From NCBI GenBank assembly GCA_947570625.1, contig CANOUP010000018.1:1-41893 (forward strand): a stretch of DNA of 41,893 nucleotides, read 5' to 3'. Under the pieces are notes generated by a model. The model was not told where the DNA came from and made no database searches. It worked only from the letters and a program-made list of their open reading frames with translations. The position numbers and the translations under genes were made by a program. Source of the stretch: an uncultured Clostridia bacterium. Lineage in GTDB: Bacteria > Bacillota > Clostridia > Christensenellales > Borkfalkiaceae. Below are positions 1 to 41,893 of this stretch, one piece after another. How positions within the stretch are numbered: position 1 is the stretch's first letter; each line of letters begins with the position of its first letter.

Positions 1-115
1 GAAATTCATCTTCAAGCAATCCTATTTCATCTATATAATTCCACCAAGAAAGACCACCACCATGCAATAAAATTATAATATCTTTATTCTTTGAACCATA
101 TTCTTTATATTCCAT
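1..115 (-). CDS. Alpha/beta hydrolase, N-terminal fragment (runs off window)
   Basis: Only the first 38 codons are visible; the rest lies before base 1. The reading opens MEYKEYGS and soon reaches ILLHGGG followed by SWWNY, the hydrophobic strand and His-Gly-Gly oxyanion-hole loop of alpha/beta hydrolases. The nucleophile elbow and the catalytic Asp and His are out of view, so the substrate cannot be named. An AGGTG ribosome site lies just before the ATG at 115, and a promoter at 150-178 faces it. Codon use is more AT-rich than in rny next door. It could equally be a peptidase, esterase or lactonase of the same fold. Confidence 0.7.
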   Translation of the reverse strand, partial: MEYKEYGSKNKDIIILLHGGGLSWWNYIDEIGLLEDEF

Positions 116-149
116 CTTACACCTATAAATTACTGTTTATCGTACAATC

Positions 150-178
150 ATTATATCACGTAAAATGAAATAACGCAA
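150..178 (-). promoter_or_regulatory. Sigma-A-type promoter of the hydrolase gene
   Basis: On the minus strand TTGCGT (173-178) is followed after 17 bases by TATAAT (150-155), about 35 bases before the hydrolase ATG. The -10 is perfect and the -35 moderate. Confidence 0.6.
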
Positions 179-267
179 CCGATTGAATTTTGCGGGATAT
201 ATAAAACATATCTATAACTCACTATGATACGAGTTTTAAGTTCGTCGACGAAAAAAAGTAAAGAAAA

Positions 268-288
268 GGCATAGCCTAACGCTATGCC
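268..288 (-). terminator. Rho-independent terminator of rny
   Basis: GGCATAGC (268-275) pairs with GCTATGCC (281-288) around a 5-base loop. Read on the minus strand the hairpin is followed by TTTTCTTT and then another T-run, about 70 bases after the rny stop. Confidence 0.8.
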
Positions 289-357
289 TAAATCTTTTTA
301 TTTGCGTTTTATTAAATTCCCTATGGGAATTACGGTAATTTCGGCGGTTATTTTTTC

Positions 358-1974
358 TTATTTTGCAAATTCGCTTGCACGGAATTCTCTGATTACATTT
401 ACCTTTATCTGTCCGGGATATTCAAGTTCTTTTTCTATCTTCTTGGCAATATCCTTTGCAAGGAACAAAGTCTGCGCATCGTCAATCTTTTCGGGATTTA
501 CAATTACGCGGACTTCTCTGCCCGCCTGAATTGCGTAACATTTATCTACGCCCTTAAACTTGCCTGCAAGCTCTTCAAGCTTTTCAAGACGCTTAACGTA
601 GTTTGTACCCGTTTCCCTTCTCGCGCCGGGTCTTGCTCCCGACACGCCGTCCGCGGCGGCTACAAGCACCGCTTCGATTGTCGTAGGTTCGCAGTCGCCA
701 TGGTGCGCTGCGATCGCATTAATTACTTTTGCGCTTTCACGGTATTTCTTTGCAAGGTCGGCGCCGAGCTGGATATGCGTTCCTTCTTGTTCGTGGTCGA
801 CAGCCTTGCCTATGTCGTGCAGAAGCCCCGCGCGTTTTGCAAGATTGACGTCGAGTCCGAGTTCGGAAGCCATAAGCCCCGCAAGCTGTGCAACCTCGAT
901 AGAGTGTTTATAAACGTTCTGACCGTAGCTTGTCCTGTATTTAAGCCTGCCCAAGAGTTTTATAATTTCGGGATGAAGTCCGAAAATTCCCACTTCAAAC
1001 ATTGCACTTTCGCCCGCCGCTTTGATTTCGGCATCCATCTCTTTCTTTACTTTTTCAACGGTTTCCTCAATCCTTGCGGGATGGATTCGTCCGTCGGTTA
1101 TAAGTTTTTCAAGAGAAAGTCTTGCAATTTCACGCCTAACAGGGTCAAATCCCGAAAGAATGACAACCTCGGGAGTGTCGTCGATTATAAGCTCGATACC
1201 GGTCGCGTTTTCTATGGCGCGGATATTTCTGCCCTCTCTGCCGATAAGCCTTGCTTTCATATCATCGCTAGGCAACTGGACTACCGAAACGGTAATTTCG
1301 GACGCATGATCCGCGGCACAACGCTGAATTGCAAGCGATATAATTTTCTTTGCTTCCTGCGTAGCTTCGTCTTTTGCCGTCTGCTCGATATTCCTTACTT
1401 GAAGGGCAACGTCGTGACGTGTTTCATCAAGAATTTCGTTTGAAAGTATCTGCTTTGCTTCCTCTTTGGTAAGCTGTGCAACCTTTTCCAATTCGCTTAT
1501 CATCAATTCGTGCTGATGATTGATTTTGTCCTGCGTCTTTTTAATTTCGAGTTCTTTGTTTGCAAGCTCTTTTTTCTGCTGTTCCAAAGCGTCGTTCTTT
1601 TTGGAAAGCGCCTCTTCTTTCTTGTCGAGAGAATCTTCTTTCTGTAAAATTCTCTGTTCCTGTTTTTGCAGTTCGATTTTCTTTTCCTTGCTTTCCCTCT
1701 CGAACTCGTTCCTTAATTGCAGTTCCTGTTCCTTAGCTTCTAATATTGCCTCTTTTTTCAACGCTTTACATTCGTTTTTAGCGTCGTCGATAATTTTTTG
1801 CTCTCTTGCCTGAACTTTCCCCAGTTTGGATTCGGTCAACTTTTTGTTGACGAAAATTCCGACAAAAATGCCAATACCAAGCGCAACAATGAAACACCCG
1901 ATTATTAGACCGATAGCCAAACCGAAATTCATGTCGCTTACTAGAAACAGGCTGCTTAATGTTTTGCCGTACAT
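358..1974 (-). CDS. rny: Ribonuclease Y
   Basis: Membrane-anchored endoribonuclease that starts mRNA decay in many Bacillota. Its order of parts is typical: an N-terminal membrane segment (about residues 15-40, [10 protein letters not shown]), a long Lys/Glu-rich coiled coil (about 50-200), a KH RNA-binding domain with [12 protein letters not shown] (about 245), and an HD phosphohydrolase domain with the metal-binding [10 protein letters not shown]. At 538 residues it is slightly longer than the usual 520. The ATG at 1974 was chosen because AGGAGG lies 5 bases upstream; a second Met at residue 15 would also keep the membrane segment. It has its own promoter (2042-2070) and terminator (268-288), so it is a single-gene unit downstream of the ftsK-nadE block. 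Confidence 0.96.
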
Positions 1975-2041
1975 TTAAGCCTCCTGATGTTTAAATTTAA
2001 ATATATACTAATTCCCAAAGGATTGGTTTATATCCTTTTTT

Positions 2042-2070
2042 ATTGTACACCCAATTTTGTCAAATGTCAA
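2042..2070 (-). promoter_or_regulatory. Promoter of rny
   Basis: On the minus strand a perfect TTGACA (2065-2070) and TACAAT (2042-2047) are separated by 17 bases. It lies between the nadE terminator and rny. The roughly 60-base leader includes a small possible hairpin (AAGGAT / ATCCTT, about 2010-2036). Confidence 0.75.
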
Positions 2071-2083
2071 TTTATTAAATAAA

Positions 2084-2106
2084 AAAAAGCGGTTAAACCG
2101 CTTTTT
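2084..2106 (-). terminator. Terminator after nadE
   Basis: Perfect hairpin AAAAAGCGGTT / AACCGCTTTTT with a single central base, followed on the minus strand by a T-run. It overlaps the nadE stop codon (2105-2107) and separates the recA-nadE block from rny. Confidence 0.8.
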
Positions 2107-4012
2107 AATCTATATTATTTATCCATAAATCCGAAACCGCGTCGGAAGGCATACGCCAGTCCCCGCGGGGCGACAGAGCGACAGATCCGACTTTGACTCC
2201 GTCGGGCACGCAAGACCGTTTAAACTGCTGTGCGAAAAATCTTTTATAGAAATTTTTAAGCCATTTTTCAACCGTTTTACCGTCGTAATAATCCTTAAAT
2301 GTCTTCTTCGCCAGCCAAAGAATTTTTTCGGGTTTAAATCCTTTTCTGACGGCATAATACAAAAAGAAATCGTGCAGGATATACGGTCCAACAATATCTT
2401 CCGTCTTTTGCGAAATTTTTCCGTTTTCAGGCGGAAGCAATTCAGGACTTATTTCTGTGTCGAGAATATCTTTGAGTATATCTCCGCAAACATCTTTCAG
2501 GCGTTCCGCTTCGTACGCTATAAGGTGTTTAACCAGCGTTTTAGGCACGGAACTATTTACGCCGTACATCGACATATGGTCGCCGTTATAAGTCGCCCAG
2601 CCAAGCGCCAGCTCGCTTAAATCGCCTGTTCCGATTACAAGCCCGCCAGTCTGATTGGCAATATCCATAAGTATCAGCGTCCTCATACGCGCCTGTGCGT
2701 TTTCGTACGTAACGTCGTATTTGTCTTTATCATGACCTATGTCATTAAAATGCAAATTAACACTGTCGGCTATGGGAACGATTTTACATGTCGCACCCAA
2801 AGCTTCGATAAGCTTAACCGAATTATTTTTTGTCTTATCGGTTGTGCCAAACCCCGGCATTGTTACGGCAATTATATCTTTTGCGTCTTTGCCCATATAC
2901 CCGAACGCTCTGTATGCCACAAGGAGCGCCAACGCCGAATCAAGACCGCCAGAAATACCTATTACGGCTGTCTTTGCCCCTGTATGAATAAGGCGTTTTT
3001 CCAATCCCTTAGCCTGTATAGACAGAATAATTTCCGCCCTTTCGCTGAGCTTTTCGCCCTTATCGGGAACAAAAGGAAATTTGGGAAATTCTCTCGATAA
3101 TTTGCCGTCAAACTCGCCCGCAGTAAATTCGATAACGGAATACCCTTTTTTACCTATTTCAGAGAAGAAACCCGAAGCCGTCCTTCTCTTCTCGTCGGCA
3201 AGCATCTCAACGTCTATTTCGGAATATATAAGCCCGTTATCGAAAAGCTTGCTTTCCGCAAGTACGGTTCCGTTTTCGCTTATAATATTATGTCCCGCAA
3301 ACGCCATATCCGTAGTACTTTCGCCGTCGCCAGCGTCGGTATAAATATAACCGCATATAAGTTTTGCGGACTGCATACGCACCAAATCGCGTCTGTAATT
3401 GCATTTCCCCGCGATTTCGTCGCTACACGATAAATTGACTATTATATTGGCGCCCGCGACAGAATGACCGACAGACGGCGATAACGGCGCCCATAAATCT
3501 TCGCATATCTCTGCGGAAACGGTAAAATCTTTAAAATTTTTCGCCGAAAAAACAAGCTTCGTTCCGAAAGGTACGCTTTGCCCGCAAAGCAGGACTTCAC
3601 TGTTTTCGCCGTCAGCCACGGCAAAATTGCGCCTTTCATAAAATTCACCGTAATTTGGCAAATAGGTTTTAGGTATGACGCCTAAAATTTTCGCGCCGGA
3701 AACCGCTACGGCGCAATTATAAAGCTTACCGCCGTAAATGACGGGAACTCCCACGAAAATAAGGTTGTTTGTACCCGCCGTCGACCTGACGATTTTATTC
3801 AACCCTTCTTCCGACTTCTCAATCAAAAGACGTTGGTTAAACAGATCTCCGCAGGTATATCCGCATACGCAAAGTTCGGGAAACACAGTCAACATACTGC
3901 CGTTTTCCGTACTTTCCTTTATAGCTTTGATAATGTTTTCCGTATTATATTCAACATCTGCAACTTTTACGGGAACCGTTGCGGAGCATACCTTTACAAA
4001 ACCGTAATGCAT
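2105..4012 (-). CDS. nadE: Glutamine-dependent NAD+ synthetase
   Basis: Cytoplasmic enzyme that amidates nicotinic acid adenine dinucleotide to NAD+, taking ammonia from glutamine. At 635 residues it is the two-domain form. The N-terminal nitrilase-type glutaminase shows the Glu in FPELCVCGYT, the Lys in KTYLPNYGEF and the catalytic Cys in AEICEDLW. The C-terminal synthetase has the ATP pyrophosphatase loop SGGLDSALAL (about residue 355) and later NAD synthase blocks (GTGDLSELALGW). The ATG at 4012 lies just beyond the recA stop at 4019, and its ribosome site (GTAGGA) overlaps that stop, so it is translated with recA. Its place between recA and rny is not the usual Bacillota order. Confidence 0.96.
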   Translation of the reverse strand: MHYGFVKVCSATVPVKVADVEYNTENIIKAIKESTENGSMLTVFPELCVCGYTCGDLFNQRLLIEKSEEGLNKIVRSTAGTNNLIFVGVPVIYGGKLYNCAVAVSGAKILGVIPKTYLPNYGEFYERRNFAVADGENSEVLLCGQSVPFGTKLVFSAKNFKDFTVSAEICEDLWAPLSPSVGHSVAGANIIVNLSCSDEIAGKCNYRRDLVRMQSAKLICGYIYTDAGDGESTTDMAFAGHNIISENGTVLAESKLFDNGLIYSEIDVEMLADEKRRTASGFFSEIGKKGYSVIEFTAGEFDGKLSREFPKFPFVPDKGEKLSERAEIILSIQAKGLEKRLIHTGAKTAVIGISGGLDSALALLVAYRAFGYMGKDAKDIIAVTMPGFGTTDKTKNNSVKLIEALGATCKIVPIADSVNLHFNDIGHDKDKYDVTYENAQARMRTLILMDIANQTGGLVIGTGDLSELALGWATYNGDHMSMYGVNSSVPKTLVKHLIAYEAERLKDVCGDILKDILDTEISPELLPPENGKISQKTEDIVGPYILHDFFLYYAVRKGFKPEKILWLAKKTFKDYYDGKTVEKWLKNFYKRFFAQQFKRSCVPDGVKVGSVALSPRGDWRMPSDAVSDLWINNID

Positions 4013-4018
4013 TTATTC

Positions 4019-5020
4019 CTACTTTTGAAGCGAAGCCTTGTGCGCCTCTCTGATTTTTGCGTCTATTTCTGCTTTGACTTCGGGATTTGATTTTAAATAA
4101 TCCCTCATCTTTTCACGGCCCTGGGCAACCTTCTCGTCCTTATAGTTGAACCAGCTTCCGCTTTTGGTAAGTATGCCGAACTCCACTCCGAGGTCTATAA
4201 GACATCCTTCCTGCGAAACGCCCTCACCGTAAATAATATCGAATTCCGCTACTTTAAAAGGCGGTGCAACTTTGTTTTTGACAACTTTGCATTTAGCACG
4301 GTTGCCGATAATATTACCGTCGCTTTTAAGGGCGTCGGCTTTTCTTATATCAAGCCTTACCGTAGCGAAATATTTAAGCGCTTTACCTCCGGGCGTGGTT
4401 TCGGGATTGCCGAACATTACGCCGACTTTCTCACGGAGCTGGTTGATAAATATTACGCACGTTTTCGACCTGTTGGTTATTGCCGTAAGTTTTCTGAGCG
4501 CCTGCGACATAAGTCTTGCCAAAAGTCCCACGTGCGTATCGCCCATATCTCCCTCTATTTCCGCCTTAGGGGTCAACGCCGCAACTGAGTCGACAACAAT
4601 AACGTCTACCGCGCTCGACCTTACAAGCGACTCGCAAATATCGAGCGCCTGTTCACCCGTGTCGGGCTGGGCTAGGTATAAACCGTCGGTATCGACGCCG
4701 AGCGCCTTTGCATACTGTGCATCGAGAGCATGTTCCGCATCTATAAACGCGGCAACTCCGCCCGCCTTTTGCGTTTCGGCAATGATATGAAGCGCAACGG
4801 TAGTTTTACCTGAAGATTCAGGTCCGAAAATTTCAAGAATTCGTCCGCGGGGAACTCCGCCTACGCCGAGAGCAAGGTCAAGCGACAAACAGCCCGTAGG
4901 TATAATTTCCAAATCGGTGCCGACGTTGTAATCGCCAAGACGCATAATCGCGCCTTTACCATATTGCTTTTCAATCATTGCGACAGTTGCGCTGAGTGCT
5001 TTGAGTTTTTCTTCGTTCAT
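4019..5020 (-). CDS. recA: Recombinase RecA
   Basis: ATP-dependent strand-exchange protein for homologous recombination and SOS induction. At 333 residues it is close to the family length. It shows the Walker A GPESSGKT, the Walker B strand [11 protein letters not shown], loop L1 ([18 protein letters not shown]) and the motif [23 protein letters not shown] precedes the ATG at 5020. It follows cinA by 14 bases, the conserved cinA-recA arrangement. I found no clear SOS operator directly upstream, so its expression may come mainly from read-through of the ftsK-rimO-pgsA-cinA operon. Confidence 0.98.
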
Positions 5021-5034
5021 TTTTATCTCCTGAA

Positions 5035-6126
5035 TTATTTTAAAGTTTTATAGGCAAGAAACAAAGCAAGATTTATCGCCGTCTTCGTAACGGCTTCCCT
5101 TCCGCCTTTTAAATTGTATTCGTAAACGTTAATTCCGTTTGCCGTTCCGACAGCTATATATACCAGCCCTACGGGCTTTGACGTATTGTCGGAAGCAGGT
5201 CCAGCTATACCCGTCGTTGCAATGCTTATATCGCAGTTTCCGTCCTCCAAAAGCCCCTTAGCCATCTCGACCGCGGTTTCCGCAGATACCGCGCCAAACT
5301 GGTGAAGCGTACAGTCGTTGACTTTCAGTCTGCTCATTTTGGATTCGTTGGAATAGGTATTTAAACCTTCGAAGTATACACTGCTTATTCCCGGAACTTC
5401 AACAAGCTTCATCCCTACTCCTCCGCCCGTAAACGATTCGGCAACGCTTATTTTCATTCTGCGCAGTTTGAGAAGATGAAAAAGTCTTTCGGCAAGAGTA
5501 ACGTTGTCCATCGCGTAAAGATATTCGCTTAACTCTCCGACTAGTATCCTCATAATCTTATCGCGGTCGGTTGAAACGATTTTATCCGAACAAGTAACCT
5601 CGATTGAACAATCGCCGAAAATATCGTTTACTATTATGTCTGCGTCGCTAAACTGACTTTTAACTTTTGCTATCGCTTCGTTTACCTCTTTTACAGGCGC
5701 GCAGACGGTTTTTATATAGGACTTTATATAACTTACTCCGTAACGCTCGTCGAGCAAACTTTTAATATTTTCAACCGACAATTTATTTGCCCTGTCACAG
5801 TACATTACGAAAACTTTCGAATCGTCGGTTTTGAGTATGTCCGTTCCGCCAAAATCACTGTTATAAAGATTGGAAACAAAGTCCTTTACTGCTCTCTCCA
5901 TTCCTGCGGGGCATATTATAAGCACGTTTTCGTAATTTGCTTTTGCGTCCTTTATTGCACGCACAATTTCGTCCGATTCGTCGAAAGCAATATAAGAAAC
6001 CCTGTCAAAGTAATAACCCGCCGAGGAAAAATCATCTATGATTTTTCCTGCATAGGCAAAATTGTTTATTTTCCTGTTTCTCAATACAAGCAGGCAGTTT
6101 CTCGCGTTCCTATGTTCTGCGCTCAT
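5035..6126 (-). CDS. cinA: CinA-like protein with a diverged N-terminal domain
   Basis: The C-terminal half (about residues 205-363) is a good CinA/NMN amidohydrolase-type domain: [43 protein letters not shown] and TTGIAGPAS. In known CinA proteins this domain deamidates nicotinamide mononucleotide. The N-terminal half sits where a MoaB/CinA nucleotide-binding domain should be, but I cannot find the usual GGLGPT-type motif, and the whole is 363 rather than about 410 residues. The N-terminus is thus shortened or degenerate and probably lacks the ADP-ribose pyrophosphatase activity seen in some CinA proteins. The start overlaps the pgsA stop (ATGA), and recA follows by 14 bases. Confidence 0.85.
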
Positions 6127-6761
6127 TGTTTCAGTACCGCTATGTTTTTGACAAGATAATTTATGCCCGAAATAACCGTCAGAACAATAGAAACTGCAAA
6201 AAAACCGAGTCCTATATAATTTATAACCGTGCCGGCGATATTATCGGTAAGCTCGCGAACTCCTTCGCCCAACAATAAAACTACGATACAGATATCCTGT
6301 GTAAACGTTTTGATTTTTCCGAATATATCCGCGGCTATAACAAATTTAGATTCGGCGGCAACCATACGGATACCGCTGACGGCAAGCTCCCTTATAATAA
6401 TGACGGCGACTCCGCACCCAGCCGTAATCAAAGCCCATTCTCCCAGCGATTGCGTAAAAATATACGGCACGGTAAGAAATACTACCAACGCAGACAAAAC
6501 AAGCGCCTTGTCCGCGATAGGGTCGAGAAACTTACCCAGATTAGTAACCAGATTATACTTGCGCGCAATCTTGCCGTCGAGAAAGTCCGTAAAGCTTGCT
6601 ATACCGAAAACAGCAAGCGCAACGAGATAATGCCCCGTAAAATTCAAATAAAAAAACAGAATAAACACGGGAATCATAATAATTCTGCTGAACGTCAGAA
6701 TATTCGGCAAATTCATTATTCTGCCTTTGACCTGCTTGTCCTCGTTCTGCTCTTCAATCAT
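6123..6761 (-). CDS. pgsA: CDP-diacylglycerol-glycerol-3-phosphate 3-phosphatidyltransferase
   Basis: Integral membrane enzyme making phosphatidylglycerol phosphate, the committed step to phosphatidylglycerol and cardiolipin. The CDP-alcohol phosphotransferase signature DGxxARx8Gx3Dx3D is complete (DGKIAR ... GKFLDPIADK). Several hydrophobic helices follow, and the length (212 residues) is normal for the family. The first 12 or so residues are charged (MIEEQNEDKQ) and extend slightly before the usual MNLPNILTFSR start. GGAGG before the ATG at 6761 supports the longer form. It overlaps rimO upstream and cinA downstream by 4 bases each, so the three are translationally coupled. Confidence 0.94.
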   Translation of the reverse strand: MIEEQNEDKQVKGRIMNLPNILTFSRIIMIPVFILFFYLNFTGHYLVALAVFGIASFTDFLDGKIARKYNLVTNLGKFLDPIADKALVLSALVVFLTVPYIFTQSLGEWALITAGCGVAVIIIRELAVSGIRMVAAESKFVIAADIFGKIKTFTQDICIVVLLLGEGVRELTDNIAGTVINYIGLGFFAVSIVLTVISGINYLVKNIAVLKQ

Positions 6762-8092
6762 ATCTGAAAATCCTCCGTTTTGCCGTACAAATCGTAATCG
6801 CCGTACTCCGTAATATAAACGTCGTAATACTCGCCCTGAACTGCATTTGCAGAATTGAAGTATACCTTACCGTCAATCTCAGGCGCGCTGAAATATGCTC
6901 TGCCTTCAAAACAATTTTTATCGTAATTGATTCCGTCGCATATTACGCGGACTTTTTTGCCTATAAAACGTGAAAGTTTATCGGAGCAAATTCCGCGCTG
7001 GACAGCATAAAGCTTTTTAACCCTTTCGCGCTTTACAGCGTACGGAATTTGTCCCTTTAATTTTGCAGAAGGAGTATCGGGCTCTTTCGAATATGCAAAA
7101 AATCCGCAGTTATCCAGCCTTGCTTCCTCCAAAAACGAACACAGACCTTCGAAATCCTCTTGCGTTTCGGAAGGAAAGCCCGCTATAAATGTCGAACGTA
7201 TTGCGATATCGGGAATATTTTTCCTTAGCTTTTTAAAAAGTTCGAGATACTCGCGCCTGCTCCCTTTCCTGTTCATTAATTTCAATATCCTGTCTTCGCT
7301 GTGTTGTAAAGGTATATCGAGATACTTTATAATTTTTTTGTTGTCCCTTATTTCGGCGATAAGTTCGTCGTCAATCATATCGGGATAACAGTATAATAAT
7401 CTTACACTATTAATGTTGACAAGAGCTGTCAGGTTTTGTAAAATTTTTATTAATTTTTTTTGTCCGTATAAATCTATGCCGTAATGGGTAACGTCCTGCG
7501 CGACAAGAATAAGCTCGGAAACCTCTCCTAAGTTTTCGGCTTCTTCAACTAATTTTTCGATTGGATAACTTACGTAATCACCACGGATTTTAGGAATAAG
7601 ACAATAGGTACAGCGGTTATTACAGCCGTCCGCGATTTTAAGGTAAGCATAATGTTGGGGAGTCGTCACAGTCCTTGACGTAACATATTCTCCGTTCCCA
7701 GCCCCGACATAATCTACCCTGCCGCCTTTATAGGCGCATTCCAGCGCTTCGAAAATTTTATCGTAGTCGTTTATGCCGAGGAATACGTCTGCTTCCGTCA
7801 GTCCGCCGAACAGTTCGCCGATATACTTTTGCGGAAGGCACCCGCTGACAACAAGTTTTTCGAGATTAGCGTTTTTATACTCGGCGCATTCAATAGCCGT
7901 TTCGATAGCTTCTTTCCTTGACTCGTTCAAAAATGCGCAAGTATTTACTATTATTATCTGCGCCTCGTTGATATTGTCTGAAATTTCACAACCCCTGCTC
8001 TTTATTATTGACAAAAGTTTTTCGGAATCAACCCTGTTTTTATCGCACCCGAGCGAAATAACGCCGAATTTCTTTTTTGTAAAATCAATCAT
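6758..8092 (-). CDS. rimO: Ribosomal protein S12 methylthiotransferase RimO
   Basis: Radical SAM enzyme that adds a methylthio group to the conserved Asp of ribosomal protein S12. The N-terminal UPF0004 domain carries three cluster cysteines (SLGCDKN, VNTCAFL, VSGCLPQ). The radical SAM core has CNNRCTYCLIP, and a TRAM-like C-terminal domain ends the 444-residue protein. The SLGCDKNRVDSE opening and YGIDLYG segment favour RimO over MiaB. The ATG at 8092 lies inside the end of ftsK, with its ribosome site (GGGGAA) in the ftsK coding sequence. It overlaps pgsA downstream by 4 bases. Confidence 0.96.
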   Translation of the reverse strand: MIDFTKKKFGVISLGCDKNRVDSEKLLSIIKSRGCEISDNINEAQIIIVNTCAFLNESRKEAIETAIECAEYKNANLEKLVVSGCLPQKYIGELFGGLTEADVFLGINDYDKIFEALECAYKGGRVDYVGAGNGEYVTSRTVTTPQHYAYLKIADGCNNRCTYCLIPKIRGDYVSYPIEKLVEEAENLGEVSELILVAQDVTHYGIDLYGQKKLIKILQNLTALVNINSVRLLYCYPDMIDDELIAEIRDNKKIIKYLDIPLQHSEDRILKLMNRKGSRREYLELFKKLRKNIPDIAIRSTFIAGFPSETQEDFEGLCSFLEEARLDNCGFFAYSKEPDTPSAKLKGQIPYAVKRERVKKLYAVQRGICSDKLSRFIGKKVRVICDGINYDKNCFEGRAYFSAPEIDGKVYFNSANAVQGEYYDVYITEYGDYDLYGKTEDFQI

Positions 8093-11000
8093 CTATTTCC
8101 CCGTAAGTCGCGGTAAAATCATCTTTCGACAGTAAAACTTTTCTCGGCTTCGAACCTTCGGAATGAGTTATGTAATTCATCGTTTCCATCCAGTCTATAA
8201 TTTTGCAAGCCTTGATATAACCGACGGGGAAGCGTCTTTGGATCATTGATACAGACGCCTGATTCGAAGTTACGCAATAATAGAGAGCTTTAACGTATGT
8301 TTCGTCTATTTTAGCATCGCTTCCCTCGCCCGAACCGTCGTCGGGGCTCATACTGTTGGAAGTTTCCTCAGCTTCTACCCTGTTAATGAAATCGGATACG
8401 CTCTGGTCGAAATAGGTTTCGTTATGCGCTTTGATAAAGTCGGTAACTTTCTGTATTTCGTGCGAGTCGACGAAACAGCCCTGTATACGGAGCAGGTCTG
8501 GAAATTCGGAAGAGCGGAAATACATATCGCCTTTTCCGAGCAGTTTCTCCGCTCCGCCGATATCGAAAATCGTACGGGAGTCGTCGAAAGAGTTGACTTT
8601 AAAGCCTATTCTCGTAGGCAGGTTGGATTTGATAAGACCCGTGATACAGTCTACCGAAGGACGCTGTGTTGCAAGAATAAGATGAATACCGCAAGCACGG
8701 GCTTTTTGTACAAGTTTTATTATCCTGCTTTCTATATCCTTTTTAGCCTGTAACATCAAGTCACCGAACTCGTCGAGAATTATAACGATTTTAGGAAGCT
8801 TTTCCTCGCCTTCGGGAATATGGCTGTTGTATTCGTCGAGGTTCTTTGTAGCGGTTCCTTTCTCCGTCATTTCCTTAAACAGAGAATATCTGCGCTCCAT
8901 CTCTTTTATCGCCCAGTTTAAAGCTTTTATTGCCTTATCGACGTCGTACAATATTTCGTTTATCATAAGATGAGGTAATTTATCATATGAAATAAACTCG
9001 ACCTGTTTGGGGTCAACGAGAATAAACCTCAACTCTTCGGGCCCGTATTTGTACAAAAGGCTTATAATCAACGAACTTAAACAAATACTTTTACCGCTTC
9101 CCGTCGTACCTGCGACAAGAAGGTGCGGCATTTTCGTAATGTCGGGACACATAACTTCGCCTTCAACGTTTTTGCCGAGCGCGAACGTAACGGTGTTCGT
9201 TTTGCAGTTTATAAATTTACTGCTTGTAAGCATGCTTTTAAGCCCCACAACCGTACGTTTGTTGTTGGGCACTTCGATAGACAGCGCGCCTTTGGAATAA
9301 TTAAGATATGCGGCGACGTTATCTTTCATAAGAGCCATCGCAATAGCTTCTTTATATTTAAGCGACTGCGTTATTTTGGTCTTATCTTCGATTATAACAT
9401 CGTAGCGCGTAACAGCAGGACCTATAATAACGTTTGAAACCTCGCATTCTATTTTGAACTTGGCAAGCGTTTCTGTTATAGTCGTTTTGTTATCCTCGAT
9501 TTCCGCAGTGTTTACGTTGCTGTGTTCGGGATAATCGTCAAGCAAATCAAGACCAGGACGGACATATTTTTTCCAAACGTGTTTGGGTTTTTCCTCTTGC
9601 TTTACAGGTTCGGGCGCAGGCTGAGTATTCTTGACGGGCGCAGGCGCTTTTATTTCTTCGGTTTTTATAATTTCGGGTTCGGGCTTACGTTCTTCCTTCG
9701 TTACGCGCCTTTCCTGCGTCTTTTTCAGGACAGGCAAATCTTCGTCATCGTCAATCTCGTCGCCGTCAAACAGATTTGCGTTACTGCGCGCCGTCCTGCG
9801 TGAAGCCAGCCTCGATATATCGGGTTCTATCCTGTTTTCTCCGCGTGAAGACGATGCGGAACCGAAAAGCTTGAACACATCGACGTCGTCACTGTCGGAA
9901 GGATGCCTTTCGTTTTCCTCGTCCTCGGAAGGTCTTAATATCCTTTCGCGAGGGTTCTCTTTAACTATTTCTTCACGCTCCGATGCGTCCTCCTCTTCCG
10001 CAACGGCGGATACCGGAATATCCTCAGTTTCCTCTGCTTCTTCGTCAAACTTATATGGAGAACTCTCTCCGCGTATCGAACGCGAATATTCTTCCCCGAA
10101 AGGCTCGGGCTCTTCTTCAACGGGAACGTTATAAGAAATTTCCGTTTTATAGTCTCCGCTGGAAACCTCCTCCGCGTCTTCAAGCCTTTCGACAGGTTTA
10201 TCGCCGTAAACATAGTTTGCAGGCATAGACGACGCAGGCTGATTTAAAATTTCTTCTTTATAGCTTTCCGAATAAGTTTTTTCGCTAATTTTACTGCTGG
10301 TAAAATTGCTTAAATAATCTCCCGCATTATGTACGGGATGATTGAAATACGAGTCGTCGTTAAAAATCATATTGCGTCTGTAACTTTCCGCATCGAACTC
10401 GCCTTTTTCGAAAAGTATTTTTTTGCCGAGGTTCTTCCTCGAATAAGGACTGTTGTCCTCGCGGACAGCGTTCTGTACGGCGGGTTCGGGTATACGCTCT
10501 TCGCGCTTCGATACATGCTCGTATACAGTCTGTCTTACGACAGGTTTCGCAACAGCCGTTTCTTCGCACAGTTCGGGGGAAGATACGGGTTCGGATATTC
10601 TGACGGAATTTTTTATTTTAGAACTCTTTTTATTTCTGCGGACAACCGTAAAGAGCAGATAACCGCAAGCAACGGTGAACAGCGAAAAGATAATAAGCGC
10701 GCCTACATATGTGGTAAGCTTGGCAAAAGGATATACGAAAACAGCGGAAACGGCGCCCCCGAACGTGTAGCCCGAAAAACCGTATACCGCATTTTTATAG
10801 CAGGCTGAAACATAGCCCCCGAAACTGTCGAGGGGCATTTTCATAGTAACGGCTGAATGGAACAGCAAAAAAGCGCAGAATACGGTTAAACTTACGGCGC
10901 AAGCCGTTTTTAAAGAAACTTTGATTTTCTTGCCGAAAACAAGCCATTCGCCCAAATATGCGGTAAGTACCACTATGATAAGCGAACCGTATCCGAATGA

Positions 11001-11165
11001 CCCGTACATAAACGTACAGACGGCTTTACCTATTCCCGCAAATACCGTACTGCCCGTAAACAGCATTAAAAGGACTATGGCGCTGAACAGCATAAGCGTC
11101 ATACCCATCGTTTCTTTCGTTAATATATATGATGATTTTTTATTTTTATCTTTTTTCTTGTTCAC
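8085..11165 (-). CDS. ftsK: DNA translocase FtsK/SpoIIIE
   Basis: Septum-located, ATP-driven DNA pump that clears the chromosome from the closing septum. The N-terminus has four membrane segments within about the first 175 residues. A long, charged, low-complexity linker rich in Glu, Pro and Ser (about 180-560) follows. The motor carries Walker A GTTGSGKS (near residue 685) and Walker B IVIILDEFGDLM, then ATQRPSVDCITGLIK. The C-terminal winged-helix gamma domain (QRRFPVGYIKACKIIDWME) reads chromosome polarity sequences. At 1026 residues it is longer than SpoIIIE because of the linker. The start is GTG with GGAGAG upstream. It heads the operon ftsK-rimO-pgsA-cinA-recA-nadE. Whether it serves division, sporulation or both cannot be told here. 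Confidence 0.95.
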   Translation of the reverse strand: MNKKKDKNKKSSYILTKETMGMTLMLFSAIVLLMLFTGSTVFAGIGKAVCTFMYGSFGYGSLIIVVLTAYLGEWLVFGKKIKVSLKTACAVSLTVFCAFLLFHSAVTMKMPLDSFGGYVSACYKNAVYGFSGYTFGGAVSAVFVYPFAKLTTYVGALIIFSLFTVACGYLLFTVVRRNKKSSKIKNSVRISEPVSSPELCEETAVAKPVVRQTVYEHVSKREERIPEPAVQNAVREDNSPYSRKNLGKKILFEKGEFDAESYRRNMIFNDDSYFNHPVHNAGDYLSNFTSSKISEKTYSESYKEEILNQPASSMPANYVYGDKPVERLEDAEEVSSGDYKTEISYNVPVEEEPEPFGEEYSRSIRGESSPYKFDEEAEETEDIPVSAVAEEEDASEREEIVKENPRERILRPSEDEENERHPSDSDDVDVFKLFGSASSSRGENRIEPDISRLASRRTARSNANLFDGDEIDDDEDLPVLKKTQERRVTKEERKPEPEIIKTEEIKAPAPVKNTQPAPEPVKQEEKPKHVWKKYVRPGLDLLDDYPEHSNVNTAEIEDNKTTITETLAKFKIECEVSNVIIGPAVTRYDVIIEDKTKITQSLKYKEAIAMALMKDNVAAYLNYSKGALSIEVPNNKRTVVGLKSMLTSSKFINCKTNTVTFALGKNVEGEVMCPDITKMPHLLVAGTTGSGKSICLSSLIISLLYKYGPEELRFILVDPKQVEFISYDKLPHLMINEILYDVDKAIKALNWAIKEMERRYSLFKEMTEKGTATKNLDEYNSHIPEGEEKLPKIVIILDEFGDLMLQAKKDIESRIIKLVQKARACGIHLILATQRPSVDCITGLIKSNLPTRIGFKVNSFDDSRTIFDIGGAEKLLGKGDMYFRSSEFPDLLRIQGCFVDSHEIQKVTDFIKAHNETYFDQSVSDFINRVEAEETSNSMSPDDGSGEGSDAKIDETYVKALYYCVTSNQASVSMIQRRFPVGYIKACKIIDWMETMNYITHSEGSKPRKVLLSKDDFTATYGEIDD

Positions 11166-11210
11166 GTTTTCTCTCCGAAAGATATTAAACCCTATAACAA
11201 TACGAATAAT

Positions 11211-11239
11211 ATTATATCATTTAAGCAGAAAAATAACAA
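11211..11239 (-). promoter_or_regulatory. Promoter of the ftsK operon
   Basis: On the minus strand TTGTTA (11234-11239) and a perfect TATAAT (11211-11216) lie 17 bases apart, about 45 bases before the GTG start. The -35 is weak. Confidence 0.55.
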
Positions 11240-11275
11240 CAAAATGAAAGCTGTTTTTTCTAAATAATAAAAATC

Positions 11276-11306
11276 GCCGTCCGCGCGTTTTACGCCCGCA
11301 GACGGC
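11276..11306 (-). terminator. Terminator after murC
   Basis: GC-rich imperfect hairpin (GCCGTC / GACGGC outer stem with further inner pairs) followed on the minus strand by GATTTTTATT. It lies 15 bases beyond the murC stop. Confidence 0.7.
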
Positions 11307-11321
11307 TTGATTTATTGCATT

Positions 11322-12650
11322 TTAAATTATATTTGCAAGTATGTCTTTTGCCGTATAATATATGTCGCCCGCCCCCAGAAACAGCACGGTATCGCCTTCT
11401 CCGGCTTCGGAAATAAACGAAACAATATCTTTCATATTTCCGCCGTAACGCGATTTTTTAAGGCTTTGCGATAGAGTAAACGCACTGCCCGCGTCGTCGA
11501 AGTATTCTCTTGCGGCAAAAGTTTTATATATCATCAGGTTGTTCAGAGCCGAAAAAACTTTTACGAACTGCTTAAACAAAAATTTCGTGCGCGAGTACGT
11601 ATGAGGCTGAAACACGACATACAGTTTTCCCGCCGTCATTTTCTGTGCGGTACGCAGTACCGCCCTTATCTCGTTGGGGTGATGTGCGTAATCGGCTATG
11701 CAAACAGCGCCGTTGAACGCACCGATATTTTCAAACCTGCGCTCCACTCCGCTGAAACTCTGCAATCCTTCTCGGATAAATTCAAACGATATCCCTGCGC
11801 TTCTCGCCGTTGCGACAGAAGCAAGCGCGTTAAGCACGTTATGTTTACCGTAAACGTTAAGACATACCGTTCCCAAAACGGTTTTGCCTTCGCACACGGT
11901 AAAAGAAGTTACCCCCGCGTTCATTTTGATATTTTTCGCATAATATCCCGCAGACTTATCAAAACCGAAACTCACGGCTTTGTCGATATGTAAATCGCAA
12001 TAAAGCGATACCGCAATACTCGCGCTTTCGGCAAACCTTAAATATGCCTGCTTTAAAGCGTTTTCGCTGCCGTAACATTCCAGATGGTCCGCGTCGCTGT
12101 TGAGAATAACCGCGATATCTGGTTTTAAAAGCAAAAAGTTTTTCTTATATTCGCAGGCTTCTGTTATGAAATACCCGTTACCGCCGTAATGAAAATTGGA
12201 AAACGTTAAATCCTTACCGCCTATGTGCGAAGTAAACGGCACGCCCGCCGAAGCGAAAATGTGCGTAAGCATTGCAGTGCACGTTGTTTTCCCGTGACAG
12301 CCCGAAACGGCAATTACCTTTTTGAACTCTCTGCTGATTTCATACAGAAGCTGTCCGCGCGAAACAATTTCTTTACCGAGATTTTTTGCCGTGCACAGCC
12401 TGTAATCGTTGTCCTTAATTGCATCTGTATAGACAATCAAATCATAGCTTTCAATATTATCCGAATCCGAAGCTATACTTATTTCTATGCCCATTTCCGA
12501 AAGTTCGGCGGTGTATTCGTTGGAAACGCTATCGCTCCCTCCCACTCTTTTGCCGAGCGTGCGGAGATATTTTGCAAGTCCGCTCATGCTTACTCCGCCG
12601 ATTCCTATGAAGTAAAAACTGGTGAATTTGTCGGTAAATTTAACGCGCAT
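11322..12650 (-). CDS. murC: UDP-N-acetylmuramate-L-alanine ligase
   Basis: Cytoplasmic Mur ligase that adds L-Ala to UDP-MurNAc, the first amino acid of the peptidoglycan stem. The N-terminal domain has FIGIGGVSMSGLAKYL. The ATP loop is SGCHGKTTCTAML, HIGGKDL follows, and the C-terminal domain has DYAHHPNEI and VVFQPHTYSRT, all typical of MurC. At 442 residues it is slightly short of the usual 450-460. The region before the ATG at 12650 is extremely AT-rich with no clear Shine-Dalgarno sequence. It stands alone on the far side of spoVG and ftsZ instead of inside the dcw cluster. Confidence 0.96.
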   Translation of the reverse strand: MRVKFTDKFTSFYFIGIGGVSMSGLAKYLRTLGKRVGGSDSVSNEYTAELSEMGIEISIASDSDNIESYDLIVYTDAIKDNDYRLCTAKNLGKEIVSRGQLLYEISREFKKVIAVSGCHGKTTCTAMLTHIFASAGVPFTSHIGGKDLTFSNFHYGGNGYFITEACEYKKNFLLLKPDIAVILNSDADHLECYGSENALKQAYLRFAESASIAVSLYCDLHIDKAVSFGFDKSAGYYAKNIKMNAGVTSFTVCEGKTVLGTVCLNVYGKHNVLNALASVATARSAGISFEFIREGLQSFSGVERRFENIGAFNGAVCIADYAHHPNEIRAVLRTAQKMTAGKLYVVFQPHTYSRTKFLFKQFVKVFSALNNLMIYKTFAAREYFDDAGSAFTLSQSLKKSRYGGNMKDIVSFISEAGEGDTVLFLGAGDIYYTAKDILANII

Positions 12651-12754
12651 AATAAATTTTATTAAAAAATTTGTTGTTTTATCACGAAAATTAAATAATT
12701 TTTAAAAAAATCGCAAAAATTTTATCAAAAGATATTGAAATTAAAAAACTTTTA

Positions 12755-12783
12755 TTGTACAATATATTCAATGAAAGTATAAT
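12755..12783 (+). promoter_or_regulatory. Possible promoter of spoVG
   Basis: TTGTAC (12755-12760) and a perfect TATAAT (12778-12783) are 17 bases apart. The -10 ends only 14 bases before the ATG, so a transcript from it would have a leader of about 8 bases and would lose part of the ribosome site. The element may be fortuitous, or the leader may be unusually short. Confidence 0.4.
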
Positions 12784-12797
12784 CTGGTAGGTGTGAA

Positions 12798-13061
12798 ATG
12801 AAAGTCTCAGATGTACGAATCAGGTTAGTTAACAAGGAGGACAATAAACTAAAAGCAGTAGCTTCGATTACTATCGACGATTGTTTTGTCGTGCACGATA
12901 TCAAAGTAATAGAAGCAACAGACGGCGTGTTTATTGCAATGCCCAGCAGAAAAACTAATGATGGCGAATATAAGGATATTGCACATCCGCTTAACACCGA
13001 GACCCGAGAAACATTGAAAAAAGCAATCCTTACGGCTTACTACGATGAACTTAAAAATTAA
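12798..13061 (+). CDS. spoVG: Regulatory protein SpoVG
   Basis: Small nucleic-acid-binding regulator (87 residues, the normal size) widespread in Bacillota, where it affects division, septation and, in spore formers, sporulation. The opening [10 protein letters not shown], then [19 protein letters not shown] and the motif [21 protein letters not shown], are diagnostic. AGGTG precedes the ATG. It is the only plus-strand gene between 1 and 27.6 kb and converges on ftsZ over a shared hairpin. Confidence 0.97.
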
Positions 13062-13105
13062 TTCACCTTCGGTTTTCCGTTAGTTAAATTAATACTGAAT
13101 TTGTA

Positions 13106-13146
13106 ACAACAAGCGCCCCGCCGATATTCGGCGGGGCGCTTGTTGT
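13106..13146. terminator. Shared bidirectional terminator of spoVG and ftsZ
   Basis: A perfect 19-base inverted repeat (ACAACAAGCGCCCCGCCGA and its complement) closes on a 3-base loop. T-rich stretches lie on the plus side (TATTTTATTTTT). It sits between the convergent genes, 45 bases after spoVG and 15 after the ftsZ stop. Confidence 0.85.
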
Positions 13147-13160
13147 ATTTTATTTTTAAT

Positions 13161-14456
13161 TTAATTGTCTCCGTTGCGTTTCCTGCCCAGATTCCTAAGC
13201 ATCTGCGCAAATTTTGGAACGTTCTTCTCGTTGGGACGCTCGATACTCTCCTCTTCACGGACGACGGGTCTTATAAGAGGCTGTTGGGGCTGAACCTGCT
13301 GTACGGGCATAGGCTGTACAGGCTGAACGGGATATTGCTGTACGGGCGTCTGCTGACGTGAATAATAGGGTTCGGAAACGGACATTCTGTCCTGTTGTTG
13401 CTGGGGCGCATTGTACGACTTGCCGTCATACAGCCTTCCGCTCTGATACGCGCGGATAGTATTTTCGTCCTCGCGCCTGCTGTCATAGCCGGGGAAGCTT
13501 GTTGCAATAACGGTTATCTCTACTTCGTCGCGGACGTTAGGGTCGATACGCGCGCCGAAAATAATATTCGCCGAAGCGTCTACAACGCTTTTAACAAGCT
13601 CCGCCGCGTCTTCGACTTCGCTGTACGTAAGGTCGTCTCCGCCTACGACGTTTAGTATAACGCCGCGCGCGCCTTCGATAGTAGTTTCAAGCAGAGGGCA
13701 GTTAACCGCAACACGCACCGCCTCTATTATTCTGTTGTCGCCCTTCGCAACTCCTACGCCTAAATGCGCAACGCCTTTATCTTTGAGAATAGTTCTGACA
13801 TCCGCAAAATCGAGATTGATTAACGAAGGATTTACTATAAGCTCAGCAATGCCTTTGACGCCCTGCTTCAATATTTCGTCCGCAACGCGGAGCGAATCGC
13901 GCAAAGACGCATTCTTGGGCACTACCGTTTTGATTTTGTCGTTAGGGACTATGATAAGCGTATCAACGTACTTCTTTAAATTTTCAAGCCCCTTTACGGT
14001 ATTTTCCATGCGTTTCTTGCCTTCGAAACCGAAAGGTTCGGTAACTACGGCAACCGTAAGTATTTTCATATCGCGCGCAATCTTGGCGATTACGGGGGCC
14101 GCACCCGTTCCGGTTCCTCCGCCCATTCCTGCGGTAATAAACAGAAGGTCGGTTCCCTGAATTGCTTTCGTAAGCTCTTCCTTGCTCTCTTCCGCAGCGG
14201 CTCTGCCGACGTCGGGGTCAGCGCCCGCGCCCAGTCCTTTGGTAAGGGTACTGCCTATTTGTATTTTATTTTCGCAGGGCGATAAGGTAAGTATCTGCTT
14301 GTCCGTATTGACAACGTAATACTCGGCGCAGTTAATGCCCGCGTCAAGCATTCTGTTAACTGCATTGTTACCGGCTCCGCCGACTCCTATAACTTTAATT
14401 CTTGCAACGCCGTTGACGCTTCCGCCTACGCCGTTTGATTCATAATCGTTGAACAT
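13161..14456 (-). CDS. ftsZ: Cell division protein FtsZ
   Basis: Tubulin-like GTPase that forms the Z ring at midcell. The GTP-binding signature GGGTGTGAAP is intact, as are IKVIGVGGAGNNAVNRM near the start and the T7-loop region NLDFADVRTIL. The conserved core ends near residue 320. A Gln/Pro/Val-rich disordered linker follows (repeats such as PVQQYPVQPVQPMPVQQ), then the C-terminal partner-binding tail NVPKFAQMLRN and a basic end. AGGAG lies before the ATG at 14456. It is co-transcribed with the ftsA-like gene 43 bases upstream from the promoter at 15656-15684. Confidence 0.98.
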   Translation of the reverse strand: MFNDYESNGVGGSVNGVARIKVIGVGGAGNNAVNRMLDAGINCAEYYVVNTDKQILTLSPCENKIQIGSTLTKGLGAGADPDVGRAAAEESKEELTKAIQGTDLLFITAGMGGGTGTGAAPVIAKIARDMKILTVAVVTEPFGFEGKKRMENTVKGLENLKKYVDTLIIVPNDKIKTVVPKNASLRDSLRVADEILKQGVKGIAELIVNPSLINLDFADVRTILKDKGVAHLGVGVAKGDNRIIEAVRVAVNCPLLETTIEGARGVILNVVGGDDLTYSEVEDAAELVKSVVDASANIIFGARIDPNVRDEVEITVIATSFPGYDSRREDENTIRAYQSGRLYDGKSYNAPQQQQDRMSVSEPYYSRQQTPVQQYPVQPVQPMPVQQVQPQQPLIRPVVREEESIERPNEKNVPKFAQMLRNLGRKRNGDN

Positions 14457-14499
14457 TTAATGTTTGCTCCTGAGAAAAAATTTACCGATATCTTAAAGT

Positions 14500-15618
14500 T
14501 CAGTCCGCGTCGGTAAGTGCGGTATTCAATAAGCTTAAAAGCGATGAAAACTGCGGTTTGTCGTAATACGGAACGGCGGGCGCGATAATTTCGACATTTT
14601 TGACAAGTCTGTTCGAAATATGTTCCGCTATTCCCCTTATCGTCTTTACGCCTTCGCCCGTGATATTTATGGGTTTTGCGTCAATATTTCTGCCAGTATA
14701 GCTTTGTCGGCATTCCTCTATCGTTTCGCAGATGCCGTCAAGCCCTTCGCGTATTTTATCGCGCAGAACGGACGTCGCAAATTTATATATTTTGCCTTCG
14801 TAAGAAATTTCGTCAAGCCCGTTCAAAGTTTCCTTCGCGTTAAGATTAATCCTCGAAAGGAAAGCCGAAGCGACTTCAAACGGAATCTCCAACTCCGACA
14901 TAAGGTAAACCGCTATATGTCCCACACCTACGGAAAAGCTTTCGCAACAGCTTAGCCCGTTACCGCATACAACACTGTATGTAGACGAGATATAACCGAG
15001 GTCGAAAAGCACCGCACACTCGTCGCGCTGTTCGGGCTGGATTAGGTATAAAGCTTCCGCATACACCGTCGGGATGAGGTTTATATCCGCAATTGCGGGA
15101 AACTGCCTGAACGCTTTAAGCAGAATTTCGACAAATGAATTTTTACACTGGTAAAAACAAAATTTGCCCTGCAAGCTGTCACTCAGCATTCCCACGGGGT
15201 TTATTATTTTACGCTTGTCCGACAACACGTAATAAAGACAGCTGTGTCTTACGGTCTGGTATTCTCCGGTATCGACAGGAGCCGACATACCCGCAAGGTA
15301 ATCACAATCGTTTACCAATATCTTTTTTACCGATTGAAAACTTATGACCTTATCGGTATTAATAATCCTCGTAAATTCGCCGGGTATTCCTACGTAAAAA
15401 GACTTTACTCCGCCCATCGACGAAACAATGCACCTTACGGTCTCTTCGACCGCGGTCAGAAAACTTGCTTCGTCTAAAAGATTGCCCTCCGCATATCCGT
15501 CGTAAGAACTTGAATATCTGCTTTTGATAATAAAGGTGTTATTAACGCCCCTCTCGCCGACTACAGCAGTGATTTCGGACGAACGGATATCAAGTACCGC
15601 AACGCTTTTTCTGCGCAT
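14500..15618 (-). CDS. ftsA: Diverged FtsA-like division protein
   Basis: Actin-fold protein by position and motifs: the opening SVAVLDIRSSEITAVVGE matches the FtsA phosphate-1 strand, and it lies directly before ftsZ. FtsA normally anchors FtsZ to the membrane. Several features are degenerate. The second phosphate loop reads LFDLGYISSTYSV instead of DIGGGTTD, and the adenosine motif reads ITGEGVKTIRG. The C-terminus ends LLNTALTDAD with no amphipathic membrane-binding helix. The ATG at 15618 is preferred because AGGTGG lies 8 bases upstream; a GTG at 15630 is in frame and overlaps that site. Length is 372 residues against about 420 in typical FtsA. ATP binding and membrane anchoring are therefore doubtful. 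Confidence 0.75.
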   Translation of the reverse strand: MRRKSVAVLDIRSSEITAVVGERGVNNTFIIKSRYSSSYDGYAEGNLLDEASFLTAVEETVRCIVSSMGGVKSFYVGIPGEFTRIINTDKVISFQSVKKILVNDCDYLAGMSAPVDTGEYQTVRHSCLYYVLSDKRKIINPVGMLSDSLQGKFCFYQCKNSFVEILLKAFRQFPAIADINLIPTVYAEALYLIQPEQRDECAVLFDLGYISSTYSVVCGNGLSCCESFSVGVGHIAVYLMSELEIPFEVASAFLSRINLNAKETLNGLDEISYEGKIYKFATSVLRDKIREGLDGICETIEECRQSYTGRNIDAKPINITGEGVKTIRGIAEHISNRLVKNVEIIAPAVPYYDKPQFSSLLSLLNTALTDAD

Positions 15619-15655
15619 TATTTTAGCCACCTTCTACGCAAATTACTATGACAAC

Positions 15656-15684
15656 ATTATATAATAGTCGATATATAATGTCAA
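15656..15684 (-). promoter_or_regulatory. Consensus promoter of ftsA-ftsZ
   Basis: On the minus strand a perfect TTGACA (15679-15684) and a perfect TATAAT (15656-15661) are exactly 17 bases apart. It lies downstream of the ftsQ terminator and gives ftsA-ftsZ strong expression independent of the mraZ operon. Confidence 0.88.
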
Positions 15685-15695
15685 CTAAAACAAAC

Positions 15696-15725
15696 AAAAA
15701 AGCGGTTACGCATAACCGCTTTTTT
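15696..15725 (-). terminator. Terminator after ftsQ
   Basis: AGCGGTTA (15701-15708) pairs with TAACCGCT (15713-15720), flanked by A and T runs on both sides. It lies 27 bases after the ftsQ stop and ends the long mraZ-ftsQ run. Confidence 0.85.
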
Positions 15726-15751
15726 ACAGATTGTACAATTTACGAAAGATA

Positions 15752-16501
15752 TCAGTAAACCGAATAATCGGCGTTGATTATTCCCTCTTCACCGCCCATA
15801 CGGTAACTTCTAAGCGTACCTCCGAGCTTTTGCCTGTCCGTCAAAGTACAAAACTTTTCATAGGCGGAAAGAATTTTTTCGTTTGTATAACGGGTATAAT
15901 CGTCTATCTGAATTTTCAGACCGCACCGCATATTGAACACAAGCTTTTCGGTATATCCTTCCACTTCCGGGCGGGAATCCAGGTTAATGCTGGTAACAAT
16001 GGAACGGAGCGCCTTGAAATTATCCTTAAAGCAAGAAGCAATTCCCGCTATGTAACTTAAATTCTCTATTGCGATACCCGTAAGTTCGACGTTGGGAGAG
16101 CCGTCGTTCGCGTTAGCGTTTTCGACGCTGCTCCTTAAAAACTTTCCGTCGCTGTCGTAAACGGAATAAAAACCGCCGACCGACACCGCAAACGTTTCAA
16201 GCCTTTCTTTAAGCGTAACGTTAATCGTACACGGAAATATTTTTTCGAACGAAGCTATCGAATATCTGCTGTCCGTAATCGCTTCGGCAATGTTTTCTTC
16301 GCCGATAAACATTATGGATTCGCCTTTGAATACGTTGAGAGAATTTTTTGTTTGACTGTAACTTTCCGCGTACTCATCGGCATATGTAATTAATTTTACG
16401 TTTATGTTTTTAACGGCGAATATCATGCCCAGGCTTATCACCAAAGCGGCAAAAAAAACCAAACCTATTAAAAACGCAACCATCTTTCGTAAATATTTCA
16501 T
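15752..16501 (-). CDS. ftsQ: Cell division protein FtsQ/DivIB
   Basis: Bitopic divisome protein that links early and late division proteins and partners FtsL and FtsB. A short cytoplasmic N-terminus (MKYLRK) is followed by one membrane helix (about residues 8-31, MVAFLIGLVFFAALVISLG). A POTRA-like domain comes next (KNSLNVFKGESIMFIGEENIAEAI) and an extracellular beta domain of about 140 residues. Sequence identity to known FtsQ looks low; the call rests on topology, size (249 residues) and position between murA and ftsA. It starts 2 bases after the murA stop. Confidence 0.8.
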   Translation of the reverse strand: MKYLRKMVAFLIGLVFFAALVISLGMIFAVKNINVKLITYADEYAESYSQTKNSLNVFKGESIMFIGEENIAEAITDSRYSIASFEKIFPCTINVTLKERLETFAVSVGGFYSVYDSDGKFLRSSVENANANDGSPNVELTGIAIENLSYIAGIASCFKDNFKALRSIVTSINLDSRPEVEGYTEKLVFNMRCGLKIQIDDYTRYTNEKILSAYEKFCTLTDRQKLGGTLRSYRMGGEEGIINADYSVY

Positions 16502-16503
16502 AT

Positions 16504-17760
16504 TTAAACTGTAACCCTGACAATATCGGCGCCGAGATTTCTCAGCTTATACTCGAACGAGCCGTACCCCCTGTCTATATGGGAAATATCCAGAACCTCG
16601 CTTCTTCCCTCGGCGGCAAGGCCTGCAAGAACAAGCGCCGCGCCTCCGCGCAAATCGTGAGCCATAACCGAGGCACCCTTCAATTTTTCCACCCCTCGGA
16701 CAAAAGCGTTTCTTCCTATAACCGTTATATCCGCGCCCATTTTCCGCAATTCCGGAACGTATTTGAAACGAGTTTCAAACAGATTTTCCGTTATTATTGA
16801 GTGTCTGGAACAGACAGTGCAAAGTGAAGTATATTGCGCCTGCAAATCCGTAGGGAAACCGGGATACGGCTGTGTTTCGATTGATTTAACCGAAGTCAGC
16901 CTTCTGTGATTTTCCAATACTATTTTATCATTGTTTATATGAATTTTGCAACCGTTTTCTCTAAGTTTATGTATTAATGAGATGATATTTTCGGGTTTTG
17001 CTCCCTCTGCCGTTATTTCGCCCCCGCACATTGCGGCCGCGACCAAAAACGTGCCAGCCTCTATTCTGTCGGGAATAGGCGAGTATTCACAGCCATAAAG
17101 CTTTTTTACGCCTTCTATCCTGACCGTACTGCTTCCCGCACCCGAAACTTTTGCGCCTATCAGATTAAGGAAATTCTGCAAATCCTCGATTTCCGGCTCG
17201 CGCGCCGCATTCGCTATGGTCGTTACCCCCTCGGCTTTCACAGCGGCAAGCATTATGTTTTCGGTTGCGCCCACGCTCGGACAGTCAAGCATTATTTCGT
17301 TTCCGCGGAGCTTATCGCATTTGCAATGTATGTATCCGTTTTTTTCGGTTATTTCCACACCCAACCGCTTTAATCCGTTAAGATGCAAATCCACCGGACG
17401 CAGACCTATATCGCACCCTCCGGGATAGGCTATCTTCGCCGAACGGAAACGCGAAATTACAGAACCGAGCAGAAACACCGAAGAACGCAATTCGTGCGCA
17501 AGCGCGCTGGGTATTTCACAACAGTCCGAAGCAGAGCTGTCAATTATTACGTTGTCGCCGTCGTACACCGCTTTACAGCCTAGACATGTAAGAATTTTTA
17601 TCATATTCCTGACGTCTGAAATCTGCGGTATATTTTTTATCGTAATTTTTTCGTCGGTCAGAACCGCCGCGGCAAGTATAGGAAGCACGGAATTTTTAGC
17701 CGTTTGAATTTTAACGCTTCCGTATAACTTGTTTCCTCCGTTTATTATGTATTTTTCCAT
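16504..17760 (-). CDS. murA: UDP-N-acetylglucosamine 1-carboxyvinyltransferase
   Basis: Cytoplasmic enzyme that transfers enolpyruvate from PEP to UDP-GlcNAc, the first committed step of peptidoglycan synthesis. The active-site loop reads YPGGCDIGLRPVDLHL, keeping the catalytic Cys attacked by fosfomycin. Other blocks are IKIQTAKNS-like substrate contacts near the N-terminus, QAQYTSLCTV and DLRGGAALVLAGLAAEG. At 418 residues it is full length. GGAG precedes the ATG at 17760. It takes the place usually held by murG or murB, between ftsW and ftsQ. Confidence 0.96.
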   Translation of the reverse strand: MEKYIINGGNKLYGSVKIQTAKNSVLPILAAAVLTDEKITIKNIPQISDVRNMIKILTCLGCKAVYDGDNVIIDSSASDCCEIPSALAHELRSSVFLLGSVISRFRSAKIAYPGGCDIGLRPVDLHLNGLKRLGVEITEKNGYIHCKCDKLRGNEIMLDCPSVGATENIMLAAVKAEGVTTIANAAREPEIEDLQNFLNLIGAKVSGAGSSTVRIEGVKKLYGCEYSPIPDRIEAGTFLVAAAMCGGEITAEGAKPENIISLIHKLRENGCKIHINNDKIVLENHRRLTSVKSIETQPYPGFPTDLQAQYTSLCTVCSRHSIITENLFETRFKYVPELRKMGADITVIGRNAFVRGVEKLKGASVMAHDLRGGAALVLAGLAAEGRSEVLDISHIDRGYGSFEYKLRNLGADIVRVTV

Positions 17761-17863
17761 ATTAACTCCGAATAAGAGTAACTTATTACCCGTTTCTACG
17801 GTAAAATAATACGGTTACCCTATGTAAATATATTTCATTATATGGAAAACGGAGCATTCAATG

Positions 17864-18964
17864 TTAATCGGAGCGGGAAATGTTATAAAGGACCCCCATA
17901 GAAGCCATTGTTATTATTAGCGCGGTGTTTCCGCTGCTTATAAGCGGAAGTGGCAAACCCGTAGGCGGTATCGCTCCGCTGACTACAAGCGCGTTTACTG
18001 CGACCTGAATACCGTAAACAAGCGTAAATCCCGAAGCAAGAAGATAACCGAACCTGTTATTGCACTTTTTTGCAATGCGGAATCCTCTGAAAATTATAAA
18101 ACCGCAACACGCGAAGAACAGCATAAGCCCGAGAAAACCGAGCTCTTCGCCCATGATAGACAAAATGAAATCGCTTTCCGCAAACGGAAGAAACCTGTAT
18201 TTTTGCGTTGAATTGAACAGTCCCGTACCGAAAAGCCCGCCGTTGCCTAAGGCGTAAAGCGACTGAATCAACTGATACCCTTCGTCTTTCGGAGAAGCCC
18301 ACGGGTCCAGAAACGCGCTCAGGCGCTGTAATCTGTACGGTTCGAGAATAATCAAAAGCGGTACCGCAACGGCGAAAGGCACAAGGATTACGGCAAAAGT
18401 TTTCAAGTTGGTACCGCTTAAAAAAATCATACCGAGCATAAGCAAGCCGACACACATCGTAATGGACATATTCGGTTCGATGATTATAAGCAGGCAAAAA
18501 CCTATTCCGGTGCCGAGAACAGGCAGGACGCCTTTTACCGTTTTCACCTTTTCGGGATTTTTGGCAAAGTATGCGGAAACGAAAAGCGCGTAAGCGTATT
18601 TTGCGATTTCCGACGGCTGAATAGAAAAACTGCCGAAACCTATCCACCTTGTCGCGCCATAGTTAGTAATTCCTATCCCCGGCACGAACACAAGTCCGAG
18701 AAGCACTACGGCTATGATAAGTGCGGGATACCTGAACTTAATCAATTTTTCATAAGGCAGAAAACAGGCGCCCGCCATAGACGCCGAGCCTAACACTACG
18801 CCTATTATTTGTTTTTTAACAAAATAAAGGCTGTCGCCGTACTGCACTTCCGCCGTATATGAGCTTGCCGAATAAATCATTACGCACCCGAAGCAAGCCA
18901 TAAGAAAAACACATATTAAAAGCGGGATGTCTCCCGCTTTTTTCTTACTCTTCAACGTCTTCAT
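17864..18964 (-). CDS. ftsW: Peptidoglycan glycosyltransferase FtsW (SEDS family)
   Basis: Polytopic membrane enzyme that polymerises lipid II at the septum together with its class B PBP. About ten hydrophobic helices can be read. Conserved SEDS segments include YSASSY near the first helix, GATRWIGFGSFSIQPSEIAKYA and GYQLIQSLYALGNGGLFGTGL, then FAESDFILSIMGEELGF and the final PPTGLPLPLISSGNTA. I take the ATG at 18964 (366 residues), which lies inside the end of murD with GGAAGG 5 bases upstream. The longest frame would need a TTG at 19027 without a site. SpoVE or RodA are close relatives; the dcw position favours FtsW. Confidence 0.93.
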   Translation of the reverse strand: MKTLKSKKKAGDIPLLICVFLMACFGCVMIYSASSYTAEVQYGDSLYFVKKQIIGVVLGSASMAGACFLPYEKLIKFRYPALIIAVVLLGLVFVPGIGITNYGATRWIGFGSFSIQPSEIAKYAYALFVSAYFAKNPEKVKTVKGVLPVLGTGIGFCLLIIIEPNMSITMCVGLLMLGMIFLSGTNLKTFAVILVPFAVAVPLLIILEPYRLQRLSAFLDPWASPKDEGYQLIQSLYALGNGGLFGTGLFNSTQKYRFLPFAESDFILSIMGEELGFLGLMLFFACCGFIIFRGFRIAKKCNNRFGYLLASGFTLVYGIQVAVNALVVSGAIPPTGLPLPLISSGNTALIITMASMGVLYNISRSD

Positions 18965-20303
18965 CAAAACCTTCCACAAGTTTTTTAAACGCGTTGCCTC
19001 TCTCTTCGTAATTTGCAAAACAGTCAAAGCTGGAACTTGCGGGACTCAACAGTACGCATTGACCGGGTTTTGAAATAAATTTCGCTATGTGCACAGCCGT
19101 TTCGAATTCCGAACAAAGCGAAAAATTCACGAATCCCGCCTTGATAGCGGAGTTTAAAAGTTTAAACCTGTTTTCGCCGTAAAGCACGGCGTGAACGACC
19201 CTGCCATCTTTGATTTCGCCGAACAACGGAAGATAGTCGTAGCCCTTATCTTTACCGCCCAATAAAAGCACCGTCGGCTCCGTCATCGCCTGCACCGCTT
19301 TGAGCGTTGCGTCGACGTTTGTCCCTTTACTGTCGTTTATGTAGGTCACCCCGCCCGATTTTTTGATTATCTCTATTCGGTGGCTTATGCCCTTGAACGA
19401 ACATATTGCCGAAGCGACTTTATTTTTATCAAGCCCCATTATGTGCGCCGTAGCTATACAGGCAAGCGCGTTGTAAATATTATGGGCGCCGTTAAGCGTC
19501 ATATCTTTTACGTCGAGGTATTTTTCGCCATTGAAATACAGACTTCCGTTTTCATAATAAGCGCCGTCGACACGTTCGTTCATAGAAAAGAAAACCGTAG
19601 TTCCCTTTGTCGAACGCGAAAAATCCCTTACTATATCGTCGTCGTAATTTAAAACGGCAAACTCGCTTTCACGCAGGTTACGTAGAATTTTGCTTTTCAG
19701 AAATATGTAATTCTCCATATTGTAGTGACGGTTGAGATGGTCTTCCGATATGTTTGTCACTATCGCAACGTGAGGTCTGAGGCTAGAAAGCGTTTCCAGC
19801 TGGAACGATGAAATTTCAATGACAGCGCAGTCGCCGTATCCCAGTTTATCGACTTCGGATATAAGCGGATTGCCTATATTCCCGCACGCGGAACTTTTAA
19901 TGCCGCACTCGTTTAAAATGCTGTTGAGCATTGATACGGTTGTCGTCTTTCCGTTAGTTCCCGTAACCGCAACGGCCGTAGCTCTTAAAAACAATGCGCC
20001 CAGCTCTTCTTCGCCTATAATCGCCTTACCCTGTTTTCTGAAAGCGACGGGTAGCGGATTGTCTATCGGAATACCCGGACTCAGTACAAGAATATCGCAT
20101 ATCAAAGTTGCGTCAATGTACTTATCGGCAGTAACGATATGCGCCCCCAATTCTTCAAGTTCTTTCGACAGCGCGGTTATATTATCGCTTACGACGTCGT
20201 CGTAAACGTAAACCTGCGCACTGCGTTCAAGCAGGAAGCGCGCGCAGCTCTCTCCCGACTTCGACATTCCCGCAACCATAAATTTCTGATTTCCGAAATA
20301 CAT
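18945..20303 (-). CDS. murD: UDP-N-acetylmuramoylalanine-D-glutamate ligase
   Basis: Cytoplasmic Mur ligase that adds D-Glu to UDP-MurNAc-L-Ala. The N-terminal domain has VAGMSKSGESCARFL and LSPGIPIDNP. The ATP loop is AVTGTNGKTTTVSML, followed by ISSFQLETL, ISEDHLNRH and the C-terminal DSKGTNVDAT and LLLGGKDKGYDY, all diagnostic of MurD. At 452 residues it is full length. GAGGG precedes the ATG at 20303, 6 bases after the mraY stop. Its last 20 bases overlap the ftsW start. Confidence 0.97.
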   Translation of the reverse strand: MYFGNQKFMVAGMSKSGESCARFLLERSAQVYVYDDVVSDNITALSKELEELGAHIVTADKYIDATLICDILVLSPGIPIDNPLPVAFRKQGKAIIGEEELGALFLRATAVAVTGTNGKTTTVSMLNSILNECGIKSSACGNIGNPLISEVDKLGYGDCAVIEISSFQLETLSSLRPHVAIVTNISEDHLNRHYNMENYIFLKSKILRNLRESEFAVLNYDDDIVRDFSRSTKGTTVFFSMNERVDGAYYENGSLYFNGEKYLDVKDMTLNGAHNIYNALACIATAHIMGLDKNKVASAICSFKGISHRIEIIKKSGGVTYINDSKGTNVDATLKAVQAMTEPTVLLLGGKDKGYDYLPLFGEIKDGRVVHAVLYGENRFKLLNSAIKAGFVNFSLCSEFETAVHIAKFISKPGQCVLLSPASSSFDCFANYEERGNAFKKLVEGFDEDVEE

Positions 20304-20309
20304 TTACCC

Positions 20310-21254
20310 TCACACAAATAACAGACATAATATTCCGACAAGTAACGTAACCGTGACGTATGCATAAGCGATTTTACACTCCGAATACCCCTTCATCTGG
20401 AAATGATGGTGTATCGGCGCCATTAAAAACACTCTGCGCCTTGTCCGTTTATAATATATTACCTGTACTATGACGGATATTCCCGAAATCACAAACATTA
20501 CGCCCAATACGGGAATATACAGGGAATTGCCCGAAAATATGGAAACGCATGAAATAAGCCCGCCAAGCGCAAGCGAACCCGTATCGCCCATAAATATGGA
20601 CGCTTTATTCGTGTTGAATATAAGAAACGCGCCCAAAGCTCCGCAAGCGATGAAACAGATTTCCGCAAAGCCGTCGCTCCTGAGCGACAGCATAACGGCA
20701 AAAACAAACAAATAAGCCATGCTTGTCCCTCCCGCAAGTCCGTCGAGCCCGTCGGTCAGGTTAACGCAGTTGACGCAAGCAACAAAAATAAATATCACGA
20801 GAGGAATTATTCCCCAGTATATATTGAATTTAAGATTGCCGAAAAACGGTACGTACAGTTCTGTAAGACCGTTGATATAGCAATATACCGCAGCTATCGC
20901 CGCTATCGCCACCTGAAAAATGATTTTCTGATAAGGTTTAAGTCCTTCGTTTTCCTTGTGTGAAATTTTCAGATAATCGTCGAGAAAGCCTACAAAAGTA
21001 TATCCGCCGGTTATGGCGAGAGTAAGGTTAACCCTTCCGTCACCGAAGCCGAAAACGCAGAAGCCGACTATCAAAAGCGCGGATATAAAGGCGAGCCCGC
21101 CCATCGTCGGCGTTCCGCCTTTATCCTTGTGCTCTTTAACGTATCCGAGAATGTACTGCCCCGCTTTAAGGCGCTTCAATAAAGGCTTTATTATCAATAA
21201 GAGAATAAACGACGCGCAAAAAGCGGAAAACATACCTATCAAATATAATTTCAT
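20310..21254 (-). CDS. mraY: Phospho-N-acetylmuramoyl-pentapeptide-transferase
   Basis: Integral membrane enzyme that transfers phospho-MurNAc-pentapeptide to undecaprenyl phosphate, giving lipid I. It has about ten helices and the catalytic segments GGTPTMGGLAF, FLDDYLKI, NCVNLTDGLDGLA, FMGDTGSLALGG and HHHFQMKGYSE. Its 314 residues match typical Gram-positive MraY. It starts 7 bases after the murE stop. The usual gene between them, murF, is missing here. Confidence 0.97.
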   Translation of the reverse strand: MKLYLIGMFSAFCASFILLLIIKPLLKRLKAGQYILGYVKEHKDKGGTPTMGGLAFISALLIVGFCVFGFGDGRVNLTLAITGGYTFVGFLDDYLKISHKENEGLKPYQKIIFQVAIAAIAAVYCYINGLTELYVPFFGNLKFNIYWGIIPLVIFIFVACVNCVNLTDGLDGLAGGTSMAYLFVFAVMLSLRSDGFAEICFIACGALGAFLIFNTNKASIFMGDTGSLALGGLISCVSIFSGNSLYIPVLGVMFVISGISVIVQVIYYKRTRRRVFLMAPIHHHFQMKGYSECKIAYAYVTVTLLVGILCLLFV

Positions 21255-21261
21255 TGCCGTG

Positions 21262-22698
21262 TCAACCGATAATTTTTTTAATAATTTCGTTATCGTTATA
21301 GCTGTGTTTTATTCCCATTATCTCCTGATAATATTCTCCGCCCTTGCCTGCCACCAGCAAAATATCGTCTTTTTCCAAAAGATTTACGGCGTACTCCGTC
21401 GCCGTTTCGCGTTCGGTGACGGTCACATATTTTTTGCCAGAACCTTTTACCCCCTGTTCAATTTCGGAAATTATATCGTACGGGTCTTCGTACCTCGGGT
21501 TGTCGGAAGTTATTATACAGAAATCTGAATACTGCGAAGCGATTTTACCCATTATGGGACGCTTTGTTTTGTCGCGGTTGCCTCCGCAACCGAACAGACA
21601 GTATAACTTTCCCCGGCACAGTTTTTTCAAAGACTGCAACGATTTTTCAAGCCCGTCGGGCGTATGCGCGAAATCTACGAAAATATCTGCGCCGTTGAAA
21701 TGCGCGACTCTTTCAAGCCTGCCCTCGACCGTTTTAAGCTCTTTGAGCCCCTTGGCAACAAACTCGGTTTTTATTCCGAGCAGTTTTGCACACGCGGAAG
21801 CGCCCATAGCGTTATAGACGTTATGCAGAGCGGGCATATTGAGTTGCATTTCATACAGTTCGTCGAACAAATTAATCACGAACGACGTTCCGTTTATGTC
21901 TTCGCGTATATCTACGGCAAAAACATCGGCAGGATTATTTAACCCGTAACTGACCGCGTTTTTAATTTTACCCGCAAGCTTTTCACCGAGCGCATCGTCG
22001 GAATTTATAATTGCGTAACGGCACCTTCCGTTCTCGAACATTTTTTTCTTGCATTCGGCGTAATCCTTCATATTTCCGAAAAAATCGAGATGGTCCTGCG
22101 TGCAGTTTGTAAAGATGCCGGCCTCGAATTCAAGCCCGTCTATTTTATTGTAATACAGCGCATGCGCCGATACTTCCATAAACACGTACTCAACACCGCA
22201 TACCGACATATCCGACAAAATAGAGTGAAGAAAAATCGGGTCGGGCGTAGTGAGTTCTGGCGAAACGAACTTATCGGCATAGCCTATTCCAAGCGTTCCT
22301 ATAACTCCGCATTTCTTACCCGCGCTCTTGAAAATGCTTTCAAGCATATACGTTGATGTAGTTTTTCCGTTTGTGCCCGTAATTCCGACAAGCTTCATAT
22401 TTTTGTCGGCAAACCCATAAAAAGCGTGCGCCGTTTTTGCAACGGCTTCCCTACCGTTCTTTACAATAACCTGCGCCACGGGTAAATCGAGTTTTCTTTC
22501 ACAGACCAACACCGACGCGCCGTTTTCGACCGCCTGCTCGGCATAGTCGTGTGAATCGTTATTTTTGCCTTTATAGCAAAAAAACAAATCGTTTTTTCTA
22601 ACCTTCTGACTGTCAGCGCAGAGCCCCGCGACGGTAATACCCGCGTCGCCCGAAAATTCTTCGTAATCTATGTATTTCAAAAGTTCTTTTAATATCAT
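21262..22698 (-). CDS. murE: UDP-N-acetylmuramyl-tripeptide synthetase MurE, probably meso-DAP-adding
   Basis: Cytoplasmic Mur ligase that adds the third stem residue. The ATP loop is GITGTNGKTTSTYMLESI, then TTPDP, EVSAHAL, FTNCTQDHLDFF and DFAHTPDGLEKSL. The substrate motif reads ITSDNPRYEDP; DNPR is characteristic of enzymes selecting meso-diaminopimelate, whereas lysine-adding enzymes usually have DNPA or similar. That predicts a DAP-type wall. At 478 residues it is full length. GGGGGAG precedes the ATG at 22698, 9 bases after the PBP stop. Confidence 0.96.
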   Translation of the reverse strand: MILKELLKYIDYEEFSGDAGITVAGLCADSQKVRKNDLFFCYKGKNNDSHDYAEQAVENGASVLVCERKLDLPVAQVIVKNGREAVAKTAHAFYGFADKNMKLVGITGTNGKTTSTYMLESIFKSAGKKCGVIGTLGIGYADKFVSPELTTPDPIFLHSILSDMSVCGVEYVFMEVSAHALYYNKIDGLEFEAGIFTNCTQDHLDFFGNMKDYAECKKKMFENGRCRYAIINSDDALGEKLAGKIKNAVSYGLNNPADVFAVDIREDINGTSFVINLFDELYEMQLNMPALHNVYNAMGASACAKLLGIKTEFVAKGLKELKTVEGRLERVAHFNGADIFVDFAHTPDGLEKSLQSLKKLCRGKLYCLFGCGGNRDKTKRPIMGKIASQYSDFCIITSDNPRYEDPYDIISEIEQGVKGSGKKYVTVTERETATEYAVNLLEKDDILLVAGKGGEYYQEIMGIKHSYNDNEIIKKIIG

Positions 22699-22706
22699 GA
22701 CTCCCC

Positions 22707-24461
22707 CTAAACGTAAGGCTGTATATTTTTAATGCTTATAATGTCTTCGAAAATTTCTTTTGCTATGGGCGCCGCTACCGCACTGCCGTAATACGTGCCC
22801 TGCGGTTCGTCGACTATGATAAGAGCGAGATACTGCGGTTTATCCGAAGGGAAAAAGCCCACAAACGAAGACACGTATTTGCCCGAAGCTATATGCCCGT
22901 CCTCGTACTTTTGCGCCGTACCCGTTTTACCGCCGACTTTATAACCTTCTATATACGCTTTTTTACCGCTCCCCTCGGTCACGACCCCTTCGAGCATACT
23001 TGCAAGAATAGACGACGCCTGACTGCTGACAGGATTATATTTGAGCACGGGTTTAAAATTTTCTATTTTTCCGTTGCCCGTCACGACGGCTTTTAACAGG
23101 TGCGGGGTATAATAATTTCCGCCGTTGACCGCGCTTGCAACCGCACAGGCAAGCTGTATGCCCGTAACTGCGATTGTTTGTCCGAATCCTATTCTCGCCA
23201 GGTCGCAATTCCTTACAAGCGACTGGGGAATAAGCATACCCAGCGCTTCACCGCCGTAATCCAGTCCCGTCACGTTGCCGAAACCGAACGACGTGAGATA
23301 ATTATAAAAGGTTTCGGTTCCCAACGAAAGAGCCATATCCGTAAAGCACGGGTTACAGCTGTTATTCAGCGCGTCGGCAAGCGTCTGATTGGAATGCTTT
23401 CCGTTGGAGTGGTCTGACCAGCATTTGATTTTAGTACCGTCAACCGTTCTCGTTCTGCTTCCGTTGAATATGAAAGAATTGGAATACGCGTTTTTGTTAC
23501 CGCGCAGATATTCCTCGATATTCGCGGCCGCGGTCACTACTTTAAAAGTCGAACCGGGTTCATATATGTCGCACACCGTGCTGTTGCGCGACAGCGCATT
23601 CAGAGTTTCGGTATCGTCGCGCGGAACGTCGTTCAAATCATATGACGGGCAGTTGGCCATTGCCAGAATATCGAAATTTTGCGGGTCGAGGACAATGCAT
23701 GAAACGGACTTTGCACCGCTTGAAACATAAGCTTCCCGCACGGCCTTTTCCGCGGAGAGCTGCACGTCTATGTCAATCGTAAGCCTTATTTCGTCGCCGT
23801 CCCGGGCTTCGCTGTAAACTACGACTGATTTTTCGGTTTCTATACCGACTATATCTGTCGTATAGCTTATCTCGCCGTTTTCACCGCCGAGTATATTTTC
23901 GTAATATTTTTCAATACCCGAAAGCCCCGTGCCGTCGTTTGACGTAAATCCGAGCACCTGACACAGAACTTCGTTATACGTATACTCCCTTGTATTGTCG
24001 CGGGCGTAGTACACTCCGGGCAAATCGTATTCGACAAGCTGTTCAACGCTCTCTTTCGCTACCTGTCTTGCAACCGTTATTTCCGAAACTTTTCCGCCCT
24101 TTATCTTTTCGCACAGCTTAACAGAATCTATACCGAACAATTCGCCGAGTATTTTCGAAGTTTGTTCGGCGCTGTCAACCGCCTTGGGTCTTAAAAACAC
24201 GCTGTATGTCGTTTTATTTCCCGCAAGAATTTCCCCGTTTCTGTCGGCAATTATACCCCTGCCGGCGATAACGGGAATTTCACGGTTCCACTGGTCGGAA
24301 GCCTTGAACGTAAGCTCTTTGCCCCAAATCAGCTGAACATAAAGCAAACGGGCAAAAATCAAGCAAAAAATAAAGGCTATTGCCAAACCCATTGACAATA
24401 ACCTCTTTTGTAAAACTGTTACGGAAAAACCCGATTTGATTATTTTGTTTTTTCTTTTCAT
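22707..24461 (-). CDS. Division class B penicillin-binding protein (FtsI/PBP2B/SpoVD type)
   Basis: Septal transpeptidase that crosslinks peptidoglycan, partner of FtsW. One N-terminal membrane helix (about residues 20-40) is followed by a PBP dimerisation domain (GRGIIADRNGEILAGN). The transpeptidase domain holds the three active-site motifs: STFK in EPGSTFKVVTA, SCN in LNNSCNPCF and KTG in VGGKTGTAQK. At 584 residues there is no room for C-terminal PASTA repeats, unlike PBP2x or SpoVD. The start at 24461 is 4 bases after the ftsL-like stop, without a strong ribosome site, suggesting coupling. Confidence 0.94.
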   Translation of the reverse strand: MKRKNKIIKSGFSVTVLQKRLLSMGLAIAFIFCLIFARLLYVQLIWGKELTFKASDQWNREIPVIAGRGIIADRNGEILAGNKTTYSVFLRPKAVDSAEQTSKILGELFGIDSVKLCEKIKGGKVSEITVARQVAKESVEQLVEYDLPGVYYARDNTREYTYNEVLCQVLGFTSNDGTGLSGIEKYYENILGGENGEISYTTDIVGIETEKSVVVYSEARDGDEIRLTIDIDVQLSAEKAVREAYVSSGAKSVSCIVLDPQNFDILAMANCPSYDLNDVPRDDTETLNALSRNSTVCDIYEPGSTFKVVTAAANIEEYLRGNKNAYSNSFIFNGSRTRTVDGTKIKCWSDHSNGKHSNQTLADALNNSCNPCFTDMALSLGTETFYNYLTSFGFGNVTGLDYGGEALGMLIPQSLVRNCDLARIGFGQTIAVTGIQLACAVASAVNGGNYYTPHLLKAVVTGNGKIENFKPVLKYNPVSSQASSILASMLEGVVTEGSGKKAYIEGYKVGGKTGTAQKYEDGHIASGKYVSSFVGFFPSDKPQYLALIIVDEPQGTYYGSAVAAPIAKEIFEDIISIKNIQPYV

Positions 24462-24465
24462 CGAT

Positions 24466-25179
24466 TTATCTGTGAACCATACCGTTGTTTATTGCGAAAT
24501 CGCTAACTATCTGAAACAGATTTTCACTGTCGAGATAAGCGTTTTTCTCCGCAAGTACTTCGGCGTAAGTGCTTTCCGCTTGCGAAAGCGAATCTTTGAG
24601 CACGCTGACTTCCGAGCTAAGCCCCGAAATTACAGCCGAATTAACGATTATAAGAACGAAAAGAGCAACTATTACGGAGAATGCAACCGCGAGTATTATT
24701 TTATCTTTTTTAGTCAACCCCGCTCTTTTTACCGCGGGCTTAGTTTCGATTTTGCCCTCTTCGGCAACTTTGGCAACACCCGCCGTTTTATACTGTATAG
24801 TTGTAAGCGTGGGACGAAGGTCCTCGTCTTCGTCTTCTTCCGTCCGCGAACTTTCGGCAACCGTTTCTTCCGCCTTTCTGTTTACAAGGCTGTCGGCACG
24901 GAAGATTTCCGCGTCGGCGCGCGCGTTAACCACACGGCAAACGGGAGCAGGAACGCTTTTGCTTTCCTCTGCAACTGCGTCAGACTGAGCGGTTTCGGTT
25001 TTCGCTTCTTTGCCGAGAATATCTCTTACGGAATTTTCGGGATTGATAAGCCTTGCGTAGTTGGCGCTTATCTGCGAATTATGTCTTTCATCCGCCGTCA
25101 TATAAGAACTGCGGTAATCAATTGTCTGTTCCGCTTCGACTTCTGTATTTACTTTTCTCTCTAACAATGCGACTGCCAT
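24466..25179 (-). CDS. FtsL-like divisome protein with a long cytoplasmic extension
   Basis: Positioned between rsmH and the PBP gene, the classical site of ftsL. The FtsL-like part is at the C-terminus: one membrane helix (about residues 160-182, IILAVAFSVIVALFVLIIVN), then a short coiled coil (SSEVSVLKDSLSQAESTYAEVLAEKN). FtsL would link FtsB, FtsQ and the FtsW-PBP pair. The unusual part is about 155 cytoplasmic residues before the helix, acidic (EEDEDEDL) and of low complexity, ending in a basic stretch (KPAVKRAGLTKKDK). Typical FtsL proteins are 100-120 residues; this has 237. AAGGAG lies upstream of the ATG. Confidence 0.72.
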   Translation of the reverse strand: MAVALLERKVNTEVEAEQTIDYRSSYMTADERHNSQISANYARLINPENSVRDILGKEAKTETAQSDAVAEESKSVPAPVCRVVNARADAEIFRADSLVNRKAEETVAESSRTEEDEDEDLRPTLTTIQYKTAGVAKVAEEGKIETKPAVKRAGLTKKDKIILAVAFSVIVALFVLIIVNSAVISGLSSEVSVLKDSLSQAESTYAEVLAEKNAYLDSENLFQIVSDFAINNGMVHR

Positions 25180-25203
25180 AACATTTTCTCCTTATCGCAT
25201 AAA

Positions 25204-26145
25204 CTATATAATTTTTTCCGCTATACGAAGCTTTGCGCATTTTGAACGTGAATTCAGCGCCATTTCCTTTACGCTTGCGGTTATAGGCTTTTTGGTTATA
25301 ATTTCGATTTCCTGCTTCTTCCCGCACACGCATACGGGCAGATTTTTATTGCAGATACAGCCGGTTTCAAGATATTTGAACGCCTGCTTAACAATTCTGT
25401 CTTCAAGGGAGTGGAACGTCAATATGACTATCCTACCGCCCTTCTTCAATTTCGACGCCAGACCCGTAACGCAATCGTACAGCCCTTCAAGCTCGCCGTT
25501 TACGGCTATCCTTATCGCCTGGAAACTTTTTCTTGCGCAAGGTCCGTTTTGTCTGAACTTTGCGGGGATACTGCTTTCTATTATTTCAACAAGTTCACCA
25601 CAGGTTTTCAGTCTTTTTGACTCACGCGCCTTCACTATGTTCGAAGCTATCTGGGGTGCAAATTTTTCTTCGCCGTAATCCCTCAATATTCTCGTTAATT
25701 CTTTTGCCGTGTATCCGTTTACAACGTCTTCCGCCGTCAGCCCCGACGCGCGGTTCATTCTCATATCCAACGGAGCGGAAGCTTTCATATACGAAAATCC
25801 TCTCTCCTCGCAATCGAGCTGAAAACTCGATACTCCGAAATCGAGCAATACACCGTCGAGTTCTTCGACTCCCGCAGACTTCAAAACTTTTTCATAATCC
25901 TTGTAATCGGATTTGAATATCCGAAACCTGCCGTCGTATTCCGAAAGCCTGTCGGTCGCGGCTTTAATAGCGTCGTCGTCGAGGTCGGTTGCCAAAAGTC
26001 TGCCGTCAGGAGCCGAACGCTTCAATATTTCAGAAGAATGTCCCCCTCCGCCGACCGTTCCGTCAAAGTACACACCGTCTTTTTTTATGTTCAAGCCGTC
26101 CATGCACTCTTCGAGCATTACTGGAATATGCGAAAACTCTTTCAT
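25204..26145 (-). CDS. rsmH: 16S rRNA (cytosine-1402-N4)-methyltransferase RsmH
   Basis: SAM-dependent methylase of C1402 in 16S rRNA, encoded in most dcw clusters (also called mraW). Motifs: HIPVMLEECMDGLN at the start, the SAM loop DGTVGGGGHSSEIL, LLDFGVSSFQLD, MRMNRASGLTAEDVVN and ILTFHSLEDRIVKQAF near the end. At 313 residues it is full length. It begins 3 bases after the mraZ stop with no clear ribosome site, so it is probably translated by coupling. Confidence 0.97.
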   Translation of the reverse strand: MKEFSHIPVMLEECMDGLNIKKDGVYFDGTVGGGGHSSEILKRSAPDGRLLATDLDDDAIKAATDRLSEYDGRFRIFKSDYKDYEKVLKSAGVEELDGVLLDFGVSSFQLDCEERGFSYMKASAPLDMRMNRASGLTAEDVVNGYTAKELTRILRDYGEEKFAPQIASNIVKARESKRLKTCGELVEIIESSIPAKFRQNGPCARKSFQAIRIAVNGELEGLYDCVTGLASKLKKGGRIVILTFHSLEDRIVKQAFKYLETGCICNKNLPVCVCGKKQEIEIITKKPITASVKEMALNSRSKCAKLRIAEKII

Positions 26146-26148
26146 AAA

Positions 26149-26574
26149 TCAAATGTCGAGAAAGCTGAAATTTTCGTCAAACTCTTCTTCTTCACCCTCG
26201 AAATACTTATCGTAAACTTCCTTCGCCCAAATCTCTATTCTGGAAACGGCGCCGCAAATTTTTATGTCTTTTTCTATCTTTGCGTATTTAACAAGTTCCT
26301 GCGGAATGACCAGACGTCCGTTCTGGTCGATATCGACGGGCTTTATCGAGTAGGAAAACGAACGCATTCCCTTCCTCGGATTGGCATCCGTCATTTTCAT
26401 TTCTTCGAGTTTAGCCAGCTTTTCCTGAATTACAGACTCGTAGAACGCAAAAATACAGCCGTCGGTGCCCTTAGTGAAAAAGAGTTTTTCTTCCTTCCCT
26501 CTGAGTTTGCCGGGTATTCTTATTCTGTTTTTCGCATCAATCTGATGGTCGTACTCACCTGTAAGAAAAGCCAT
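26149..26574 (-). CDS. mraZ: Transcriptional regulator MraZ
   Basis: AbrB-like DNA-binding protein that controls its own dcw operon. It has two repeats of the MraZ fold: the first has LTGEYDHQIDAKNRIRIPGKLR, split here as LTGEYDHQID and AKNRIRIPGK, and the second has VDIDQNGRLVIPQELVKYA. I chose the ATG at 26574 (141 residues, the normal length, opening MAFLTGEY). The longer frame would start at a TTG (26610) only about 10 bases from the predicted transcription start. AAAAGG lies upstream. Three 10-base-spaced repeats overlapping its promoter look like its operator. Confidence 0.96.
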   Translation of the reverse strand: MAFLTGEYDHQIDAKNRIRIPGKLRGKEEKLFFTKGTDGCIFAFYESVIQEKLAKLEEMKMTDANPRKGMRSFSYSIKPVDIDQNGRLVIPQELVKYAKIEKDIKICGAVSRIEIWAKEVYDKYFEGEEEEFDENFSFLDI

Positions 26575-26625
26575 TGCCGAACCTTTTAAATTTTTGTGAC
26601 CATCGTACAAACAATCACTGTTATT

Positions 26626-26654
26626 ATAATAACACCATTATCGACCACTGTCAA
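26626..26654 (-). promoter_or_regulatory. Main promoter of the dcw operon
   Basis: On the minus strand a perfect TTGACA (26649-26654) and TATTAT (26626-26631) lie 17 bases apart, about 50 bases before the mraZ ATG. A shifted TATAAT (26623-26628) would leave a 20-base spacer. Confidence 0.8.
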
Positions 26655-26659
26655 CCACT
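26635..26659 (-). promoter_or_regulatory. Putative MraZ operator (three 10-base repeats)
   Basis: On the minus strand AGTGG (26655-26659), AGTGG (26645-26649) and AATGG (26635-26639) recur at exact 10-base steps across the -35 element and spacer. Known MraZ sites are short G-rich repeats (TGGG-type, or GTGG-type in mollicutes) spaced one helical turn apart, so autorepression is likely. The exact boundaries are inferred. Confidence 0.65.
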
Positions 26660-26708
26660 TAGTGGGAAAAAGTTATGATTTTTTTAACAATTTTGGGATT
26701 TTTTTAAA

Positions 26709-27461
26709 TTATTTGGGAAAGCCTCCCTTAGATAAAATAATGCCCGAAAATATTCTACGGTTTTTTGCGCAGTCTCCTCCGGTGAACGTAACGCTCTGCG
26801 CCCGCTGAGAACTGCGTTCGGTTTTTCCGAAAAATCCGCACAACCGCGACGCCGTTCCGTCCGTTCCGTCAAAAACCGGACACCCGTAATATTCGCCTAT
26901 TATCTCTTTAACATATATATAGTGCGTGCAACCGAGCACTACCGTATCAGGTTTTTCGTTGGGCAAAAGACTTATAACTTCCGCTCTGTCAGCCTTACCT
27001 TCGTTTTTCTCTATAAGAGAAGCTAATTTCGGCACCGCAACAACATTAGTATTATCCCCGCCGTACTGCTTAACCAGATTTTTTACCGCGGTGCTTTCGG
27101 TGGTTGTCTGCGTCGCCAAAACAAGGCACTTTCCGCCTGCCGAGACCGCAGGTTTTACAGCAGGCTGAATGCCGACTATGGGAAAAGTATATTTTGCGCG
27201 CAAATAGTCTATACAGCTTGCGGTAACAGTGTTGCAGGCAACCGCAACGACATACGGCTTACGCTCGTTTATTGCGCCGAATATTTCTTCCACGTAACTC
27301 ATCAGAACATCTTTTGCAAGATTGCCATAGGGCATACGGAAATTATCGGCAAAATATTCGAAGTCAACGCAAGGTAATCTGCGCACACATTCATATAACA
27401 GGTTCAATCCGCCGATACCGCTGTCGAATACACATACTTTCGGATTATTACTTTTAACCAT
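26709..27461 (-). CDS. murI: Glutamate racemase
   Basis: Cofactor-independent enzyme converting L- to D-glutamate for the peptidoglycan stem, feeding MurD. The opening VFDSGIGGLNLL holds the catalytic Asp region. The two catalytic cysteines are in VAVACNTVTAS and VLGCTHYIY. At 250 residues it is close to the family length. It ends about 50 bases before the mraZ -35 and is transcribed in the same direction, so it may be read into the dcw operon. No clear ribosome site precedes the ATG at 27461. It is divergent from rpsT. Confidence 0.96.
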   Translation of the reverse strand: MVKSNNPKVCVFDSGIGGLNLLYECVRRLPCVDFEYFADNFRMPYGNLAKDVLMSYVEEIFGAINERKPYVVAVACNTVTASCIDYLRAKYTFPIVGIQPAVKPAVSAGGKCLVLATQTTTESTAVKNLVKQYGGDNTNVVAVPKLASLIEKNEGKADRAEVISLLPNEKPDTVVLGCTHYIYVKEIIGEYYGCPVFDGTDGTASRLCGFFGKTERSSQRAQSVTFTGGDCAKNRRIFSGIILSKGGFPK

Positions 27462-27529
27462 ACAGTATTAATAATATTAACGGACGCAAAAATATATTAA
27501 AAATTTTATTAAAAGCTATTCAAAAACAG

Positions 27530-27558
27530 TTTACAACTCTTTCTTTTTATGATAAAAT
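27530..27558 (+). promoter_or_regulatory. Promoter of rpsT
   Basis: TTTACA (27530-27535) and TAAAAT (27553-27558) lie 17 bases apart, about 44 bases before the rpsT ATG. Confidence 0.65.
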
Positions 27559-27601
27559 CACATAAGAAATTAAAGTAAAACCTTTCCAAAGGAGATATAA
27601 A

Positions 27602-27865
27602 ATGCCTAATATAAAGTCAGCGAAAAAGCGTGTATTGGTAACCGAAAAAAAGACGGAGAGAAACAAGGCAATTAAGTCGGAAGTTAAAACCGAAGTTAAG
27701 AAATTCCTTGCGTTGGTTAACGCGGGCGACAAAACGGCCGCAACGTCTTTGTTCCCTTATACCTGCTCCGTAATCGACGGCGCAGTTTCGAAGGGCGTTC
27801 TTAAAAAGAATACCGCCGCTAATAAAAAATCGGGTCTTGCAAAAAAACTCAATGCTATGGCATAA
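27602..27865 (+). CDS. rpsT: 30S ribosomal protein S20
   Basis: Small basic helical protein (87 residues) that binds 16S rRNA in 30S assembly. MPNIKSAKKRVLVTEK at the start and KGVLKKNTAANKKSGLAKKLN at the end (KNTAANKKSGLAKKL core) are the S20 hallmarks. AAAGGAG lies 8 bases before the ATG. It has its own promoter and terminator. S20 often represses its own translation, but I see no obvious structure for that here. Confidence 0.98.
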   Translation: MPNIKSAKKRVLVTEKKTERNKAIKSEVKTEVKKFLALVNAGDKTAATSLFPYTCSVIDGAVSKGVLKKNTAANKKSGLAKKLNAMA

Positions 27866-27890
27866 ATATTTGCTTTTTATTACGTACGTT

Positions 27891-27918
27891 AAAAGCGAGC
27901 GCACACCGCTCGCTTTTT
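27891..27918 (+). terminator. Terminator after rpsT
   Basis: AAAAGCGAGCG pairs with CGCTCGCTTTTT across a 5-base loop, 25 bases after the rpsT stop. Confidence 0.85.
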
Positions 27919-27949
27919 AAATGTAATAGATAAAACAATATAAAAACAA

Positions 27950-27978
27950 TTGCTTTTTTTATCCGATTATTGTATTAT
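27950..27978 (+). promoter_or_regulatory. Promoter of tRNA-Arg
   Basis: TTGCTT (27950-27955) and TATTAT (27973-27978) are 17 bases apart, ending 15 bases before the tRNA. Confidence 0.6.
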
Positions 27979-27993
27979 TGATATAACGTTTTC

Positions 27994-28068
27994 GGATCCG
28001 TAATTAAATGGATATAATACCTCCCTCCTAAGGAGGCTTTGTGGGTTCGATTCCCGCCGGGTCTACCA
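27994..28068 (+). tRNA. tRNA-Arg (anticodon CCT)
   Basis: Acceptor arms GGATCCG (27994-28000) and CGGGTCT (28058-28064) pair with two G-U pairs. The anticodon stem CCTCC/GGAGG encloses loop CTCCTAA, anticodon CCT (codon AGG). The T arm has GTTCGATTC, and the gene encodes its CCA end. Confidence 0.95.
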
Positions 28069-28102
28069 AAAACGGCTTGATTTTTTTAATCAAGCCGTTT
28101 TT
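28068..28102. terminator. Bidirectional terminator between tRNA-Arg and the ABC permease gene
   Basis: A 15-base perfect stem (AAAAACGGCTTGATT and its complement) with a short T loop, directly at the tRNA CCA end. It lies 4 bases beyond the stop of the convergent permease gene and so serves both. Confidence 0.85.
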
Positions 28103-28106
28103 AATT

Positions 28107-29246
28107 TTAATTTTCGGTCATTATTTCTTTAATGGAAATTTTACGCATTTTTAATAAACACAACGCCATAATCGCTTCGTATAATACGACGAATACGGCT
28201 AAGACCGCAAAAAACGCTCCTACATTGAAACCGTATTCGGGAATAACACCAACATCTTTATAAAATAATTTTATTACAAGACTCAGCAGAACATATTGAT
28301 ATACCGTACCGACGGCAAACCCCGCAAACGCAAAAATGTGATATACCGCAAACACCGACATAAAACATTCTTTAATCGAATATCCGAAAGTTTTCATAAT
28401 TGAAATATTTTTAACATTTGCATTTATCAGCGACGTTATCGCCATAAAAAGCGTTGTAAAAGCGAGCACTGCTCCTATCGCAAAAATTATTACCGCCATG
28501 ACGGTGGGTGCAAGTTCAGCCATAGAAACCGCCATCTGAACCATCGCCGCAACACAGAAGCCAGCAAAGGCTATCAAGAAAGCAATCGCCTTTTTAACGG
28601 AAACATTTTTAAAAAACATTTCTTTTACAAACGTTCTGTCCTTTTCCGCCTTGCCTTGCTTAACCCTTTTAACAATTTCCGTCTTGTCGCGTAGCATTTC
28701 AAGCACGGGACGCCTTAAACTGTAAGCGCCGTACAGCCAGGACAGTAAAGAAAATACTGCCGTCGGCAATAAAATCAAAAAGAAGACCAAAGATGCGTGA
28801 AACGTAATTTTTATTTCCGGCAATCCCTCAATGGTTAACCCCTCGTACACCGTCGGCATTACCATAAACCCCGCACCGAAGCCGATAACCGTTCCCGCAA
28901 GAACGCTCAAACCGAACACGAGAAATCCCGATGCTATCCTTATATTAGAATAGCCCATAGCTTTTAAAATACCAAGCCGACATTTATGATTGTCTATATA
29001 AAGCCTGATATAGAAAAAAATCATAATCACCGCAATCAGCGAAAGAATACCGCCTGCCAATACACTGCACAACTTTGCAGACGCCATCTGAGCGTTGTAT
29101 ATAGCCGTCGTTTCCTCTGTTATCAAATCTTTTATCGAACCTGCGTCGATAATGAAATTAATAAAAAAAGTACAAACGAACACGGCGCAAAACGTAAGAA
29201 CCGCTACACCGATAAGTTTAAAACCGTCTTTAACGCTGATAACCAT
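28107..29246 (-). CDS. FtsX-family ABC transporter permease
   Basis: Membrane half of a MacB/LolCDE-type (type VII) ABC system. At 379 residues it has about eight hydrophobic helices in two FtsX-like halves. The first half has GGILSLIAVIMIFFYIRLYI, then LGILKAMGYSN. The second has AVLAFTTLFMAITSLI, then ISIMKTFGYSIKE. These KAMGYS/KTFGYS loops are the typical cytoplasmic coupling region. No large extracellular domain is present, so it is a compact form. The start is 2 bases after the ATPase stop, with AGGGTGG overlapping that stop. The substrate is unknown; drug, peptide or lipid export would all fit TetR control. Confidence 0.85.
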   Translation of the reverse strand: MVISVKDGFKLIGVAVLTFCAVFVCTFFINFIIDAGSIKDLITEETTAIYNAQMASAKLCSVLAGGILSLIAVIMIFFYIRLYIDNHKCRLGILKAMGYSNIRIASGFLVFGLSVLAGTVIGFGAGFMVMPTVYEGLTIEGLPEIKITFHASLVFFLILLPTAVFSLLSWLYGAYSLRRPVLEMLRDKTEIVKRVKQGKAEKDRTFVKEMFFKNVSVKKAIAFLIAFAGFCVAAMVQMAVSMAELAPTVMAVIIFAIGAVLAFTTLFMAITSLINANVKNISIMKTFGYSIKECFMSVFAVYHIFAFAGFAVGTVYQYVLLSLVIKLFYKDVGVIPEYGFNVGAFFAVLAVFVVLYEAIMALCLLKMRKISIKEIMTEN

Positions 29247-29247
29247 G

Positions 29248-29946
29248 TTACCACCCTATCGCATAAGCCGATTTAGGCGAAGCGTTTTCGCTGTAATTTA
29301 CAATGGTACCGCTATTCATATTGATTACTTTATCCGACATATCCGCAATATTAAGGTTATGCGTTACCATTATCATAGTGAACTTCTTTTCTGTGTGAAG
29401 TTTCGAAATATAGTCGAGTACGTTTCTGCCTGTTTTTTCGTCAAGCGCCCCCGTAGGTTCGTCGAGAAACAGTACATGCGGATTTTTAGCCAGCGCCCTT
29501 GCAATACTTACGCGCTGTTGTTCTCCGCCAGAAAGCTCGTAAGGCTTGCTCTTCAATTTATCCGAAAGCCCGACCTCTTCTATGATTTTGCGATAATCGC
29601 CATTGCTCGAAAGGTCCGCCCCCATTCTTACATTTTTATCAACGCTGAGATGCGGAAGCAAATAATATTGCTGAAAAACGAAACCGACCTCCCTTCTTCT
29701 GAAATCCGTCAATTGTTTTTCGGTCATAGACGTTATTTCACTGTTCCCGAACATAATTTTACCGCTGTCGGCACGTTCCAAACCAGATAAAACGCTCATA
29801 AGAGTAGATTTACCCGAACCCGAAGCACCTGTTATAACGACGAATTCTCCGTCGTTTACCGCAAGCGAAATTCCGTTAAGAACATTGACCGTTCCGTTTT
29901 TATAAGATTTATATAAATTTTCGGCAATAATCATTTTAACCCTCAC
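29248..29946 (-). CDS. ABC transporter ATP-binding protein (LolD/MacB type)
   Basis: Cytoplasmic ATPase driving the adjacent permease. It has Walker [11 protein letters not shown]-loop [12 protein letters not shown], signature [15 protein letters not shown], Walker [14 protein letters not shown] and the switch His in VTHNL. At 232 residues it is typical of LolD-like subunits. The ALDEKTG continuation after Walker B is usual in FtsX-partner ATPases. The start overlaps the TetR gene by 11 bases. An alternative Met two codons in ([14 protein letters not shown]) is possible. Confidence 0.95.
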
Positions 29947-30508
29947 TTAAACTTTTTTTAAGCAAACCGACAAAAACCGAAGTAAGCATATCAGAAATTT
30001 CGCTTTCCGAAAATGTGCACATTTCTGTAGCAAGCAACACAGCAATACCGTGAGAATATATCCACATATGCGTATACAGCTTCATTGCCTTCTCCTTCGG
30101 CAGTGAATACCCCTTTTCTATCGATCCGAGAATAATATTTTTATTATGGTCTATCGAATCTATCACATTATTTATGCCGTAAACTTTATCACGTTCGCGC
30201 ATAAACAAAAGCCTGAAAAGTTTAGGCTGTTCCAAGGCAAAACGGATATAGGCTTTACCTACGCCTTTAAAAGCTAACTCCTCTTTCAGTCCCTCGGCAA
30301 TATATCCGTCGTATATTTTTTCCGCGGAAGACACAACCTCTTTCTGAACATCGTCCATACTTTCAAAGACGGTGAAGATAGGACGGGCAGAACTTCCGAG
30401 CCGTTCCCCGAGCGCGCGCGCCGTCAGAGCGTCGGGTCCCTTTTCAATTACAATATTCAGCGCTGTATCGATTATTTCCCTTCTGCTGAACTTAGGTTTG
30501 GGGGGCAT
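29936..30508 (-). CDS. TetR/AcrR-family transcriptional repressor
   Basis: 190-residue one-component regulator. The N-terminal helix-turn-helix is recognisable: SRREIIDTALNIVIEKGPDALTARALGERLG, read as SRREIIDTALNIV then ALTARALGERLG. The C-terminal ligand domain has a TetR_C-like pattern (FALEQPKLFRLLFMRE). AAAGGAG precedes the ATG at 30508. It is first in an operon with the ABC exporter genes, and a palindrome at 30527-30552 between promoter and start is the probable operator. It likely represses itself and the exporter until an unknown ligand binds. Confidence 0.92.
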   Translation of the reverse strand: MPPKPKFSRREIIDTALNIVIEKGPDALTARALGERLGSSARPIFTVFESMDDVQKEVVSSAEKIYDGYIAEGLKEELAFKGVGKAYIRFALEQPKLFRLLFMRERDKVYGINNVIDSIDHNKNIILGSIEKGYSLPKEKAMKLYTHMWIYSHGIAVLLATEMCTFSESEISDMLTSVFVGLLKKSLSEG

Positions 30509-30526
30509 ATTTTTCTCCTTTAATTA

Positions 30527-30552
30527 AAACTGTCGTTTTGAAACGGCTGTTT
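30527..30552. promoter_or_regulatory. Probable TetR operator
   Basis: Half sites AAACTGTCGTTT (30527-30538) and AAACGGCTGTTT (30541-30552) are inverted, matching at 10 of 12 positions, around a central TG. It lies at the predicted transcription start and in the leader of the TetR gene. Confidence 0.65.
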
Positions 30553-30555
30553 TAT

Positions 30556-30583
30556 ATTATACGCAAAAATATCCGGTTGTCAA
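30556..30583 (-). promoter_or_regulatory. Promoter of the TetR-ABC operon
   Basis: On the minus strand a perfect TTGACA (30578-30583) and a perfect TATAAT (30556-30561) are 16 bases apart, immediately upstream of the palindrome. Confidence 0.8.
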
Positions 30584-30593
30584 CCAAAATAAT

Positions 30594-30623
30594 AAAAAAC
30601 GGGTCAAATCAACCCGTTTTTTT
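30594..30623 (-). terminator. Terminator after the flavodiiron gene
   Basis: AAAAAACGGGT and ACCCGTTTTTT form a stem with a 7-base loop, starting right at the stop codon of the flavodiiron gene. Confidence 0.8.
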
Positions 30624-31781
30624 CTACATATTTATAAGCTCTTCAGCAAGCGCGCTCAGTTGAGCCGAGCTTTCACCGTTCAAAGCTGAACGGATTTTTA
30701 CGTTATTTTGAGCAAAAACAATATTCTTGCTCTTTTCGAATTCCGCTTTCATTTTGTTCCCGGCAACAGGCGCCCAGCTTCCGTTTTCGATAAACCCCAC
30801 TACCCTGTTCTGATAATTCCGTTCAGTGAGATAATGGATAAATTCTCTCATGCAGGGAAAAATATCGCCGTTATACGTTGTTCCCGCCAGCACCAGTTTA
30901 CTGTATCTGAAAGCTTCGCTAACACACACTGAACTGTCGCTTCTGGCAAGGTCGTATACAACCGTTTTTTCTCCTTTGGCTTTTAACATTTCCGAAAGCC
31001 TGCTAACAGCTTCTTTCGTATGCCCGTATACAGAATTATAAGCTATCACCGTACCTTTTTCCTCAGCCTGATACGACGACCATTTATCGTAAAGCGAAAT
31101 ATAATGACCGAGATTTTTATCCAGCACATAGCCGTGCAGAGGACAAATTGCGTTGATTTCATACTCTGACAACTTCTTTAAAAGCGACTGCACCTGCATT
31201 CCGTACTTGCCGACTATACCGAAATAATATCTTCTCGCCTCGGCGTCCCACTCTTCATTAGCATCATAAGACCCGAACTTGCCGAAAGCGTCGGCGGAAA
31301 ACAATACTTTTTCTGTCGTTTCATATGCCGTCATAACTTCGGGCCAGTGCACCATAGGCGCAAAAATGAATTTGAGTGTATGCTTGCCAAGCGAAAGAGT
31401 ATCGCCGTCTTTCACCAAAACTTTTTTGTCGGTAAAATCTTTACCGAAATATTCTTCGAGCAACACAAATGTTTTGTCGTTTCCGACTATTTTAGCAGTA
31501 GGATATTTCTCAGTAAAATTTGCAATGTTAGCCGAATGGTCGGGCTCAATATGTAATATTACTACATAATCGGGCAGCCTTCCTTTCAGTCCTTCTTCTA
31601 TGTTTTTCAGCCACTCGGCCCCGAATCCTGCGTCCACGCTGTCGAGCACGGCAATTTTTTCGTCGCAAATCATATAAGAGTTATAAGCTATTCCGTTAGG
31701 AACATTGTACATACCTTCGAAAAGGTCGATATCAAAATCGTCTACGCCCGCATTGTAAAGCCAATCATAAATTTTTCTCAT
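30624..31781 (-). CDS. Flavodiiron protein (FprA type A)
   Basis: Cytoplasmic enzyme of anaerobes that reduces O2 to water or NO to N2O, using electrons from rubredoxin or F420-type donors. The metallo-beta-lactamase domain (about 1-240) keeps the diiron ligands: H77, E79 and D81 with H82 in HIEPDH, H145 in MVHWPE, D164 in SADAFG and H216 in CPLHGY. The flavodoxin domain (about 245-385) has the FMN loop AYNSVYGHTKE and a TTYNGDIFP segment. At 385 residues it is the two-domain form, with no fused rubredoxin. GGAG precedes the ATG at 31781. It signals an anaerobe coping with oxygen or nitric oxide. Confidence 0.94.
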   Translation of the reverse strand: MRKIYDWLYNAGVDDFDIDLFEGMYNVPNGIAYNSYMICDEKIAVLDSVDAGFGAEWLKNIEEGLKGRLPDYVVILHIEPDHSANIANFTEKYPTAKIVGNDKTFVLLEEYFGKDFTDKKVLVKDGDTLSLGKHTLKFIFAPMVHWPEVMTAYETTEKVLFSADAFGKFGSYDANEEWDAEARRYYFGIVGKYGMQVQSLLKKLSEYEINAICPLHGYVLDKNLGHYISLYDKWSSYQAEEKGTVIAYNSVYGHTKEAVSRLSEMLKAKGEKTVVYDLARSDSSVCVSEAFRYSKLVLAGTTYNGDIFPCMREFIHYLTERNYQNRVVGFIENGSWAPVAGNKMKAEFEKSKNIVFAQNNVKIRSALNGESSAQLSALAEELINM

Positions 31782-31829
31782 TTAACTACTCCGTTGTTTT
31801 AAAAATTTCGCCGTATATTCGGCTCTTCT

Positions 31830-32920
31830 CTATACAATTAATAATCCGCCTGCCATAAGAATAAACACCGTAACGAAAATTGTTATCACAGAACAAATAC
31901 TTGTCCATACGACAAGCTGTGTCGCCAACTGTTCGTCATTGTTCATTTCACCCGCCATAATTGCGCTGGATACCGCGACAGGCGTTCCGAATAGAGCGAT
32001 AAGCGTAGGATAAACTTCCTTACCGAACGTAAATAATCCCGTAAACTCGCTCAACAGCACCCCTGCGCCGATACCTATTAAAGGCGCAAAAACAATGCGC
32101 CAGACGGTTCCGACAGCAATTTCTTTCGTCATGCCCTTGACCGCGGAAAACTCGAACTGTCCGCCCAAAACCACCAAAGCCAAAGGCGACGCAATGGCCT
32201 TTATGTCTTTTAAAACGTTATATGCGAATTTAAACTGTGTATCGAGCCTGAATACCGCTTCGCCCCAGCAAGCCCGCTCGATTTCCCTTATACCCACACA
32301 GACCAGACCGAGCACGACTCCGATTATCAGCGGATTTTTGACAATGTTTAAAATTATGTTTTTTATACTGTTCTTGGATTTGCAGGCTTTCACCCCTGGC
32401 GACTGCTCACCCTGAGTTTCCTCGAAAACCCGACCGCCGTCTTCTGCTGTTTTCTCTTCTCTGTCCGCAAAGACAGAAAGCGCGATAACAGCAAGTATAT
32501 TAAAAACGGGTATAGAAAACGCAGAAATTATACCGACAACAACAGTATCCCCACCCAGCCGTTCTACAAGCGACAAACCTATTATTGCGAAATTACTTCT
32601 GAACGAACACTGCAAAATTACTCCGCGTCTGTCATTTCTCTTCGTTGTAACAACGGCTGTCGCCAACCCCAATGCAAATATAATGACTATTACGGCAACC
32701 GAAAAAAAACAACGTCAAGCCTGATATCGGCAAAGCTGTTCATACTGTCGTAAATATTGATGAACAGCATGCAAGGCAGACACACTTTGAAGACAAATTT
32801 ATTTCCGATTTTAATAAACTCTTTGCTTAGAAAATTATATTTCTTTAATAAATATCCCAGCAGAATCAATAAAATTATCGGCGCAACCGCATTGACGGAA
32901 GTCAATAAAATATCCCACAT
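31830..32920 (-). pseudogene. AEC-family (auxin efflux carrier-like) transporter, frameshifted
   Basis: Two frames together make one membrane transporter. The first (32690-32920, 76 residues) begins MWDILLTSVNAVAPIILLILLGYLL, read as NAVAPIILLILLGYLLKKYN, the usual AEC N-terminus, and stops after DVVFFRLP. The second, in another frame, begins near GLATAVVTTKRND and runs to 31830 with SFRSNFAIIGLSL and a C-terminal half of five helices. The break is at a run of eight A on the plus strand (32702-32709). Adding one base joins the frames into DVVFFSVAVIVIIFALG. It may be decayed, phase-variable, or a sequence error. The substrate would be an organic acid such as malate or an unknown anion. Confidence 0.85.
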
Positions 32921-33016
32921 TCTAATCTTTTTCTCAATTAATAAGCCTAATTATATCAGACATAGTACTTAATAAATATTCAATATGTAATATTTTGACC
33001 GAAATTTTTACTTTTT

Positions 33017-33046
33017 AAAAGCGGAGAGCTGTTATTCTCCGCTTTT
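33017..33046 (-). terminator. Terminator after gdhA
   Basis: AAAAGCGGAGA and TCTCCGCTTTT pair across an 8-base loop, 13 bases after the gdhA stop; a run of T follows on the minus strand. Confidence 0.8.
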
Positions 33047-33058
33047 TCCTTGTTTTTA

Positions 33059-34510
<1,452 letters not shown>

Positions 34511-35422
34511 TTATATATCAAAAAAAACCGAGTTTGCGGTATTGTAGAATATATCTTCCAACTCATTTTCGGTAAAGACCGCAGAATCAGTTATATAATC
34601 GCATAAATGTTTATAACTGTCGCGTGCAAGCGTACAAGGCATATCGGTTCCGAAAATAAGTTTGTCCGCTCCAACAACAGACTTCGCCGTCCGCAAATGC
34701 TCTAACGCTGACGGATAGGGAAATACTTCCGGTTTCTGGTTTGAAGCCAGCGACGCTAAATCAAAATAAACGTTCGGCGCAACCAGTTTTCCGAGAGCAG
34801 TTTTCAACAGTTCTTTGTCCTCTCTTTGCGGAGCAAGCAAATGACATATTACGAATGTGGTCTGCGGATACTTCTTTATTGCGCGGGCAAGATTTTCAAC
34901 TTGCCAGCACGGACTGCGCGGTCTGCCTATATCCAAAACGACGACAAGCCCGTTGTCCGACGCATGGGCAAAACAGTCGTGCATTGTTTCGCCGTCGAGA
35001 TTCACGTGACTTCGGTTCGCCATAAGACCCGACCCGTCAGACAACTCGAATTTAACAGCTTTAAAACCTAATTCTTTAAATAAGTGATTGCGTATTTCGT
35101 TAACCTTTACGCAGAACGGGTCATAAGTTCCCGCAACGGTAAACCTGTCAGGATATTTTTTTACGGCAAGATAACTGTATTCGTTCTGAAATCCGAGAAA
35201 ATTGCCTTGAAGAAGCACGGCTTTTTCTACGCAGTTTTCGTCCATAACTTTAATAAGCGCCTCGGGAGAAACCCCCGTGTCGCCCAGCTCGGGCGGAAAC
35301 ATCTGAAACACTTCGCCCGTTGCATACTGCGCTTTACCTCCGCCTACACTTCTCAATTCACCGCGGGAAGTAAATCCGCAAACATACTGTGCGATATGCG
35401 CGTGCGCATCGATTATTTTCAT
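34511..35422 (-). CDS. Amidohydrolase 2-family metal-dependent hydrolase
   Basis: TIM-barrel hydrolase or decarboxylase of the ACMSD/amidohydrolase_2 group. The metal-binding opening IIDAHAHIA gives the HxH pair. A later His is in TTFVICHLLAP, and the terminal strand LIFGTDMPCT supplies the catalytic Asp. I start it at the ATG at 35422 (303 residues), 2 bases after the TfoX-like stop, with AAGG upstream, instead of the TTG two codons earlier. Relatives act on varied ring compounds and carboxylates, so no substrate is claimed. It shares an operon with the TfoX-domain gene. Confidence 0.85.
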   Translation of the reverse strand: MKIIDAHAHIAQYVCGFTSRGELRSVGGGKAQYATGEVFQMFPPELGDTGVSPEALIKVMDENCVEKAVLLQGNFLGFQNEYSYLAVKKYPDRFTVAGTYDPFCVKVNEIRNHLFKELGFKAVKFELSDGSGLMANRSHVNLDGETMHDCFAHASDNGLVVVLDIGRPRSPCWQVENLARAIKKYPQTTFVICHLLAPQREDKELLKTALGKLVAPNVYFDLASLASNQKPEVFPYPSALEHLRTAKSVVGADKLIFGTDMPCTLARDSYKHLCDYITDSAVFTENELEDIFYNTANSVFFDI

Positions 35423-35424
35423 TA

Positions 35425-35748
35425 TCAAACCTTCTTTTTCCTCGGTTTAGGTTCAGGCAATTGCGGATACATAGCTTCGAATAATTTCAGCATAATCTGC
35501 GTATTTTCGAAATCTTCGACCGTTATCATATCTTTCGCTCCTTTATAAGGAGCCTGCATTTCTGCATCCGGCAATAATTCTTTTGCCGAAGAAACAGGTT
35601 TTACAAACAAGTGGTTATCGCAAATATCGCCTACCAGTTTCCCGCAATAATACAAAAGGTATTCGCCCATCATTGGTTTAACCGTAATTGCGGGAATATC
35701 TTTGTACTGCTCTTTGAAATAGTCCATAAATTCTTTTGACGTTGCCAT
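35425..35748 (-). CDS. TfoX N-terminal domain protein
   Basis: 107-residue single-domain protein. The TfoX_N pattern is clear: a helix (FMDYFKEQY) followed by VKPMMGEYLLYYCGKLVGDICDNHLFVK, here read as KPMMGEYLLYYCGKLVG and NHLFVKP. It ends in a basic tail, PKPRKKKV. In gamma-proteobacteria this domain is part of the competence regulator TfoX. In Bacillota it usually stands alone with no proven role, so a competence function should not be assumed. GAGG precedes the ATG. It is first in an operon with the amidohydrolase. Confidence 0.85.
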   Translation of the reverse strand: MATSKEFMDYFKEQYKDIPAITVKPMMGEYLLYYCGKLVGDICDNHLFVKPVSSAKELLPDAEMQAPYKGAKDMITVEDFENTQIMLKLFEAMYPQLPEPKPRKKKV

Positions 35749-35766
35749 AATTTACCTCACGCTATC

Positions 35767-35795
35767 AGTATAGATTAAAGTCTTACGAAAGTCAA
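35767..35795 (-). promoter_or_regulatory. Promoter of the TfoX-like/amidohydrolase operon
   Basis: On the minus strand TTGACT (35790-35795) and TATACT (35767-35772) are 17 bases apart, about 20 bases before the ATG. Confidence 0.7.
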
Positions 35796-35841
35796 TATTA
35801 AAAAATTTTTTTATGTAAACGCTTATTGTATTTAAAAACGC

Positions 35842-35870
35842 TTGATTTTTTTTTATAAATTTTATATTAT
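35842..35870 (+). promoter_or_regulatory. Promoter of tRNA-Ser
   Basis: TTGATT (35842-35847) and TATTAT (35865-35870) are 17 bases apart, 11 bases before the tRNA. Confidence 0.6.
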
Positions 35871-35881
35871 ATTAATGCTGT

Positions 35882-35969
35882 GCAGAGATGGCGGAGTGGT
35901 CGAACGCGCACGACTCGAAATCGTGTTACGGGCAACTGTACGGGGGTTCGAATCCCTCTCTCTGCGCCA
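35882..35969 (+). tRNA. tRNA-Ser (anticodon CGA)
   Basis: Acceptor arms GCAGAGA (35882-35888) and TCTCTGC (35959-35965) pair fully. The anticodon loop CTCGAAA between CACGA and TCGTG gives CGA (codon UCG). It has the long variable arm of class II tRNAs, a GTTCGAATC T loop, and an encoded CCA. Unlike tRNA-Arg in this window it has no terminator directly at its 3' end; the nearest hairpin is 160 bases on. It probably served as an integration site. Confidence 0.95.
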
Positions 35970-36406
35970 AAAGAAACCGCGTTTGAACCAAGAGGAAAAT
36001 GGATTGAAATATATCTTTCTGAATGGTATTGCGGGCGTAGTTGCAAAAAGACGATATGTGCCGAGAGGTTACGCGAACAATTACAACGTTCACGGAGCAA
36101 ATGGCAAGTTCGTCAAAATCTAAAAGAAAAAAGACAATGAGTTTAAACTCGTTGTCTTTTTTCTATCTTTCCCACCCAAGAACCCACCCTACGGGGCGTA
36201 AATCATAGTAAAATATTTTCGTCATAGATTTACAAATTTCAACCTTATTTACGCCGAAAGTGTGACAGTGTGACATAGTGGCGTATAAGGTAATACTATA
36301 GACGCCACTGCGGGCGGCGACAAATTGTCGTTTACCCAAAATTGCGTTACACGTTACGGGGTTGCGTATAAAATAATGCTAATGATTACTTATTATCGGG
36401 TGCTAA
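35970..36406. other. Non-coding stretch behind tRNA-Ser, no supported gene
   Basis: Apart from the terminator at 36127-36162 I see no gene. Short frames here run through the tRNA or lack ribosome sites and recognisable content. A tandem 8-base repeat (GTGTGACA twice, 36260-36275) and GC-poor flanks are the only other features. It could hold the decayed end of an integrated element, but I find no integrase motif. Confidence 0.5.
36127..36162. terminator. Terminator behind tRNA-Ser
   Basis: GACAATGAGTTT and AAACTCGTTGTC form a 12-base stem with one G-T pair, flanked by A6 and T6, so it can act in both directions. Confidence 0.75.
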
Positions 36407-36781
36407 TCAATCTATTATTTTTAGTATATTTTTTTCCACCAATGTAACGGGATAGCGTGTCATACCTTGCTTAACGCCATTTTTACCAAATATTTTTTCT
36501 ATCGTACCTTTATTTCTCACAGTCATTCCTTGTATAACTTTTCCATCGGCACTTTTCCTTCTTATGATAATGCAGTTTTCTTCATATTCTTCAAGAAACT
36601 TAACGGCGACTACTACTTTTCCGTTTTCTTGTGCTGTTAATAATTGAGCAAATTTAAAATTTCCCGTGTCCTCAACCAATTTGCACGCTTCTGCGTTAAA
36701 ATCGAGTTGTCCTCTGCCTATGCTAACAAATGCTGATGAGCGTCCGTCTGCTTGTTTGATTTTTACAATCTGCCATTCCAT
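36407..36781 (-). CDS. Hypothetical protein in the island
   Basis: 124 residues opening MEWQIVKIKQADGRSSAF. I do not recognise a family. It is soluble, mixed alpha/beta in appearance, with no signal peptide or membrane helix. Basic and acidic residues are balanced, and a glycine-rich middle (KIFGKNGVKQGM) is seen. The gene looks real: AGGAG precedes the ATG, and a perfect promoter (36817-36845) faces it. It stands alone between tRNA-Ser and the GC-rich hairpin element. AT content is above that of the core genes, which suits acquired DNA. A role in mobility or in the peptide system 0.8 kb away is possible but unsupported. Confidence 0.7.
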   Translation of the reverse strand: MEWQIVKIKQADGRSSAFVSIGRGQLDFNAEACKLVEDTGNFKFAQLLTAQENGKVVVAVKFLEEYEENCIIIRRKSADGKVIQGMTVRNKGTIEKIFGKNGVKQGMTRYPVTLVEKNILKIID

Positions 36782-36816
36782 AATAATTTTTCTCCTAGTT
36801 CATATTTGTTAATCGT

Positions 36817-36845
36817 ATTATACGCCTTATTATTATTTTTGTCAA
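36817..36845 (-). promoter_or_regulatory. Consensus promoter of the 124-residue gene
   Basis: On the minus strand a perfect TTGACA (36840-36845) and perfect TATAAT (36817-36822) are 17 bases apart, about 36 bases before the ATG. Confidence 0.85.
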
Positions 36846-37045
36846 TAACATTTCTATAAATTCTTATAATAATTTTAATAATTTTAATGATAATTTCAAT
36901 AAATGCGTATAAATTATGTTAATACATCCTACAAATCAATCAATTATAGCACCTATTCGACAAATAAGATAAAAAATTTGTTTTATATTCGTGATAAAAT
37001 CATTGTACAGTTTTATATTCTTTTTCGTAAAAGTTAAATTGTTTT
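36846..37045. other. AT-rich spacer, nothing recognised
   Basis: Very AT-rich sequence between the 124-residue gene's promoter and the GC-rich hairpin segment. I find no frame with a ribosome site, no clear promoter facing the hairpins, and no repeat. Confidence 0.5.
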
Positions 37046-37071
37046 ATTGTTCGCTTGTGCTTACCGTCTGG

Positions 37072-37244
37072 GAACGGAATACGCCGCCGAGCGCGGTAAA
37101 GGGCGTTTCGCCAAGCGGTTTAGCGGCGAACACCCTTTCCGCTCGCGTTCAAATTGCTTTTTTTAGTTGATTTCTTTCAGTTTAGGCGTGAGCTTGCCGC
37201 GGCGGCGAAGCCGCCGCGCTTGTCAAGACAAGCTCACGCCTAAA
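37072..37244. repeat. GC-rich nested hairpins: candidate structured RNA or mobile hairpin
   Basis: Two structures. The first (37072-37150) nests four short helices in register: GAACG/CGTTC, GAGCG/CGCTC, AAAGGG/CCCTTT and TTCGCC/GGCGAA, closing on a 12-base loop. A T7 run follows at 37158-37164 on the plus strand. The second (37181-37244) has 16-base perfect outer arms (TTTAGGCGTGAGCTTG and its complement). Between them lie a 9-base GC hairpin with a GAA loop (CGCGGCGGC/GCCGCCGCG) and a small CTTGTC/GACAAG palindrome. Base composition is strikingly unlike the AT-rich flanks. I could not assign a known RNA family, strand or promoter. Confidence 0.55.
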
Positions 37245-37269
37245 TGCCAAATCAAATTCCCTTAAAATA

Positions 37270-37298
37270 TTGACAACCTATGTATTTCATGCTATAAT
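37270..37298 (+). promoter_or_regulatory. Perfect extended consensus promoter of the small peptide gene
   Basis: TTGACA (37270-37275) and TATAAT (37293-37298) are 17 bases apart, with an extended TGC before the -10. It is 31 bases before the ATG at 37330 and should be very strong. Confidence 0.88.
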
Positions 37299-37329
37299 GT
37301 ATAAAATTTTGTATGAGGAGATATGTAAT

Positions 37330-37503
37330 ATGAGTAATAATTATGAATTTGGTCCAGAAGATGAATATACAAGTTTAAAAAGTGAAACGCCATATGGCTA
37401 TAATTCTGGTTCTTCTATATATGGTAGCACATATGGCACTCCCACAAGCGGAGATGATGATGGATATGAACCAGATTCTTCGCCTGAATATGAGGCGGAA
37501 TGA
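37330..37503 (+). CDS. Small Tyr/Gly/Ser-rich acidic protein, unknown
   Basis: 57 residues opening MSNNYEFGPEDEYTSL and ending PDSSPEYEAE. The middle is low complexity with repeated Tyr-Gly/Ser-Tyr steps (PYGYNSGSSIYGSTYGTP), and the C-terminus is strongly acidic (SGDDDGYEPD). There is no Cys, no membrane helix and no signal peptide. AGGAG lies 9 bases before the ATG at 37330; the longer in-frame opening at 37270 starts inside the promoter and is rejected. It converges on the PqqD/radical SAM operon and shares its terminator. It may be a second substrate of that enzyme, a secreted or surface peptide, or unrelated. I recognise no family. Confidence 0.7.
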   Translation: MSNNYEFGPEDEYTSLKSETPYGYNSGSSIYGSTYGTPTSGDDDGYEPDSSPEYEAE

Positions 37504-37531
37504 ATCGAATTTAATCCCAAGTTGTGTTAAT

Positions 37532-37561
37532 AAAAAAGCGACAGTTAACTGTCGCTTTTTT
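37532..37561. terminator. Shared bidirectional terminator of the small peptide genes
   Basis: A 15-base perfect inverted repeat (AAAAAAGCGACAGTT and its complement) meets with no loop bases, so the actual hairpin has a shorter stem. It lies 28 bases after the plus-strand peptide gene and 7 after the minus-strand precursor stop. Confidence 0.85.
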
Positions 37562-37568
37562 AATTGTG

Positions 37569-37652
37569 TTATTGCCCATTGCATGTGCCTTGTTTGCAAC
37601 CGCTCATTTTTACTACTTTTACAGGCAATAAAATTGGTTTCTGATAATTCAT
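37569..37652 (-). CDS. Putative RiPP precursor peptide (27 residues, Cys-x4-Cys)
   Basis: Too short for routine gene calling. The ATG (37650-37652) directly abuts the TAA of the radical SAM gene, and a perfect AAAGGAGGT site sits in the last codons of that gene, so the two are coupled. The peptide opens MNYQKPILLPVKVV and ends KMSGCKQGTCNGQ. The first part would be a leader for the PqqD-like protein; the last part a core with Cys19 and Cys24 among Gly, Ser, Thr, Asn and Gln. That layout suits a thioether (sactipeptide- or ranthipeptide-like) crosslink, but the chemistry is not proven. The terminator begins 7 bases after the stop. I recognise no named precursor family. Confidence 0.78.
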   Translation of the reverse strand: MNYQKPILLPVKVVKMSGCKQGTCNGQ

Positions 37653-38669
37653 TTAGCTACCTCCTTTGAATTTTTCTATTGCAATCTTCTTCGCAGAAGA
37701 AGAGCAACCATATAAATTATTATCTTCAAGTAACGCCATCCCTGGACAACGCAAACAAACACCTTTCAATTTACATGTTGTACAAGCTGAAATCGGTTCA
37801 ACGCTTTTTTTCCGCCAAAGATTTAACTCTACTGAATTTGTCCAGATATTTGTTAGATTGCCTTCAAGAATATTTCCTACTTTCAACATTAAGGAGTTGC
37901 AAGGCCAAACATCACCGTCATAATTTATGCATATATTGCTGAATCCCGCACTACAAGGAATACCTTCTTTGTTTGTCGATAAACTTATCGAACGATAATT
38001 ATTAAGTATTTCTTCAATTTCCATTGTAATATCGTGCAATCCATCTCTAATTTGTAGTTCGTGCGGAGAATCATCGCCGTCAGCTTTTGTAAAGATAGTC
38101 GTTGTTGTCATGAAATTAAAATTATTCTCACGTGCAAATGCTTCCACTTGTTTATATGCATATTTATTAAGTTCCATCAAAGGAGTTTTGATTGTAACGG
38201 AAATATCGTATTTTTTTAACAAAAGAATATTTTTATAAATTTGCTCAAAAGAACCTTTCGTTCGTGTTATCATATCATGTATTTTAGGGTCCATTGAAAA
38301 TACAGTAGTGGAAAACTCAGCTATCCCTAATTGACTTAATCTTTTAATTTTCGTTTCATTTAAAGAATAAGCATTGCTCATTAAAAATACTCGTAAAAAT
38401 TGGTTGCGTGCAAACTCTATTAATTCAAACAAATCCTTCCTCAATAGAATTTCTCCACCCGTAAATGTTATATTTAAAGCACCTAACGACCGAGCTTCTA
38501 ATATCGTATCTTTTATTTTTTGAGTCGGTAAGCCATATGAATTATGATTAGGTATATAGCAATGAATGCAATTTTGGTCACAGCCATTTAATAATACAAA
38601 CATCACATTAAAAAGCCGCTGATTTTTTTTGCACTTCTCAGAAAGTTCATTTAAATCCACGCTTATCAT
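37653..38669 (-). CDS. Radical SAM/SPASM peptide-modifying enzyme
   Basis: 338 residues. The radical SAM cluster motif CDQNCIHCY uses C30, C34 and C37, followed by the glycine-rich SAM contact TFTGGEILLR. The C-terminal SPASM domain has C239, C257, then the C-x2-C-x5-C-x2-C set at C296, C299, C305 and C308, and a last C322, enough for two auxiliary iron-sulfur clusters. INYDGDVWPCNSL and VGNILEGNLTNIW are usual SPASM connecting segments. Enzymes of this build install thioether, carbon-carbon or other crosslinks in peptides. It overlaps the PqqD-like gene by 4 bases (ATGA) and is followed with no gap by the precursor. Confidence 0.92.
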   Translation of the reverse strand: MISVDLNELSEKCKKNQRLFNVMFVLLNGCDQNCIHCYIPNHNSYGLPTQKIKDTILEARSLGALNITFTGGEILLRKDLFELIEFARNQFLRVFLMSNAYSLNETKIKRLSQLGIAEFSTTVFSMDPKIHDMITRTKGSFEQIYKNILLLKKYDISVTIKTPLMELNKYAYKQVEAFARENNFNFMTTTTIFTKADGDDSPHELQIRDGLHDITMEIEEILNNYRSISLSTNKEGIPCSAGFSNICINYDGDVWPCNSLMLKVGNILEGNLTNIWTNSVELNLWRKKSVEPISACTTCKLKGVCLRCPGMALLEDNNLYGCSSSAKKIAIEKFKGGS

Positions 38670-38941
38670 AATTCATCCTCCACCGTATGTAACAAATCGT
38701 TATGAATCAAATCAACCATGAATTCATTAAAATCACTTTTGACTTGTTCAAAAGAAATAGTTGAAAAATTTTTAGACAACATATAACATATCTCATCAAA
38801 GTCATTTGATTTACTAATCAATAACCAAAATTCCTTTGCTAAATCATTAAGAATAAATGCCTCATGTGATATTTCATTAAAAATGTGAACTGTACCAAAA
38901 AATTCTTGCCATGCAATATTTTTAGAATATGTAATCTTCAT
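38666..38941 (-). CDS. PqqD-like RiPP recognition element protein
   Basis: 91 residues with the PqqD-type winged helix pattern: a beta-rich start (HIFNEISHEAFILNDLAKEF) read as a FNEISHEAFILND core, then WLLISKSNDFDEICYMLSK and a C-terminal helix pair ending LIHNDLLHTVEDEL. Such proteins bind the precursor leader and present it to the radical SAM enzyme. AGAGGTAG precedes the ATG at 38941, and it is the first gene of the operon. There is no Cys cluster or catalytic motif, as expected. No protease or exporter is adjacent. Confidence 0.85.
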   Translation of the reverse strand: MKITYSKNIAWQEFFGTVHIFNEISHEAFILNDLAKEFWLLISKSNDFDEICYMLSKNFSTISFEQVKSDFNEFMVDLIHNDLLHTVEDEL

Positions 38942-38957
38942 TTTCTACCTCTATATT

Positions 38958-38986
38958 ATATTAACACAATTATAAAACTCTGTCAA
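38958..38986 (-). promoter_or_regulatory. Promoter of the PqqD/radical SAM/precursor operon
   Basis: On the minus strand a perfect TTGACA (38981-38986) and TAATAT (38958-38963) are 17 bases apart, ending 16 bases before the ATG, which leaves a short leader holding the ribosome site. Confidence 0.65.
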
Positions 38987-39056
38987 TCGTCATTATTCGG
39001 TGCTTTGCAACATGACTAATAGTAATAAAAGTTGCTTGTTAACTTGCCCTATAAAA

Positions 39057-39090
39057 AAACCTAAGTTAAACTAGTGTTCAACTTAGGTTT
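39057..39090. terminator. Hairpin terminator at the island end
   Basis: AAACCTAAGTT (39057-39067) pairs perfectly with AACTTAGGTTT (39080-39090) across a 12-base loop, with an A-run on the left and T-rich sequence on the right. No plus-strand gene ends just before it. Confidence 0.6.
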
Positions 39091-39105
39091 CTCTTGGCGC
39101 GCCAA

Positions 39106-39135
39106 AAAACGGGCAGGATTTTTCCTGCCCGTTTT
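39106..39135 (+). terminator. Orphan terminator, probably the original tRNA-Ser terminator
   Basis: AAAACGGGCAGGA and TCCTGCCCGTTTT form a 13-base stem with a T4 loop. It directly follows GCGCCAAAA (39099-39107), the same bases that end tRNA-Ser. tRNA-Arg in this window has its terminator in the same position relative to CCA, so I infer that an insertion separated it from tRNA-Ser. Confidence 0.6.
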
Positions 39136-39324
39136 GTTGTTGATTAACTAAAAGGATCCAAACCGAACGATCGGATGCGCGGTATCGTTTTTAGATATAG
39201 CGTAATGTAAGTCAAGTTTTTTGTTCGACTACGTCTTTACCTGCGTAGCAGAAAACAACGCAATGTAAACAACTGCGTTGTTTTTAATTTATAAATTAAT
39301 TTAATTAAAATACCGTATGTTTTG
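39136..39324. other. Intergenic stretch before degV
   Basis: No frame with a ribosome site is seen. It holds a hairpin AAAACAACGCA/TGCGTTGTTTT (39252-39284) followed by TTTAATTT on the plus strand, and a weaker ACGAT/ATCGT pair. Both are terminator-like without an upstream gene, so the segment may be remnant sequence or a short untranslated transcript. Confidence 0.45.
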
Positions 39325-39353
39325 TTGACTAATCAAGTGATTGTTAGTATAAT
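39325..39353 (+). promoter_or_regulatory. Promoter of degV
   Basis: TTGACT (39325-39330) and a perfect TATAAT (39348-39353) are 17 bases apart, 21 bases before the ATG. Confidence 0.75.
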
Positions 39354-39374
39354 TATGAACCAAGGAGTTGAATT

Positions 39375-40247
39375 ATGAAAACTGCAATAGTAACAGACAG
39401 CAACAGTGGAATAACGCAAGCTTTGGCAAGCGAACTCGGAATATCCGTTGTACCCATGCCCGTACTTATTGACGGGGAAATTTATTTTGAAGATCTCACC
39501 ATTTCGCAGGAACAGTTCTATGAAAAGCTGAAAAGCGACGCACAGGTTTCCACCTCTCAGCCTAATCCTATTGATGTAGGCGATATATGGGACAAAGTTC
39601 TTCAATCTTATGACGAATTAGTTTATATTCCTATGTCTAGCGGGCTTTCAGAAACCTGCCATACTCTTCAACATTACGCAGAAACCGAAGAACGCTTTAA
39701 AAATAAAGTATACGTCGTAGATAATCAGAGAATATCCATTACACAGCGCCAAAGCGTTTTGGACGGTCTTAAAATGGCGCAGGAAGGCAAATCTGCAAAA
39801 GAAATTGCCGAGTGGCTGATAAACACGAAAATGAAATCAAGCATCTACATTATGGTAGGTACTCTTAAATATCTGAAAAAAGGCGGACGGCTTACGCCTG
39901 CCGTTGCGGCAATAGGCACCCTTCTCAAAATTAAGCCCGTTCTCCAAATTCAGGGCTTCAAGCTTGACCAGTACGCAAAAGTCAGAAAGCTTAACGATGC
40001 CAAAACTACAATGATTAACGCTATTAAGAAAGATATTGCGACAAGGTTTAAAGATGAAACCGCTCAGGGCAAAATGACCATAGCGGTTGCTCATACCGAA
40101 AATTTAGAAGAAGCGGAAAAGTTTAAAAGCGAACTTCAAGAAGCTTTTCCCGATATTGAATTTACATACGTCGACCCCCTTTCTCTCAGCGTTTCCTGCC
40201 ATATAGGTCCCGGCGCTCTTGCTTGCGCCTGCACTATTAAATACTAA
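39375..40247 (+). CDS. DegV-family fatty-acid-binding protein
   Basis: 290 residues of the DegV/FakB fold. FakB proteins present fatty acids to the kinase FakA for use in phospholipids. The N-terminus has IVTDSNSGI, a typical DegV opening, then STSQPNPIDV, the lipid head contact region, and IPMSSGLSETCHT. The middle has MVGTLKYLKKGGRLTPAVAAIGTLL, read as GTLKYLKKGGRLTPA, and the end HIGPGALACACT. CAAGGAG precedes the ATG. It has its own promoter and terminator. No fakA is in the window, so the fatty acid preference is unknown. Confidence 0.95.
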   Translation: MKTAIVTDSNSGITQALASELGISVVPMPVLIDGEIYFEDLTISQEQFYEKLKSDAQVSTSQPNPIDVGDIWDKVLQSYDELVYIPMSSGLSETCHTLQHYAETEERFKNKVYVVDNQRISITQRQSVLDGLKMAQEGKSAKEIAEWLINTKMKSSIYIMVGTLKYLKKGGRLTPAVAAIGTLLKIKPVLQIQGFKLDQYAKVRKLNDAKTTMINAIKKDIATRFKDETAQGKMTIAVAHTENLEEAEKFKSELQEAFPDIEFTYVDPLSLSVSCHIGPGALACACTIKY

Positions 40248-40255
40248 GTTAACAC

Positions 40256-40283
40256 AGCCTTTCCGTAAGGAAAGGCTTTTTTT
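40256..40283 (+). terminator. Terminator after degV
   Basis: AGCCTTTCC and GGAAAGGCT pair around a GTAA loop and are followed by T7. Confidence 0.88.
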
Positions 40284-40303
40284 ATCTATCATATAAAAAT
40301 TGC

Positions 40304-40332
40304 TTTGCTTTTTCAATTTATTATGTTATAAT
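40304..40332 (+). promoter_or_regulatory. Promoter of tRNA-Gly
   Basis: A perfect TATAAT (40327-40332) with an extended TG (ATGT just before it) lies 17 bases from TTTGCT (40304-40309), or 16 from TTGCTT. The -35 is weak; the extended -10 may compensate. Confidence 0.6.
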
Positions 40333-40348
40333 ACTGTCAGAATTAAAT

Positions 40349-40423
40349 GCAGGTGTCGCCTATCGGTATGGCGTCAGCTTCCCAAGCTGATTTCGGCGGG
40401 TCCGACTCCCGTCACCTGCTCCA
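40349..40423 (+). tRNA. tRNA-Gly (anticodon CCC)
   Basis: Acceptor arms GCAGGTG (40349-40355) and CACCTGC (40413-40419) pair fully. The anticodon stem CAGCT/AGCTG encloses TTCCCAA, anticodon CCC (codon GGG). The D-arm side reads TATCGGTATGG, the T arm GGTCCGACTCC has GTCCGAC where GTTCGAT is common, and CCA is encoded. All paired regions are intact. Confidence 0.93.
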
Positions 40424-40428
40424 ATTTA

Positions 40429-40462
40429 ACGGACGTACTTTAAGTGTGCGTCCGTCTTTTTA
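40429..40462 (+). terminator. Terminator after tRNA-Gly
   Basis: ACGGACG and CGTCCGT pair (with ACTT/AGTG extending the stem imperfectly) and are followed by CTTTTTAT. Confidence 0.75.
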
Positions 40463-40527
40463 TCAAAAAAATCGTTCTTTTTGATTAAAAACAGTTTCAA
40501 CAGGTAAAAACTTAATCGGAGGACATT

Positions 40528-41781
40528 ATGAACCCTATTAAAGAAAAATCAAAAAGTTTGGAAAACAGTTTCTTACCTTTGAAAAAAATGTATCCCAGAA
40601 GTTACAACAAAGACAAAACTTCTCCATACACAAAAACGCGCGTAATTTTAATGAACGGAACCGAATTCGAATCGCAGTGGTTTATGCATCATTTTGCAAG
40701 GCACTGTTCCGAACCTGAAATTTTGAGTGCGCTTGCAGTCGTCCGCCGTCAGGAACAGCAACAGCAAAAACGCATAAGCTGTCTTAAACCAATAAATGAA
40801 AGCATCCTTGAAACCACAATTGCGTACGAACAGCTGGCTGTTGACTTAACCGCCGTACTCGCTCAGCACGAGAAAGACGAAGCAAATATTAAGGCCCTGA
40901 ATTTCGCGCTTTTAGAAGACTTCGACCACCTCTACCGTTATGCAAATCTTCTCAAACTGGATAAGAACATAAACGCGGACGAGCTCGTCGGCAAATATAC
41001 TGAAATTATGCCCGGACGTCCCACCATAGCCGAACACCGCTATCCTTCGGACGACGTATCACCTCATATGAACGCTGAAAAAGCAGACCTGTACAGCAAG
41101 CTTGTGGCAAGTACGATTACCGCCGCCGAACAGCAGACAATGAATTATTATATGAACATCGCACAGTGGTATAAAAACGATTTGGGCAGAAAGCTTTACG
41201 CAGAAATCGCGATGATTGAAGAAGCGCACGTAACGCAATACGAAAGCCTTAAAGACCCCTCTTTAACATGGCTTGAACAGTGGGTTATGCACGAGTATTG
41301 CGAGTGCTGGCTTTATTACTCCGCTATGCAGGACGAAAAGGACGAGTATATAAAGAAGATTTGGACGGAGCACTTTAAGATGGAAGTCGCGCATTTGAAA
41401 GTCGCCTCCAAACTTATGAAAAAATATGAGAACAGAACTTTCGAATCGCTCTGCGGAGACGGCGAATTCCCCAGGCTTTTAAAGCTCGGAGGTAATAAGG
41501 AATATATCAGGAAAGTACTTGCCGATACCGTAAAATATACCGCGGACAATACCGAAGTTATCAGGGATTTTAAGGATATTGTAAAAATCCCCGACAGTCA
41601 CAGATACTTTGACTATCAGAAATTTATGTCGGGCGACCCCGAAAAGAACCCTTCTCACCTTGTCATTCAGAAGGCAATAGACCGCCTCGGCAAGGACTAC
41701 CGCTATCAGGACAAAGAGCACCCCATTATAGAGCTCAGAAACCGTGAAAAAGATAACGTAACTATTTCAAGAACAAAGTAG
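40528..41781 (+). CDS. Ferritin-like (diiron-type) protein of unknown function
   Basis: 417 residues, almost all helical. Repeated Glu and E/DxxH pairs suit a ferritin/rubrerythrin-like four-helix bundle: E101 with D131xxH134, then E201 with E231xxH234, and E250/E256 with E286xxH289. Two or more sites or a duplicated bundle are possible. There is no rubredoxin-type CxxC pair, no signal peptide and no membrane helix. Scattered motifs EIAMIEEAHVTQYE and EHFKMEVAHLKVA are the clearest. GGAGG precedes the ATG by 7 bases. Its neighbours give no pathway. Oxidative stress defence or metal oxidation is a guess, though the flavodiiron protein shows that this organism needs such functions. Confidence 0.7.
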   Translation: MNPIKEKSKSLENSFLPLKKMYPRSYNKDKTSPYTKTRVILMNGTEFESQWFMHHFARHCSEPEILSALAVVRRQEQQQQKRISCLKPINESILETTIAYEQLAVDLTAVLAQHEKDEANIKALNFALLEDFDHLYRYANLLKLDKNINADELVGKYTEIMPGRPTIAEHRYPSDDVSPHMNAEKADLYSKLVASTITAAEQQTMNYYMNIAQWYKNDLGRKLYAEIAMIEEAHVTQYESLKDPSLTWLEQWVMHEYCECWLYYSAMQDEKDEYIKKIWTEHFKMEVAHLKVASKLMKKYENRTFESLCGDGEFPRLLKLGGNKEYIRKVLADTVKYTADNTEVIRDFKDIVKIPDSHRYFDYQKFMSGDPEKNPSHLVIQKAIDRLGKDYRYQDKEHPIIELRNREKDNVTISRTK

Positions 41782-41826
41782 TTAAAAAAGCGCAGGCTTA
41801 TAAAGCGTACTTCCCGTAGGGAATAT

Positions 41827-41860
41827 AAAAAGCGAAGAATTTTTAAATTCTTCGCTTTTT
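41827..41860 (+). terminator. Terminator after the ferritin-like gene
   Basis: A 16-base perfect stem (AAAAAGCGAAGAATTT and its complement) with two central bases; it is A-rich before and T-rich after, so it could act both ways. Confidence 0.85.
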
Positions 41861-41893
41861 ATAATTGATGATAAATTGTAATTTATTTGTTGC

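Follow-up and report, generated by a model that had tools for sequence, protein, structure and literature searches.

We think it quite probable that three minus-strand genes in the window (the entire stretch of DNA that was analysed, 41,893 nucleotides from an uncultured Clostridia bacterium) form a minimal KIS-like RaS-RiPP operon, in which a radical SAM/SPASM enzyme would link Cys19 and/or Cys24 of a 27-residue peptide by thioethers. Judged from sequence, the precursor is KIS-like, the enzyme is SSH-like and the operon, at 1.4 kb, is smaller than both of those systems. The two-cysteine core of the peptide and the seven cysteines in the SPASM region of the enzyme were counted in favor of this explanation.

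Gene order and encoded proteins

The features of the operon and its flanks are listed here in the direction of reading.

38958-38986, minus strand: promoter-like site TTGACA-17-TAATAT with TG ahead of the second hexamer (consensus match only)
38666-38941, minus strand: pqqD, encoding a discrete PqqD-family RRE of 91 aa
37653-38669, minus strand: radical SAM/SPASM peptide maturase gene, 338 aa
38559-38582, minus strand: CxxxCxxC radical SAM cluster motif (C30, C34, C37), from the 12-enzyme alignment
37704-37955, minus strand: SPASM-region cysteines C239, C257, C296, C299, C305, C308, and C322, from the 12-enzyme alignment
37659-37667, minus strand: Shine-Dalgarno site AAAGGAGGT within the 3' end of the enzyme gene
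37569-37652, minus strand: 27-codon precursor gene, KIS-like (match to NF050044)
37629-37646, minus strand: leader motif Y-Q-K-P-I-L (residues 3 to 8), which fits YxxPx[L/V/I/F/A]
37572-37598, minus strand: core CKQGTCNGQ, common to the KIS remnant CSQGTCNGQ
37531-37562, minus strand: intrinsic terminator, palindromic (fold compared with shuffles)

The three abutting frames described in the initial annotation were found in place: the enzyme gene overlaps pqqD by four bases (ATGA, 38666 to 38669), and its TAA abuts the ATG of the 27-codon frame, whose start is coupled to the enzyme gene. The nine-base ribosome site claimed for this frame also held up, since AAAGGAGGT-N6-ATG occurs a single time in the 41,893-base window, ahead of the 27-codon frame, and in 0 of 100 shuffles. 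The terminator reported just after the stop codon has a stem that begins at the 7th base beyond it and folds at -18.3 kcal/mol, whereas shuffles average -2.97 (z, -8.66; 0 of 200 as good). The promoter-like site lies 16 bases upstream of the pqqD ATG; such matches are common by chance, with 12 found in positions 37000 to 39400 against 10.4 expected. Because a promoter-like site precedes pqqD and a terminator closes the stretch, it may be interpreted as a single short transcription unit with the putative order promoter, RRE, maturase, precursor, terminator.

Both larger genes encode what had been predicted for them, with Pfam scores above gathering. The PqqD protein matches PF05402 (E, 3.4e-6; 27.7 bits versus a gathering score of 23.4) and is 16 to 31% identical to the products of genes in the same place at five related loci. 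The enzyme matches Radical_SAM (PF04055; E, 2.5e-22) and SPASM (PF13186; E, 2.8e-10). Among 12 aligned enzymes, C30, C34, and C37 are invariant, as are C296, C299, and C305, while C239, C257, and C308 are nearly so and the position of C322 is less conserved. The solved structure nearest to the enzyme by sequence is that of the sactipeptide maturase SkfB (PDB 6efn; E, 7.7e-15 over residues 24 to 278), which is described as a thioether maturase (PMC8326336). SkfB is nevertheless a distant relative, with a chain of 412 aa and a substrate other than the window peptide.

The precursor peptide, MNYQKPILLPVKVVKMSGCKQGTCNGQ, begins with M-N-Y-Q-K-P-I-L and ends in CNGQ, with K-M-S at residues 15 to 17 as a possible equivalent of the motif from which KIS takes its name. 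Four residues separate Cys19 from Cys24, in agreement with the C-x4-C that had been described at the peptide end. When the window peptide was shuffled 200,000 times, 0.7% of the products had a [YF]xxPx[ILVM] motif within their first 14 residues. Discrete lasso-peptide RREs are described as recognizing [Y/W]xxPx[L/V/I/F/A], and YxxP is described as required for efficient RRE binding in the LPP family (PMC13381572). The window operon resembles these systems in combining a YxxPx[L/V/I/F/A] leader with a discrete RRE (PMC13381572); it differs in its modifying enzyme, and its leader binding is a prediction.

Genes adjoining the operon are degV (39375 to 40247) and two small genes with no Pfam match. 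As the initial annotation had remarked, neither a protease nor an exporter is among the adjacent genes, and neither is an Rgg-type regulator. The nearest transport genes found lie at 28107 to 30508, about 7.6 kb from the operon, where a TetR-type regulator is followed by an ABC ATPase and a permease of the FtsX type. Convergent with the operon is a plus-strand gene for a 57-aa protein (37330 to 37503; MSNNYEFGPEDEY...PEYEAE) that is acidic and rich in Tyr, Gly, and Ser. It has a GAGGAG ribosome site and a perfect TTGACA-17-TATAAT promoter (37270 to 37298), one of 4 such sites in the window against 0.03 expected; it has no Pfam match, and of 41 genomes searched its own alone contained it. The operon terminator could serve this gene too. 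The intergenic stretch at 37077 to 37253 looks, from its sequence, like a dispersed element: it holds a GC-rich inverted repeat and recurs in other genomes of the genus, at 91% over about 177 bases in one and as shorter or weaker copies in others.

Relationship to KIS and SSH systems

Searched against NCBIfam at E up to 10, the peptide had a sole match, to NF050044, "KIS family RaS-RiPP peptide" (E, 1.2e-4; 21.6 bits). Residues 3 to 27 fall on positions 9 to 33 of the 55-position model, so that 25 of the 27 residues are aligned. Because this score is under the curated cut-off of 70 bits, we do not file the window operon as a KIS member. A six-frame scan of the genome with the model gave E 3.1e-6 and 27.9 bits with read-through (two TAA codons inside), the top score over 291 genomes of the class, of which six had any match and the next best reached 20.1 bits. 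Five other loci, at 17 to 20 bits, were rejected because their matches lie in or across longer frames. A Streptococcus match of 20.8 bits, inside a longer frame, was rejected as chance-like; with such a match at this size, 21.6 bits is not decisive by itself.

The core provides a second line of comparison. We searched overlapping sets of 147, 147, and 284 genomes from the genus Streptococcus and found no KIS match above the cut-off in the 284. Each set yielded the same genome, G796, whose match of 52.1 bits, also under 70, is a broken remnant with an in-frame stop. The remnant is flanked by an rRNA adenine dimethylase gene on one side and an ABC exporter on the other (5946 to 7715 of its locus). 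CKQGTCNGQ in the window and CSQGTCNGQ in the remnant share 8 of 9 residues and 22 of 27 bases. Four codons differ, three of them synonymously. In controls, the best agreement was 16 of 27 bases for 2,000 random stretches of the G796 locus minus the true place and 19 of 27 for 117 other loci, from which own-genome copies and remnant loci had been left out. After the shared core the remnant continues SHNTCSAEVE..., whereas the window frame stops at CNGQ; the codons that follow are TAA CAC AAT in the window and TCT CAC AAT in the remnant. The shared CAC AAT hints at an originally longer window gene.

These matches go against the earlier statement that the core fits no known family, and what had been proposed as a new RiPP system reads instead as a variant of the KIS kind. 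KIS is given as a streptococcal RaS-RiPP subfamily, for Streptococcus suis (PMC13361665). The likeness lies in the alignment of the peptide to the KIS model and in the CxQGTCNGQ core shared with the Streptococcus-genus remnant, itself a broken locus. The differences are a 27-residue precursor that lacks the C-terminal tail, a score below the cut-off, a host outside Streptococcus, and an operon with a single enzyme and no adjoining Rgg-type regulator or exporter. We met no nonstreptococcal KIS system in the literature searched, a search outside which the likely source papers lie.

The enzyme points to a different relative, SSH, which is also a streptococcal RaS-RiPP subfamily. Used alone against genome contigs it gave 49 pattern matches, none confirmed, while a three-sequence enzyme alignment gave at least 501 confirmed relatives; the top 80 of these were retained. 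Its best relatives among the matches listed are the first enzymes of three SSH clusters (34 to 36% identical), on Macrococcoides bohemicum plasmid NZ_CP079985.1 and at two Streptococcus loci (L014 and L016), of Streptococcus pseudopneumoniae and S. rubneri. These clusters have the order PqqD-rSAM-precursor-rSAM-ABC, and the SSH model NF050043 (cut-off, 45) gives 86.4, 94.6, and 95.0 bits for the precursors they encode. In a 28-row tree with a midpoint root, the window enzyme forms a clade (97/95) with nine SSH-like enzymes, namely, the pair from each of these three SSH clusters, the pair from locus L019, and that of locus L015; these nine group at 97/96 without the window enzyme. The window operon shares with SSH a discrete PqqD, a related SPASM enzyme, a precursor that follows the enzyme, and a [YF]xKP leader. 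In contrast, the second rSAM and ABC exporter seen at L010, L014, and L016 do not adjoin the window operon, and SSH precursors have 40 to 41 residues, one Cys, and a CSGxSSH core, compared with 27 residues and two Cys in the window. The window peptide had no match to NF050043 at E up to 10.

We inspected 14 loci for short genes, 13 from the best 80 plus the Macrococcoides locus, with short frames shown above a ribosome-site score threshold. The expectation that a short frame would lie beside related enzymes was borne out at nine, where a [YF]xxP leader is encoded by a short gene near the rSAM (L010, L014, and L016 to L022, with L014 and L016 near-copies of each other), and not at the other five (L015 and L023 to L026), where the filter used yielded no such gene. 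L015, a Clostridium locus with PqqD, rSAM, an exporter, and a truncated second rSAM, had no recognizable precursor on further reading.

Three of the nine loci are described here. In a Christensenellaceae MAG (L021, 3064 to 3514), the near-duplicate precursors MKKTYKKPAVIAAGKYSANMSTCGKQVNNVNSVCGH and MEKKAYKKPAVIAKGNYSAVMSTCGSQVSHVNSNCGH lie ahead of a large rSAM, and in a Bacillota MAG (L017, 5029 to 5151), a 40-residue peptide with an FxKP leader and CGC and CG motifs is directly 3' of an rSAM; none of these peptides had an NCBIfam match. A Candidatus Omnitrophota MAG (L018, 4998 to 6684) has three short YxxP peptides 3' of an rSAM.

Distribution and origin

A convincing KIS-like match was found in 1 of 93 genomes of the genus, the window's own, in a set in which, as in the enzyme searches below, many genomes are incomplete drafts. 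Eight others of the 93 had matches to the KIS model, at 14 to 17 bits, and five loci from four of these genomes (L113, L115, L118, L119, and L121) held no precursor-like gene. The enzyme was found, besides in its own genome, in one of 61 relatives at E 1e-30 (G001, 27% identical; 2 of 61 in all), in one genome of the class at E 1e-38 (G1150, 30%; 2 of 391), and in none of the phylum at E 1e-35 (1 of 398). The G1150 enzyme locus had no clear precursor.

The G001 enzyme, from the same genus, was rejected as a member of this operon type; in the 28-row tree it falls on another branch, with Gastranaerophilales. Its locus (L109, 6942 to 9344, beside a degV gene) encodes a 33-residue peptide, MLKITKVVGQSVANMSGCGKFTDNQCGIRAKNG, a 301-aa protein with no Pfam match, and a 468-aa rSAM/SPASM protein whose N-terminal extension has no Pfam match. 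The peptide also has MSGC...C, which we take as parallel to the window peptide.

Mobile elements were covered as well. The enzyme matched nine plasmid records (25 to 36%) and three phage records. Plasmid records H1, H2, and H9 and phage record H12 were examined, and H2, H9, and H12 had no visible KIS-like gene, with short frames listed for H12 alone. Viral contigs gave nothing with the enzyme alone as query and three weak matches with the enzyme alignment. The core, used as a DNA pattern on viral contigs, had one match, which spans larger frames and was judged chance. The window peptide had no match on plasmids or phages at E up to 10.

The GC content of the operon is 31%, compared with 43% for the window. 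Third-position GC is 23 to 27% in the two large operon genes and 40 to 54% in four other window genes measured; a 124-codon neighbor (36407 to 36781) is also low, at 36%. This low GC suggests that the operon was gained laterally from a low-GC donor.

Proposed mechanism and alternatives

We postulate that the discrete PqqD protein, acting as an RRE, would bind YQKPIL at residues 3 to 8 of the precursor and deliver its C-terminal half to the radical SAM/SPASM maturase. With SAM, the maturase would use 5'-deoxyadenosyl radical chemistry, together with auxiliary Fe-S clusters, to make a carbon radical on the core and to crosslink K-M-S-G-C-K-Q-G-T-C-N-G-Q. Most likely, Cys19 and Cys24 would form one or two thioethers with carbons of nearby residues; each Cys has possible acceptors at a distance of one to three residues on its N-terminal side. 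The ring may be closed by a Cys held near an auxiliary cluster, as proposed for SPASM thioether maturases (PMC8326336). Sactipeptide chemistry (Cys thioether to an alpha carbon) or ranthipeptide chemistry (to a beta or gamma carbon) is plausible. Trimming and export may depend on proteins encoded elsewhere in the genome, or may have been lost, and we speculate that the product would serve as an interbacterial antimicrobial or a signal.

The operon might instead make a RiPP by a modification other than a Cys thioether, such as a C-C or C-O crosslink, epimerization, or other Cys chemistry, a reading to which we give some chance, though a minor one. Radical SAM RiPP enzymes do several such reactions (PMC8326336; PMC13361665), and a 2026 review gives the function of KIS and SSH as not characterized in its table and includes neither in its figure of known structures (PMC13361665). 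The single Cys of SSH precursors, against two in the window precursor, also counts against our preferred explanation. Both core cysteines are retained in the KIS remnant, however, and the nearest solved relative, SkfB, is a thioether maturase (PMC8326336). Quite unlikely, in our estimate, is a complete and self-sufficient KIS-like pathway, made up of the tail-less precursor, its own RRE, and a single SPASM enzyme, that either moved from or predates the streptococcal version and carries on its CxQGTC core an undescribed crosslink. For instance, Gln21 or Thr23 might be joined to Cys24, or Met/Lys to Cys within KMSGC.

Other readings bear on whether the precursor is made and exported. We regard as unlikely a decaying lateral import, in which a stop codon has shortened the precursor, the exporter is gone, and no product leaves the cell. 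The KIS match rises from 21.6 bits for the peptide to 27.9 when read past the stop, but these scores come from different programs; CAC AAT follows the stop as in the remnant, but six matched bases may be chance. The lack of an adjoining exporter, the convincing match in a single genome of the genus, and the low GC also fit decay, while the intact PqqD and enzyme genes, the nine-base ribosome site on the short frame, and the terminator immediately after it do not. It is very improbable, we think, that the frame is untranslated and the enzyme acts on another substrate. No close homologue of the 27-codon frame suited to a codon-level test was found, the KIS score of the peptide is below the cut-off, and L015 is a clear relative without a visible precursor; set against these are the unique ribosome site with its coupled start, a leader motif that is rare in shuffles, the core match to KIS, and a matching gene position in related clusters. 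That the frame encodes a RiPP precursor is very probable, given the ribosome site, the RRE-type leader motif, the short genes at related loci, and the KIS-model match, which together back the RiPP operon first proposed.

If the kinship of this minimal KIS-like operon is true, the KIS kind would be carried beyond Streptococcus, and the short precursor would reveal parts that are possibly dispensable, such as the C-terminal tail. A three-gene version of 1.4 kb with so short a precursor may offer a handy experimental way into KIS/SSH chemistry.
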